Shown here: one piece after another, positions 1 through 64,000 of the stretch | How the letters are laid out: every line of letters begins with the position of its first letter | Position numbering within the stretch: the first letter of the stretch is position 1 | From: Fragilaria crotonensis | Lineage: Eukaryota; Bacillariophyta; Fragilariophyceae; Fragilariales; Fragilariaceae | DNA length: 64,000 bases | Direction of reading: 5' to 3' | Assembly (NCBI GenBank): GCA_022925895.1 | Contig: JAKSYS010000881.1 | Span: 434,001 to 498,000, forward strand | Translations under genes and position numbers: made by a program | The notes under the pieces: generated by a model | The model's input: only the letters and a program-made list of their open reading frames with translations | What the model was told of the DNA's origin: nothing | Databases searched by the model: none

Positions 1-910
1 TGACTGTTTTGTAATCATTCGATTTGATCAGTTTCAGCCAGTCTGTAGGCTCTTTCACCGGCTTAGGCGTGACTGTCTCTTGCGCTATTTCAATCGCAGC
101 CTTCTCCTTTTCAGGTTCATTCATTGCGGACGTCGGTTTGGAAGCCGCTGCAGCTTCCGCGATCGCAATTTGCTCCGCTTGACTTGATGACACCGTGTCT
201 TGCATAACCTGGAGATTTTCCTTGATAAGCTCTTCAATTGCTTTCAGACGATTCACCTCTCGACGCTGATGAAAGAATTGCGAGCCTAAAAATACGAGAC
301 TGTTCAATCCAATCAAAGTCCATGTCCCAAATGTCCCCAGCATTCTCCACTTATCTTGCCACATTTGTTCTTCATGATATCGTTGCCGCATAACATCCAT
401 ATACTCCCGCTGACAGCGACTGGACTCTTCTTCGGCTTTACGAAGCTCGTTCCGCGCCTCCGCAAGAGCATGCCGTGTTTTAACCTCTCGAGATGTGTAT
501 TCTACAAACGATGCCGCATCTGTGCCATCCCATTGATCACGACGCATCATGAGATTGGCATGTTGCTTTTGTGATTCATCGTGAGCCTTCTGAGCTTCTT
601 CGACGACCGAACGACAAGATGCCACAGTAGCGACTGTGGCATCGAAATTAAGAGAAGCCTGTTGAACGGATCGTTTGAGTTGATCCAATTCACGTTGACC
701 GGAGTGTTCGTCCCATGTACGAAGCAGTTGGTCTTTGAATTTATCCCACCATCCCTGTGAAACATTCGTTGATGCTGTCCTTATTATCGAACTTTCTGTC
801 GACGATGAAGAGAGGCTGCGAAAGCATCGTGGAGGCGCACAAATGTGCAAGCGCAATACATGTGATCTTAGGTGAGAAGTTTTAATGACGGTAATGAAAT
901 GTTTCGTCAT
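1..910 (-). CDS. SHE9/MDM33-like mitochondrial inner membrane protein (3' end outside window)
   Basis: The frame opens at the ATG complementary to 908-910 and stays open to the window edge, giving 303 residues so far; the C-terminus is missing. Residues 1-50 are rich in Arg, Ser and His with few acids, as in a mitochondrial presequence. Residues about 55-185 are coiled coil, followed by the family's best block, RYHEEQMWQDK (177-187), and a membrane segment around 191-211 (LGTFGTWTLIGLNSL). That order (coiled coil, YHEEQxWxDK, TWxLxGLN membrane segment) is the hallmark of the SHE9/MDM33 family, matrix-facing inner-membrane proteins that in yeast affect mitochondrial shape and fission. A charged tail follows (EKEKAAIEIAQE). 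It is divergent from the next gene, with 284 bases between start codons. The family assignment is from recognised motifs; the function is carried over from fungi. Confidence 0.85.
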   Translation of the reverse strand, partial: MTKHFITVIKTSHLRSHVLRLHICAPPRCFRSLSSSSTESSIIRTASTNVSQGWWDKFKDQLLRTWDEHSGQRELDQLKRSVQQASLNFDATVATVASCRSVVEEAQKAHDESQKQHANLMMRRDQWDGTDAASFVEYTSREVKTRHALAEARNELRKAEEESSRCQREYMDVMRQRYHEEQMWQDKWRMLGTFGTWTLIGLNSLVFLGSQFFHQRREVNRLKAIEELIKENLQVMQDTVSSSQAEQIAIAEAAAASKPTSAMNEPEKEKAAIEIAQETVTPKPVKEPTDWLKLIKSNDYKTV

Positions 911-1194
911 TGTAGCATTTTTGGAGGAGAACTTGGACGTCTCCATTTCTCCCCGTAGCTCCCACGAGTACCGTTATGCGAATTCGCCACAGTAGTTCAG
1001 TACTCCAGTACTGTAAAACAGTCAATGTCGCCGATTCTCGGCGACGGCGACAGGGATGCTCCATGCTGCACTGCAACGAACCACTCAAATTTGCTGTGGA
1101 GATTGTTGTTCGGATGTTCGTCCCATGCCATTACATGTCCTAGTATCTCATCCAGGTGTCAATTTAAGAGTTAAATAATACACCGTGCTTCATT

Positions 1195-2667
1195 ATGAGA
1201 GATCGGCACTATAAGGATCACCGGAATCCGAGGCTTATAAAGTCACATTGGGATATGGACGACGAGTTTATTCCGTCGTCACGTTACTGGCTGCCTACTA
1301 GCGCCTCGCAATCTTCCAATCATGCGGTGGGACTTCCGATTCTGATAGTATGTGCATGTATCACTGCTGCGGCGATTGTAGTGAAGACAATTCGAGGTCG
1401 ACAAATATCGTCGACAAAGTTAACAGAGACATCCCGTTCACCTGCCAGGCAAAAGTTGGCCGTTTCGGATGCTCCTCCGTCCACGGAAACGAAATGTTCG
1501 TCGTTGCGTACTACTCGGGAAAAGCCTCTGTCAAAAGAGGAGACTGGGACGATGGAGCCGCATCTTATTGGAGAACCTAGAGACAAGCAGGACATGGAAT
1601 CGATGAATCGACGTGCGAGAACTCCGTGCCATGAAACCGAGTCGTCCATCGCAGTTGTGCAATCCGAGGAAACACTCCCAGATGTCGTCACAACGACGTT
1701 AACCATGACGTCGTCTTCATCCGTTTTGACGGTTGAGGATATGGCGAATGAGGCTATCGAATTGGCAGAAAAGATAAAGATTACGACAAAGATATTTCAC
1801 CAGCAAGGTTTGGACGTGAAACACGCCCACGACTTTGTGTTGCAGCGTCACTTGTCTGGATTGCAAGAACAATCTAGACGTGATCACGAGAATCAACGGC
1901 TTGCAGTTGAGTTGAAACTTCGATCGCTAGAATTGGAAATGAAGGAGCGACGGCACCGTGAATCGCTCGCCGCGCAACAGATGGATCCAAATTGGGTCAA
2001 TAAATGTCTCGTAGCTCGCGATTCGGTTCTGAAATATACGATTACGGCAACCTCCTGGTTGTTATGTGCCATGGCCCTAGATCAACTGTGCAAATCCGGT
2101 ATGGACGTTATTCGATCGGAATTGGTAAGGTCGGCTGAGCGATGCCGGGGTCTGTCTGCTTTGTCGAATGTTCTAACCCTGTCCTCTCAGCTTTGCAACT
2201 GCAGCAACCATGGATCAGAGAACACTTCGATCTGCATCGTCACTACTTATTTTTGTAGTTCGGCACCCTCCTGCTGGGTCTATTGCTGCATGAAAGGGGC
2301 GGCTGGCATCCTGTCGGTGCTCGTGTTTCGCTTCCTTCTGGGATGTAATCTACTACATACTTTGCCACTTGTCTCCTCGTTCATCCTTTGGAAGCAGTTG
2401 CAAGCAATTATGTTTCATGCCTTGGCCTTTGCAATGACATCATCAATGATATATGCCGGGGTCGTATATAGATGCCATGCGACTCAAATGCGACTGAAGC
2501 GTGAAAACGTCCACATAAAAAAGCCATTGGAAGACTACGTGATCGAATGCGATCACGCGAAGATGGGGATAACACTCACAATGATGCTCCTCCTATGTGG
2601 TTTCGAGTTTGCAGAAGAAGGCTTTCTGCTCAGCTTGCTCCTCTCTGAACGCTGGTGGCAAATATAA
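1195..2667 (+). CDS. Hypothetical multi-pass membrane protein with coiled coil
   Basis: A 490-residue frame starting at a good ATG. I do not recognise the family. There is one hydrophobic segment near residues 44-66, a Ser/Thr-rich region, a charged coiled coil at about 205-255 (HENQRLAVELKLRSLELEMK), then four or five hydrophobic segments to the end. A likely intron lies at 2125-2190: donor GTAAGG, branch-like CTAAC at about 2173, acceptor CTCTCAG. It is 66 bases long, in frame and without a stop, so the spliced protein would be 468 residues. The head-to-head arrangement with the mitochondrial SHE9-like gene may mean a shared promoter, but nothing else links them. The existence of the gene is fairly sure; its function is unknown. 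Confidence 0.65.
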   Translation: MRDRHYKDHRNPRLIKSHWDMDDEFIPSSRYWLPTSASQSSNHAVGLPILIVCACITAAAIVVKTIRGRQISSTKLTETSRSPARQKLAVSDAPPSTETKCSSLRTTREKPLSKEETGTMEPHLIGEPRDKQDMESMNRRARTPCHETESSIAVVQSEETLPDVVTTTLTMTSSSSVLTVEDMANEAIELAEKIKITTKIFHQQGLDVKHAHDFVLQRHLSGLQEQSRRDHENQRLAVELKLRSLELEMKERRHRESLAAQQMDPNWVNKCLVARDSVLKYTITATSWLLCAMALDQLCKSGMDVIRSELVRSAERCRGLSALSNVLTLSSQLCNCSNHGSENTSICIVTTYFCSSAPSCWVYCCMKGAAGILSVLVFRFLLGCNLLHTLPLVSSFILWKQLQAIMFHALAFAMTSSMIYAGVVYRCHATQMRLKRENVHIKKPLEDYVIECDHAKMGITLTMMLLLCGFEFAEEGFLLSLLLSERWWQI

Positions 2668-3414
2668 GATTTGAAATAATGGTATCCTTCTAGTATTACA
2701 CGTGGCTTCTGCGTTCACTCATAAATCTTGCTACAGCATCCCTCTGGTTAACTTGATCTCGGGTGCAGTCTCCGTCGTTTAAATGTTGTACGCTCAACTT
2801 CCTCCGACAGTGACTCTGATTGAGGGTGATGTCTCCGTAGCTTACATGTTCTACCTTCGACTTACTCCGAGACACGGCGATGCAGCTTTTCTCCCCATGG
2901 GAGGAAACAACTGGGAAGGTCAGGCAACTTCCGGCGGACACCAATGTAATGCGCTGGTACTTTCGTATGTAGAGATCGAGGATGATTATGCAAACTGCTA
3001 GCGAATGTTGGACAACGAATGGCCCGAGACTGCTTCGTCGTGTGTTCAAGAACTCGAGTTGACAGCAACATCGTTAGCCGCGCATAAAATTTAATCACAA
3101 TCGATGCAACAGCCTATCTTCGATGTTCTAGGTTCTTCCGTGCGAGTAAGAAGAAATGACCTCCAGCCTCGATTCCCAGAATCAACGTCATGTGAGCAAT
3201 CCTGGGCTCCTGTATCCGACGCATGTAATTCATTGTGAATGCGAGGGACGTCCCGAGTGGATTCCCTGCAAAACACCAGGATTTGACAGCCAACAGCAAA
3301 CCCAGATGCCTGGCGCAAAAACGACTTCTATAGTTCAGGCTGAAGTCTCATCAATGCACGGCCCTTCCGGACTACCCTTAGAGTCACACTCCGGATCCTG
3401 GAGAAGTAAGGTGT
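2668..3414. other. Non-coding gap with a short imperfect tandem duplication
   Basis: I see no convincing gene here; the short frames on both strands lack conserved features. At 2763-2815 and 2823-2876 a segment of about 53 bases is present twice with many differences; both copies contain CTCCGT and a CAACTT/CGACTTnCTCCGA core. The right edge abuts the truncated sulfatase copy. Confidence 0.5.
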
Positions 3415-4352
3415 AAGTGACTTTCTTCCGACGCCAAGCACATGCTAGTATGCTCAGAGCACCCAGGAACGAAACTGTGAGCTCTGGCAAAAACGACGAG
3501 TGCCGCGTTGCTACAGGAACGCTTTCAGTCTCCACAGGGTTGGGATGCCCATCACTAGGAAGACTACCAACCAAACTTTCCACCTGAACCAATAGGAGAA
3601 CTTTCACCGGATCTCCAACTTCGGGCTTAATTTGAATGGAGGCGTCGACCGACTCTGGAAGCTGCGCTCTGGCGTAGTACTCAAGAGTCACCTTCATTCG
3701 GAAGTCATCAACCTGCGTCACAGCAGCAACATCGGTATGAAGATGAAAGAGGCCAGCGTCCCTCCCAAGAACTTGAAAACTACACAGAAGCGATCCTGAA
3801 CGCCTGCGCCCGAGGTAGAGCCATTCGCTGCGAATGTACCTGGAGTCCACCGGTGCCACCTTGCGAAACTCTAGCGACGGATCACTAATCCACATGTCAG
3901 TTGCTGGCCAAGATTGGCGGTGAAGGATCTCTTTGATATCGCCCTTTCCTTCGTTGGCGTTGTAGATTGGATCCGGATAGAAGTCGTTGCTGGCCTTCGT
4001 TTGCACCCGCTTCATCCAACCTAGAAGCAAAAACCTCAAGTGCTCAGCCTTGCCAAAAGTTACATTATCTGGCTCTGCACCGGAAGTATATAGTAAGTTG
4101 TACATCTCAAATGGGTCGTCGGCGAGATTGAATAGCATGTCCGATTTCTTTGAGCGCGTCTTTTGTGCATGAGGAGATTGAAGTGCCCTTGTCGAATCAT
4201 GAAGTTCGGTCGATCATGCAAAGTTCTCGACAGTGTAGTATTATCGATTGGTTCGCGGAAGTCCCATTCCGATACCGCTGCTGTCTCGTCAAAAAGATTA
4301 TTGTGGCTTGTTTCCTCGATAAACGAGCGAAAAGAGAGGCCGTCTCCCTTGT
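3415..4352 (-). pseudogene. Truncated tandem copy of the sulfatase 3' third
   Basis: This segment of about 940 bases copies the last third of the neighbouring sulfatase gene (about 4520-5455), in the same orientation. It keeps long matching stretches such as NANEGKGDIKEILHRQSWPATDMW, seen here as NANEGKGDIKEILHRQSW and onward, and the C-terminal hydrophobic anchor followed by WRRKK. It lacks the signal peptide and the whole catalytic half. Compared with the parent it has a one-base length difference near 4163-4176, so the copy runs in two frames: one from 4352 down to about 4170, the second from about 4138 down. Homology stops abruptly near 4352 (after CCGTCTCCCTTGT) and near 3415. The two copies are separated by about 170 bases. 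It looks like a host gene fragment left by unequal tandem duplication and now decaying. Confidence 0.85.
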
Positions 4353-4456
4353 CGCTACGTACCATGTACGTGAACATCTTTCCGTGAATTGACGAAAGAT
4401 TGCAGTCGAGGTGAACACGTTCACCTACAAGCCATAGTGCCAGAAGTGATTGGCCA

Positions 4457-6823
4457 CTATGTGATCTCCACTGCAACATCACACCGCATGCTGGAGTAGG
4501 ACGGTGTACTAGCGTGATAGACTTTCTTCCGACACCAAGCACAGATAAGTATGATCAAGGAAGCCAGGAAGAAAACAATCATGATTTGTAGCAAAAACCA
4601 CGACAACGGCGTCTCAGACGCAGTCTCGACGGGGATGGGGAAGCCCTCACGAGGAAGACTACCAATTAAACTTTCCATATGAAGCAATAGGAAAACCTTC
4701 ATTGAGTCTCCAACTTCGGGCTTAATCTGAATAAATGCGTCAACCAATTCTGGAAGTTGAGCTGTGGCGGTGAACTCAAGTGTCACTTTCAGTCGAAAGG
4801 CATCGAACTTCGTCACCGTAGCAACATTGGTATGAAGATGAAACAGGTCAGCGTCCCTCCCCAGAACTTGAAAGCTACATGCGAGCGATCCTGGATTCCT
4901 GCGCCCGAGGTAGAGCCACTCGCTGCGAATGTACCTGGAGTCCACCGCGGCCACCTTGCGAAACAATATCAACTGATCACTAACCCACATGTCAGTTGCT
5001 GGCCAAGATTGGCGGTGAAGGATCTCTTTGATATCGCCCTTTCCTTCGTTGGCGTTGTAAATGGGATCAGAATAGTAATCGTTGCTGGCCTTCGTTTGCA
5101 CACGAGTCATCCAATCTAGAAGCAAAAACCTCAAGTGCTCAGCCTTGCCAACAGTTACATTATCTGGCTCTGCACCGCCACTTATCAGTAAATTGTTCAA
5201 TTCAAATGGGTCATCAGCAAGATCGAAAAGCATATCCGCTTTCGTGGAGTGTGCTTTTTTGAGGATGAGGAGTTTGAAGTGCCCGTGTCGAATCATGAAG
5301 TTCGGTCGATCATCCAAAGTTCTAGAGAGAGTAACATTATCGATCGGTTCGCGATAGTCCCATTCCGACACTACTGCTGTCTCATCAAAAACATCATTGT
5401 GGCTTGTTCCCTCGATGAACGAGCGAAAAGAGAGGCCGTCTCCCTTGTTGGATTCACTCGCCCCAGCATAATCTAAAACGGTAGCGACGACATCGATTAG
5501 GCTCACGGGTTCCTCAACAACTGTTTCCGCAGGAATCACACCAGGCAACTTCATCAACAAAGGCACTCTGGCAGACTCCTCGTAGAAGTTGTTTTTACCT
5601 CTTCGGCAGTGCGCCCCCAACATTTCCCCGTGATCTGAGGTAAACACAACAAGGGTATTGTTCGCAATGCCCAACTCGTCGAGCCGATCCAGCATAATGC
5701 CAACCAGCGTGTCGATCTCCTCGACCATTGCATAGTACACAGCTGTCCATTCCTTCACATTGTCGACCTCGCAATATCCTGCATCCTCTAGGTTGGCCTG
5801 GTCCCTAGATGAGAAGTAGGGATTATCTTCGTTGTACCCATAACCCACTGATGGCGACGTGAACAAGTCCTGGCGTCTGTCCCAATAGTAGGAGAGGTAT
5901 TCAAACGAGGCCATGTAAGGTGGGTGCGGATGGTGATAGCTGATCGTCAAGAGAAACGGTTCTTCTTGAGTAGCCAATCGATTCAAAGCACGCAGGGCGA
6001 CGTCATGGTTGAGAAAGGAAGCGGAATACTCTTTGCCCAATGTAAAGTTTCCCATTTCAGAGCCCTCGCTGCCGTTGAACGAATCCTGAGCATCCAAGGG
6101 CGTATCTGTTGGTTTGCCGTATCTGGGATCTAGAGTTATCGGAGTGTATGGATACTTAGCATACGAATCTTCCTGTTGTCCAGGCGCGAACGTTTTGTTA
6201 ATATCTCCACGTTGATCGAAATGCTCTAGATATCTTGCTAGCTTGCGATTCCAGGGATCGTCTTCGAAAGAAAATGTACCTCTTGAGTAGTCGTAATCGT
6301 TGCTTTCCACTACAGGCGACGAGCCATCGCGGTGATGGTATAATCTAGACGGAATGTGCCATTTGCCGTAATACTCAGCAACGTAACCGTGGTCCTCAAC
6401 TAGAATCTGGTCCAGACCCTCTAACTGGTCGATCTTGTCCTGAAACAGCTTAGAATTTCGACGGTTCACTTTATCTTCGAGCGGGTTCGTCTGTACCCCT
6501 GTACGTTCAATCGTGCACCCTGTACGGAGAGAGGTGCGAGCAGGCCCGCAGACAGGACACTGCGTGTAGGCAGTGCGGATGTACGCCCCCTCTCTTGACA
6601 GGCGATCCAAGTTTGGGGTTCGAATCTTGAGCTTTCCCTCGTATGCGGCGAGCTCGTCCTGAACTCGACGTATGGAATCGTACCGTTGTTGGTCCGTCAT
6701 AATGAACAGGATGTTAGGTTTTTGTGTGTGGGTACCATCGTTTTGGGCACGACAATTCGTTCGCGACACCAACAAGAGAAAACACCACACGGTGGCAGCA
6801 GAAAGAGTGGTGAACGGGGACAT
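4457..6823 (-). CDS. Membrane-anchored type I sulfatase
   Basis: A 788-residue protein with a cleavable-looking signal peptide (about residues 1-26) and one C-terminal membrane segment (about 750-770, FLLQIMIVFFLASLIILICAW) followed by WCRKK, so the catalytic part should face the lumen or outside. The sulfatase core starts with NILFIMTDQQR (metal Asp44). The signature CGPARTSLRTG has Cys92, the residue that a formylglycine-generating enzyme would convert, in the context C-x-P-A-R-x4-TG. Later motifs are VVFTSDHGEMLGAH and the metal-binding region upstream of ARVPLLMKLPG. The family hydrolyses sulfate esters, often of polysaccharides or glycolipids; the substrate here is unknown. No intron is needed. 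A decayed copy of its own 3' end lies immediately downstream. Confidence 0.9.
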   Translation of the reverse strand: MSPFTTLSAATVWCFLLLVSRTNCRAQNDGTHTQKPNILFIMTDQQRYDSIRRVQDELAAYEGKLKIRTPNLDRLSREGAYIRTAYTQCPVCGPARTSLRTGCTIERTGVQTNPLEDKVNRRNSKLFQDKIDQLEGLDQILVEDHGYVAEYYGKWHIPSRLYHHRDGSSPVVESNDYDYSRGTFSFEDDPWNRKLARYLEHFDQRGDINKTFAPGQQEDSYAKYPYTPITLDPRYGKPTDTPLDAQDSFNGSEGSEMGNFTLGKEYSASFLNHDVALRALNRLATQEEPFLLTISYHHPHPPYMASFEYLSYYWDRRQDLFTSPSVGYGYNEDNPYFSSRDQANLEDAGYCEVDNVKEWTAVYYAMVEEIDTLVGIMLDRLDELGIANNTLVVFTSDHGEMLGAHCRRGKNNFYEESARVPLLMKLPGVIPAETVVEEPVSLIDVVATVLDYAGASESNKGDGLSFRSFIEGTSHNDVFDETAVVSEWDYREPIDNVTLSRTLDDRPNFMIRHGHFKLLILKKAHSTKADMLFDLADDPFELNNLLISGGAEPDNVTVGKAEHLRFLLLDWMTRVQTKASNDYYSDPIYNANEGKGDIKEILHRQSWPATDMWVSDQLILFRKVAAVDSRYIRSEWLYLGRRNPGSLACSFQVLGRDADLFHLHTNVATVTKFDAFRLKVTLEFTATAQLPELVDAFIQIKPEVGDSMKVFLLLHMESLIGSLPREGFPIPVETASETPLSWFLLQIMIVFFLASLIILICAWCRKKVYHASTPSYSSMRCDVAVEIT

Positions 6824-7688
6824 CTCCTTCTTTAATGCAGCGATGTGTGATGCGAGGAGATGTTAGGTGGTCAAGACGTTGTTCGTTTAGTATCGATGCT
6901 CGTTCCCTTCAGATTTTACCATGTGCGCCGAACCATGCCGACGAAAGTTGTGGGAGTGCACACAGCGTGTCAATAAATGATTTGTACGTGAAAACGATAC
7001 CACGTATGTGTGTACATGTATTTTCCTTCTTGCAAGAAGAATTGTTCCTGTATACTCACAGCTCAAGTAAAAATGTTAACTCTACTGTACAAGTACTAGA
7101 GTAGAGAGTACATACATTTTTTTTAAACATCTTGCATTCAGCCGAGCATGCGGTGCTGGTCTTGTTGCAATTTGCAACTTGCAACGCGTTAGGGGCGTGA
7201 CAATGCGTATCATGTTCTATCCCAGTCTTCCCGATGTCGAACAGGCGAACGTCATCGTCCGTCTCATTTTCACAGGATGTGAACTCTGTAGTACGAGTGC
7301 TGTAGTAGTAGTAATAGTACTTATAACTTGTACTGCTACAATTACAATATATGTATCATAAAGGCGTGCGCCATAAATTTTTGGCCAAACCCTTGTATGA
7401 AATATACATAATCCATAGCTGAATAGAAAGCCTGTTATGAGATCTTCGATTTGTTGCCGTTAATTAGAAGTTAGAAGGTGGGTACGAGAAGTGTGCCGAT
7501 GGGGCGCATATCATAATAATTCTTGTATGCCAGCAACAGTACCAGGTACTATGTTTATGCTCGTACCAGGTACATGTATGCATACCTGTACCGGTCGTGA
7601 AGAGTATGTCTATTGCTCACTGCGTTCGTGAACGACAAGCACTGCTTCTCAATAGCGCTCCTGCGGCACAGGAACCAGGACGAGGAAT
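6824..7688. other. Intergenic region, no gene seen
   Basis: This stretch lies between the divergent starts of the sulfatase and the small membrane protein. It is AT-richer than the genes, with an oligo-T run at about 7117-7125 and several CAGTAC/GTACCAGGTAC motifs around 7545-7600. The short frames show no conserved sequence. Promoters for both neighbours must lie here, but I cannot place them. Confidence 0.5.
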
Positions 7689-8285
7689 ATGCGGTTAGAA
7701 CGCTCATTGAATTCAGTAGCCTTTGCTGCCCCCTTCATTTCCCGTCGGCGAAGTGAATCCAGTAGACACAATATCCAGAGTCGTATCGCGAGTTACCAAA
7801 ACCATCGTGCAGCTGCCCTCAGGCCAAGCTCAGCGACTTCTCACACACAGAGTCAAGTCGATGGTATTTTGAGCTCAGAAGATGTTATCATTGGTGTCTT
7901 GATCGCGCTTTCGCTAGTACTAATCTACTCATATCTTCAGAATCGATCTCTGACTGTTAACGATGATTTGGTTGACAACTCAGGTCAACAAGCAGTCGAA
8001 GTATTCAGGGCTGACGCTTGGAAAGAGATCAGTAAACCTGAAAACTACGTGCTCTACAACACAAGAGTAAGAAACAACTTGGAGAATTCAAAACTCTTAC
8101 CAACGAATGGGACTGCCTTTAGATCAGAAAAGAAAGTGGTGGCAATTACGCTTCTTCTGCTGTTCGTGCCAATTTTTTCGTTCGAATTTTTCTTGGCGCT
8201 GAGCCGCCAGATTGTCTGCGGAGATGGACCCTTTTTGCTGGCTGGTTGGGCAGTGGAGCTTTGCTCTCCTCACATCGAGCCTTGA
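7689..8285 (+). CDS. Hypothetical small membrane protein, possibly organelle-targeted
   Basis: A 198-residue frame from ATG to TGA. The N-terminus is rich in Arg and Ser, with SVAFAAPF near residues 9-16, which resembles the Phe-containing plastid cleavage site of diatoms but lacks a clear hydrophobic signal before it; a mitochondrial presequence is equally possible. Two hydrophobic segments are seen, about 63-84 (EDVIIGVLIALSLVLIYSYL) and about 148-172 (VVAITLLLLFVPIFSFEFFLAL). I do not recognise the family. Its 3' end faces the oxidoreductase gene 77 bases away. Confidence 0.55.
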   Translation: MRLERSLNSVAFAAPFISRRRSESSRHNIQSRIASYQNHRAAALRPSSATSHTQSQVDGILSSEDVIIGVLIALSLVLIYSYLQNRSLTVNDDLVDNSGQQAVEVFRADAWKEISKPENYVLYNTRVRNNLENSKLLPTNGTAFRSEKKVVAITLLLLFVPIFSFEFFLALSRQIVCGDGPFLLAGWAVELCSPHIEP

Positions 8286-8362
8286 TCGATTGAAATATTT
8301 CGAGATTGATATAAACTATATAAGGTGTTATACCTTCATAAGATGGACTATAATGAAGACAT

Positions 8363-9772
8363 CTAAACCAATGGTTTGAGATTCACCTGGAGGGCATCCT
8401 TTTGCACCTTGGTCATGATTTCAACTTTCCTGACCTTGTTCTCAGCGAGACGCTTTAGAAGAACCTCACCGATAAGTTCTGCAGGCGTGCCAAAACCATC
8501 ATCACTCTTTGGTGGTAGGTCTGATCGATTGTGGAGCAAAGCGAGTGCCGCTTCGGACACAACTTGAGCCGTTACCAGATTGCCTGGATCACCCTTGAAG
8601 AAAATATGACAAGCAGCACGATCAACATTGCCGACGCTTGTTGGGGCCACTGCCTTGGCGGTAACTTCTGCGTAAACTTCGCAATCACACATTTTGTTGA
8701 ATGAGTCTGGAGCTCCAGTGCCAGGAGGGTAGAAGGTGTCCAACACCTTCTGACTGAAGGTTGGGATCATCAAAAGAAACGATCCAATCACCATGATAAT
8801 CTGGAAAATGAGAACAGGAATTGCAGAGAAAACGCCAAGGGCACGCGTGGCACCAAACCCGAGGACTACCCAACGTTCAGAGTACCTAAAGTTCGGTCCA
8901 TAGTTCAGCGCAACCGAGGACGCGTGTACCACCTTGGAGTTCACGGGAGCCATAACGAAGAATAAGCTCATGCCGCTTCCAAGCACGCCGTCGAAAGAGG
9001 GCAATGTGTTCCACCACTCTGTCCTTGCAAGCATGCTTCGCTTGTCGTCAAACTCTGGATTATGACGGACCATGGTTGGATGCGTCAGTGAGAGAGGGTC
9101 GTCAAGCAAGAACGGAGCCTTACGCAGGGAACCTCTGCCGTCAAGAAACATTTTCTTCACATCAATCGGGATTCCCAAAGCAGAATGAATTGTTCCTGCA
9201 TTGGCGACTCCCTTGCAACTGTGCCACGTCGTTCCCCGCTCAATCTCGACACCTTCACCTCGTACTTCTCGGAGAGCTGCAATCGCCGCAAAGATCGAGA
9301 TGTCGCTGGGGATGGAGTCAAAACCCGCCAGCGAAATGATCCTGCATCCACTTTTCTTCGCTGCCTCTCCAAACTGTTGTCTCATCTGCGCTGCCCAGAA
9401 TACCTCCCCAGTGATATCAACATAATCCGTTCCAGTAGTTGCGCATGCTGCCAATACATTAGTACCGTAGCGCGCAAAGGGACCAGCGCAAGCAATCACG
9501 ACCTTTGTTTGCGTGGCCATGTTCGTCAAACCATCCATGTCACTGGAATCGGCGATGAACACCTCCACTGTACTACCGTCAGCGATTGTCAGTTCCTTGA
9601 GTCGCCGTTCCAACTTGTCCTTGTTGCGACCCGCAAGAACCAAGCGAATCGGTTTGGAATTACTCGTCGCCGCTTCAAGTAGATATTCAGCGATATATTT
9701 TCCGACGAAACCCGTGGCACCGTACACAGTGATGTCGCTGGTGACCTTGCTTCCATCTTTAGTCGTGAGCAT
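8363..9772 (-). CDS. Saccharopine dehydrogenase-like oxidoreductase (SCCPDH family)
   Basis: 469 residues without introns. The N-terminal Rossmann motif GATGFVGKY (residues 18-26) and LAGRNKDKLERRL are those of the saccharopine dehydrogenase NADP-binding domain. The sequence VVIACAGPFARYGTNVLAACATTGTDYVDITGE is the family's second strongly conserved block. The length and the hydrophobic segment in the C-terminal half (about 320-345) match SCCPDH-like or trans-acting enoyl-reductase-like proteins rather than the lysine-pathway enzyme. In animals SCCPDH-like proteins are found on lipid droplets and membranes, and the true substrate is generally unknown. The start ATG lies at 9772. Confidence 0.88.
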   Translation of the reverse strand: MLTTKDGSKVTSDITVYGATGFVGKYIAEYLLEAATSNSKPIRLVLAGRNKDKLERRLKELTIADGSTVEVFIADSSDMDGLTNMATQTKVVIACAGPFARYGTNVLAACATTGTDYVDITGEVFWAAQMRQQFGEAAKKSGCRIISLAGFDSIPSDISIFAAIAALREVRGEGVEIERGTTWHSCKGVANAGTIHSALGIPIDVKKMFLDGRGSLRKAPFLLDDPLSLTHPTMVRHNPEFDDKRSMLARTEWWNTLPSFDGVLGSGMSLFFVMAPVNSKVVHASSVALNYGPNFRYSERWVVLGFGATRALGVFSAIPVLIFQIIMVIGSFLLMIPTFSQKVLDTFYPPGTGAPDSFNKMCDCEVYAEVTAKAVAPTSVGNVDRAACHIFFKGDPGNLVTAQVVSEAALALLHNRSDLPPKSDDGFGTPAELIGEVLLKRLAENKVRKVEIMTKVQKDALQVNLKPLV

Positions 9773-10066
9773 GATACCTTTTGCCAGAATTTGAGACGTT
9801 GTCTGGTAGATAAAACGTGGAAAAACTGTTGCGGGATGATGTTCCCCTTTCGTTTGTTATCAGTCCGTGTGTGTGTGCTTGCGGATGGATGGACGTTGAA
9901 CGAGAACCCTCCTCCGATTGCTTCCTTTTACAAAGTCTTATTCCTTCCGGTCGTATTGGTTATGTTTCGCATTCTGTTTAGTGTGTATTGTATTGTATGG
10001 TATCCTCGGCGAAGTCGACGGTCGTCTGTGCACCCTATACTTGCGAATCATATTATTTGTGCATTA
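9773..10066. other. Upstream region of the oxidoreductase gene, nothing else seen
   Basis: This covers the 5' flank of the minus-strand oxidoreductase, ending where the MITE begins. A plus-strand frame crosses it but has no conserved sequence and runs into the inverted repeat. Confidence 0.4.
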
Positions 10067-10781
10067 GGGCCACCGTTACGTAATTACATTTCACGAAAAC
10101 GAAAACCTTGACGTTTTCGAGGGTCCATTTTACCACCGTTACGTACGAAAACAGGTCCCCAAAAACTTTCTGGAAATCACTCGGATGCGCCTCATATCCC
10201 ATCGTCAACGAAAATCTGCCAAGGTTTTCGTTGCTCCGCGAAAAACACAGCCTTTCCTAGAAACATTTTAAGATTCTGGATTCCTTCTGGCAGGTGTACT
10301 AAGTGTGCGTTTAATTCGCCCCGTTGACAGATGCTACTGTCTACTGTCACTGCAGGCATCGAACATGAACATGGTTTTCTCGCCAGAGAATCATCAGATG
10401 AAGACGTCGTTTCTACCGTTGCATGCGCCGTAGAAACGACGATCGACGATAGTGCGGTGTTGTGTGGTGGTTCCACATGAAGAACATTGCCAAAACGGTC
10501 GTCATTGTCGGATTTCGATGAGCGACGATCAAATAATTTTTGGTTCCAATTCGTACAACTTTACCGTATCTGTAGACGTACACAGTACACAGTACGACTA
10601 GGATGGAGCGAACGATTGGAACATACATGTGTTTCACATCAAGATTCCTATCTTGACTCAGTCGACTTGAAGTTTTCGTATTTGTGGACTGCTTTTTACG
10701 TAACGGTGGGGACGAGCATTTTACATGATGAGAAGGCAAAACTTCTCGTTTTCGTGAAATGTAATTACGCAACGGTGGCCC
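10067..10781. mobile_element. MITE with 35-base terminal inverted repeats and TTA target duplication (Harbinger-like)
   Basis: The ends 10067-10101 and 10747-10781 are inverted copies of 35 bases with one mismatch; each begins GGGCCACCGTT and continues through GTAATTACATTTCACG. The element is flanked by TTA at 10064-10066 and at 10782-10784, a three-base target duplication typical of PIF/Harbinger insertions. A second inner inverted pair contains ACCGTTACGTA (near 10134 and 10697). At 715 bases with no transposase frame it is a non-autonomous element. The superfamily call rests on the TTA duplication and the G-rich terminus only. Confidence 0.85.
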
Positions 10782-10913
10782 TTATGACATAGACCGTGAA
10801 ACGTATGACGTCGGAAAACGATTTCGTAGATTGTGAGTCATGTGAGTCAAGTTGAAAGCGAAATCCCAAACCGAACACAGTAATCCACAACACTGGCTAG
10901 TAGTACTCGAGTA

Positions 10914-10969
10914 CCCACTACCCACTACCCACTACCCACTACCCACTACCCACTACCCACTACCCACTA
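10914..10969. repeat. Microsatellite (CCCACTA)8
   Basis: Eight perfect head-to-tail copies of the 7-base unit CCCACTA. The complementary unit TAGTGGG only superficially resembles a telomere repeat. It lies in an intergenic stretch next to GTAC-rich palindromic DNA. Confidence 0.95.
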
Positions 10970-11625
10970 CACACCCGTACTGGGGTCTGGGATGTAGTCA
11001 TACGACATATGCATATGACATATGTCATACGAGTATTCCTCCCTCCTCCCTCCACTATAACCAGAGCACTGGTGCATACGTACTCCAGTATACCATTACT
11101 GCAAGGACTATGGGAACTACGAACTATGAATACAAGTAGTACTGCTGCACAATTTCCGATCACACGTCAAAAGAGAAAGTCGCAAGTCATGCTGTCATGC
11201 TGCATATTGTATCTACTAGAATCATGAATGATGAACATGAAATCTGCACTTTATGTGTTGACTACTCCGAGGAAGTATACATCCGGCAATCATTCTTTCA
11301 GTCATGCTGTAACTACCTCATCAGATATTCAACAAAACGTAAACTACGAGTCACCACCGCATTCAAGTAAGTGTATTGGTAGCCCATAATGTAACCACAA
11401 AGAAGCGTTTGTCTGGTCTACCGCACGCACTTCAGACGATACGATGAAGGGGTATCAGAGTTACACAAACGTCAATCTCAAACAAATGCAATCCCATCGC
11501 TTATGTACTTAACAACAATGACGAGCAATCCCTAGCGAGAGAGCTAGCTGGACTCCAATACTCCGATGCCATTAGTCTCGATAGGACGTGTACAATGAAG
11601 TTTCACCCCTTTGAATCTCCCCTGT
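10970..11625. other. Intergenic region, no gene seen
   Basis: The stretch holds palindrome-rich sequence such as CATATGCATATGACATATG near 11005 and CCAGTATACC near 11085, then unremarkable DNA. No frame longer than about 95 codons shows any protein-like feature. Confidence 0.4.
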
Positions 11626-12271
11626 TTACCAAGTCAAATCATGACTAGAAAATGTTCCTTGATTGCTCCTGGATTTCAGTCCCACCTTTGGCGATGAAAG
11701 ATCATCATTTTCAGGTTGATCCTCCAAACTGTCATCGTCGGTGTCCTGAATAGGTGCGAATCCGCATTCAGAGTCATCGATACTGATATTGTGAGCCCGT
11801 TCTTCGTCACGTCGCATGGTGGTGATCGGTCGCAGCTCTGGAGGCGATATTATGGAAGGTTCTGAGAAAGCTGAGTCTCTGCTGCTCACGGTAGTTTCCA
11901 AAGCGGATTGTGACACCTCCATCGAATCTGATTCGTTCCGTTGTTGATCATGAGGCGATGACATGCGAAGGACGAATCTAGATGCGACTTCTCGGGGAGA
12001 CACGAGAATGAAGTCGTTACGAGATCGTTCGAGCGGTGACTCATCAGAATTAGAAACCACGTCCACCACGAGCCTCTGTTCGGTCAATGTCGGCCGCGAA
12101 GGAGCTGTGAATGGCTCAAAAGAACAATTCGCCTGGCGGGGTGCGCGGAGTTATCGGGGAGACACCATCAAACTCCTGATTCAAATCATCCATATCTTCG
12201 ACAAAAGGTATGGGGGTATTGAGGGGATGAAACAGTATATCGCCCAAGGCTCGGCCAGGTCTTCCAGACAT
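11626..12271 (-). CDS. Possible acidic, disordered hypothetical protein in two overlapping frames
   Basis: The frame from ATG at 12271 reads 51 residues (MSGRPGRALGDILFHPLNT and onward to a stop at 12116). It overlaps a second open frame, from about 12155 down to 11626, that continues in the same Ser/Pro/Asp style (FILVSPREVASRF, DTDDDSLEDQPENDDLSSP). The two probably belong to one gene joined by a small intron or separated by a one-base length error, but I found no convincing splice pair. The product would be about 200 residues, acidic and probably disordered. No family was recognised. It may be a decayed gene. Confidence 0.35.
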
Positions 12272-12391
12272 CACAATTGACGACTGATGGTTGTTGATGG
12301 GATGTGCTTTAAGTGTTCGTGGGACCTGGCCGCAGCCAAGAGGAAGAATTTACTCGGAGAGCAATTGCGGGGTGGCACGCTCGTCTGCGTC

Positions 12392-12907
12392 CTATTTCTT
12401 CTTACATTTGGAGAAGAAATGTTTTATACAGCGTTGAAGACTGTGATGGAATCCCGGATAAGATGTACCAGATACCAGGTACAGTACAAGTAGAAGGTAC
12501 TGCGAGGACTCCCCATCCATAATTTCCGGGTTTTCTATCGTAGACTCGACATTATCGTCAGTACCAGTCACACCTGCGCGTGCGGAACCCCGGATCCCAG
12601 ATGCAACATAATACGTGTTCATGTGTATGGCTTGTTTCATCTTGAGCTCGCATTTCGTGGAAACACGTAGACTCAGTACAAAATCCGTGACGTCATGCTC
12701 ATTTACCTGTGGTTTGGCATCCTCGGACACCCGAACAACACGATCGACACCACACAGAAAACAACCTGCTCGACCATGACATTGCAACGACAATTTGATC
12801 TCCTTCCAGTGCTCATCAGGAAGACCTTTTTGTGACTGACCCTTGTTTATCCACTTAGGAAGCCCCTTACCCAAAAAGGTCTTCCTGATCGGCCATGCTG
12901 ATGATGC
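12392..12907 (-). CDS. Possible exon of an unidentified gene
   Basis: On the minus strand an open frame runs from about 12907 down to 12392 and contains LPKWINKG, DEHWKEIKLSLQCHG and CFLCGVDRVVRV. No ATG starts it; just upstream (minus strand) a plausible 3' splice site TTTGCAG ends near 12908, so this may be a terminal exon whose first exon lies within 12910-13065. The hairpin at 12816-12889 sits inside it. The function is unknown and it may equally be part of the decayed transposon zone to the right. Confidence 0.25.
   Translation of the reverse strand, partial: ASSAWPIRKTFLGKGLPKWINKGQSQKGLPDEHWKEIKLSLQCHGRAGCFLCGVDRVVRVSEDAKPQVNEHDVTDFVLSLRVSTKCELKMKQAIHMNTYYVASGIRGSARAGVTGTDDNVESTIENPEIMDGESSQYLLLVLYLVSGTSYPGFHHSLQRCIKHFFSKCKKK
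12816..12889. repeat. Short perfect inverted repeat (hairpin)
   Basis: ATCAGGAAGACCTTTTTG at about 12816-12833 is followed after about 38 bases by its exact reverse complement at about 12872-12889. The stem is 18 bases. It could be a tiny fold-back insertion or the remnant of a transposon end; there is no clear target duplication. Confidence 0.7.
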
Positions 12908-13168
12908 TGCAGGTGTACTGCAAATGTAGGATCAACTTGACAAAACAGAAGCGCTACCAAGACAAAACCTCCACGAGTCATTGAGAAGAACGTTGTCAGG
13001 GAACATCGGAGGCAGTGCGGTTCTTTGGCCGGAAGGTCATTTGAAACGATAGCACCAGAAGTCAAGTCATCAAAAGAGAATGAAGGGGAGCGAGGGATAC
13101 ACCCAAGAGATTGACTTCTAATGAAAGGAAGCTTTTTTTACTTACACAGCGCATTCAGAGGAGTCCAT

Positions 13169-13411
13169 AGTGGCAACACTCTCAAGGGTAGTATGTTAGG
13201 GTGCTCCATCAAACGAAATGATTGAGTCGCACGGCATTTTATTGAATTACATTGCATTACGTTACACCAGTGAGTGAGTGTGCAAGTTAACTGGGCAAGA
13301 TAATTCGTCGAAAGACTGTTCTTCCCAGCACAAGCAAATGCTGCTGCATCTGGAAATGCTGGTTACGGTCAAGAAGTTGGGTATGGGACGCCGGTAGGCA
13401 GTGTTGCCACT
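13169..13411. repeat. 12-base inverted repeat pair resembling hAT ends
   Basis: AGTGGCAACACT near 13170 and its reverse complement AGTGTTGCCACT near 13400 face outward over about 240 bases. CAGTGTTGCCAC at 13399 looks like a hAT terminus and could instead be the left end of the hAT-like relic to its right. I found no flanking duplication. Confidence 0.4.
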
Positions 13412-16400
13412 TTCACTTAAAGTTCTTATGAACAAGTTTGTCATTCTTGTGTTGCTTGTGGTGCCGTGTTCTTCACGTTCGGAATGACCATGTTATCGGT
13501 CTCAGTCATTACTTGCTCTGAACAAGTTGCAATGTTCAATCGATTATTGAAGCTAGAGCTTGAGAAGAAGAGGTTACAAAAGGAAGCTCTCTCCGGCAAG
13601 GAAACTGACCGCATCTTGAAGAATTCCCGGCAAGAGTTGGAAACACCAACCGAGAGCTGCGGAAACAGCGGGATGAGCTGACAATCAAGTATGAAGCCAA
13701 CAATGGAATGGAAATGCAGAAGCCCAGAAGTCCAAAGCATGTGAACAGGCATGGCTGAACCAAGTGTACAGTTCCTGTTGCAAAACGCTACACAGCGAGA
13801 AAGTAAGCCAGCCGTCCTGGAATGGTGAGTAATGCTTTTCTTGTAGTTTTGGGGTTGAGGCGGAGGAGTTCTCCAGCAGATCAATTCGTAGCTAATGATC
13901 TTAACGTAGCAAAGGATGTAACAGTGACATACGAGTACACCTCTCCAGGCGAAATGAATGTTGCTGTTGCAGTCAACAATTAGATTGTCTCCTCCATGTT
14001 GCTTGCCTTCAAATTGTATTGATTGACGAACCGTGAGTGAAATTTGATAACATTCATTCTTGAACATGATGCGAGTTTTGAGGCATTGCCAAACAGTGTT
14101 TTGCATGCCACATCTGTGCATCAATGAACTCACCATCGGATCATCTGAAGGGACTTTGGATCACCAGAAAGCACTTGTGCAAAGCGCATGTCGATGTCGA
14201 TTTAATCTATGCATACTACTACCGTAGAGACTCCAATTGATGATACCCTGGTGCCTTCCATGAATATAGTGACCTCAATAGCTGTTCCCCTTGTGCCTGC
14301 TATACACGTTGAGAGAGAAAGGGATGATAGTATGCGATTGATCGATTGACGAGACGAAGTGGTGACATGGTTGCAGTGGCTGCAAATAAGTTTTGCTTCG
14401 CCAATTTGAGGGTGAACTAATTTTTTAATGTACTGAGTCTACGTGTTTCTACGATATGCACGCTCAGGATGAAACAAGCCATAGTTCTGTTCTCAATTTT
14501 CACCGTTGGCAGTAATTCTGCGTGTGCATGGACAACCATGGGCAAACTTCGACCGTCTGGAAACAAGATTGAAATAATTGTCGACAACCTGTTCTCATTT
14601 TTCATGTGTGATAATGTAAAAATTGTTTGTTCGGGCGAGTCCAGAGGTCGGAGGCAGAAGGGAGACCTCGTAACTCGTACTCGGAGCATTCAAGTAACCG
14701 AGTGTAGGTAAAGAATACTACCTGGTACTCGAGTACCTGGTACCACAGAAGCAGCACTTGCATCGGTACTCCGAGTACTGTACTGTACTTATGTGTACTG
14801 GAGTACGTCAGATTTTTTTGAGCGAGCAAGTAGTTTTGACAGGGAGAGGCCATGTAGGTCCCTGAATTATAATGCAAATTAAGTTACACATCAACTTTAT
14901 CTCACGACTGCTCCTATGAGGATAGAAATACCGTACAATGTAACAGTAGTAAGTAGAACTCAGTAGTCCCGTACACCTCTGCAGGTGATGTCCGGCTCGA
15001 TTAGGGGACATACACGGGCTCCCATGTACTTGTACTTGCAGCAGCGGTCTCAACTCCAGAACCATCACAACAATCCCGGCGGACAAGGATGGTGAGTAGC
15101 TGCTTGGTTATCACATGGTGGCTTGTGCGATTCAAATTTGCAGCAAACCATTGTTCTGAACAATGTGCTTGACCTGAAAGCCAGTGCTCTCCCTCCCGTG
15201 CCGCTGTTCAAACAAGTCATCGAATCTTCTAGGGTAAGGAGATGAATGTCAAGCATTTCAACAAATAGGAAAACAAACTTAACCTTATTTTAAAAAGAGT
15301 CATATCCATGTAAGCCATCAAATCAAGAAGTATTTTCAAGGTTCAGCATTTCTTGAGTTTATGTTGCAGAAGATCTCACTTGTTGTTCATCTGCTGGTCT
15401 TTATCTATATCTTGTGATGATGGACCCTCCAACTTATCCCCATTAATAACCCATTCTTACTGGACAGTAAAACAATCATCAACTGTACAAGAATGACAGA
15501 ATGCAATTGTTTGAGCATTGCTGAAGCTCGTAACCAGAGTTATGAGTTCCCCAACCCTCTAGCCAGACTACTACGAGGAAAGAGCAGCATCCAATGTGAA
15601 GCCGTTCAAAAATTGTCCATGGAAAAATTAAGAAGAATAAACTGATGAGTACTAAGGGGTGGGAATTGTCATTTTGCTGTGGCAATTGTGAAGGTGACAT
15701 AAGAGTTGGAGACAGCATGCTGTGACCTGATGCTGGCTGATGAACCTGGCCGTTGGGTTAATGTGAGCCTAATAGAAAGTAGAGGTTGTAATTGACAGCA
15801 TCAAGAACAAGCACATGAAAGATGGGGGCCTTGGTAACATTATGACAGCATTGATAGAAGCTCACTGATCAACAATTTGTCAATAATTGCCTTTGCTCTG
15901 TGATCTGGCTGTAGCTATCGACGAAGCTAGAGCGAACAAGCACTAGCTTCAGTAGATAGTCACACCATTAGTAGTGGGGCCGAGGCAGGCTGCAGCCTGC
16001 TGGAGATGGAGCCATTGCAGAAAGAACACCTCACCAGCAGGAGGCGTTAACTTGTAGGCCACTGGAGTTTGGGTGAAGACAAGACGGCGTTTGTCTCCAC
16101 TTGCACACCATGCATGAATGAATTTGAATAAAACTGGTGTTTAGGACAACTTGAATGGCTGGTGAGGCAGGTACAAGCCTCTGTGAAAGTGAGCAGTGGG
16201 AAGAGCATCAGGAGAAGGATGTTGGCACTGACAATGAGGGTCTTTGGTAAAGAGACCTGGTGCTCCCCTGCCTCTCCATTTGACATGGCATTTCCAAGGT
16301 CTTTTCCGTCAAACCTGGAAGTGGATGCGGATACATCAACAAATAGATATATACATCATGATTCCATACCGCTGATACACTTCAACAGGCCTCATTATTC

Positions 16401-17160
16401 TTGTGTTAATTATTTTCGGTAATCTTCCCGAGATTAAGGTCTGCGAAAAAATGGTGAGGATGTGGCACTTTTCTTTGGTACAATGCCGTGTTAAAAATGC
16501 TCAAACATTGACAGCCAAAGGAATGATGATACAGCAGTTGTTGCATTTCATATCTCGAGTAACAAAACAACTCACCATGACACTCAAGAAGACAAGGAGT
16601 GCTGTGAAATTTCATCACGAATGGTAGGTGAAGTATTTTGTGCAGATTTGAACACGTGATCCGGTCTTGAAAGTTGAGCAAGGCATAGTAGAGGATGGAG
16701 GTACCCTAGTCATGGATGAGATTTCCTCTGTTTTACCAGTTGATCTGTGTGCCACAACACCACGTGATTTTTCCAGAGCATTGGAAATTGTAGGGATTGC
16801 CTCTTGGCCAAACTGTCAGAAGTACAAGACAAAGCAGGATTGAACAACATTCTTGGATGCAGTTCACTTCCAGGGTACACTTCAGGCCTTCAACGACAGT
16901 TGGAGTCAACTGGGAAAAGAATACAATGCACTGAATGCTGAGCATTGTGGTGGCATTGCTAATGTGATGCCTGGGACAAACGCAGTGGAATCCGATTTCT
17001 CCCTCATCAATTGGATGAGAGATCCAGCCACTTTCGAAGTCGTCAACAAACTTCACCTCGGAATCGATTTTACATCACAAACAATACAGAATCTTGGAGA
17101 GTCTGTCTGTTAGTTAGCAATTTGTTCATTAATGGAAAGGAACGACGCGCACGTTAAGGC
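13412..17160 (+). pseudogene. Decayed hAT-like transposase region
   Basis: The long stretch has only short broken frames. The clearest is at 16853-17113 on the plus strand, which ends in VMPGTNAVESDFSLINWMRDP; this resembles the C-terminal region of hAT-type transposases, and the shorter hAT derivative at 36.8 kb carries the matching FPGTSIVESDLSE. A charged coiled frame at 13466-13681 (LLKLELEKKRLQKEALSGKE) may be another piece. Several splice-like joints are visible, for example around 15093-15145 (GTGAGT ... TTTGCAG) and 16625-16650. No intact transposase remains, and the edges are not defined because I found no inverted repeat pair enclosing the region. Plant-like GTAC palindromes at 14715-14815 interrupt it. 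Confidence 0.45.
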
Positions 17161-17310
17161 ACTTGCTTCAATGTGAATTAACAACACCAGAGAACAAATA
17201 CGGTACTACTAGTTACAGAAAAACAAGTTCTCAAAACTGCACCGAAAAAAGCTTTTTTGTTCGTAATTCGTGTTTCGAGTTTCGACAAATACAATGAGGT
17301 CTGAATCCGG

Positions 17311-17438
17311 CGTCGAAGTGAATGTCGTTCAAACGGTGAGCTACATAAATTATGGTTAGCTAGTGATTTGAGTGGCCCTGGACTCAGGCTTTGTGACGCA
17401 GTCACAATGACCCTCCGGGTTACCCGGGGAGAACAACA
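17311..17438 (-). repeat. 3' LTR of the Copia element
   Basis: 128 bases matching the LTR at 22693-22820 with about five differences. It contains the shared block GAGCTACATAAATTATGG (plus-strand reading). Confidence 0.9.
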
Positions 17439-17449
17439 CACCCTCACCA

Positions 17450-19540
17450 GGGGCCAAGAAAGAATGACCGGAGGGTTGTACAGAATTTGCACTCGCAAGT
17501 GGCGTAGGTGCGAGATCGGCTAGGCATTCGAAATAATTGCGCGTCGGATTTGTGGCGGAATGCAAGTACGTGGACCGGATGGCTTGATGATGAGACGTGG
17601 GATGATGTTTGGAGAAGTAATCGGCGCGGTTCGTGTTGCCTTTGCTCCAATAAATTTGGAATTGGCCTTGGCGGACGCGATCGCGGATCCAGTAGAATCT
17701 CATGTCGATGGCTTTGGATCGTTTCTGTTTGACCGTGTCGGTGGCGATGCCGTTGGCAGTGCTATTGTCGGTAGCCATGGGGGTTGCTGGCTGTGGATGC
17801 CCTAATTCGTCGAGAGCGATGCGAAGGGGGCAGGCTTCTTTACCGTTGTGGAACAAAGCGCCAAGTTCGGCTTCCGCCGCGCTGGATAAGACTTCGCGCA
17901 TGATGTGACACAGCACATGGACCGCCCCGTTGAGGGCCAGGGTAAGGGACGGAGTTGGTGTCGTGGTGGGACGATTGGTCAGGTAAAAGTACCCAGCAGC
18001 GCGTGAGCGACCTTTGGCAACTGATAGGTAGGATGCGTCGCTTTCGACGACGGCGAGGATCATGTCGCTCGCAGTGAAGCGTACGGAGGCATCGGGATGC
18101 GTGGCGCAGTAATTCAAGAGTTGCGCCAACTTTTCCATGGTGTAGGCGGTGCTTTGCGAATGCTCGGTGGCGAGTTCGCCGATGGCAGTGAGGAGCGTGG
18201 AATCAATGGCGCGCGCGTAAAACAAAAGGGTACCCAGCACTTCGAGAATGCGGCGTTTGTCGTTGGCGTCGAGGGCAGCAGTGGTGTCGGGGGGCGCCGC
18301 ATACTGTGTTTTGGCGCCGTAGTTCGGACGTTGCCATGGGTGCGGTGAATGTTCAGGTTTGCGTGGTAGTGCGTGTCGGAAACGCTTGAGAGCGCGGTCG
18401 ATGTACCCAGGCATACTGATGTCACACGTGCGTGCGGAGTAATCCCAGTCCAGTGTGAGGCCGCAATATCGGGCGCCGCTCCAGTCACGACTTACTTGGT
18501 AGGTCGCTTCGAGGGTGGCAAGGAGGTGTTCGGCGTCCGCGATGTCGGTGTATCGGATGCCAAAGTCGTCAACAACTAAACTGAAGACGATGTCACGGGT
18601 GGTGTGGCGCCAGAGACCGGGGGTCAGAGGTGCAGGTTCGTAGCCGTGGGGAGCGAGGAATTTGATGAGTTGATCATTCGCAAGCCGGCCTGCTTGTGGG
18701 AGGCCGTACATGCCGCGTCGGATTTCAACATAGACGTGTCCATTGTGGATGAGGGGGCGTAACTTGTACTGGTCGATGATGACGTCAGGAATCATATGGA
18801 TGGGGATGCGAATGTACTCGTAGCGTGGGTTCCATGGGTGTCCCGAGATAAAAATCTTTTAAGTCGGCGGTGAGGAACTTGGCATTTTTGGTGGAGAGGA
18901 CACTATTGATGAGCAGTTTGGCGGTAGTGAGGTCGGCGGTCTTGGTGCTGACGTCGAATGGGTAATCGACTTTGTCGCCGCCGCACGTCCAGCGAACGCG
19001 TCGCGGATTTTCTTTTTCGGGTCGGAAGGCAGACACAACGCGCAAGTAGGTAGCTTTGCGTCCGCGAGGAATGGCGGACACTGGGATGAAATGCATTGTG
19101 TTGGTGCCCTTGATGGCGCCGTAACCTTGGGCGAGGCGGCCGATTTCATCGGCGTTGGATGCCTGCCAGAGGGCGCCGTCGCTGCATTGGCTGAGTTCGC
19201 GATATTCGGCGATCTGGCCGGTGTCCGGGTTGAAGGCATTGCCATGCAAAGCGAAGTGGTGTGGCATGGTCAGATCACGCGTTTTGTGGGCGTCCGCGAG
19301 GATGTTGGCCAAAGCGATGGCGGCGACGTGTTGGAGTCGTGGTTTTCCTTGCGAACGAGTGCCGTGAGGATGGCGTGGGGCCGACGTTGGTTGGGGCACG
19401 GCAGGTGCAATGTTGCGGAGCTTTTTGGGATGGACAGTTCGTGCGTTTTTGAGCGCTTTGGTAGGGGGGAGGTTACGGCGTGCGCGGCGACGGCGTTTGC
19501 CGACGGTGCCGGTACTATTGGTGAACGTAGTAGTAGTCAC
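17450..19540 (-). other. Copia reverse transcriptase and RNase H region (fossil)
   Basis: Recognisable by FLTADLKDFYLGTPM at the start of the palm, GMYGLPQAGRLAND, the VVDDFGIRY active-site stretch, and RNase H signs such as SSAAEAELGALFHNGKE and DMRFYWIRDRV near the end. These are the usual landmarks of Copia-type polymerases. This is a part of a broken element. Confidence 0.9.
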
Positions 19541-19559
19541 AGGAGGTGTGGGCAGGGGG

Positions 19560-21500
19560 GCGAACGTTACACTTTTCGTGTCGAGAGTGGGGAGCTCCGC
19601 GGCGGCGGGGGGAGTATGCCCACCCTCAGAGGTATGGCAGGGATAGGCGTGGATGTCGGTCCAGGAGTGGTGGTTGCCACCCTCAGAGGTGGGTCAGTGG
19701 CGGCGACGTCCTCGAGGAGGTCGGGGTTGGTCACCGGCGTCGTTGGAGGTGCGCCTTTCAGCGTGCGGGTGGGTGCCGCGAGGGACGTCAGGATGGATGT
19801 CAATTGTGTCAACGCGTCGTAATGACTGTCTGTCAAGGGAGCCAATGGCGACCCAGGCGTCGGGTTGCGCAAAGCATGTAAGATGTCGCCGATTCCGGCG
19901 AGGATGAGGTCGGTGGACGACGCGAGGGGCATTGGACATTTTGTGGGAAACCATGCTAGCGTGTCGCAAATGCGAGTGGCACGAGTGTCCCACATCCACA
20001 CCGTATAGCAGCGATACGAGTCCAAAGCCGGCCCGACGTACCATCCGTCCTCACCGTGTGGGGACCATGTTGTACGCTCGTTGGGCTTGATGTGGACCAA
20101 GACGCGGATGCCGGGCGGGGCCAGCGGGGTGCGGTTAAAATCAAACGAACCGTGCATTTGTGCATGGGCGGAGAGTTTGGGATTAATGCGCGAACCTCGT
20201 AGGAGATTGAGGGTCATTTCGGCTTGCGGTAGCAGTTTGTCCCAAAGGTGTAAAGGAAAATTTTTGTCCACGCCACAGAGCCCAGCAATGAAGTGGTTTT
20301 TGAACGTGCGAATGGCTCGTTCGGCTGCATTTCGGCGATGAAGGTTCGGGGGGACGAGCTGGTAGTCGACGTCTTCGGCACTCATGAATTGTTTCAAGGC
20401 GGTGGAGCATTCGTTATCCAGGCGTTGCAATTTAGGACGGAGTCCAGCTGCCACGAGGCGGGCATGGAGAACTTGGTATCCGGCCAAGATGCAAGGGCCG
20501 GTGCGACTGCGGAGCGGTGCAACAAGGATGCTGTTGCTGTCGTAGTCATACAGCACAAGAATGTAGTTGTTGCCGCTGTTGGATGCGACGATAAGTCGGC
20601 CCGTTTGGTCGGTGTGGATCTGGCCAGCACTAGGTTCGAAGACGGCTGTGAAACAGTTATGCGTGCGAATGTTGGCAGGGTCGCTGGACGGGAAGGCGTC
20701 GTCGTCATCATTCGGCAGCAGACTGGGCGTGATGGCGGTTTTGACTTTGGTCGAATTTTTGTGTTGGCGGGTTTGATCCATGTGCCCTTTGACCATGGCC
20801 ACGGAATTGGGTGGATGTTTGGCTAGGGTTTGGGCCGTGAGACCCATGAAGTGCGGCAAGTATCCGTTAATTAACGCGCGTCTGAGCGTGGATATCGCAG
20901 GCGAGAAAAGGGCAGCGTGGGCAAACGCGACAAGCTCGGCCGGCGTAGCGGAGTGCACTGCGGCGAAGCTGTTGTGAAGGGAAGGCGGAGCGTCGACGAC
21001 GGGCATGTCGTGCGGATCGAGGGGGGCAACGAGATTTAAATGCCAGAGGCCGGTGGTGGGCGTTCGTGCGCCGGTGAGGATGAGTTCGTCGTCGAGATGG
21101 ACGGTGACGATTTTGGCGTCAAACGTGACGATGCAACCTGCGTCGCATAATTGCCCCATGGAAAGTAAAGACGCGGTTTGTAGCGCCGGGACAATGTGAA
21201 CGCGGCGAGCTGCGAGAGGGAGGCGTGGAATGTCAAGCTCGGCTTCATGTGTTGAGTACATGATAGTGCCGTTGGGATTGGCAATACCAATGGGATTATT
21301 GGTGGGTCGTTTGTTTGCGGACGTGGGCAGTGATCGTGCAGAAATGCGCGGTGCTCCTGCTATCTGCGATGGCACGTGCGTCGGGTGGAACGATGGTTGG
21401 GGGGGGACCTACGGTAACAGTAGATAGACAAAAATCAGAATCTGCGTTTAGAACGTTAGATAGAGTAGTTGTTGTTTCCAGACGAGTCAAAGGTATGGTA
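19560..21500 (-). other. Copia protease and integrase region (fossil)
   Basis: The integrase core is marked by the region around LQRLDNECSTALKQFM and NAAERAIRTFKNHFIAGL, which corresponds to the D-x-E catalytic neighbourhood of Copia integrases. A Pro/Thr-rich tail follows. The protease area lies at the beginning. This is part of a broken element. Confidence 0.85.
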
Positions 21501-22600
21501 GGCTCCCCGCGCCGTCAGTTAGGAGGGGAAGACGCAGGCAATTGACGAGGCCGCCCGGACGAGATGGTGTTGTTGCCACCCTTCATTTTGAAGGCGGTGG
21601 CATCGTCTTTGTGACCTTCGGCTTTACGATGGCAAGTGAGCGACGTGTGGTTGCGCTGTGGGCTGAGCCCATGTGTCCAACAATAATACATTTTGCCGCC
21701 TTCGACTGTTACGTGGCGGGCGGCAGCATCGGTGGTGGCGGCAAGAGTAGGTACGGTGGCAGCGGCAGCTGTCTCAGTTGTTGTTGGCGTTACAATGGCA
21801 GCGGAGTGTGCTCCGTGAAAGCCGGCGTCGCCGGCAGTGAGGCGACGAATGCGTTCCTTGTTGCCGAGTTGGAACTCAGTTTTGAACAGTGCAACCGTCC
21901 ATTCGTCGACGGGGCGGAGTCGAAAATTTTCGGTGGTCGTGGCGAGAAGACCGGTCTTTTCAATCATAGCCAAAGTGAGGGTAATGATAGTGATATCGGG
22001 GATGGGGACGCGTCCGAGAGTGGCAATTCGCTGAATATTGGAAGTTTTGGCCCAAAGATCCTCAATGGGCTCCGATAAGGCGGAGCCGTTGCGTTCGAGT
22101 TCCTCTGGTGTCATGGTGCCGTATTCCGCCCGGAGGTGGTTAAGCATGGCTAACGGCGTGACGTCCCCAAACCCAAAATCAGGATCCTCAAGTGCGCTGA
22201 GGAAGGAGGCATTGACGGCCGTTAAGAGCTGAGCTGTGAGTGCAGAACTGAGGCTGTTGTAAAGAGTTACGTCAGCGAGGGTGTCGTTGTAGTTGCGTAG
22301 CGCAACGGCAATGGCAGCAGCAGTGCCTGCAGCTTTGGGGGGCGCTCCGGGATGGACGGGGATGACAAAAGGAACGCCGACGCGTGCGAGATACTCGGCG
22401 GGATTAAGGACAATGGCGAGATGGCCATGGTTGCCGCCACCGCGTGCCGACGGGACCGAACGTGCGTTAGTGAACAATTGGCGTTGAAGCAATTGTAGGG
22501 TCGTGTTGGTTGGTTTGCCCTGGATGGGCGTTAAGGTCTCGTATGGGAAATTGAATTTCGGAGACGAAGACATCCTGGAAACTTGTGGATTTTTCGACAC
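21500..22600 (-). other. Copia gag-like region (fossil)
   Basis: About 360 codons with a capsid-like middle (LADVTLYNSLSSALTAQLL, PMLNHL-type helix) and a Cys/His cluster near the end, YCWTHGLSPQRNHTSLTC followed by KAEGH, the zinc-binding pattern seen in diatom Copia elements. Confidence 0.75.
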
Positions 22601-22692
22601 AAGTTGTACGGATGATGGCGACAGTGAAGATGACTGTCGGTGGGGGAGCGGCGATCGTTATTGATGCCGAGGGGTTAACGTTTATGTAGCTC

Positions 22693-22820
22693 TGTTGAAG
22701 TGAATGTCGTTCAAACGGTGAGCTACATAAATTATGGTTAGCTAGTGATTTGAGTGGCCCTGGACTCAGGCATGGTGACGCAGTCACAATGACCCTACGG
22801 GTTACCCGGGGAGAACAACA
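22693..22820 (-). repeat. 5' LTR of the Copia element
   Basis: 128 bases with TG...CA ends that are part of a perfect TGTTG/CAACA inverted pair. It lies 97 bases upstream of the start codon of the plus-strand glycosyltransferase-like gene, so it could influence that promoter. Confidence 0.9.
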
Positions 22821-22917
22821 TCTGGGAGTCTGTGTGTCATACAGTAGGTCGTAGCTACTCCGAGTCTCCGAGTACGTTGTACTTGTAGTGTCCGCGCGTA
22901 CGACCTAAACACTGGCA

Positions 22918-24867
22918 ATGGTAGGAAACACGGCGTCTCTCAAGTCGCAACATCCACGCCCATTGACGTCGACGACACTTCAGCTATTGGTGTTTCTGGT
23001 GTTGACCGCATTTGGAGTTCTGGTTTCAACGATCTTACTTCAACAGAAAGCGTCTGGATTAAAGGTCGAGGTTGACGTGACGCATGATCCTCCGAGGCTT
23101 CCGCCAATACTGGCGACGACTGGATTGCAGGGTTTCAACGGCCAAGTGGATGCCCAGAATGCTTCAATAGAGTTGCATGTTCTGAATGACGTGTCAACAC
23201 AACCAGCACTCGAAGAATGCTTAGCATTGAACTCTGAAGGATGGATCAACGGTCCACGGCTGGGGAACACTCGCACGGGAGGCATAGACATTGACACAGC
23301 GATGGAGATGATTCTAAATTTACCGAAGTTGTTTGAACGTGACGGAAAAGGGTCGGTCCATGCAATTCTGAAGCAAACAATTTGTCACGAACGATCCCGC
23401 TTCTTGAATTCTACAGATGACGGATCAGAGGGCCAGAAGAGCATTGACTTTTGGACGCTGCGATTAATCTATCTGAGTATTCACATGCACCAACATAAAG
23501 GTGCCATCGAAGAGGCGAAACTGCGGCGAGACCTCCGTTGTGATCAAATTTTAAATCGAAATTCGATAGGAACATTTGACTACGAATGCCCCGATTCCAA
23601 ATTTTTGGTGGTTCCCATGAGCGAAATGGGCCTTGGAGCTGCGATGCGCTTAGGATCTGTTAATGCGCTGTTTGCGGGCATCGCAACCAATCGGACTGTT
23701 CTATTCGTCAACAACATAACAGTGGGTCACAAGAGCTTGCAAAATGCTTGGGCGCATGCAAGTTGCGAGAGAGGCGATTTTCAATGTTTCTTCATGCCGC
23801 CGACTCCCTGCACTCTCACATTTGCTGAAATTGCATCAGCTTACACCTTGAATAAAGGTGAAGCCAGGCGCATGTTCAAGTTCGGAGTTATGCCGCCAGA
23901 ACGAGGAGAGGACAGAGTGATTGTTTCCAACTTTGCACTGAGGCCCAAACATACTCCACCAGGCTTTCTGGAGGCCATCCTGCGGTACGCTGATGTCATC
24001 ATCAAGGACGCAAAGGAAGCAACGGAGGGCAAGGATCCGCGAATAGCGGTTCTTGAAAAATCCAGAGCGATGATCGGGGCCGCAAACTCATTCGACCAAG
24101 CCCAGAAGTACTACTATTTTGGCGTTGACTCTCGCACGCATCACGCTGCCGTGTTCTACTCTATGCGCCCTAACCCATACTATAGCGGGATGTTGGATAA
24201 GATCCACAACAAGATTGTACCTGCAGATTTCAATGCTGAGTTGTCGTTTGGACTGCCAATCAGAGCATCGGACAAATGCTTAACGGAGAGCGAGTGCTTA
24301 TCGTTTCCGCAATACATGAAAGTGATGGGTCAAACGTGGACAACTCATCAACAGGCCATAAGCCAATCTGCAGCGGCAAGTGGTGTGACGAACTTGACGC
24401 TCTCCATCGTGCTAACTTCCGAATCGCAAAGTGTCCTTCGCGATATGGAGTCATTTGAAAGCAATGAAACCATCCGACAGAATGTGCCCTTTATGTATCA
24501 ATTCATTACGAACGACCACGATGTCATGCAAAGTACGGGTCTTCCAAAGGACTTCATGAAGAAGGCAACAGATGGATCAACACGTGAGGATATCATGCTC
24601 TCAACAATATCATCGTTGAGAGCTCAACTTATGGTGAAGTATTCAGTTGGGAACTGCTGTTCGAACTTTCATCTCCTCTTATTTGACTTTCTGCAAGATG
24701 GCTGTGGCGCTGCAAAGGACAATGTGGCAAAATGTCTACAAGATAATGAGGATCCTGAATTCCGGATCTGCTGCATGTGGAGCAAGACTGACGAGTGTGG
24801 CCAAAAGTCGAAGGCGCTACAGTTGCAAAAGAAGCAACAGGAAGTCCAGCAGTTGCCCCAGTCTTGA
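22918..24867 (+). CDS. Type II membrane protein, probable glycosyltransferase (fucosyltransferase-like)
   Basis: 649 residues, no intron. A short cytoplasmic N-terminus is followed by one membrane anchor (about residues 21-43, LQLLVFLVLTAFGVLVSTILL) and a long lumenal part, the topology of Golgi glycosyltransferases. The stretch FLVVPMSEMGLGAAMRLGSVNALFAGIATNRTVLFVNN and later LPIRASDKCLTESECLSFPQYMKVM recall the nucleotide-sugar loop of GT23/GT65-like fucosyltransferases (typically HxRRTDK), but the second Arg is Ala here, so the activity is uncertain. Cys-rich C-terminus. The Copia 5' LTR lies just upstream. The membrane topology is seen; the enzyme class is an inference. Confidence 0.5.
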   Translation: MVGNTASLKSQHPRPLTSTTLQLLVFLVLTAFGVLVSTILLQQKASGLKVEVDVTHDPPRLPPILATTGLQGFNGQVDAQNASIELHVLNDVSTQPALEECLALNSEGWINGPRLGNTRTGGIDIDTAMEMILNLPKLFERDGKGSVHAILKQTICHERSRFLNSTDDGSEGQKSIDFWTLRLIYLSIHMHQHKGAIEEAKLRRDLRCDQILNRNSIGTFDYECPDSKFLVVPMSEMGLGAAMRLGSVNALFAGIATNRTVLFVNNITVGHKSLQNAWAHASCERGDFQCFFMPPTPCTLTFAEIASAYTLNKGEARRMFKFGVMPPERGEDRVIVSNFALRPKHTPPGFLEAILRYADVIIKDAKEATEGKDPRIAVLEKSRAMIGAANSFDQAQKYYYFGVDSRTHHAAVFYSMRPNPYYSGMLDKIHNKIVPADFNAELSFGLPIRASDKCLTESECLSFPQYMKVMGQTWTTHQQAISQSAAASGVTNLTLSIVLTSESQSVLRDMESFESNETIRQNVPFMYQFITNDHDVMQSTGLPKDFMKKATDGSTREDIMLSTISSLRAQLMVKYSVGNCCSNFHLLLFDFLQDGCGAAKDNVAKCLQDNEDPEFRICCMWSKTDECGQKSKALQLQKKQQEVQQLPQS

Positions 24868-25388
24868 AATTCACTTCTATAGACGTAGCGTTGGATGGCG
24901 TTTCAACCGTCGCATGCCAACGGGAAGACATTGGGACATCTGCAGGAGATTCAAGATCATTCACGAAAATGTTAATATCTGGTATGTTGATGCGGGATCT
25001 CAGGAGTAGTTCGGAGTGAGCTTATGGTGTCAAGGATACAAGCCACGCCATCGAACATCGTTTGCGGAAGATAACACTCTTCAAAACTGCTGGCATGTGT
25101 GCTCAGCATCTCTGGTTGAATATCTGTCGTATATGGAGGGTGGTACCAGGTAGTCAGGTAGTCGCTTCATATTGTGACCGCACTGTCGTACGGATGTGGA
25201 ATATTTGTGCACTGCTGAACGATGTACCTGGTGCTTTTACTTGGAGTTCATGGTCGTTTGTGTAGTTCATGACTTAATAAAGAGTATAAGTTTTACAAGC
25301 AATGCTCAGTCGTGAATTGTGGTATTGCGTTGCCTGCTGCCTCATTACTCAATAACGGTCGAAATCAGAAGGCCGTTACCATCACGCA
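24868..25388. other. Intergenic region, no gene seen
   Basis: It carries the 3' flank of the glycosyltransferase-like gene and the 5' flank of the glutamine-synthetase-family gene. GTACCAGGTAGTCAGGTAGTC at about 25141 is a small local repeat. Confidence 0.4.
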
Positions 25389-26990
25389 ATGGTTTTCAAC
25401 TTGAGATCCAGACGCTCGAATTTCATGATGTCAAACGAGCGTCGCGCGGCGTCCCACGAAGATCCGGTAAATCCTTGCAGTCGGCCAACCGAATCGATGT
25501 CTTACAACTTGAAGCGGAATACGAACCCGAACGCGTCAACCATGAAGGACGCTACATCACCATCTCAGTCTGCAGGGCTTAGAATCACGTCTCCTGATGA
25601 CTACAGAGTGTCTCAAGAGCAGCTAGCGAGAGATTCTAACACTGCATTGCTGAGAGCCCTCAAAGTTGCAGGCGTTCAGTTCGTTCGTTACATCACTGTT
25701 GACTCGTCAAACAACATCCGGTGCAAAGCAGTGCCACTGAAACGTCTTCGTAGGAGCAACACACTTCAATATCAAGTGAGCATCGCCGAGGCCTGCTTCG
25801 GCGGCTTACCCGCCTACGGCGATGGCGTGATTCCAGGCTCAACTGTCGACGCCAGTCGTGTCTTGATTGTCAATCCGGACATCAGTACCATCCGAGTACT
25901 ACCATACGCCGACAAGACTGCTATGGTCATAGGGTCGCTCCACGATCCTTCAGATCATAGTGTCAGTCCGCTCTGTTCGCGCGGCCTCCTCGCACGAGTT
26001 ATAGATACTGCATCTGCTCATCATGGCATCGCCTTTCAAGTAGGGGCTGAATTAGAATTCTCTCTCGTAAGAGACGAAGGGGAGCTTAGCGACGGTCAAC
26101 TCCCTAAACCAGTCGATTCTTCCGTGTTTGCGAACCCAGCAACCCTTAATGATCAAGAAGGGTTCATCAGCGATCTTTGTGTCCAGTTGGAAGAGCAAGA
26201 TATTGAAATTGAGCTTGTACACGCGGAAAGTGCTCCTGGGCAATTGGAAGTTGTCCTAGCCTATCTGACAAATGTCATGACACTCGCCGATCACGTTGTG
26301 TATACCAAAGAAACCATTCGTTCAGTTGCGAGGAAGCATAATCTCCGCGCACTCTTCTTACCAAAGATTAACAGCATGCAGGCAGGAAACGGATTGCATT
26401 TGCATTTCTCCTTCCGTGAATTGAACTCTTCGACTCCAAAAGACAATGCTTTCTTCAGTAAAAACCAAATTGGTGCTCCTAGCGCTCAAGGTGGTGCATT
26501 CATCGAAGGCATATTGAAGCATTTGCCTTCGCTGCTCGCCCTAACAATTCCTTCAGTCAATTCCTTCCGTCGTGTGGGAAAGGGATGCTGGACCGGACAT
26601 TCAGTATCCTGGAATACGGAAGACAAGGAGTCGCCTCTTCGAGTTTGTTTAGACCTGGAATCTGGTGAGGCATCGAATGTTGAGATGAAAATGTGCGATT
26701 CCATGGCGAACATTCACTTGGCCCTTGCTGTAGTGCTGTCGGCCGGATTGGATGGCATTGTGAACAATCTCACACTCCGGCCATGTGCTAATGACGCCCA
26801 TGATCCGCTTCCTGTCCTGCCTACCTCGTTTTCAGAAAGTCTGGACATCCTTGAGGCCGACCCTTTCATTGTCTCCATTCTTGGTAGTGACCTGCTCAAG
26901 AACTATGTCGCACATCGAAGAGCGGAAGTAGCTCATGCATCCAAAATGACGTTGGAGGATGAAGTGGTTAATGCGTACAACAAGGCTTAG
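25389..26990 (+). CDS. Glutamine-synthetase-family enzyme (GlnA/FluG type)
   Basis: 533 residues, no intron, with an N-terminal extension of about 85 residues before the beta-grasp domain. Catalytic landmarks are GAELEF (219-224, metal Glu), HAESAPGQLEV (278-288) and GNGLHLHFS (333-341, with the metal His). The later substrate-binding region (VNSFRRVGKGCWTGHSVSWNTEDKESPLRV) departs from the classical NRSAxxR motif, so the amine substrate is probably not plain ammonia; gamma-glutamylpolyamine synthetase or FluG-like relatives are closer. The extension is basic and Ser-rich and may target an organelle. Earlier in-frame Met choices (13, 14, 37, 52) are possible starts. Confidence 0.8.
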   Translation: MVFNLRSRRSNFMMSNERRAASHEDPVNPCSRPTESMSYNLKRNTNPNASTMKDATSPSQSAGLRITSPDDYRVSQEQLARDSNTALLRALKVAGVQFVRYITVDSSNNIRCKAVPLKRLRRSNTLQYQVSIAEACFGGLPAYGDGVIPGSTVDASRVLIVNPDISTIRVLPYADKTAMVIGSLHDPSDHSVSPLCSRGLLARVIDTASAHHGIAFQVGAELEFSLVRDEGELSDGQLPKPVDSSVFANPATLNDQEGFISDLCVQLEEQDIEIELVHAESAPGQLEVVLAYLTNVMTLADHVVYTKETIRSVARKHNLRALFLPKINSMQAGNGLHLHFSFRELNSSTPKDNAFFSKNQIGAPSAQGGAFIEGILKHLPSLLALTIPSVNSFRRVGKGCWTGHSVSWNTEDKESPLRVCLDLESGEASNVEMKMCDSMANIHLALAVVLSAGLDGIVNNLTLRPCANDAHDPLPVLPTSFSESLDILEADPFIVSILGSDLLKNYVAHRRAEVAHASKMTLEDEVVNAYNKA

Positions 26991-28065
26991 CAATGGATTG
27001 ATATCTTCGCCGCATTGATCCAATGTGGTTTGGGCGTCCTCATGAATGGTCTTTGTTTGCACAATACCACAAAACCTACCCTGACACAACTGAACAGAGC
27101 TGTCCACTTACATTATATTGCTGATCTAGATCTTCGTTAACGTGTAAAACTCGAAACCAAACTTTATCGTCTCAATTACTACTTCGTTATGGTCAGTGTC
27201 AATCGTATGTGATGCTATTGCTACTTGTCATAACTAATTACTGCCAACGTGTATTCAGAGAATAGAGTCTGGTCAACGGTACTGAAGCCGGTACAACCAG
27301 AGCGAGTAATGCGTTTTGCTTTTGATTTAGGTCCTCGACTGAACTAGTAGGAGGCTTTGAAAGTTACCGTTTGCGACGTGGCGATTTGCCACCACTTATT
27401 ACAGGTATCGTAACCCCAGTCATGAGAGTATGATAGAGAGTACTCCGAGTAGAACCTAATCCATTTATTCCGCAAATCGCATATCATACAGTACCTTGTA
27501 CCTTGTACTGCAGTCTGCAGTACAAGCAAGTGTACAGTATTTCGTTCTGTCTGTCCCCAACCACCCCAAAGATAAAAGCGAAGTACGACCTGCCTGCGCA
27601 CACTTTCGTTTTGAGTTATTATATCAAGTACAGAGTACAGTACTCCGTACTGTACATACCGTATTGATTTGCAGTACGTTATACTCTAATCTCTAATCTC
27701 TACATACTACTTGTAGCAGACGAAGGCGTACCGGTACTGTATCTTTCGTCACTTGTTACATAAAAATCACTCGATGGTCCAACACTTCACTACCTGGTAC
27801 TCGTACTACACACTCCACACGTCATAGGCACTAATGCTGACGTCGTGCGAAAACACGGTTTTGAGAGCTGAAATCCGAGTCTTGAAATACGGCTCTCTAT
27901 TCATAGAGTATGCATTTTATTTTGACTTGCGATGGTCTGATCCATTTCGACCCTGAACAAGAATAACAAATCAACGAATTCAAGGTCCACTAAAGCGAGG
28001 TGGAAAAGTGGAGCCGCAAGGCCTGGTCATTCTTCGAATCAAGAAAATTCACAGCTGCTGCTATC
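26991..28065. other. Intergenic region, GTAC-rich, no gene seen
   Basis: No protein-like frame. From 27430 to 27830 the DNA is rich in GTAC-centred motifs (for example ACCTTGTACCTTGTACTGCAGTCTGCAGTAC and CAGAGTACAGTACTCCGTACTG, each shorter in its core). It precedes the DGAT2 gene. Confidence 0.5.
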
Positions 28066-29121
28066 ATGTGCACTAGTAATAGTACTGGCGTCGAAATCCT
28101 CAAGTTGGGACACAGAAAAGGACGTGTTTCGACTCTACGATGGCTTCAAGGTATGGGCTGCTCCTCTGTCTTCACGTTGACTTATATGTTGGGGCCTATG
28201 TATGTTCTGGGAAGTGCTGCCTTCCTCCTCTTGCGACCATGCATGTTCTCTTTCTATGTGGCTGTACCTATGCTGCTTTCGGCAGTGTTGCCTCCAGTTG
28301 CATCGCCATATGTTGTTAGTTTGATGAGCCCTATGCTGGATTATTTTGAATACGAGCAAATCATTGAATGCTCTCCTGTGGACGTCCGAAGAAATATACT
28401 GAACGGGAAAACTTATCTCATTCCAGCTCAGCCCCATGGCGTACTTTCCTTTTGCGGAATTTGCTCAGCAGTTGGTAGTCCAGAATACATACCTCACTTC
28501 AAATCCGCAGTAGCTTCTGCGGTACTATCAATGCCAATCATCAAGCACGTCATGGGACTTTTTGGGCTTTGCAATGCCTCAAAAGCGAGCCTGCGGAAAG
28601 AATTGAAAACTTCTTCAGTTGTCCTCTACGTGGGAGGAATTGCGGAACTCTTTTTGTCTTGCCCTGCGCAGGAACGATTGTTTCTCAATCACCGGAAGGG
28701 CTTCATTAAGTTAGCTCTCACCGAAGGCGTCGATGTGGTTCCAATCTACTGCTTTGGTAACACTTCCATTTTGACGATTGTCAAGACAGGATTTTTGGCA
28801 CAGCTTTCGAGAAAGATGCAAGTGTCATTTACGTACTTCTGGGGAAAATTCGGTTTGCCCATTCCTCGAGACGAGAAGGTACGTGCATACTCCCGAGGCT
28901 GTCAGTTGCCTTGTTGCTTGGCATTTAACACGACGCCTCCTTCCTGCCAAAAGCTGCTGTGGGTGGGAGGTCAGCCACTAGGTATGCCACGAATCGTGAA
29001 CCCCACTCAAGAGGACATCGACCAGTGGCACGGCCTATACATTGATGAAGTGAAGCGACTATTCGATACATACAAGCATCGAGTTCCATTATACAAGCAC
29101 AAACAGCTTGTGATTGTTTGA
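28066..29121 (+). CDS. DGAT2: Diacylglycerol O-acyltransferase type 2
   Basis: An acyl-CoA:diacylglycerol acyltransferase of the ER, last step of triacylglycerol synthesis. I place the start at the first ATG, 28066; the open frame extends upstream without another ATG. From there the motifs are a hydrophobic hairpin at about 36-82, QPHG (123-126; HPHG/YPHG in most relatives), VGGIAE (189-194) and NHRKGF (208-213) with the GN of IYCFGNT. A probable intron lies at 28879-28953 (75 bases, donor GTACGT, acceptor CCAAAAG, in frame and stop-free): removing it joins GLPIPRDEK to LLWVGGQPLGMP, which restores the usual spacing of the family. The spliced protein would be 326 residues, a normal length for DGAT2. 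Confidence 0.92.
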   Translation: MCTSNSTGVEILKLGHRKGRVSTLRWLQGMGCSSVFTLTYMLGPMYVLGSAAFLLLRPCMFSFYVAVPMLLSAVLPPVASPYVVSLMSPMLDYFEYEQIIECSPVDVRRNILNGKTYLIPAQPHGVLSFCGICSAVGSPEYIPHFKSAVASAVLSMPIIKHVMGLFGLCNASKASLRKELKTSSVVLYVGGIAELFLSCPAQERLFLNHRKGFIKLALTEGVDVVPIYCFGNTSILTIVKTGFLAQLSRKMQVSFTYFWGKFGLPIPRDEKVRAYSRGCQLPCCLAFNTTPPSCQKLLWVGGQPLGMPRIVNPTQEDIDQWHGLYIDEVKRLFDTYKHRVPLYKHKQLVIV

Positions 29122-29325
29122 AAGTTGAACGAATGAGGCTTTTTTGCATTCTATGGAGACGCGTGGTGTGCGTGTGTCCTTCCGTTTTGTTTCGAGTTTT
29201 GCGAGATTCCATGTGTCAGTTCGTTCATTGAAATTATGACCCACGGGAATGACGAGCATCAACGATCGTGGAGTCGCTGAGTAGCTTGCAACTGCCGGAA
29301 AGGTTTACGCCTCTCATAAGTAGTC

Positions 29326-30762
29326 ATGCAGAAGAAGAAGAAGCTCATCATTGCAGGCCTTCTGATCGTGGCGGTTGCAGTGGCGGTGGGAGTTTCACTA
29401 TCAGTTAGCAGGAACAACTCGAATGCTTCGGATTCGAGTAAACCAGTCGCTGCCAGCACCAATGATAATGAGAAAAGGCAAACGTCGGAACCATATTTAG
29501 CAGCTCATTTACCAGCTTTGGAAACCCTTATCCCGACTGATCTAGCGTCAAACAAGCCGACTGCGAGTCTAACCTCACAGCCAAGCGCTAGTCAAACTTC
29601 AATGCCAACTACAGCTCAACCTGCACTGCAGACAGCTCATCCAACTACACTGTCAACACCAGCACCCTCTTCACTTCCTAGTACACCCCCAACCACACTG
29701 CCCTCCACGTCTTCAACCGGGTTTCCAACCCGTGCGCCCTCGATCACAAACAACAATGTAGGTGTCGTGACGCAGCGACCTTCAACAAATCTCGCGCTTT
29801 CTTCGGTTCCAACCATTACATTCCCACCTATCCCGGTCGCAGCACCCGTTGATTACGGTCACGATCAGTTCCTTTCTCAACAGAGTTGCAATGTCACCAT
29901 CTTTTACGCGATTGCTGATGTCCCATACACATCAGCTGAGTCTCTTGCACTCCCGTCACAAGTGTTGTCGCTACCAGACAATGCCGAATTTTTGATTCAT
30001 TTAGGTGATATCCGGAGCGCGGTCAAGGAGAATGATTGCGTTTTATCAGACTATCGGAATATTGCTTCTATTCTGAAGATGTCACGAGTCCCGGTTTTTC
30101 TTATTCCTGGAGGTATGTCTCCTGACCAATACGCAAGGTGTGCAGTCATGTGATCTCACATCTGTTGATTTCGCTCCAAAGACAACGAATGGAATGACTG
30201 CAAGAACATTGATAAAGGTTGGAAACTCTGGCAACAAGAGTTATCTAACTTTGAAGATCATTGGGAGCATGATTTCAAAGTAGTACGGCCTGCCGATCGG
30301 CCCGAGAACTTTGCTTTTATTCACAAGAATACCCTATTTATTGGACTCAATCTTGTAGGAGGCCGAGTCCATAATCAGACTGAGTGGACTACAAGATTAT
30401 CGGGACAAGCCAGATGGACGACGGGGTTGATGAAGGCACACACTAGTGGTGTCACTTCGGTTCAAGTGCGAGCCATTGTCATTTTTGGACACGCGAATCC
30501 ATCCTCGCACCATAATAGTTTCTTCCTTCCGCTCAAGTTTTTCATCCGCGATGAGCTTGCCGCCGACATTCCTGTCCTGTACTTGAACGGAGACGCTCAC
30601 CTGTGGAGCTACAACTCATCATTCTACGATGTCTCGCAACTACTCCGCATTCAATTGACTGGCGGCACCACTGAACCTCCCCTGCAGGTGATTGTGGCAC
30701 CGTCGGATGATGCCGTGGACAACTTTGCCGAAGGTGTCTTTTTGTATGATCGACGCCTCTAG
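29326..30762 (+). CDS. Membrane-anchored calcineurin-like metallophosphoesterase with Ser/Thr/Pro stalk
   Basis: Two exons, 29326-30112 and 30182-30762, with a 69-base intron (donor GTATGT, acceptor CCAAAG); splicing creates PGDNEWNDC across the junction, which is the family's GDNEW motif and proves the joint. The 455-residue product has a basic start (MQKKKK), a signal anchor (about 7-27), a Ser/Thr/Pro/Ala-rich stalk at about 60-175 likely to be glycosylated, then the phosphoesterase: ADVPYT, HLGDIRS, GDNEWNDC, VIFGHANPSSHH and LNGDAHLW supply the metal ligands. It is probably a cell-surface or secretory-pathway phosphatase; the substrate is unknown. Confidence 0.88.
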
Positions 30763-30901
30763 AGCGATTGTGAGGACAAGTGCTAAATCTCGTTCCCTAA
30801 TTGTACCTCATTCGTAAACTCCATCAATAGTGCGCATCTACACCTGCCAATAATGGATACAGAAACGTCATGATTGTTATCAGATCTGGTTGCAAGACGT
30901 A

Positions 30902-31744
30902 TTATATGCCCTTCGCAATCATGTCCGCCACTGCTGCATACTTAGATCCTTGCACCAATCTATAGTTTGAAACTCGCTCCCTAAGTGCTGGTAACCCTCC
31001 AGGACCATCTGACGGCTTGCCTTTGGCCAAGTGCTTCCCATCATCGTCAACTAAAACGAATGTATCGTAGTTATCATTGGGTACCCAAACTAACTTAAAC
31101 GCAATTCTGGATCGGAACTGAATGTGCGCGACGTCTTGGGGAGGATCCTTGTTACAGCCCAGGGCACAGGTTGACCAAGAACCACCTGGACCAAGCTCAG
31201 GAAGCGATGCTTTGCGAATCCCATCCCCTAGTCGGTTGCCAATGGCGATGCCTTTGACGGCACCGTCATTTTCGCTATCCGAAACTTGATCCAACATGGT
31301 CGTTAAGTCGACGTGATTAAAATCGTTGAACGAATGCCCTGTGTATCCTTGTCCTGGCACGGCATTTGGCAAATCGCGAAGGCCACCTGCCCAGAGGAGC
31401 TTGCGACGAACGTCTTCCCACTTCTGGTCAAGGGAACCATCGTTTAACTCGGAGACGCGAGCCCGCACTGCCTTCATGCGCTCAACGGCTGTGCCAGGAT
31501 ATTCTAAATCGACAGTCATGTTGTTGGCGTCTGTTGTGAGTGTGGCGAGCGTCGCTGCAGGAATGGTGCGCACGTTTCCTGATGACGAAACTGAAACAAA
31601 GGCAGCGGATGCGTTGGTGTCAGAAACGAGGCGTGTGGCGAAGATTGATGAGAGAGACGCGAGTGATAGCACCAAACTGAGGCGCATCGGCGACGTATGA
31701 ATGGGATAGCGATGAAGCAATCGACGAATCGGAGTTGCTAACAT
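30902..31744 (-). CDS. Conserved hypothetical secreted or organelle protein
   Basis: The frame reads to 31834 but only GTG is there; the first ATG is at 31744 (280 residues), and a second at 31687 gives a neat signal peptide (MRLSLVLSLASLSSIFA). The presence of SAAFVS after the hydrophobic stretch would fit a plastid signal. The mature part has WAGGLRDLPNAVPGQGYTGHSFNDFNHVDLTTM, which looks strongly conserved (Gly, His, Asp, Asn, Phe pattern) and reminds me of a family of unknown function in algae, but I cannot name it. A lone pair of Cys in STCALGCNKDPP may form a disulfide or bind a metal. Its 3' end faces the phosphoesterase gene. Confidence 0.6.
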   Translation of the reverse strand: MLATPIRRLLHRYPIHTSPMRLSLVLSLASLSSIFATRLVSDTNASAAFVSVSSSGNVRTIPAATLATLTTDANNMTVDLEYPGTAVERMKAVRARVSELNDGSLDQKWEDVRRKLLWAGGLRDLPNAVPGQGYTGHSFNDFNHVDLTTMLDQVSDSENDGAVKGIAIGNRLGDGIRKASLPELGPGGSWSTCALGCNKDPPQDVAHIQFRSRIAFKLVWVPNDNYDTFVLVDDDGKHLAKGKPSDGPGGLPALRERVSNYRLVQGSKYAAVADMIAKGI

Positions 31745-32263
31745 TGGTGTGATGTGATTTTGCCAACATTTTCGTCTACAGAGATGCCGAACGAAAGCGA
31801 ATTGTCGAGTGTCTCGCGTTTTTCGGGAAACCACGTCAGTCGTGGGTTATTAGACCGTACAAAGAAGTCCAGTACACGTGGTATAGACCTTAGTGCAGAA
31901 ACTTCTCGTTTCGGTACAAGTAGTACAAGTACCTGCAGTATGCAGTACTACAGTAGAATTGAAAATAGTGTATTACGACGTAGTAACTACCGGTAGGTTA
32001 CTGCAGAACTACTGTTCTCAGTAGTCTGTACGTCTGTACTCTGTACTATCGTTTTTACAGTCCAGTACTTGTACTGGAGTCTTTTGGTCGAGAAACAATG
32101 TCAAAAAACAAAAAACGCCTTTCCATCTCTCCCGAATAACACATTTCAAATTTTCAAATCAGTCGATCGTTTAAGGTGTGAAGCTCATAAGTCAAAACTC
32201 GGAACACTTCATGACATATCGTTGCCCTTCATTGCAAACCAGCAATCAACCACAAAAATTACC
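31745..32263. other. Divergent promoter region with GTAC palindromes
   Basis: It separates the minus-strand hypothetical from the cyclin-fusion gene. From 31910 to 32085 it contains a dense run of AGTACAAGTACC, TGCAGTACTACAGTAG and CCAGTACTTGTACTGG-type motifs. Confidence 0.5.
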
Positions 32264-34222
32264 ATGACAACACGAGCTTTCGACGAGACTCAGAACTGCA
32301 ATTTCAACATCCCTCAAGAGGACATATTGAAGATCCTGAGTCCACCTAAGCGCGAATCTTCGTATCGATGGAAGAAACGGAGTCGAAATGATCAGTTTTC
32401 GCTGTTGGAAACCATTGTAGACCATGTGAATAGCTTAAACGACGACTTGTTTCTGTACGTGATGCGCTTCATCGTACCCGAATCTGGTGATGTCGATGGA
32501 GAATCACTTCGAAACATGTCACAAGTGTGCAAACAGTGGTACGGATTGGTAAATGCACCTTCCTTATGGACATCCCCAACAGTCGACCCGACGGCTCCAG
32601 ACATTGCGGGACCGCTCATTGGGTATCGCAAGGTTGAAAAACTAAGATGTCTCTGGAAGCAGAACCCTACTTATCGAGTGGTAGATCGAGCAACAAATCA
32701 AGTCTACCTCGTACGAATTATGGACCACACGAGCCCAGAGGCTCTTCGACACATTGGATACACCAATGATCTCTTGTCCGGCGCATTGCTGCACGAGGCT
32801 CCACCTGAGATGAAGGCAGCTTTCCTATTTCCCGTGCGCATGAAAATTCCAGCAAAAAGCTCCAAGGTTGTTCTTTGGTATGACGACTGCGAACAAACGT
32901 TGCAGGACTGGTTTGATACGAGTGATCGGTGTCGGAATCCGGTGTTTTGTTCTGAACCACCACAGGTGCTTCCCGTTCCGTTAGAACAGCTCAAAAATTG
33001 GATGCGACAATTGCTGACTTCATTCATCCTCCTTCAGAACCATGGTGTTCCATATTTCGATGCTTGGGCCAAACCAGAAAACATTTTCATGGACAAGAAC
33101 TCATCGAGACTACGGATTGCCTTGCCAGAGATTGCTACGACTGCGCATATTGTTGATAATTACATGCACGTTCCGCCATGGAAAGCAAACCCTGACCTGT
33201 ATGAATTGGGGTGCATTTTCTCGACGATGGCGAGATCTGGGAGCAGAGCACCGGCTGTTCCAAGCGAAGAAAGCGCTTATAATAAATGGCTAAACGATGA
33301 ATTTCCCGCTCTGGACGATCTTGGTCGAACCTTTCTTCGAATTGTGTTTGACCATGAATTGAGAAAGCATGTCGACCCAGCTTCTAGGTCTTGCACTCCT
33401 GAAGAAGCATTGGCTCATCCATTCCTTCATCCCCAATCTAATGGCCGCCCAATCCAAACTGGTAGCGATTCCATCTGGAAGCGCAAACTATCGTTGGAAT
33501 TGACTGTTCAACCAAAACGACGAGTTGTTAGTCCTTTTGAATGGGCAGCTCTTGTCGACTGGGTGGTCGAAGTGTGTACTGTGTTCGAGGTCGGCGAATT
33601 GGCTGCCTTCCGAGCGATTGCGTACTTTGATCGAGTGATGAGCGGCACACCAAATCACTTTCGTCGAAGCCACTACCAAGTCCTTGTTGCCGCTTGCCTC
33701 CTCATTGCAAGCAAGATCACCGGAAACATCTCAATCGCGCCGTCTGATCTAGCCAACTGTGCTGATAACTCATTTGAAGCAGATGGACTTGTTGTGTACG
33801 AACAATACATTCTTGAAAGGCTCGAATGGAAGCTTATGTCACCGACATCACTAGAATTCGCAATGGCCATTTCCGAATCAACCACTAACACGCCCCGGGA
33901 AGCTGCCATTCACTACAGTGTCGTTGTCTTCGCGTTGCAAACCGAGCTCTATCGAAGCTACCCGGCTTCGATTATCGGGGCGGCCGCTTCTGTTGTCGCA
34001 AAATATTGTGTGCAACGACCGCTTTGGGACGCGTGCACAGAGAAGGAAACCGGCATTGCGCTTCTAGACCTTCAATCACCTGTCTCAAGTCTCTGTACCG
34101 AAGTGAATGAAATTCTTTCCAATATGTCAGATTTAAAGGCGATCGCCCGTTCGTTTGCTGTCGAAGACTTTGGAGCGCGCTCGATTCCAAGAGTGCTAGA
34201 CCTACAGCACTATCGACCTTAA
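32264..34222 (+). CDS. F-box, pseudokinase and cyclin fusion protein
   Basis: 652 residues in one uninterrupted frame. The ATG at 32264 has a good context (ACCATGAC); the frame upstream offers no other ATG. Domains in order: an F-box-like helix set at about 58-102 (LNDDLFLYVMRFIV ... MSQVCKQWYGLVNAPSLW); a kinase-like fold at about 135-392, ending in the typical CTPEEALAHPFLHP; and two cyclin boxes at about 425-520 (ALVDWVVEVCTVFEVGE, YQVLVAACLLIASK) and 525-630 (LIGAAASVVAKYC-like). The kinase has KPENIFMDKN where HRDLKPEN is expected, so Trp268 stands in place of the catalytic Asp; it also has Arg for the VAIK Lys, no glycine loop and no DFG, and is surely inactive. The parts suggest a substrate adaptor for an SCF ubiquitin ligase that also binds a CDK. 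I know no named protein with this order. Confidence 0.85.
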   Translation: MTTRAFDETQNCNFNIPQEDILKILSPPKRESSYRWKKRSRNDQFSLLETIVDHVNSLNDDLFLYVMRFIVPESGDVDGESLRNMSQVCKQWYGLVNAPSLWTSPTVDPTAPDIAGPLIGYRKVEKLRCLWKQNPTYRVVDRATNQVYLVRIMDHTSPEALRHIGYTNDLLSGALLHEAPPEMKAAFLFPVRMKIPAKSSKVVLWYDDCEQTLQDWFDTSDRCRNPVFCSEPPQVLPVPLEQLKNWMRQLLTSFILLQNHGVPYFDAWAKPENIFMDKNSSRLRIALPEIATTAHIVDNYMHVPPWKANPDLYELGCIFSTMARSGSRAPAVPSEESAYNKWLNDEFPALDDLGRTFLRIVFDHELRKHVDPASRSCTPEEALAHPFLHPQSNGRPIQTGSDSIWKRKLSLELTVQPKRRVVSPFEWAALVDWVVEVCTVFEVGELAAFRAIAYFDRVMSGTPNHFRRSHYQVLVAACLLIASKITGNISIAPSDLANCADNSFEADGLVVYEQYILERLEWKLMSPTSLEFAMAISESTTNTPREAAIHYSVVVFALQTELYRSYPASIIGAAASVVAKYCVQRPLWDACTEKETGIALLDLQSPVSSLCTEVNEILSNMSDLKAIARSFAVEDFGARSIPRVLDLQHYRP

Positions 34223-34267
34223 TCAAAACCAAAAATTTATACAGATTCTTTAGGCGCAGTGTTCCCC

Positions 34268-35128
34268 TTACTGAAAAGCGTTTGCAGCTACGGCCAAGCA
34301 AACTCCAGCCTCCTTCATGTCTTCCTGAAACTGCTCTGCTGCATCTTCAAATCCCGGCACCGCTGATGCACAGTCCGTCAATAAAGTAATCTCGTTTCTC
34401 CTCTCCGACGGCCATCTATGGACAATATCTCGCAGAGTGTAGTTGACACAATGACTCATCGCTTGGCCGCAGACGAGTAGCTTTTTTGACGTAAGCAACG
34501 ACTCCAGCAGTGGTTCATTGAATGACGTTTCCTTCGAGACTGGTACATCAGCTTCCAACGCTGAGTACATTTCTGTCAAAAGGTTCTGTCCCTTCCAGAC
34601 AAACTCGACACTCCCGCCAGTCGCGTCGGACCAATCGTTGAGTGCTCGCCGAACATTGTCTACCATTGAATGCCCATCAGTTCCAATCAAACAATGTTCA
34701 GGCCAGATGCACAGCTTGAACCTTCCCTTGGCTTCTAGCCGCTTCGTGTATTCCTTGGCGTACTCTTGTAAATCCAGAGTAGCGTCGTTGCTACCATCCT
34801 TGGTGGGAACTTCAAAGGCGGTCAGGTCACTGTCCAAAAGCGCCAGCTTGGATCGGGGCTTCCATTTGCCGCTCAGGACATCATCATGACTAATGATGGT
34901 GAACGGATCCGGATGATACTTCTCCTCAGCATCCCACCAGAAACAAGGATGAGCAATGTGCAGTTTGTGATGCGAGTCTAGGGTGGCAACAACCCGATCA
35001 ATACTAGAGCTGTGGTTTCGAATCAGTTGGACGATACGTTTCGCATCATCGTCGGCCGTCGGAATCGCGAGCGATCCGTCTGGATGAAAGTCTTTTTGAA
35101 GGTCAATTAAGAGGAGTGTCGTCGTCAT
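34268..35128 (-). CDS. Nicotinamidase / isochorismatase-family amidohydrolase
   Basis: The start is the ATG at 35128 (286 residues); upstream only GTG is in frame. The sequence LIDLQKDF supplies the catalytic Asp9, DSHHKLH (51-57) the metal-binding Asp and His residues, WPEHCLIGTDGHSM (142-155) the nicotinamidase WPxHCxxGT block, and MSHCVNYT the nucleophile Cys227. This matches PNC1/PncA-type nicotinamidases, which convert nicotinamide to nicotinate in NAD salvage. It is longer than the bacterial enzymes, with an insert around residues 62-135. Its stop is only about 45 bases from the end of the cyclin-fusion gene, tail to tail. Confidence 0.85.
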   Translation of the reverse strand: MTTTLLLIDLQKDFHPDGSLAIPTADDDAKRIVQLIRNHSSSIDRVVATLDSHHKLHIAHPCFWWDAEEKYHPDPFTIISHDDVLSGKWKPRSKLALLDSDLTAFEVPTKDGSNDATLDLQEYAKEYTKRLEAKGRFKLCIWPEHCLIGTDGHSMVDNVRRALNDWSDATGGSVEFVWKGQNLLTEMYSALEADVPVSKETSFNEPLLESLLTSKKLLVCGQAMSHCVNYTLRDIVHRWPSERRNEITLLTDCASAVPGFEDAAEQFQEDMKEAGVCLAVAANAFQ

Positions 35129-35573
35129 TCTTGAGAAAGCAAAGCTTGATCGTGACGATAAGTGTTCTGTGTTCGGATCGACCACGTTGTGACTTAGTCT
35201 CTCGTGGTTCGTGCATGCCCGAATCTATACAGTATTACTCAGCTCTTTGTAGAAGGCGCTTACCAGTACCGGTAGTTGACAGTTGACACTCGACAGTTCC
35301 GCGAATTCGTGCTCGTTGTGAAAGGCCAACGTGCTCACATCTTGCATCGCTGCGCAGAATCGCGTTCTGCTCTGTGAGTTCCAGAATGCATCATGGTACC
35401 ATAGTCCTTCTTCCTCATTGACAATCGCAATGGCATCAGCCACTTACAAAACGCAACTACAAGTGTCTACCCTGGTGTTTGGGTCCATTCAAACTTATTT
35501 CGTATGGGAATTACTTTATTTGACGGCACAATAACAAAATCCCAGCATCTCTAACAGGAGAACGCAGGGCTTT
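35129..35573. other. Short intergenic region, no gene seen
   Basis: It holds the 5' flank of the nicotinamidase gene and the 3' flank of the peroxiredoxin-like gene. The small frames across it have no conserved features. Confidence 0.4.
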
Positions 35574-36288
35574 TTACGCCCCGTCAGGAAATTCTTCAGG
35601 GGTTGCAATCATCTTCAATTTCGATCCATGAATTGGCATAACCGACGACCCAGCATCCAAGGCGTGCGTTCTATGGGACACCGCGTCCCAGAGAGCTGCA
35701 GGTTGAATGCAATTTCGTAGGATTATGAATCAAGAGGTGAGATGATGGAAGTAACACGATGAGAAGGATATAACGCGGACATCAGCGACAACACGTACCT
35801 TCGACGTCAGGTCGGTTTGCAGCACCGTACAGGTTACCCTCGTTGACTTCGGCTTCCCAGTGCATGACAAGGTTTCCCTTGTGCGCAAAAATGACCATGC
35901 CAGGCTGCACCAATCCTTCAGGGTACTCATTATCTCCAAGACCGTGCTTGGCTTTGAGCTCATCTCTCAGAGGGTTAATATCCAATTTAGGCAAAATTTC
36001 ATCTTCGATGAAGTACTTGGCTAACGCAGCAGTCTTGTCACCAATAACTAAATCGTAATCAGCCAGATTCCACTGTTCCTGCGCCTCCTTCGCAGCGTCC
36101 TCACCCTGAGATGTCCATGCCACCATGTAGCAGTTGGAGGGCTTGGTTGGTCCCAACAACTCCAAATAGTGCTTATCAAAAGGACACCAGGATCCGCGGA
36201 AAATGACCAGGCAAAGGATATCATGATTATGACCGATTTCGTTAATCCATTTCTCTGGATCTGTTACGTAGATAGGAGCATCAGCCAT
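35574..36288 (-). CDS. Peroxiredoxin-like (AhpC/TSA-type thioredoxin-fold) protein
   Basis: Two exons: 35799-36288 and 35574-35695, with a 103-base intron (donor GTACGTG, acceptor CTGCAG). The joint gives NRPDVEALWDAVSHRTHALD and a stop after FPDGA, for a total of 203 residues. LCLVIFRGSWCPFDKHYL places Cys35 in the position of the peroxidatic Cys of AhpC/TSA-like proteins; the usual CxxC resolving partner is replaced by D. Such proteins belong to the large PRXL2/DUF-type peroxiredoxin-like group and are probably cytosolic, as there is no targeting peptide. The substrate is unknown. Confidence 0.82.
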
Positions 36289-36830
36289 TGTGACGAGATG
36301 GAGTGATGAACGTTGGAGAAACGATTGCGGTAGCGGTAGGCAGAGGAATAAAAGTAGATTCTTGATTCTTGACGGTCAGCTGTCAACAGCACAATCAGAA
36401 GATGCCTGGTCTTCGCATCCTTGACTGGCATTTTCGCGATGATGCGTTGGGTCTGTTTCGTGACTCGTGACTCGTGACCTGGCTCCTCTACGCTACATGT
36501 ACTGGTACTACTGGTACTTGTACTCGTCCCAGGTAAAATTGTACTTGTATCTCATACAAGTACCCTTCATCTATACACTTTATTTGCCATACTGTACCTG
36601 TTCAAGTTCATACTCTGCAAGCTAGCTAGCGTGAAAGTTATACAAAAAGTTATACACTCGGAGAACAAGATGATCAGACAGTTTTCAGTCATGAGTCGGA
36701 CATCAAGACGGGCAGTGGCAACAATAAATTATGAGACATGCGAACTGTGCATAACGATTACTCCCCGATTCTGTATCATAATACTACAGTACCATGGTAC
36801 CCGTAGTAGTACCAAGGAGTGTGCGATACG
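36289..36830. other. Intergenic region, no gene seen
   Basis: GTAC-rich motifs occur at 36495-36570 (CATGTACTGGTACTACTGG). The rest is AT-rich without a frame of interest; it ends in the 8-base duplication of the hAT element. Confidence 0.4.
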
Positions 36831-37503
36831 CAGGCCACTTTAATAGTGGCATTTTCTGGGAAAAACCACTATTAGCCACTATTAACCTTTCTGGTGGCGC
36901 CACTATTAACGAGTTTTTTTACGTAGAATCCATACTACGGCGCATTTGCACACCTTAACTTTACTACGGTAGTACAGTACTAGTACATAGCACACACTTC
37001 ATTGATCATGACTCCGAACAAGAGCAGAAGACACTGTTCAATGAAGGCCATGCCATTGCATATGGCCTCACAGTATGTGAGCAAGTGGATGCACAGACAG
37101 CACAGTCAGTAGTTTCAGTTTCACATCAATTCTGTTTACATTTCAGTCATGATGTGAAGACTTTGAGTGGAGGCTTCTTAGCCACTGCATTGTTTCCAGG
37201 GACATCAATTGTTGAGAGTGACTTATCTGAAGTAAAGTGATGAATGATTGCTGAACTGGTCTTATAGACTTTCTTTTGGTGGATGGCATTCTGCATTCTA
37301 CTGCATTCCAAGCAGTTTACAACGCTTCAATCCAGCGTATTCCTACTGTAGACTAGTACTACTTGTACCTGTGGCTCCTACTGTAGTAGTGTTTCTGGCG
37401 TACACTGGCACGTGACCACTATTAGCCACTATTAACTTTCTGACGGCGCCACTATTAGCTTAATAGTGGTAATAGTGGCGTCGGCCACTATTAAAGTGGC
37501 CTG
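36831..37503. mobile_element. hAT transposon deletion derivative with perfect ends and target duplication
   Basis: The two ends are exact inverted copies of the 20-mer CAGGCCACTTTAATAGTGGC (36831-36850 and 37484-37503). They are flanked by a perfect 8-base duplication GCGATACG (36823-36830 and 37504-37511), diagnostic for the hAT superfamily. Next to each end are more copies of CCACTATTA, in both directions, probable transposase binding sites. Inside, at about 37170-37240, a fragment reads SGGFLATALFPGTSIVESDLSE, the C-terminal region of a hAT-type transposase also present at about 16970. At 673 bases it cannot encode a transposase. The perfect ends and duplication point to recent movement. 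Confidence 0.93.
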
Positions 37504-39788
37504 GCGATACGTGATACCCGCACCGCACTCGGTACCCTACGGTGTAGGGCGCCAAGTACGGCCTACATTACTAATGTAGCCTGAGTAGCAGTGCTTACCT
37601 ATGTTATATGATAATCTACAAAAATCTGAAGGATGAGACCCAGCCAACCCCTAATCAACACACCTGAGATTGCAGACCTTGTGCTTTTTGTGTCCAGTGA
37701 ATATGATTTTTATATCTCATATGGCTGCATTGTACTTTTGCAGGTGGTGGGGTCATTGTCAACCTTAGCCATTCTTGGGGAAGCATTTAATTGACATACC
37801 TACAATCTTGTCATGCTCCTTCAAGACAAGGAGCATAATTTTGCTGATTTGGTCAAATTTTAAAGGGTACTCACACATGCATTGCATGCCCTGGCTCTGT
37901 TTACTGCAGGATTTGGAGGATACCAGCCACTGCAACACCATCATTCCTGCTGCTCCAGAAGCTCAAGCCACATTCCACCAGAGTCAATTGGAATTACCAA
38001 ATCTCATGAGCATATCAAGTACTATGTAATCAATACAGAAGTCTCCTATGGACAGTCCAATTTTGTTGAGGTTTAACCTTCTTTCCTTGTTGTAGGCCTT
38101 GAGAGTATTGTCAGTCCAGCCAGCACTGAATTTTGTCAAAGTGAATGTCAATAAGTTCTACTGTGCCATGGCAGATGTCAGGTCAAATTTGCCACAGAAT
38201 AATGCTGTTAGGTAGCAGCCAGGCTGTTGTAGTGGCTGATGCTTCCCACAACAAGCTTCCTCCATTGATGAACAGCATATCTTTTGCATAACCACAAATT
38301 CCTGAATTGCAAAAAGCATTTTCCATTTCCCTGCTGAGTGGCAAAAGATGATATTCTCCATGGGCAAACAACACAGATGACAAAAAGCAAATCTTGCCAA
38401 TGATTGAGGATACAATTGTGTTGACTCAAGCATCTCCAGCTTTGCAGCACCAGTCAAGTAATGACAAGCAATGCTGGCCTTCATTTGGATGAAACCAACA
38501 GGAAACAAACATCACAACATGGAATGCCAATGTGATAACCCAACTTCAATGTTGGAAGCCTATTTTCCTTCAATCATCCCATTGGCTGATAATGTGTTGT
38601 CATCGTGCTATGACTTGGCATGCACCGCAAAGTGACAAGCAGAATCAGATTGAATTGTTGGTGAGCAGCACATGATACAATGCAGCACATACAATGAAGC
38701 TGGATCAACAACCTTTGTGTTTGGCCAATGTCCATGGTTGAGAGGCATATTCAGAATTTCATGTTGATCATGTGCTATTGGATTCTTCCGCGATGCAATA
38801 GCAATGGCATGTAATATTCACCAATGATGAACACTTGAATAGCCTACCTACACAAAAACATGTAAATGCCAGCTGTATGTGAGTTGACCTATGCTAGCAG
38901 TAATTCTCACATGTTGATATCATTGTCATGTGATGTTGTTGACATTTGAGCTTGAGCACAGTGGTCCCTGTACAGGTACCAGGTAGTACGTGCGCTCAGC
39001 GTATGCATATACTCCGTACTTGGAGTACAGTATACAGTATACAGTGTACCGTGTACAGTGTACAGTGCATGGTGCATCAGCAATATGGTACTGTGAGTGC
39101 TCTAGAGTACTTGTACTGGACTACAACGACGAGTAAATGGAGAAAGGAGTGAAACCGTGAGCACATTGTACGTTGTACTAAGTATACTACTCCGAGTACG
39201 CAAGAGCACGGCGTATAGTATTATGCATACTCGTTGAGGGTTCACTCTTTACACTTTACACTCCGTGACTCGTGACCTCGTGACTGCATCATTCAGTACG
39301 AGTGTACGACAACTGAGAACAAGTCTCGTACAAATGTGTACTGGCAGTACCTGCTACTTGTACTAGAAAACGTGGTACTCTCTCACTTAGAATCTTATAC
39401 ACGAGGGGTATAACTTTCAAAGACTACAAGTCGGTAGAGGCATTTTTACACGGTTCAAGTTAGTGATTGCTACTTCAAGTAGAAATGGAAACATATACAA
39501 GATGTGTATAACCCTGACGTATAACGGCAATATTTGTATATGTTTCCCCAGTACTGTAGTGTTCGATCTTACCAATTGCCAGTACCGTGCCATCTGGTAC
39601 ATACTCCGAGTGAAAAATACAGTACCAGTACTTAGTACTTATTCTGTGAGCGATTATGACATTATGACAGATGACAGACGCAGACATCCGAATAAAGTGC
39701 ATCCTTCCTTCAGACTCACATACAACGTCACCAGGGATAAGTCAAATAACACTCGCATTACGACTTGTCCTCCTTGGACGCCAGAACC
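37504..39788. other. Long intergenic region, probable decayed transposon DNA
   Basis: The first half (37600-38900) is AT-rich with only broken frames on both strands and no recognisable domain; its composition resembles the decayed hAT zone at 13.4-17 kb. From 38965 to 39130 and 39160-39400 it is dominated by GTAC motifs, including a run of GTATACAGTATACAGTGTACC at 39029. I see no gene until TRAPPC12. Confidence 0.45.
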
Positions 39789-41318
39789 ATGGCCTCGAAC
39801 GATGGCAGCAGCTTTCCGCCAAGGGGCCTTGGTCAACCCCTTGTCACGGTTTCGAATGTTCATGGCAGCGGCATTCGTCCATTGATTGGAGGCATCGCAA
39901 CCTCACCAGCTGGGAATGATCATCCTCTCGCAATGACATCGTTACCTCCTCAGCCAGTCGCGCCATCGACTGCTTTGACACAAATTGCGAACACCGCTCC
40001 AGCAGAAAGTCCTGCTCCCGCGCCATCTTTCACTTCCAATACTGTTCAAATCACAAATCGACCGCTTTCGCCTCAAAAGAAAACGCTCGGTGATCTCGCT
40101 GACGTCTTCATGGCTGGTCCCTCGTATCGACTGACTGAACTCAAACTCCCTCCCCTTCTTAAGCCACTACCCTTACCACCAAATCAAACTGCTATGGATC
40201 GATTGAGAACTCTCGTGGAGAGACGTTCGTGGGATGATGTACTGCGTGTCAGTCAAGACATGCTACGGACACCATCCAGTCAGTACGCTGGGACATATTC
40301 ATCCCTGATCAACGGCACAGGAACAGATGGCGATGAATCGGCTGCAACATCTAAAACTCAACAGGATGTCGTGGAAATCATGACTCTAGAGTGCCACGCC
40401 TGGCTCAAGTTGCGACGCTATGCGGATTTAGGAAAAGAAGTTGAGCGATGGTCGTTTTGTTTCACCAACGATTCCACGGCCCGCCATCCAAAATGGGTTC
40501 CATGGAGTTTGCAAATACTAGCCGCGGAATCGCTGCAGTATACGGAAAGTGAATCGGGCAGATGTATTGATTCTCTCTATGACATTCGCGGGTTGGTCGA
40601 CCATGACAAACGCTACGTTCTTGCGGTTGATGCTGCACTCTCTAATGCCTTTCTCCGGAAGCAAAATTGGCGGCTAGCACTGGAATCTTTGGATCATATG
40701 TTGGAAATCATGCCTAACGTCCTGGAAGGAGATTTGTTGCTGGCGCATATGGCGGAAGCGTGGTCTCGTCAAGGTCGTATTTTGTTGCAAGTTGGTGCCA
40801 TTTCCGAGGCCGAGAAAATGTTCGCCAAGACTACTCCACCCAGTGTCACAGATCAGAAGCATTGGATCATTGACAAGGGACCTTCGCAATTCGCGATTCA
40901 ACAGGGAATGGCGCACTTTGCTCGCCGTAATTATGATGCCGCCATGGCTTCCTTCGAGCACGCCTCCGACCTCTTGAGGGCGCTACCGGAGCCCATTTAT
41001 GGATATCGCAAGGAGGCGTTCGTTGGACCGGATATTTGGGTGGAAACACCTCAGGGTCTCTTGACTCAGGCGTGGAATAATATGGGCCTCTCAGCTTTGT
41101 ATACGTGCCGCATGAAGGAAGCCGTACGTCTCATGGAGTCTTTGGTTCGAGAAGATCCCACAGCATATTTGACTGAACGATTGGCCTTTAATTTGTGCAC
41201 CCTCTACGAGTTGGGTGCTGATACGGCTGCGAGTGCTCGAAAAAAAAGAGTGTTGCAACTGGTGGCAACGCGATTCTATCTGCACGATATTAGCCAGGAT
41301 CAATTCCGTGTAAATTAG
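39789..41318 (+). CDS. TRAPPC12: TRAPP complex subunit 12 (TRAPPC12) homologue
   Basis: The start is the ATG at 39789 (509 residues); the frame upstream has only TTG. After a disordered, Ala/Pro/Ser-rich first 120 residues comes a helical TPR-like region: MDRLRTLVERRSWDDVLRVSQDML, VEIMTLECHAWLKLRRYADL, AFLRKQNWRLALESLDHML, GRILLQVGAISEAEKMF, and the C-terminal LAFNLCTLYELG ... VATRFYLHDIS, which is the typical ending of TRAPPC12. TRAPPC12 is part of the TRAPPIII tether in ER-to-Golgi traffic and autophagy. No intron is needed. It is convergent with the kinesin gene, 36 bases away. Confidence 0.85.
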   Translation: MASNDGSSFPPRGLGQPLVTVSNVHGSGIRPLIGGIATSPAGNDHPLAMTSLPPQPVAPSTALTQIANTAPAESPAPAPSFTSNTVQITNRPLSPQKKTLGDLADVFMAGPSYRLTELKLPPLLKPLPLPPNQTAMDRLRTLVERRSWDDVLRVSQDMLRTPSSQYAGTYSSLINGTGTDGDESAATSKTQQDVVEIMTLECHAWLKLRRYADLGKEVERWSFCFTNDSTARHPKWVPWSLQILAAESLQYTESESGRCIDSLYDIRGLVDHDKRYVLAVDAALSNAFLRKQNWRLALESLDHMLEIMPNVLEGDLLLAHMAEAWSRQGRILLQVGAISEAEKMFAKTTPPSVTDQKHWIIDKGPSQFAIQQGMAHFARRNYDAAMASFEHASDLLRALPEPIYGYRKEAFVGPDIWVETPQGLLTQAWNNMGLSALYTCRMKEAVRLMESLVREDPTAYLTERLAFNLCTLYELGADTAASARKKRVLQLVATRFYLHDISQDQFRVN

Positions 41319-41354
41319 TAACGTTGTTTATAATGGGAGTACAAAGAGTCTCCA

Positions 41355-43177
41355 CTAATACGGTGACAAGGCGCCAACTCTGGCGCTGAGTTCCTCCTCA
41401 CGTGCTAAACACTGACGAAAGGACATGATCTTGCCCTGCAATTGTTCTATCATCTCAGTTTTGCGAACTATGATTTCTTCCAACCGTGAAGCGTAGACGT
41501 CTAAGTCCTCCTCAGTAACCCCATCGCGTTGCAAGAGCTGAAGCATCTTACCTTCCTCAGTAAGGAGTTGTGCCGATTCTGAAATATTGGCCATGTGTGT
41601 ATTCAGCACGTCCTCTTCCTGTTCAAGGACAGCAAGAACTGTTTCGCGAAGCTGTACCTCTTCAGTTTTTTGAGGCTCTGACGGTAGGGGTGCTGCTCGC
41701 GGTGTGTTATCGTTTGGGGTTTGACGCCTCGGAGGCGATGCTGAAGGTATGGATCTGGTGGCCGATTTGGGGTCTACAGTTCCAACCTTTTGCTCCTTGA
41801 TACGATCAGCGTATCGCAAGGTGTTCAGGGTGTGATCGGCTGACGAGGCACCAGGTGACACTGTCGCAATCATAGTGGTTTTGGCCTGGCTCGATGTAAA
41901 GCAATCCTTGAGAAGAAGGGTGAGCTTAGATGCCCGGTAGGGTACATGCTTCGTCCCATTCTTGTTCGCACCAAGCGCGCGAATGCACTCCTTGAGCGAC
42001 AGCAAGGATGTGTTGATCTCTGCACTCTCATTCCTTCTTTGACTATTATGCGACTTGGTGTCATTTCCTCGTTCACTGCCCGCTAAGTCAACCAGTGACA
42101 ACTTTCCGCGAAGCTTTCCAGACCCTTTTTCTCTCAACATGATTTGGCAAATGGCATGCGATCGAGATGAGGTGTCATTGGCTTCGGTTGAGTGAGTCGT
42201 GCGAAATCTGTGGACGACAATGTCGAGGGTTGAGCTGAGGGCTTCTTCACACCACAGGACAACTGGTATTTCATAGCACTTACTCATTTCCTTTGGCAAC
42301 AAGACTTAGAAACTGCGAAGGATCGGTTGCTTCAAACTCCTCCAGCCCATTAACCACAATTTCTCCCTTGGCATCCTCCAAAACTTTTAGTTTCTTTCGC
42401 TCGTTCAAAAGATCTTGTACAAATCCACCATAAATCTCAAAGAATGCGATTGCAACCATGGTGTTGTCTGTTGTACAATTCAACTCACAGCTTTCGAGCG
42501 TTGTGAAGAGATCTTCCGAAACGAGAGTCTGGATGCCCTGCATGGTGTACGTCTTTCCAGATCCCGTCTGACCATAGGCAAAAACGGTTGCTCTACCACC
42601 TGTCCCAGCGCAAATGAAGTCAATGAGTGGCATAGTCGAATGCAAGTAAACTTGTTCAGTGGTCATGTCTTCGTCAAAGGCGTGGTCAAATTTGAATGAA
42701 GAATGATCCAAGTACTTTGTGATGCCATCGACCTTGAGCTTGGCATTGTGCACCCACACATGTGGGTGATAACACGTGATACTGTCATGATCCTTCTTCA
42801 GACGCTCTTTCTCACTCATCGGTCGCTTTCGAACGCAAATACAAATCTTGGTATCGGCGAATTCCTCGTGCTCTTGAGCCTCGACCGCGTGACTGTCTCG
42901 CCACGCTTGCACCAGTCCAACAAAGTCCACATCGCCAGTGTTGCCGTTCTGACGAATCCGTTCCTCTTCAGTTTTGCGTGTCTGCTTACGTTCCTGCATA
43001 GCACGTCGCCTCTCTTCGCGCTCTGCTTCCATCTGCTCAATCTTGAGACGCGTGGCATCCTTGCGGCCTGTGGAAACCTGAAAGAATGGTGAGAATTTAA
43101 GGATGGTATACTTGAGGCGCCCTTTGTAATTTGTAACACGTTGTGCTTTCAAATGAACTGCTTACTCTACGGCTCAT
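41355..43177 (-). CDS. Kinesin-13 family motor (MCAK/KIF2-like)
   Basis: Three exons on the minus strand: 43166-43177 (only 12 bases: ATG AGC CGT AGA), 42284-43077 and 41355-42207; introns of 88 (GTAAGC ... TTTCAG) and 76 bases (GTAAGT ... CCACAG). The product is 552 residues. A charged neck (about 20-48, EAEREERRRAMQERKQTRK) precedes the motor, as in kinesin-13, whose motor is internal. The motor starts at KICICVRKRPMSEKE (81-95); the P-loop is GQTGSGKT (173-180), switch I is NDTSSRSHA just after the second splice joint, and switch II is LVDLAGSER. A C-terminal coiled coil closes the protein (ETVLAVLEQEEDVL). Kinesin-13s depolymerise microtubule ends at spindles and in flagella. Confidence 0.92.
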
Positions 43178-44078
43178 GACGTTTTTCACTAATCTCTCTG
43201 GTGAAGTCTATTGAAAGGAATTACGGCAGTCGTATGCTGTTGTAGACAATGCAACAAGACGACGAACACGCAAGGAGCAGACGGGCGAAATGTTTGTTGA
43301 TCGTACCAGTACGAGTGTCGTTGTTGTGTCGTTGAGGATCATGATATTCGTGAGCTTTCGTTTGAAAATAAATGTAAGAAAAGCGCGCATGACATAATGA
43401 TTTTCGACCCAATCAAGCGCTCTATTCATAGCTACTGTAGTAGTACAGAGTACATATATGCATCGTACTGGTACATTTTAGAACATGTTCTCTGCTATGC
43501 ATACCTGGTACTGTACCAGGAGCCCACATGCTATCATGGAGTCGACTACTCCAGTACTCCAGTACTCGAGTACAGAGGTCTAGCGACTGTATGCATAACC
43601 AAAATACTGCACCATTTCGAAGGAATCCTACTGGCGTGTATGCATAGCACATCGGACATAGGACATAGGACAACCTTGTGTATGATACGGCGCTTACGGA
43701 TGGCAGACGCATAAGATCCGATTAGGTTTCACCAATTTGACGTCAGCGCGTACCAATCAGGATGCTCTCAGTATGTTACTGTCTTACTGTAGTACTGTAT
43801 GTCAGTACGTTGAACGTGAAGACATCAGTACTGTGACGTGGGCGCTGACGTCAAATCGGTGAAACCTAATCGGACCCCGTTTCTCACGAGACAGACAAAA
43901 AAATCCAAGTACGACGGTGATACACCACGATCGTAGATCGTAGTAGTAGGTAGTAGCAAGTACAGTACAATACGTCAAAAGTCAAAACTGTGACATACTC
44001 GTAGTCTCGTGATCTCAAGGTTTTTGTTGACCTGGGGTAGATTCCTTGTCAGCCAACCCCATCAATACAGCAACAACG
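43178..44078. other. Divergent intergenic region with GTAC palindromes and an inverted repeat
   Basis: It separates the start of kinesin-13 from the PAP phosphatase. At 43495-43580 there are overlapping palindromes such as CCAGTACTCGAGTAC and CCTGGTACTGTACCAGG, followed by the fold-back element at 43715-43876. No gene seen. Confidence 0.5.
43715..43876. repeat. Small inverted-repeat (fold-back/MITE-like) element
   Basis: The arm TCCGATTAGGTTTCACC continues through TTTGACGTCAGCGC on the left (from 43717) and is repeated in reverse complement on the right (to 43874) with about one mismatch in 33 bases. The element is about 160 bases with a GTAC-rich loop. I could not find a target duplication, so the class is open. 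Confidence 0.75.
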
Positions 44079-45300
44079 ATGATTATGCAGGTGTTGCTCT
44101 TGATCGCTTCGATCTGGAGCACTGCTCTCGGATTCTCATCGATTCAATATCTCCGAGGGGATATGTCGCTGAGCACTCGCTTGTCGGCTTTGGAATGGGG
44201 GAGGTGACTTGGCTGCCGAAGCAGCTACAGCTGCCGACCTTGTCTGCACCGCCGTGCGTCTCTGTCTCCAAGTCCAACAAGAGTTGGCCATCGCCAGAGG
44301 TGATGATTCCTTGGGTACTACCGTTTCATCATCGTCAGCTGCCAAGGGAAGCGGGTCGTCCGACGTCAAAGTCGATGGTACACCTGTCACGGCCGCCGAC
44401 TTTGCAATTCAAGCCTACATTGCCTCACAGTTGGCCGTGAAGTTTCCACAGGACAGATTCATGGGAGAAGAGGATGCAACAGATTTGAGAGAAGATGTGA
44501 CTTTGCTGCAAAGTACAAAGACAATGGCCCTTCAAATGATGGAATCTGCCGATCTGAATGATGCTGAAATGTTGGAGGCGATCGATCGAGGTGTCGAGCC
44601 TCCTCGTGGAAAAAATGAGAGGGTATGGATTCTAGATCCAATTGACGGTACCAAGGGTCTTATTACGGGAAAGCAGTACATTGTTGGACTGGCGCTCACA
44701 GTTGCGGGAAAGGCGGTAGTGGCCGTCATGGGAAATCCAGGCGTCAGTCCAGAGGTAATGGTGGCCGTCAAGGGACGCGGTCTACGATACTGGAGCACGA
44801 AGGGGGACACTTGTGTTGAAGTACCACGCTCGATACCAAACAATTGGAATCTGAAGCGTTATGACTTTTCTAGATTAGTCCCTGACGCTGGTGGTGCTGA
44901 CTTTGGTTGGGGATCTGGGGGCGCTGTCGCTGGCACTGACTATCCCCCCTATTTACTCTCGCGTCCCATGTCCGGCGGGTCTCCGCTTCCCTTCGGTCCT
45001 CTCTGCGCACCATCTGAAATCTGCTGTGGTGCGCAAGTCAAATACTTTGCAGTCGCACGTGGTGACGTCGCTGGCTTCATACAGTTCCAACGTTCCCTCA
45101 AGTCATGGGATCACGCACCTGGAGTCTTGTGTGTACAGGAATCAGGCGGCATCGCGCAGGATGCAGGTGGCAATGAGATTATTTTCGATGATCGAGAATT
45201 CACGGTCGAGAAAGGTATTGTCTGTTGTGCCGCAGAAGCTAACGCCATGACGAGACAACGATTAGTGGCGTGTGTGCAGCAGACAGATGTCGCTGTTTAG
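44079..45300 (+). CDS. 3'(2'),5'-bisphosphate nucleotidase, plastid-targeted (SAL1/HAL2 type), with a one-base frame problem
   Basis: The catalytic frame (from about 44173 to 45300) has no ATG before residue 85. It contains GEEDAT, LDPIDGTKGL and WDHAPGVLCVQESGG, the metal and Li-sensitive motifs of HAL2/SAL1, enzymes that hydrolyse PAP to AMP in sulfur metabolism and plastid stress signalling. A second frame starts at ATG 44079 and encodes a signal-peptide-like MIMQVLLLIASIWSTALGFSS, with ALG|FSS as a plastid cleavage site, and continues LSTRLSALEWG. The two frames meet at a run of five G (44197-44201); with four G they would join as ALEWGGDLAAEA. I think this is a sequencing slip or a frameshifted allele; a hidden intron was not found. 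An unusual insert (about GSGGAVAGTDYPPYLL) precedes the motif around AQVKYFAVARGD. Confidence 0.85.
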
Positions 45301-46062
45301 TCCCAACTATTGCTAGCTAGGCTACTTAAGGCCTAATACAAAAGTGCATACTCGGAGAACATGCGATCACGTGGCGATTATTGATAACAACAGCTTGAGT
45401 ACAGTAACAGGATGCAGTCATCAACTTGTCATGTTCCCCGTGGATTGCGGTAGCCACTATATCGTGTCCTTGGCCGACATCACCACGATGTAAGTTGATT
45501 GGTGATGTACAGGATCAATGTACTGGAGTACTGGAGTACTCGAACGATAATGTTGTTATGCATACAAGTTACAAGTGTCCTACAAGTACACACTACGTAC
45601 AGTATACACGTACAGCTTCTCGTACTAAACGTTCACAGTAGAACGAATGTACAGTATACGCTATACGGCGATCGCCAGTATGCCTACTGAATACGCGGTC
45701 TAACGAGCATCACAGTACTGTAAGAAGTATGAACACGTATGTGCGTATTCGGGATTATGTTGAATGTTGACGAACGAGGCACAACACGCAACACACAGCA
45801 TGCACACGCGATGCATCATGCATGAGAGCGTATGACATACGAGCATGCGAGTAAGCGAGTAAGTCGTACAGTAGTACCGTAGTACTGAGGCTACATTGCA
45901 CCGTATGTATGACGTTTACTGTCGCTGTCTGATCGCCGACCGATATCATAACGGCTGTATCACACGCTCATTTAACATGTTCACCGCCCTCCTCCAACCA
46001 TTTGCTGAGAAGTGACCTTTCTCATTTCTCGTTGACAATCGAGAAGATCCGCAAGTTGCACC
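45301..46062. other. Intergenic region, GTAC-rich, no gene seen
   Basis: It contains repeated TACTGGAGTACTGGAGTACTCG at about 45519-45541 and a number of similar short motifs up to 45900. The long minus-strand frame that begins here is only the complement of the acidic repeat in the next gene. Confidence 0.5.
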
Positions 46063-48507
46063 ATGGCGAAAAAGAAGGCAACCATAATGGCAGTGAACAA
46101 AAAGGCTGAACTGCCACCTGCACTTGACCCTGCCTCGGAAGAAGAAGAAAGCGTGTACGACTCTGATGCTTACGGTGACGACGACGACGACGACGACGAC
46201 GACAACGATGACGAAGACGAAAGCGAGGAGGAAGGGGTTAGCGATGACGACGAGGAGGAGGATGATGACGATGACGAGTTTGAAGATCAAGGCTCGTCTG
46301 ACGAAGAAGAAGATGAACTGGAGAAGCAGAAGGCCGACGATAATTCGTCGGAAGGTGATGTCGAGATTTTGGATGAGATTGAAGACTACGAGGCTCCTCG
46401 TGCCTGGAAGAAACAGATCGCAAAGCGAACCGTTGGCGGCAGTGAGAAGGACAAACCCACAACCGAAGCCACGTGGATTCACACAGACGACTTGTCATCC
46501 GATGATGAGGACGAGGAAGGTGTTTCCAATCGTATTGGGAAAGTGCCCCTTCACTGGTACGATGAATACGACCACATTGGGTATGATGGGCACGGTGGAA
46601 AAATTGCCAAGTCTAACGGCAAAGGGGACCGTTTGGATCAAGCCATCGCGGGCGTTGATGGGGTCAAGAAGTTCGTTGTTCACGATGCTCTTAACGACAA
46701 GGAGGTGGAACTTTCTGACCGACAATTAGAGCTCATCCGTCGTGTCCAGGCTGGTGCTTTCGCCCATCCAGAGTTTGACGCAAATCCGGATTACATCGAC
46801 TACTTCTCTGGTGTTGACCGGCAGATCTCGGGACTCAGCTCCGGTCGTATTGAACCAAAATCCAAGTGGCAGCCAAACGCTTACGAGACAATGCAAGTCC
46901 GAAAGTTGTTGCAGGATCTCAAGGAGGGGAAGATCACAATCGACGAATTGAAGGGCAAAACCAAGAAGGACGATCCGCATCAAGAATTCCTTTTATGGCA
47001 GGGTGACGAGGAGGACGAATTAGCTATGCGCAAGGGACCACAACATCTCCCGGCACCCAAAGTCCCGCCTCCTGGGCACGCCGAGAGTTACATCCCTCCC
47101 GATGAATACCTTCCCACTGAAAAAGATCTTGAAGAATGGGCGGAGATGCCCGTGAAAGATCGTCCTCACGGCCTCCTCATTCCCAAAAAGTTTCCAAACT
47201 TACGTTCTGTTGGAGCCTATCAGCATTCTGTTCAGGAAGTGTTTGAACGTTGCTTGGATCTCTACCTGTGTCCCCGCTCGATGAAACGGCGTCTCAACAT
47301 TGATCCAGAAACGCTGGTCCCAAAGCTTCCCAGAGCTCAAGACTTACGTCCCTTCCCTACTGCCAAATGCATTGAATATGAAACTCCATACACGGGCGAT
47401 GTGGCGCCAGTTATTCGATGCGTCAGTCCTAGTCCAGATGGGCAATACCTTGTGAGCGGGGCGTCAGATGGATTTGTGAGATTATGGGAGGTACAGACTT
47501 CGCGCCTGTTAAGAAGTTGGGATCTTTCTAGTATGGTTGTCGACTTTGGAAAAGATGGTTACGAGCAAGAGGGAGACAATTCACCCTTGCCCGTTGTCTG
47601 TATCGAATGGAACCCAAACAAACTCCATCAATGCGTTGCCGCAGCGGTGGGGAAATGTGTTGTACTCATCGCAACTGGTACTGGTAATTTCGACCAATCC
47701 ATTGTGACTGACGCTCTCTTGGCACCCGCCAGGAACGGTGGGAACGTTACGAACGCAAAGGCCGCCAAGGCTGTTCAGTGGAAGCCTCTTCCTGGTGATG
47801 AAGAAAAGCCGATCAGTTCTTACGCGAGGAGTGCTGGAGTCGTAGCCGCACTGGTGACTAGCAAAGAGGTAGCAAGCGTTCGATGGCACAAGAAAGGCGA
47901 CTACTTTGTATCAGTCAGTCCTAAGGCCGCAGCTGCGGCTGTTCTTATCCACCAGCTCAGCAAAGGCAATTCGCAACAACCATTCAACAAGTCCAAGGGT
48001 GAAGCTCTGCTTGCCTGCTTTCACCCCAACAAGCCGTTCCTCTTTGTCGCTAGTCCGCAGCATGTGCGAATTTATCACCTTGTAAAGCAGTCTATGGTAA
48101 AGCGACTTATTTCTGGCTGTCGCTGGATTTCGTCGATGGACATTCATTCTACTGGTGATCACTTGATCATTGGAACTCTTGACCGTCGCATGATTTGGTT
48201 TGATCTTGATCTATCTAACACTCCGTACAAGACTATGAAGTATCATGAGCGAGGCCTGCGTTCGGTGGGATATCATTCAAAATATCCTCTCATGGCGAGT
48301 GCATCCGATGATGGATCTGTTCATGTTTTCCATAGCATGGTGTACTCTGACTTGATGCGCAATCCATTGGTGGTTCCAGTAAAGGTTCTGCGTGGTCATA
48401 CGGTGACCAACAAGTTGGGAGTCCTCACGCTTTCATTCCACCCAACTCAGCCTTGGGTCTTCACCGCTGGTGCCGATGGTCGAATATTCCTTTACCAAGA
48501 TATTTAG
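46063..48507 (+). CDS. BOP1: Ribosome biogenesis protein BOP1/ERB1
   Basis: 814 residues, no intron, start in a good context (CACCATGG). A strongly acidic N-terminal part (about 25-125, long Asp/Glu runs) precedes the BOP1NT domain, recognisable by VPLHWYDEYDHIGYDGHGGKI at about 168 and RIEPKSKWQPNAYE at about 262. The C-terminal half (about 410-814) is a WD40 propeller beginning PVIRCVSPSPDGQYLVSGASDGFVRLWEV and ending FHPTQPWVFTAGADGRIFLYQDI. BOP1/ERB1 works with PES1/NOP7 and WDR12/YTM1 in the nucleolus on 27S/32S pre-rRNA for the 60S subunit. The Asp run is encoded by a GAC microsatellite at 46176-46203 that may vary in length. Confidence 0.96.
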   Translation: MAKKKATIMAVNKKAELPPALDPASEEEESVYDSDAYGDDDDDDDDDNDDEDESEEEGVSDDDEEEDDDDDEFEDQGSSDEEEDELEKQKADDNSSEGDVEILDEIEDYEAPRAWKKQIAKRTVGGSEKDKPTTEATWIHTDDLSSDDEDEEGVSNRIGKVPLHWYDEYDHIGYDGHGGKIAKSNGKGDRLDQAIAGVDGVKKFVVHDALNDKEVELSDRQLELIRRVQAGAFAHPEFDANPDYIDYFSGVDRQISGLSSGRIEPKSKWQPNAYETMQVRKLLQDLKEGKITIDELKGKTKKDDPHQEFLLWQGDEEDELAMRKGPQHLPAPKVPPPGHAESYIPPDEYLPTEKDLEEWAEMPVKDRPHGLLIPKKFPNLRSVGAYQHSVQEVFERCLDLYLCPRSMKRRLNIDPETLVPKLPRAQDLRPFPTAKCIEYETPYTGDVAPVIRCVSPSPDGQYLVSGASDGFVRLWEVQTSRLLRSWDLSSMVVDFGKDGYEQEGDNSPLPVVCIEWNPNKLHQCVAAAVGKCVVLIATGTGNFDQSIVTDALLAPARNGGNVTNAKAAKAVQWKPLPGDEEKPISSYARSAGVVAALVTSKEVASVRWHKKGDYFVSVSPKAAAAAVLIHQLSKGNSQQPFNKSKGEALLACFHPNKPFLFVASPQHVRIYHLVKQSMVKRLISGCRWISSMDIHSTGDHLIIGTLDRRMIWFDLDLSNTPYKTMKYHERGLRSVGYHSKYPLMASASDDGSVHVFHSMVYSDLMRNPLVVPVKVLRGHTVTNKLGVLTLSFHPTQPWVFTAGADGRIFLYQDI

Positions 48508-48552
48508 TGTGTTCCCATTAGAAAGCAACTTTCCTTCAAGTCTACGGTGAAC

Positions 48553-50624
48553 TTAACCGATTTGACGACTGCACGTCACACTGGACCGGGTCAAAAAGTA
48601 AACTGCATCACGGAATAAACCTCTCCACCATGTTCGAGCGATCATGTTGTAGTGTCCAACGCCGTTGTAGTAGCTTCGGCGGAAGCTGCCATTAGTGTCT
48701 TTCTTGTAACTCGCAGAATTTCTCTCGGCGAGCAGTTCTGATACAACAGGGCGGTTGAGTTCTGCCTTTACCTTGGCGAGCATATCCATGTCATCAGTGA
48801 CGTGATCTGCCGATGGAGGAAAAATTGGATTGTCTCCACTATTCAAACTCACCCCGCGATTGGCTGCGGCGCCGAAAGCAAGAAAACGGTTTGTCGTGGT
48901 GCCGCCAAGCTGCAGGTTCAAGCCTCGAACAAGGCTAGTACATCGGCTACAATATAGAAAATCACGCGATTGGTTTTGGAGAAACACATTGACCGATGCG
49001 GGAGTGACGTCGCCACCAAACTTCCTTTTTAAATGCTCCATCACAACATGCTTGTATTCGGCACTGCTCAATAACCCAACCTTGCGGTGGGATAGTAGGG
49101 ACCCTGGGTCAAGGAAGCTTTGAGGAATACGATACACCATCACCAGACCCATAATGTCCAGGAACTTGTCCTCAAGTCCAAGCGCTCGTATGCCTTTCAA
49201 CGCTTGATTGTCGTCTCCATTAATAAGGCCTGCCCACAAGTTGCAGTATCCAGATCGATACACCTCATCAAGACGTCGGTACATGCCATGGTCTAGCAAA
49301 ACAATGTCGAATTCACCCCTGGCTATTACTCCATCCGACCGAGGTCGAACCAGCACATTGCCTGGGTGACTATCGACGTAGACAAAGCCATGGACCAGCA
49401 TGAGCTCAGCAAATACTGCACATACGGCTCCGGCAACTTTTCTCGGATCGATGCCATGCTCGCGGAGTTTCTTGACGTCGGTTACTTTGAAGCCGTCTTC
49501 AAAAGTCATCGTCAGCATTTTGTCGGTAGTGAGCTCAATTATAGGAGTTGGGACGATCGCTGTCGGAGATCGACCCTGCCACCACCCGAAGAAGTTGAAA
49601 AAAGAAAAACCGGAAGATAAATCGACTCCACGAAGCATTTTGCTGCAGCGCACGGCATTCGTCGCTTCCTGCGTGAAATCCAACTCGGCGGTGATGGTTT
49701 GATGAAATTCCGGCCTAATGCGAGGTACGAGTGAGAATAATTGAGTTCGAGGAAAGATCATCGATCGAGAAGTACGTACAGCATCCATTCAAAGCCAGAT
49801 CCAGGAAATGCGCGATCGACCGCCCGTGCAAGGATTTGCAACGCCAACATATCCGCCTTAGTGGTAGTGCTAAGATTCTTTCGCTGAACTTTGATAGCTA
49901 CTCGTCGGCCATCCTTAAGAGTTGCGGCATGGACTTGCGCTAAAGACGCGGCTCCGAGAGGAACAGGATCGAAGTCTTGAAACACTTGGTCCATCAGATT
50001 GCTGTCTCCATGAGCGCTATCAACTAACAATTTGCTCAACTCTTCTTCAACGCATTCCCGAATGACCTCGATTGGAAGTGGAGTGCAGCGATCTTGCAAC
50101 GGAGTCAATGCTTCAACGTACTCTCTTGGGACGAGTGTACCGGCATTATTGGAAAGATACTGTCCAAACTTGACCAAAAGCCCGCCATGGCATACACAGG
50201 CTTCATACAAGGAATTTGCGGCTCGTTTGTGTACCTCGCTGAGTTCTTGGTCCGATGTATCCATTAGACCATGCAGTTTGTAGTCAAGTAGAACAACTGC
50301 CGCTCGAGTTAGAATGTCAACGAATCTGGCTGAGACGAGCGCTCCAACCTTGGCGTTATCGAGAAGGCTCGACTTCTTGAATCGTTTGACGCTGTGCGCG
50401 ATTTCTTCTCCAGCCTCCTCTAGAATCTTCTCCGCCGATCCCAAAAATTGATCGCCATCTTGGCTTAGATAAAAAATAAAGTGCTCTTCTATGTCGTGCT
50501 TTTCAAAGTGCAATTGATGCAGCGAAGATGTATCCCCTATCCTTGCCGGTCTGGTCAAAACGAGAGAGGTCGCAACGGAGAGGACCGTTGTAGCAGTTGC
50601 CGCAGCAAGCTTTCGGGCAGCCAT
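48553..50624 (-). CDS. ABC1/ADCK atypical kinase (mitochondrial, ADCK1-like)
   Basis: Two exons, 49780-50624 and 48553-49714, joined over a 65-base intron (donor GTACGT, acceptor GCATTAG); the joint reads GFEWMLPEFHQTITAELDF, a conserved ABC1 block. The product has 668 residues. Landmarks are the KFGQ motif (152-155), the Ala-rich loop GAASLAQVH (224-232), VAIKVQR (Lys245), YVDSHPGN for the catalytic loop and LLDHGM for the DFG position. The N-terminus has Arg/Ala/Ser typical of a mitochondrial presequence, then a hydrophobic stretch. These UbiB-family kinases support ubiquinone synthesis or inner-membrane lipid handling; ADCK1-type members act on mitochondrial shape. It is convergent with BOP1, 45 bases away. 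Confidence 0.88.
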
Positions 50625-51469
50625 GTTGATGCAGGCGGACTTTCAACACAAGACGAATGCGTTGAGCATTCTTCTCCAGGTTTTATAGTGCTTTCCTGAA
50701 AACGTGAGTGGAAGAATCTCCATGTTTCGTGCTCTCCATCGTCACGGTCATCAAGATTCGTTGTAAATTCTGCGCACGTGGGCCGAATCTTCCATATTGT
50801 GGACACGAATCTTGCTTGAGGGGACTGGAAATTAGAGATTAGCAGCGAATGCTTGCCTTTCGATTTAGCGGCAGCTATTGCTCATGCCCTCATGCGTCAT
50901 GCTGGTTGTGAGAAGTCACCGAGACATTGGTGCCCTGGTACAGTAGCCATCATCATCGTCGTGGTCTTGGTCAATGTCCGAGCATACATGAACTGGAGTG
51001 CCGTAGTGTCCGTAGTGATTTTTTTCCAGTACCAATACCAGTAGACAGTGTACGGCTGTCTACTGTCTACTGCTTATGTACTGTACCCATTCTGTGCTTC
51101 GTGGTTCTACTTACTGTAGTACTTGTACTCGCCGTAGACGAGAGACCGAGTGCATAACAAAAATAAACGCAGGATGATGGAAGCAGATCGCGCGCCAAAT
51201 TTAAAAAGTGTCCATACATCGGTGCACAAGTATACCTACGAGTTGTCAACTGTACAGTGTACACACAAGTCTACCTGTATGACATACTGTATTACATGCA
51301 CGTACTGGAGTCTCTCCTCTCTCCTCACAGCCAAACCTCATCACTCCTTCGTAGGTACAAGTAGGATAAAGAGTTGTGTGTATCATACATCATTCATCAT
51401 TCGCTGCACCTGCCGATCGCTTCATCGCTTCATTGCAATCGCCGTCCGCGCTTATCATAAGGCTTAATC
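50625..51469. other. Divergent intergenic region, no gene seen
   Basis: It separates the ABC1 kinase from DSCC1. AAGTACCAATACCAGTAGACAGTG-type motifs lie near 51025-51080 and GTACTTGTACTCG near 51119. No conserved frame. Confidence 0.4.
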
Positions 51470-52711
51470 ATGCTGAAGGGGCAGCACTCTTTGCTGACGC
51501 TTCCGAAGCATGACGACCAAACATTTCTGTTGGTACAACTACCCGATTCGTTACCCATTGAGACTCTCCTCCAGACCGCTTCCTTCGTCAGCCACAAGTC
51601 TAACGCGCAGGCATGTCTTGTGACGGACATGAAGTCATTCGCACTGAGTCGTGTCGAAACGTCGAATGCTCTCGTGCTGGTACCACCCCAATCGACTGTA
51701 GAATCATCGGAGTGTCAGCAGCGTGAGCACCATCCACCGCCACGGAAAAAACAAATGACAAGCAAGGGTGTAGAATTGACCACCACCCCATGTCGCTTGC
51801 TAGGAGCTGGGTCGGGGGCGCACTTTTTGGAGCTTAAGGAACGCCATTTAGATATCAAAGATCTTGATGCACTGCTGAGTACATACGATCCATTCAATCC
51901 AGACGCGGAGTGCGAAGGAATCTCTCTTGACCTCCTCGCTCTACAGTTGCACTTATCCAAGGCACAAGTCAAGATTGGCTTGAAGGAGTTACGTGCGTTT
52001 GAGCATGACTCCAAGTACAGTTTACTTTCAGAGGAAGCTTGGCAAGATGCTCGACGAGCCATTCTCTCGGCGTTGACAGAATGCGACGACTTTGGAAATT
52101 ATGCCCATGATGGAGTGGACAGGGGCGACATGATCCGTGAAAGTAGAAAGCGCGTGACTGAGGTCTATCCAGAAGTAGAGGACGCACTTCGACTTGTCAT
52201 CTCGAGCATGACAAGGAAAGAAGAAGGCGTGCGATGCTTTGTTGACTTTGACAAGGTACGTGGCGATGGGCAATTTGCAATTCTTAGTCGATCCTCGTTC
52301 GTATTTCTAACGTCCATCATACAGGTTGCAATTTTTGTCGCCCATGAGCTCTTCGCTAAACCCATATGGCCGCATGAAGCACTCTTGAAGGAATGGCAAG
52401 CTAGAGTGCCTGGGGTGGGCGAAGACTATCAATTGAATATGGAGAAATTGTTGGAAGGTGTTGCGATTCGCAACACCCACGGTGAGTGGCAGTATCTACC
52501 AGCTGAGAAGCTTGCCAAATCCGCGGTCGACCGATTGAGTCAGCTCTTTGACGCTCGAGAAACGTGGACTAGACGAGACTTGGATCCATATCTCAAGCCG
52601 CTGTCAACTGTTGCGGTTGGTGTCGATGAAATCTTGATAAAGCATGCGCACAGTTCATCAACGCATGTTGACGGGGCAACAATCACGGTGTACTCCAAAA
52701 AGCACGAATAA
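51470..52711 (+). CDS. DSCC1: Sister chromatid cohesion protein DSCC1 (DCC1)
   Basis: The product is a subunit of the CTF18-RFC clamp loader, with CTF8, needed for cohesion at replication forks. The open frame has 413 residues. Recognised parts are TPCRLLGAGSGAHFLELKERHLDIKDLDALLSTYDPF, the helical middle, and the C-terminal winged helices with LSQLFDARETWTRRDLDPYLKPL, which parallels the human LFSLREKWTEADIAPY block. A likely intron at 52256-52324 (69 bases, donor GTACGTG, acceptor ATACAG) is in frame and without stops; removing it gives VDFDK|VAIFVAHELF and a 390-residue protein with normal spacing. Confidence 0.85.
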   Translation: MLKGQHSLLTLPKHDDQTFLLVQLPDSLPIETLLQTASFVSHKSNAQACLVTDMKSFALSRVETSNALVLVPPQSTVESSECQQREHHPPPRKKQMTSKGVELTTTPCRLLGAGSGAHFLELKERHLDIKDLDALLSTYDPFNPDAECEGISLDLLALQLHLSKAQVKIGLKELRAFEHDSKYSLLSEEAWQDARRAILSALTECDDFGNYAHDGVDRGDMIRESRKRVTEVYPEVEDALRLVISSMTRKEEGVRCFVDFDKVRGDGQFAILSRSSFVFLTSIIQVAIFVAHELFAKPIWPHEALLKEWQARVPGVGEDYQLNMEKLLEGVAIRNTHGEWQYLPAEKLAKSAVDRLSQLFDARETWTRRDLDPYLKPLSTVAVGVDEILIKHAHSSSTHVDGATITVYSKKHE

Positions 52712-52738
52712 TTTATCACGAGCTAATCAATTGTTATA

Positions 52739-53644
52739 CTACTGGTAAAAATAGGCGACCAAGTCAGGAATACCGCAGGAATCCTGCATATACCCAGACA
52801 CCATGAGCCCACCCCAAGCTTGACTAAGTGCGGGGCCTCCTCTATTCTGGCACAATTTGGTCTTCTTTGCCAGATCCAAGTATCGACGTTGGGATCGTCC
52901 GTATTCTTCATTCTGATGAGGGCCTGGTGGTGGCAGAGACTTGAGTTCATTCAATCCAGTCGCTTCGTTGAGAGTCTTGAAAAATCCATTTAGCGCAATG
53001 CGACCTTCATCCCAGCCGCGCTGGGCGTCGCCGACAGCGTTCTTGTCGATTTCAATGGGTAGATCGCGACGAATTCCCAAGGTTGCCTTTGTAATCTTGG
53101 CCATGGCCTTCTCAAATGCGAATTGTGATTCTCGCATTTCATCCGCAACATCAGGAGGCATGCTCAATCCCAAAATACGCATGGGGTTGATAAAGTCCCT
53201 CTCTACCTTGTTCGGCTGTCCTTGACCACGATTGTTGTTGGCTTGAAAGATCTGACCCACTTCACCCCACTCGTTGGTGTCAGCCATCTTCTCTTGCAGA
53301 TCCCATAGGTAGTAGTCGGCACTGATTTGAAGAGGAATTCGATACTGTAGGTAAGATTGGATAGCGTTGGGTGGCAAATCAGGAAGATTCCCATCTTCGG
53401 CTCCAGACGCTTTCGCGATGGATGGAATGGCAAGGAACGAGGCCGCAGTGAACTGCAGGATTTGACGACGATCCATGCCTTGTCGATTTACTGCATGTAA
53501 CTCGGTCTTGGTAGGATTCAGTTCATGTTGTTGTTGTTTGGTGGTTGCGACAGCAGTAACTGTAACAAATGCCGTAGTACTGGTCAAAACTGCCACCAGC
53601 AGAGCGATCAAGAGAATACCGGCGTTAGTCATGATAGAATTCAT
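52739..53644 (-). CDS. Thylakoid lumen protein of unknown function with a twin-arginine signal
   Basis: 301 residues, no intron. The N-terminus has three targeting steps: a hydrophobic ER signal (about 8-25, ILLIALLVAVLTSTTAF) ending at a Phe-type plastid cleavage site (TTAF|VT); a transit-like stretch; then MDRRQILQFTAASFLAIPSIAKASG (57-81), a twin-Arg signal with an Ala-x-Ala-like end for thylakoid Tat export. The mature part is alpha-helical, starts PDLPPNAIQSYLQYR and has four or so Cys-poor helices, somewhat like PsbQ-type lumenal proteins, but I cannot assign it. It ends GIPDLVAYFYQ. Confidence 0.75.
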   Translation of the reverse strand: MNSIMTNAGILLIALLVAVLTSTTAFVTVTAVATTKQQQHELNPTKTELHAVNRQGMDRRQILQFTAASFLAIPSIAKASGAEDGNLPDLPPNAIQSYLQYRIPLQISADYYLWDLQEKMADTNEWGEVGQIFQANNNRGQGQPNKVERDFINPMRILGLSMPPDVADEMRESQFAFEKAMAKITKATLGIRRDLPIEIDKNAVGDAQRGWDEGRIALNGFFKTLNEATGLNELKSLPPPGPHQNEEYGRSQRRYLDLAKKTKLCQNRGGPALSQAWGGLMVSGYMQDSCGIPDLVAYFYQ

Positions 53645-53999
53645 TCAGAGTTGTAATGACCACCCAGGTTGGCAGGATCATCGTTTTGAGCCACCGTGTG
53701 ACACCTTGTTCTGTTGGACGTTTTGGGACTGGAACACACCCTTCTCATCGTGTGCTTGGGGTTCAGATTCGCGACACGCAGGGATCGATCGTAATCTTCA
53801 CATACGTACTCGTACCTCGTAAAAGTACTGCACAGTAGTAGTAGTGGTACTCAGTAACAGTCACGAGTACTCCAGTACACAGTATAAGTAAAGAATGATA
53901 AGAATCATCAAAGCTGCGACAAGTGCAGCTTCAACACTGCCCCTGTCGATAACAAGACACCCACTTGCTGGTACAATACCCCACTAAAGGCAACCAACG
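53645..53999. other. Divergent intergenic region with GTAC motifs
   Basis: It lies between the starts of the lumen protein and the RWD protein. GTACTCGTACCTCGTAAAAGTACTGC and CGAGTACTCCAGTACACAG-type motifs are at 53805-53885. No gene seen. Confidence 0.45.
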
Positions 54000-54935
54000 A
54001 TGGCTGCTCGAAAATCGTGTACCCACCTGACATGGGGCGAGGCCAAGGCCAAGTCCGGTCTGGTCAACACAACGGCAAAGAAGAAGCCCATCCCTAAAAA
54101 TATCAACCATGGCGATGCCCTCACCGCCAAGATCATTTCCAAGAATGGCGCATCGCAACAAGATTTGAATCAACACAGATCGCTCGTGAGAAAGGCAAAG
54201 CGAGAAGAAGAACGAGCATTGCAGATTGCTGCCAAACGGGACGAAGAGAGGGAGCGAGAACGAGCCGAGCAAGTTGTCAAACCATACGAACAAGCGCAAT
54301 GTCGTTTGCAGGAACTGGCGATGGAACTTTCAACAACAGCATCACTTGCTCCAGCTCCAGAACAAAGTGATGCGCACGTGGTGGTGGAGGCGTCTGATAT
54401 GAAAACATGTGTCGAGTGCAAACAAATGCAGTTGGATGAAATCATGGCACTGGAAGCCATTTTCATGGACACGGACGATTTCTTGATCGCTGAAACCTCC
54501 AACGTGGAACAACTCCGTGGTTTGGTGGATGATTATCAGATGGTCGAGGAAGACGATGAAGTATTGCTTCAATCAATAGTTGAACATCCCCCATTGTCCC
54601 TGTATCTATCGCAAACAATTGGCGACATGAACAACCCCGACCACTTGGCATCTCTGTTGCTGAACATCACGTACCCACCACTGTATCCACTGGGTGGAGC
54701 CACACCTCAGATTGAAATCATGTACTTCATGGTGACGGATCGAAATGCGGTCTGTAGTCCTGACAAGCCTCTGGAGTCGCTTGCATTCTTGGAAGAGTCC
54801 AAACTCCAAGAAGCGTTTATTGTCCAATCGGCTCAGATACTGCCTGACCCAATCGTTTACGAGGTGGCGGTAACGTGGCTGCAAGAGAACTTGTTTGAGT
54901 TTGTCACTATGCACACACGTGTCACACGAAAGTAG
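54000..54935 (+). CDS. RWD-domain protein
   Basis: 311 residues, no intron. After a basic, Lys-rich start and a charged helix at about 57-105 (REEERALQIAAKRDEERERER), an RWD domain spans about 140-305: MQLDEIMALEAIFMDTDDF, the long insert PPLSLYL, then LLLNITYPPLYPLGGATPQIEIMYF with the YPxxYP signature. RWD domains bind partner proteins in translation control (GCN1/GCN2, RWDD1) or ubiquitin pathways. The exact orthologue is unclear; the coil before the RWD is the reverse of the RWDD1 order. Confidence 0.75.
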   Translation: MAARKSCTHLTWGEAKAKSGLVNTTAKKKPIPKNINHGDALTAKIISKNGASQQDLNQHRSLVRKAKREEERALQIAAKRDEERERERAEQVVKPYEQAQCRLQELAMELSTTASLAPAPEQSDAHVVVEASDMKTCVECKQMQLDEIMALEAIFMDTDDFLIAETSNVEQLRGLVDDYQMVEEDDEVLLQSIVEHPPLSLYLSQTIGDMNNPDHLASLLLNITYPPLYPLGGATPQIEIMYFMVTDRNAVCSPDKPLESLAFLEESKLQEAFIVQSAQILPDPIVYEVAVTWLQENLFEFVTMHTRVTRK

Positions 54936-55012
54936 TATTTATACGGCATAGAATTATTGGATGCATGTCGTTTACAAGTTTACAGCTATCACGGGTCATA
55001 GGATATTGTAAC

Positions 55013-55864
55013 CTAATTGCTTCTCGCAATAATCCAGTCAAGCAAATCCTTTTCAATCACATCAATCAAAGGTTTAGGTTCACAGAGAAGACCATGCAAG
55101 GCATCATAATGCTTAATTGTCTTGTCTGTTGATTGCGCCTGTTCAAACATGGTGATTGATGCACTCGAGTCCACCACAAAGTCTTCGTCGGCAACCATGC
55201 ACAAGAACGGAACCTTAATGGTTGAGAAGTGTTCTTGCACCTCGATGGCCATTTCGACACAAGTATTAGCAGAAGCGACACGCAGGGTTGTGCCAGGGAT
55301 TGATAACTCATCTTCGACACATTCCTTACGCTTCGCTTCGTCGCGGTACTGTTTCTCAGGTGACATGGACGTACGCGGGATGGCTTCATACGTGGGAAGC
55401 ACGTACGACAAGCCCTTGAGCAACATTCGTAGTGGAGATCCGACATTAATGGCCAACATGGGAGCCAAGAGAATAACGCCAGAAACCTCCTTCAATTCCA
55501 TGCCAACACGGAGCGCGATTGTACCACCCATACTGGCACCCATCAGAAACAACTTTTTAGATGGAAACTGCTCATGCGCATGACATGCAATCTTGAGGCC
55601 GTCTTCAATCAACGTATCGGGGGAAGGAAGGAGTCCTCGGATGCCAGGAGAATTGCCATGTCCCGGCATGTCGGCAGCCACGACATGGAACCCCTGGCTG
55701 TGCAAGAGTTGAGCTGCATATTTGACGGTCGGATATCTACCGTGCGCCAAAAAACCGTGGTAGATGACCACCACAGCTTTTGGGTCGTCTTGCTTCCAAA
55801 CATGAACCGCAAGATCAATGTCACGGATGGTGAACGTGGTTGATTCTGGCGTCGTCGTCGTCAT
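55013..55864 (-). CDS. Monoacylglycerol-lipase-like alpha/beta hydrolase
   Basis: 283 residues, no intron, no targeting signal. YHGFLAHGRY (35-44) is the oxyanion-hole region, ADMPGHGNSPG follows, and GASMGG (109-114) holds the nucleophile Ser111. The acid is in ADEDFVVD (about Asp226/228) and His257 lies in DALHGLLCEP. This order matches the serine-aminopeptidase-S33/monoacylglycerol lipase group that cleaves monoglycerides or lysophospholipids. Convergent with the RWD gene, 77 bases apart. Confidence 0.87.
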   Translation of the reverse strand: MTTTTPESTTFTIRDIDLAVHVWKQDDPKAVVVIYHGFLAHGRYPTVKYAAQLLHSQGFHVVAADMPGHGNSPGIRGLLPSPDTLIEDGLKIACHAHEQFPSKKLFLMGASMGGTIALRVGMELKEVSGVILLAPMLAINVGSPLRMLLKGLSYVLPTYEAIPRTSMSPEKQYRDEAKRKECVEDELSIPGTTLRVASANTCVEMAIEVQEHFSTIKVPFLCMVADEDFVVDSSASITMFEQAQSTDKTIKHYDALHGLLCEPKPLIDVIEKDLLDWIIARSN

Positions 55865-56381
55865 GGGAGGAGCTTGCGAAGATACGCCTTAGAATTTTCT
55901 CAACAAAGAAAATGAGAATTTGAGGCTTGTGTATGACTCCTTTTTTACGTAGAATCTGTCGTCGTGGGCTTCATTTCAAGATCTGCTTGCCAAAAAATGT
56001 AAAAGGGTTAAAAACTCGTTAAGTGTGAAAAGCAAAATTGCCCCCACAACGGGACACTGCTCGTTGCTCGTGTTTTCCTCTCGCTCGCACGATGCGAAAT
56101 ACGACAAACGATGTATGATAAGAGTACTACTTCTTAGAGTAGTACCAGACTGGTACTTAGTACCAGTAGTACTCCAAGTATGATACTGTACATGCGATAG
56201 ATGTGCCACATGCACATACTGTACGAGTACGTGGTACGTCGTATACACTAATAAGTTTGCTAAACATGGAGCGATGGATACGGACGGACGGATACCACCA
56301 CTATTCGACACGCCACGATTACATTGCTCCTGATGAGGAAGAATTTCAAGAATAAAGGCGAACCAAGCCCACTGCTCTCTC
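55865..56381. other. Divergent intergenic region, GTAC-rich
   Basis: From 56125 to 56245 it is full of AGTACTACTT, TACCAGACTGGTACTTAGTACCAGTAGTAC-like motifs. The minus-strand frame crossing it has no conserved features and overlaps the SNAPC3 start. Confidence 0.45.
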
Positions 56382-57578
56382 ATGACGAAGCGATTGCGTA
56401 TGTCCGCTGAGGAATGTGTGCAGCAATGGCAAGCACTCTGGGAACTGGACAATGTTCCATTGGAAAGGTCGAATATATCAGTTGACAACGATCCGTTTGA
56501 TTGTTCGCATCTTGTTTCTCATAAACAATTGATCGAGCAAGAAGTCAACAGAGCTGTAGCAAAGTGGAGATCCCTCGACGAACGCAAGGTAAAGAAAGTA
56601 ATCCGTGGGTGGTCTGCGTGCAAGATTCGACTCCCCCATAACTTTGACTATCTATCCAAGTTGGACGCTCCACCAGCGGCTTCCGAGCAAGGTGAACGCA
56701 TCGTTTCGTTGTTCAATCCAAATGAAACAGAGTCCTACGAAACTGAGTTATGGAAAATCTTTAAAGAAACAAGAACTATAAAAGAATTGAAGCGAGAATG
56801 CAAAATGAAGCAAACAATCCACGCGAAAGATCGCTTGGACAAGACTGATACCAATCGATGCCGAGTTGGCGATCGTCACGGCCTACCTCCAGCAGACGGT
56901 CCCCTAGCGACTACTGTCGTAATCGAGATATGGAGAAAACAATTGCGGGATAACGTATCGATTGATGGTAACCGGATGGTATTGGAATTTCTTGGAGAGC
57001 AGACACTTCTTGATGTTCACATCGCAATCCAAGAGCTGACAGATGACGGGCTTTGGACCGGAGGAAACAGTGGAGTTCTATTCATTGAAGACACCTTCTA
57101 CACCACAGGGGAAGTAGACTATGTTACACCAGTTCGCGATTGGCTTCAAGAAGACCCATCACGACTATCTTACCTCGGGCTTGCCGAGAATCTGGAAACA
57201 AAGACAATGGCATCCGTCAAGCTGAATGAGCTACGCTGGTCCCTGAACACTCGTTATTTGCACATGCACCATGGTCACGTTGAGTGTGCCCTGTTCTTAA
57301 CGGATATTTGCTCGACTCGCAAACACTCACTGCCATACCCAATCATCCACGATATTTGGACCCCTTCCTATCCAGTAGTTATTTGCGAGGGGTGCCAATC
57401 GCGGGCAGCTGTCCTCGTGACGCCGGCCACGTGCAAGGCCACCGACGGAGCAGCACAAATATGCCGGTCCTGCCATTTCAGCCTATTTGGAAATCAGGAA
57501 TCTAACGCTATCGACATTCATGTATTGAAGCAACAACATGATCTGATACCTCCGCTGGATCTGAATCCTCATGCGTAG
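56382..57578 (+). CDS. SNAPC3: snRNA-activating protein complex subunit 3 (SNAPC3) homologue
   Basis: 398 residues, no intron. The N-terminal half is helical and variable. The conserved C-terminal zinc region is clear: RYLHMHHGHVECALFLTDI at about 295-313, then CEGCQSRAAVLVTPATC and CRSCHFSLFGN, with the two CxxC pairs and upstream His/Cys of the SNAP50 family. FLGEQTLLDVHIAIQELTD and NSGVLFIEDTFYTTG, earlier, are also family blocks. SNAPC3 binds the proximal element of snRNA genes and recruits Pol II or Pol III. Its stop is 26 bases from the end of the convergent transporter gene. Confidence 0.88.
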   Translation: MTKRLRMSAEECVQQWQALWELDNVPLERSNISVDNDPFDCSHLVSHKQLIEQEVNRAVAKWRSLDERKVKKVIRGWSACKIRLPHNFDYLSKLDAPPAASEQGERIVSLFNPNETESYETELWKIFKETRTIKELKRECKMKQTIHAKDRLDKTDTNRCRVGDRHGLPPADGPLATTVVIEIWRKQLRDNVSIDGNRMVLEFLGEQTLLDVHIAIQELTDDGLWTGGNSGVLFIEDTFYTTGEVDYVTPVRDWLQEDPSRLSYLGLAENLETKTMASVKLNELRWSLNTRYLHMHHGHVECALFLTDICSTRKHSLPYPIIHDIWTPSYPVVICEGCQSRAAVLVTPATCKATDGAAQICRSCHFSLFGNQESNAIDIHVLKQQHDLIPPLDLNPHA

Positions 57579-57604
57579 GATAAAACGTTCGAAACCAAGA
57601 TTCG

Positions 57605-59083
57605 TTACACACACGGTGAGCTTTCCAATTCGTCCTGAAGACGGCGAAGTTCGCCTCGCAATTTGTCTGCCTTCCCTGGAAGCAGCGTGTAGTGGCTCCA
57701 AGACAAGATCTGAACCCCTGAAAAGAAAAGAGGGGGCATCACCAGCATGTAGAACAGGACCCATTTTGCCGATTCGGACTTCCTCTCAGTTTGAAACTCT
57801 GTGTCATCCAGAAAGATGGCCGCAACAACTGGAAGAAAACTCTGCACTGGCTTGCACAGCAGAGCATTTGCTCCCATGAACATGCCTGCGAGGCTGGGTT
57901 CGTCATAGCGTTGGTCAACTGCATGTTTGTACTTCATTTCCAACACCATATCAGACATTGCAAGGTGAAAGCCCGCAGACATGACTGCTCCAGTCCCGAC
58001 ATTGTAACTAACGAGGAAGGCTAGAGTCAAATAGGAATTGGAGGGACATCCCAAGAGCAGGCAGATCAGACTCAGCACCAAGTTGGAGGCAAAGAGCCAC
58101 ATGTACACCCTTGGGTAACCCACTCTTCGGATTGGAATGTAGCAGAGAATTCCTGCTATCTGTGTCAGCGGTCGCAGCAACGACAATAAAATGTCGCACG
58201 CGTCCCGAGTAATAGTTTCACCCAGAATTAGTCGATCGACAAAAGTTTTCAAGAATGAAGTGCAAAACGTAGTCTGAGACTCCAAGAGCAACTCCATGCA
58301 GATCCACGCCCGAAAGTTGCTGTGATTCCAGAAGTCTTTGCAAACACGGGACATTCGAAGTCTTCGCTTGGTCTTGATCTCTGGCTTTACAATGGAAGTA
58401 TTCTTTGAGACACTCATCTCCATCATCAATTGAGCGACCACAAACATGACGCACACCACGATCGCAAGCAGCAGCAAAAACAACTGCAAGTGCTCCATAT
58501 CATTTGTTTCGAAAATTTCCAGTCCCATTCGTGCCGCCAGGAAATCTGCAATCAGGGTGGCGAATCTTCCAGATGCCATGAAATTGACTCTCTCAGAATC
58601 ACTCATAAGATGATTATCAGTAACGACAGAGCCGATAAGAATAGTCATGAAGCTGTACATGGTATCATATACACTCATCGATACGACGAAGTGTACGAGG
58701 CCGCGCGACCATCGGAAAAATGAGGCGAGAAAACTAACGGCTAGGAAGCAACCTGCCACTCCTACCATACCCGATCGCGACTGCTGCGTTGCCTGAGTGT
58801 CGACCCACCAAGCACCAATCAAGTCATTTGCGGTGTTGACCACACCAAATATCAGATTGCCTGTTGCAAAGGTTTGGAGCGGAAGCTCGTAGACGCGAAG
58901 AAAGACGTCGACGTGGATGAGTCCGAAGACTGTGGTGAGCAACGACGTCGCAACGCCAGCTATGGTCAATCCCTGAAGAAACTCTTTGGAGTATGAATCT
59001 TCCACTTCAGTTGTTGACTTCGGTACTTTCAAACCCGCATGTTTGCGCGATCGTAGTGTTTGCAATAGCCGTTCTTCTGGCAT
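57605..59083 (-). CDS. MFS-like multi-pass membrane transporter
   Basis: 492 residues with about 11-12 hydrophobic segments (for example FLQGLTIAGVATSLLTTVFGL at about 34, VMFVVAQLMMEM at about 215, VYMWLFASNLVLSLICLLLG at about 330). Segments come in two groups separated by a basic loop (TKRRLRMSRVCKDFW, about 240-255), the layout of the major facilitator superfamily. FATGNLIFGVVNTANDLIGAWWVDTQ and YDTMYSFMTILIGSVVTD resemble the glycoside-pentoside-hexuronide branch. Substrate unknown. A short C-terminal coil (KLRGELRRLQDELE) ends the protein. Confidence 0.75.
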   Translation of the reverse strand: MPEERLLQTLRSRKHAGLKVPKSTTEVEDSYSKEFLQGLTIAGVATSLLTTVFGLIHVDVFLRVYELPLQTFATGNLIFGVVNTANDLIGAWWVDTQATQQSRSGMVGVAGCFLAVSFLASFFRWSRGLVHFVVSMSVYDTMYSFMTILIGSVVTDNHLMSDSERVNFMASGRFATLIADFLAARMGLEIFETNDMEHLQLFLLLLAIVVCVMFVVAQLMMEMSVSKNTSIVKPEIKTKRRLRMSRVCKDFWNHSNFRAWICMELLLESQTTFCTSFLKTFVDRLILGETITRDACDILLSLLRPLTQIAGILCYIPIRRVGYPRVYMWLFASNLVLSLICLLLGCPSNSYLTLAFLVSYNVGTGAVMSAGFHLAMSDMVLEMKYKHAVDQRYDEPSLAGMFMGANALLCKPVQSFLPVVAAIFLDDTEFQTERKSESAKWVLFYMLVMPPLFFSGVQILSWSHYTLLPGKADKLRGELRRLQDELESSPCV

Positions 59084-59425
59084 TGTTTATTTGCTCCCTC
59101 ATGACAAATCCTTGCACCGTAGGATACGAACAACTGCCCAAGATCGAATTGAATGGCACCTCTGTGCCTTCGCATCAACCAGACGTGTCCACTACGTTGC
59201 CAATAGTTTGTTGTTGCTTGCGAGGACCTTACTGTACTGTACTCCGACCTCCGACTACATGCTACTTGTAGTACGTAGTACGTAGTACGTAGTACTGTCG
59301 TGTATGAGGCATACTGCATACAATGCCATACGCATACTGTGCGTAGGACAAAAGACAAAAAGTCTCTTCTACATACATATCATTGTTGGTCATTGAGGTA
59401 CCAGGGTACACTGTATTTTGGTTCT
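59084..59425. other. Upstream region of the transporter gene, GTAC-rich
   Basis: At 59268-59300 GTAGTACGTAGTACGTAGTACGTAGTAC-like repetition is present (unit GTAGTAC, about four copies). No gene. Confidence 0.5.
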
Positions 59426-60210
59426 GGAAGGTCCGGCAAAACGAGCGCAATCGTGATTGCGGCGAAAATGCGCGCCCGCCGGAGGAGAAAGTGTTTCCCT
59501 CAAGTATCAGGCTGGCGCGAAACTGAACATGCCGGCGTGAGCTTCATTTTAATAACATAAGAAAAGACATTTGCTGACGAAAAACGAATCTGCTGACGAG
59601 GAAAAAATCTGCTGACAGAAACAAGATCTGCTGACAGCAAAAATCTGCTGACGAAATCTGCTGACGAATTTAAAATCTGCTGACAAGAAACATCTTCTGA
59701 CGAAATCTGCTTAAGAACGGAAGAACTTCTGATCATGGAAAACTCCTTAATAATTTGCTTTAAATAGATTAGGGAATTGCGACAAAAAATCGTGTCATCG
59801 TGCGAAAATTCTTACCACCGTAACGTTTTATGTTGAAGAAACAGCTGAGAAGAGAAACCGGTCGACAGAATCGGTTGACATAAAGGAGAGTTCTAACTTA
59901 AGAAATCTCGCGACAGAAATCTGATGACAAAAATGAAAACTGATAAATAAAGAAATCTGCTGACAGAATCTGCTGACAAAAGACAAATCTGCTGACGATA
60001 GAAATCTGCTGACAGAATCTGCTCAAATCTGCTGACGATAGAAATCTGCTGACAAAAAACGAATCTGCTGACGATGAAAAAAACCTTGCTGGCTCGATAG
60101 ATCAACACGATAGCTAAAAACTTCGTATCACGCCAGCCAGCCCCGGGCTGGCGCGCACGTTTCAATGGCCTCTGCTTAACCCCCGGATTTTTGCTTGGGC
60201 CGGACCTTCC
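59426..60210. mobile_element. Possible non-autonomous element with a TCTGCTGAC array
   Basis: GGAAGGTCCGGC at 59426-59437 is matched by its exact reverse complement at 60199-60210. Between them are about 15-18 direct copies of TCTGCTGACA or TCTGCTGACG, grouped at 59570-59710 and 59905-60075, with a plain 190-base centre. Such subterminal repeat clusters are usual in transposons whose transposase binds short motifs. I found no target duplication and no coding frame, so the element call is tentative; the repeat array itself is plain to see. Confidence 0.55.
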
Positions 60211-61162
60211 TGTAGAAGGTCATATACAGTATGACATACGGACCTGGCCAACTATCATATTGTCTCTGCACGCTCCACTCGTAGTACGTAGTGATCGGAG
60301 TACACAATACACGCCCAGGTACAGTACTACCGGTAGTACTGGAGCAGTTCTGACGTCACCAGTATCTTATGGCTGTAGATCCGGGTTTCGGGAAAACCCA
60401 GGTACTCCAGTATTAGATCATAAACGTTACTAAAGTAACGTTACGCTAGTAGATTTTCCGTGATCGATACCATGTGCTACGAGACACTCTACGTAAATCT
60501 AAAATATGCCTCTGAGGCCAGGAGTATCCTCACGCGTAATTCCTACTGAATTGAATGGTATTTTTAGATGATTCGGTAACACTGTGGGTACTCAAAAGTG
60601 GTACCAAAATGTTACTCTTTCCGTAAGTAGAACGTTACTCAAAGGACACTCTGTCGGTGGTACTTTGACCTTCTCCGGGTGAAGAGTCGGGAGTAGTACT
60701 CAGAGTACGAGTACTGCACTATGACTGCCACGAACGTGACATATTTACAACGATACGAACAACAACAACACCATTCGACGACGATGCTGATACCTAGAGT
60801 CTTTCGGCGGCATTGTGTTTCCATGATACCTGGTGAAAGTGCACCAATGTTCTCTTGCACCATCGCACCGTGATCACCGGAAACGTGAAGGTGGCATTGG
60901 CGCGACTTAAGCCGTCATTTTGAACTACTTGTTCTCTCTCAAGCATCTCCAGGAGCTATGATCTTGATGCCTCAGTTCAAGCGTTCGTCATCAAAGGAGG
61001 TGGTCGTCTCTTGGCAAGGGAAGCCAAATCAGGAGTGCGGATCGATGCTGGCAGTGTGCGTGGTTGTTGAACATGTTTTCCTCGGCAGGCAACGCACCAT
61101 ACGAAGACGAAGTCGATGTGTGCCAAAGCTTTTCCGAATGAACTCGTCCCAAGGAACATTAT
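60211..61162. other. Intergenic region, no gene seen
   Basis: It contains GTAC palindromes (60285-60345, 60685-60715) and a small palindrome around AACGTTACTAAAGTAACGTT at 60423. The short frames are not protein-like. Confidence 0.4.
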
Positions 61163-61652
61163 GAAGCATCCAACTTTCGAACAATATGAGTCGACAGAAA
61201 GTTGTGACATGTTTTTCTGGCCTTGAATCTATTCGAAATTTGGAAAACAGATGAGAATTGATGGAGTTGCGGTCCGTTATGTACTAGCAAAGAATGGAGT
61301 CCGGATGCCGAGTTGATGGTGGTATTGGAAAATGGAATTTTGAAGCAAATGACTTTTGAACAATCTGAGTCAACATTAAGCTGTGGTATGTCTTTCTGAA
61401 CTCTGATCTACTTAAAATTTGGCAAACAGATGAGAATTGATTGAGCTTCGGTCGGATATGTGGCGAAGAAATGGAGTCCGGAAGCCGAGTTGATCAGGCT
61501 ACTATGTGAATATGAATTTAGAAGCAGCCGACTTTCGAACAATCTGAGTAGACAGAAAGTTTTAACATATTATTCTGGCCTTGGAACAACTCAAACTTGT
61601 TGAAACAGACAAGAATTGATTGAGTTGTGGCCCAATATGTGATGAAGGAATG
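61163..61652 (+). repeat. Tandem repeat, three copies of a 179-base unit
   Basis: Copies start at 61163, 61342 and 61521, an exact 179-base period; the third is partial. Each begins GAAGCANNNNACTTT(C/T)GAAC and contains ATGAGAATTGAT or AAGAATTGAT and TGGAGTCCGGA(T/A)GCCGAGTTGAT. The copies differ at many positions, so the array is old. No conserved frame runs through all copies. Confidence 0.85.
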
Positions 61653-62004
61653 ATAGCTGTCGTGTTCGGCACTTGCAATACGTGAGACTTGAGATATCTT
61701 GCAGTAGATTGTCGCGTGCGTGTATTCTGTACCGAACCCTACGGTAACATCCTGCGTTATTATATTTCCTAGTTACTCTCGTAGTACACATTTCATACTT
61801 CAGACATACGTCGTACTCTGCGTATGCCTTTCGCGTATAGGGTAGTCAAAACGCAACCCGGACCTCGGTTCGGAGTGAGTATTATGCCAACTCCAACACC
61901 ACAGGAAAAAGTTACTACTAGAGGGACCATTGCAAGCCAATGCACCCGATGCAGCTAAAAAGGAATTGTAGCGAGTAGGTCCAACAAATGATGAACTATA
62001 ATTT
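61653..62004. other. 3' flank of the helicase-associated-domain gene
   Basis: Nothing recognisable apart from this. CGTACTCTGCGTATGCC lies near 61810. Confidence 0.35.
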
Positions 62005-63240
62005 TCAGCTGGTTGTAGTCGTCACAGGAGCATAAGCATTGTCGCCCATGGGCTCAAAACAAAAGCCAGCATCCTCAAGTTGACGTGCGCGAGCGGTAGT
62101 CATGTGCGATGGCTTTCCTTGCACCATGAGCCTCCGGTGGCGCCTTTGTTCCTTCACCCACAACCCCAGTTTTCGATTCTTCGGATGGTCTGCTGGTAAA
62201 ATCCATGTGCCGTATTGTTTATGGATGGACACCAGCTCATTAAAATTCCTTTGCCATGCATCTTCCTGTGCATTCCACACAAACCCAATTTGGTCGAGGA
62301 GGTCAATGCGAGCTTTATTCAATGGGGTATCCATGCCCTTTTGGAAACTCTTGTACTGCTTGCGTTGTTCATTGATCCACGTGCCCAATCGCGTACCTGC
62401 TAGTACGTCTCGTGGGATTTTACCTTGGAATCGAGCCTGGTAGTGGACAAGTGTATCATACTGTGCTTGCCACTTCCGTCCCACCGCCGCCTGCCTTGAT
62501 TTCGTACTGCCTGCAGCCGAAAGCGATTCGGCGGGAGTCGCTACGCTTCCCATAACGCAATTCGAGGTAGTGCTTTGGTTAGTTGCAGAGGAAAAGGGTA
62601 GTTCGTTGTCATGAGGTCGCACTGGCCCATGGTGAGGATGTGCCCAAGTAAATGCTGAAGGTAATTGGCCGCCTTTAGCATGAAGTAGACTTCGTCTTGC
62701 CCTTATTATCTGCTGGGCCTTAATCCTTACCAACTCTCTTTCGTTCTCCAGCATTGTCACCCTTCGATGCCTCGACATAATATTCATCTTCTCTTGAGAG
62801 AAAAGATCGTGGAAGTGGGAGCTCCCCTCCCATGGTGCGAGTGCCTGTTCTTCGGAAATGGTAGTGGCGGCAAGCTGTCGATTCAGAAAATGCGCTTGGC
62901 GACGAGCTGAATTTGCTAGAAGTTCTATGTGTTCCTTACGCAAGGAGTGTCGGTGGAGGACGTTATGGAGGGCCAGCGACGCCGTGGAGTTTGCACAGAA
63001 AGTAGCCATTTCAAGCGCAGCATTACGAAAAGGCAACATTCTCTGCTCAAAAGTGCCATTCAGCATAACAGCATTCGAGCCTATATCAAACGCATGAACT
63101 GCATGTCGAGGGTCAATCGCAATGGCGTCAGGATGTATGTGATGCTTCGTTCTTGATGGGAGTTGAACTGCGTAGTCACCATTACAAAGTTGAGGGGGAA
63201 GTGCTGGAAGTTCAGTATCGCTGCTCCTCGTGCGCATCAT
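62005..63240 (-). CDS. Helicase-associated-domain protein (PF03457 type)
   Basis: 411 residues, no intron. The C-terminal third carries two helicase-associated domains back to back: WQAQYDTLVHYQARFQGKIP ... LGTWINEQRKQYK (about 250-315) and WQRNFNELVSIHKQYGTWILP ... LGLWVKEQRRHRRLMVQGK (about 320-390), each a three-helix bundle with the W-x-x-x-F/Y and LGxWxxxQR signature. The N-terminal part is disordered with a basic stretch (KAQQIIRARRSLLHAKGG). Despite the name there is no helicase motor. Diatoms carry many such proteins, thought to bind DNA, possibly as regulators. Confidence 0.82.
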   Translation of the reverse strand: MMRTRSSDTELPALPPQLCNGDYAVQLPSRTKHHIHPDAIAIDPRHAVHAFDIGSNAVMLNGTFEQRMLPFRNAALEMATFCANSTASLALHNVLHRHSLRKEHIELLANSARRQAHFLNRQLAATTISEEQALAPWEGSSHFHDLFSQEKMNIMSRHRRVTMLENERELVRIKAQQIIRARRSLLHAKGGQLPSAFTWAHPHHGPVRPHDNELPFSSATNQSTTSNCVMGSVATPAESLSAAGSTKSRQAAVGRKWQAQYDTLVHYQARFQGKIPRDVLAGTRLGTWINEQRKQYKSFQKGMDTPLNKARIDLLDQIGFVWNAQEDAWQRNFNELVSIHKQYGTWILPADHPKNRKLGLWVKEQRRHRRLMVQGKPSHMTTARARQLEDAGFCFEPMGDNAYAPVTTTTS

Positions 63241-63551
63241 CGCGATGGAGCCTTTAGGTTAGGAGCGTCAAGTGTTCTATGAACGCGTTGAAAAGGTGTG
63301 CCTTGCAGTCTTGCAATACTCGTTTGTGAGGGGTCGCGGCACTTTAAATCACGGCTAATCGCTTGGAAATTCTACTTCGTCCCACAAATACTCCCTGTAC
63401 TTTGTTATGATCCTTCATACGACACGCAGCAATCCTACCAGATATTTCATACCGGTAGTACTATACGTATGTAGTTATGTTCCAAGTTCCAACTTCCCAC
63501 ACACAACAGGCCCAACTGCTTAATCGATAGTAGTACTCCTCGTATCGTCAC
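63241..63551. other. Upstream region of the helicase-associated-domain gene
   Basis: Ordinary sequence with GTAC motifs near 63455 and 63530. It ends in the 8-base duplication of the hAT MITE. Confidence 0.4.
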
Positions 63552-63872
63552 CAGAGACGGGAATTTCTGAAAATATCAAACCCATGGGTACCCACGTAAA
63601 GCTACGCTCACGGAAGTACCAGCCCAAACCCACCCAGAACCCATACGATCTACCAAGACCTACCCAAACCCACCCAAACCCAGTAGTTAGTACTGGACTA
63701 GATGGCTCTACTACTACCGGTAGCAAACATCTACAGTCATTTTTTGCTATGATTTGCCGGCCCACCCAGACCCACCCATGAAATCCTGAGCTCACCCAAA
63801 ACCCACCCTTAACCCAATGGGTTTGGGTGGGCCGTGGGTTTGGGTGGGCTGGGTTTGAAATTCCCGTCTCTG
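63552..63872. mobile_element. hAT-type MITE, 321 bases
   Basis: Perfect 16-base terminal inverted repeats CAGAGACGGGAATTTC (63552-63567, 63857-63872) and a perfect 8-base target duplication ATCGTCAC (63544-63551, 63873-63880). The inside is packed with ACCCAAACCCACCCA-like repeats near both ends in opposite orientation, and a GTAC-bearing centre. No coding frame. The intact duplication suggests a fairly recent insertion. Confidence 0.95.
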
Positions 63873-64000
63873 ATCGTCACTTATCATTCGACTGCGACAT
63901 CCGAAGTGCAACTTTGCTTGGTAATGTTTATGGTAAAAGCAACTTAATGAGACTACGATAGTGACGTATGCATCGCGCGGCGTTGAGTATTAGCGCCGAG
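63873..64000. other. Window end, nothing seen
   Basis: Short unremarkable sequence to the window edge. Confidence 0.3.

Follow-up and report, generated by a model that had tools for sequence, protein, structure and literature searches.

A diatom protein that joins an F-box, a CDK-leaning pseudokinase and a cyclin in one reading frame

Introduction

Cyclin F is the textbook example of a cyclin that acts in proteolysis without a CDK. It is not known to have a CDK-like pseudokinase between its F-box and its cyclin, whereas the protein described here has one. As FBXO1, an SCF substrate receptor, it carries an N-terminal F-box and a C-terminal cyclin in one protein, which is also the outer arrangement of the present protein. 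In published accounts this F-box protein does not bind a CDK and takes up its substrates through the cyclin domain (PMC5392680, PMC11313846), with MRYIL as its hydrophobic patch motif (PMC5392680). Fusions of CDKs to cyclins are known from Phytophthora infestans, which is reported to have four RT-PCR-checked CDKs with C-terminal cyclins (PITG_21617 and three others), all with an Asp to Asn replacement in subdomain VIb; related genes are described from further oomycetes, from two ciliates and from Theileria, T. pseudonana and P. tricornutum having none (PMC3019232). The diatom-specific cyclins (dsCYC; PMC2872877) resemble the present case in that its cyclin is one diatom cyclin among many, with 27 Cyclin_N places in this genome. 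The term ‘F-box’ has no occurrence in the main text of the papers on the oomycete CDK-cyclin fusions (PMC3019232) and on dsCYC (PMC2872877), and ‘kinase domain’ has none in the paper on Plasmodium FBXO1 (PMC10006092). Among the matches listed by a search of titles and abstract openings in openly licensed PMC articles, which is no proof of absence, no report was found of an F-box, a pseudokinase and a cyclin in one protein.

Here, we analyse a gene in a stretch of 64,000 nucleotides from the diatom Fragilaria crotonensis, hereafter the window. We read its product as uniting two known ideas, cyclin F and the dead CDK-cyclin fusions of oomycetes.

Results

The first-pass annotation of the window had proposed that a single frame of 652 codons joins three parts, and the frame is indeed present, with the earliest in-frame ATG as its start and a product of 652 amino acids (Table 1). 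Five relatives (P0002-P0006, with the window protein as P0001) have 82 to 41% identity to it. The protein search covered ~5.8 billion proteins, of which the 7998 candidates with most words in common with the query were scored, so some relatives were possibly missed; P0002-P0005 came from this first search, and P0006 (41% identity) was added by their profile. All three parts lie in one frame in four of the five relatives, and the remaining one, P0002, begins at the position equivalent to window residue 153, inside the kinase-like part. The kinase-like part and the cyclin are kept in all six sequences and the F-box segment in five, i.e. in each sequence reaching that part, and the proposed three-part anatomy is thereby conserved in the relatives that span it. 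Because four of the five relatives, on other contigs, carry the three parts in a single continuous frame, a gene-fusion artefact or a misassembly is ruled out.

A search of its own genome gave no further copy of the entire protein, the four other matches being cyclin-only, and the middle had no other match there at E up to 10. A protein search with residues 50-410 for a stand-alone relative of the middle returned P0001-P0005 only, and no relative was found in viral contigs, with one pattern match only. Among 12 distinct cyclin places examined of the 27, using frames of at least 100 residues within ~1.5 kb of each place, the family F-box occurs near a cyclin at the window locus only. An isochorismatase-domain gene (34268-35185, minus strand) lies tail to tail with this gene, ~45 bases off.

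Table 1. Features of the gene and its product, with positions in the window
Feature	Residues	Position	Strand	Basis
Frame: N-tail, F-box, CDK-like pseudokinase, cyclin (652 codons plus stop)		32264..34222	+	uninterrupted ORF; aligned with five relatives
SPPK, full CDK phosphorylation consensus	26-29	32339..32350	+	sequence alignment
KKRSRN, basic stretch	37-42	32372..32389	+	sequence
F-box, insert of ~7 residues after first helix	58-106	32435..32581	+	Pfam and hhalign
Kinase-like domain, catalytically degenerate, CMGC/CDK-leaning	112-390	32597..33433	+	hhalign, AlphaFold, Foldseek, trees
Arg replacing the VAIK Lys	151	32714..32716	+	alignment, 5/5 sequences having this part
Alpha-C helix SPEALRHIGYTNDLL	157-171	32732..32776	+	hhalign and MAFFT, same register; low model confidence here
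DAWAKPEN, degenerate catalytic loop with Trp268 replacing the catalytic Asp	266-273	33059..33082	+	alignment
LPE at the DFG place, then shortened activation segment	287-289	33122..33130	+	alignment; DFG column placement approximate
Linker S-x-x-K-R-K-x-S	403-410	33470..33493	+	S403, K406, R407, K408 and S410 in 6/6
Two-box cyclin	424-630	33533..34153	+	Pfam; PDB cyclin D1 and A2 matches

Outside the domains, all four sequences in which this N-terminus is present (P0001, P0003, P0004 and P0006) carry SPxK/R at a like place, in agreement with the CDK phosphorylation consensus S/T-P-x-K/R; such a site would allow CDK control. The basic stretch of the N-tail is a possible nuclear signal, and the conserved linker before the cyclin could be phosphorylated or act as a nuclear signal. 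The linker of the window protein also reads R-K-L-S-L, which resembles an RxL docking motif.

The F-box-like segment that had been placed at residues 58-102 is sound, and extends to residue 106. Pfam F-box-like matches residues 78-105 of the window protein at 25.1 bits, where 24.3 is the cut-off, and stays under this cut-off in P0003-P0006, and the window F-box ranks fourth among the 12 F-box-like places of the genome. With hhalign, the family F-box profile matched nine other F-boxes of its own genome (two of the 11 loci were omitted as near-copies) at 96.4% and a score of 46.9, against at most 19.1 in 100 shuffles, and the middle and the cyclin gave 0.1% and 0.16%. At the Leu-Pro start of the F-box, the Pro has not been conserved. 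The genome has matches to Skp1 at five places and to Cullin at eight, some of which are exon pieces, and given these matches a function of the window protein as SCF adaptor is plausible.

The middle has the fold of a protein kinase, firmly so by profile-profile comparison and also by structural match. Pfam Pkinase reaches only 14.1 bits at residues 238-285 of the window protein, under the cut-off of 31.7, and is listed at all for two of the six family middles. By hhalign, the middle matches kinases at 98.1% over 221 columns, with an E of 8.7e-14 (for a single comparison) and a score of 98.2. Chance likeness was ruled out by controls, given that 100 column shuffles scored at most 23.7 and the reversed profile 18.2, and that the cyclin and F-box parts gave 0.88% and 0.32%. 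The AlphaFold model of the middle alone is modest (mean pLDDT 54.5, pTM 0.58), and its listed structural matches are kinases; ten-residue blocks from 101 to 280 have a pLDDT of 52 to 87, except for 34 and 48 at 181-200, and residues 1-97 are under 50, with a poor N-lobe. The full-length model, based on five sequences, is unusable (pLDDT 33.6). The kinase-like fold claimed by the first-pass annotation is thus borne out by hhalign and the structure model, and in the test set in advance, for absence of a kinase fold from residues 120-392, the model has the fold.

Judged from the alignment, this kinase-like domain is dead, with the VAIK Lys, the alpha-C Glu, the HRD Asp and DFG all lost. As had been noted for the window protein, Trp takes the place of the catalytic Asp and DFG is absent, and both hold in all six sequences, with Leu/Val/Ile-Pro-Glu/Ser/Asp at the DFG place. 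The alpha-C Glu is replaced by His in five of the six (His163 in the window protein) and by Gln in P0006. In the catalytic loop the Asn is kept in all six sequences and the Lys in four. KPEN, which had been singled out as a kinase feature, is present in the window protein but is not conserved beyond its Pro and Asn, the place reading KPEN, TPEN, KPSN, KPEN, KPAN and IPEN in P0001-P0006. Only 24 residues separate the DFG place from the alpha-F Asp (Asp311), and most of the activation segment is therefore missing.

The pseudokinase leans to CMGC kinases, probably to CDKs. Searched against the PDB, the middle profile has CDK4 or CDK2 in all of its top 54 rows, at E 0.021 and worse, and in 55 of the best 60 of 93 matches; the PDB is rich in CDK2 sequences, so the row count weighs less than the absence of other kinases ahead of them. 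The ten best Foldseek matches to the middle model are CDK2 entries, and CHK2, WNK and ERK2 also match, with ERK2 and WNK1 equal to any CDK by VIA-align. In hhalign comparisons with 43 kinases of the same genome (50 loci, seven of which had no usable frame by motif), L050, which by its motifs reads as a CDK5-type kinase, was best, the CAMK-like L037 second and the PSTALRE-bearing L026 seventh. L050 (C321:2662-3360) has an open frame that matches the kinase profile from position 52 only and so lacks most of the N-lobe, which an intron or truncation of this copy might explain.

In a first tree of 39 kinases and four family members (four of the 43 kinases, as near-copies or partial rows, and P0002 and P0005 were left out), the family falls on one side with five CMGC rows named beforehand together with L028 and L071 (100/97), nearest to L050 (87/78). 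L028 and L071, MAPK- and GSK3-like by their motifs, joined the CMGC group after the first tree, for the AU test and the later trees, in groups not named beforehand. The split that holds family and CMGC together has 98/94 in a second tree without L050 and 100/97 in a third with another alignment and without P0006. The AU test rejected none of three groupings, namely a clade of the CMGC rows that leaves the family out (p 0.326), the five CDK-like rows with the family (p 0.498) and L026 and L050 with the family (p 0.497), so that a place just outside CMGC is also compatible with it. CDK descent of the pseudokinase is supported but not proven. Given this leaning, the two domains, kinase and cyclin, may have come into the protein as a pair.

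The alpha-C helix SPEALRHIGYTNDLL gives a gapless alignment with PSTALREISLLREL of the CDKA-like kinase L026, hhalign and MAFFT agreeing, with SPEALRHI in register with PSTALREI. Leu161, the equivalent of the Ile49 that in CDK2 enters the cyclin, occupies this cyclin-facing place in all six sequences, and the neighbouring Arg beside the alpha-C Glu is lost in two of them. We read this helix as having probably kept its cyclin-facing side and lost its catalytic side, a reading that depends on the alignment register because the N-lobe model is poor there.

The full two-box cyclin that had been proposed at residues 425-630 is confirmed. Pfam Cyclin_N matches residues 427-524 of the window protein (E 2.4e-19) and is over the cut-off in all six sequences; Cyclin_C, at 19.5 bits in the window protein, is under its cut-off of 22 there but over it in four of the five relatives (four of six overall; it is not listed for P0006). 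In the PDB profile search the closest solved cyclins are D1 (best E 4.1e-16) and A2 (4.8e-15), ahead of cyclin F (1.8e-11), which V-cyclin also outscores. Functional positions were assigned by alignment to cyclin A2, with the cyclin A numbering. Of the CDK-contact pair, Lys484 is kept in all six sequences and Glu513 in five, with Ala in P0004. Four of the six docking-groove positions are kept throughout (Leu430, Trp433, Glu436 and Gln472), and in all six sequences Met is replaced by Glu and Arg by Trp. The place that reads MRYIL in cyclin F is EWAAL in the window protein (EWATL in P0006), its E and W present in every sequence.

Discussion

A dead kinase followed by a C-terminal cyclin is not itself without precedent. 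By their published description, the P. infestans fusions share with the window protein the order of kinase and C-terminal cyclin, the replaced catalytic Asp of subdomain VIb and a stramenopile host; they differ in being classed as CDKs and in having Asn at this place, where the window protein and its relatives have Trp and have lost the other catalytic motifs, and the window protein adds an F-box. The first-pass annotation had called the kinase-derived middle new, and given the oomycete precedent (PMC3019232), this fits the three-part combination only.

We give about an even chance to the reading that the protein acts as a substrate receptor of SCF and that its head is a retired CDK-cyclin unit. 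We infer Skp1 binding, pairing of kinase and cyclin within the molecule and substrate choice in the following way. The F-box would hold Skp1 of an SCF-type ubiquitin ligase, and the CDK-like kinase, without its catalytic elements, probably retains the cyclin-facing helix. A tether of ~30 residues would join this pseudo-CDK to its own cyclin, on which it most likely packs, replacing a real CDK. The composite head, mainly the docking groove of the cyclin, would then select substrates for ubiquitination, as the cyclin domain of cyclin F does.

The cyclin half could instead bind a real CDK in trans and bring active CDK to the SCF, with the pseudokinase only aiding substrate binding and the CDK phosphorylating the substrate to create a degron. 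The retained Lys/Glu pair, the CDK contact of cyclin A, and the N-terminal SPxK/R site, which would suit regulation by CDKs, fit such recruitment, but P0004 has lost the Glu, a kinase-like domain is already tethered beside the cyclin, and cyclin F, the closest architectural analogue, is reported to bind no CDK (PMC5392680); we consider recruitment in trans rather unlikely. We also regard as unlikely, and slightly more so, the view of the first-pass annotation that the pseudokinase, without special CDK descent, is a substrate-binding or scaffold domain to which the cyclin was added independently. The AU test is compatible with a place outside CMGC, CHK2, WNK and ERK2 match the model as well, and a non-CDK kinase came second by hhalign, but four lines (PDB profile search, Foldseek, hhalign and trees) lean to CDK/CMGC. 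Some F-box proteins act outside SCF, and the F-box here carries an insert and lacks the Leu-Pro start, as might be expected if it had another Skp1 role or a non-Skp1 role and the protein were a stable cyclin-like scaffold. Against this stand the rank of the F-box in its genome and its conservation in all five sequences reaching it, and we hold a protein with no SCF role to be very improbable.

For the preferred reading, in which a retired CDK-cyclin unit heads a putative SCF receptor, we tentatively suggest, as a possible origin that we would not yet call probable, that an old stramenopile/alveolate CDK-cyclin fusion lost its kinase activity and gained an F-box, becoming a ubiquitin-ligase receptor whose dead CDK clamps its own cyclin. 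If true, a CDK-cyclin holoenzyme would have been reused whole, passing from phosphorylating substrates to destroying them. The protein would be a second solution beside cyclin F, in a distant and ecologically important lineage and with the dead CDK still attached. How the docking groove of a cyclin can pick proteins for destruction without the cyclin activating CDKs would thereby have an answer open to testing. The protein also points to a connection of the cell cycle with ubiquitin that would be particular to diatoms.

Other observations in the genome

Four kinases (L041, L042, L047 and L055) have HAD or HGD replacing HRD; L041, L047 and L055 group at 100/100 in the first tree, from which L042, a near-copy with the values of L041, was left out. 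In keeping with a diatom genome, silicon transporter matches are over the cut-off at 18 places among 19 listed, although some of these places are fragments of a single gene, and an open frame of 1456 residues (C97:29749-33762, plus strand) contains three consecutive silicon-transporter domain matches.
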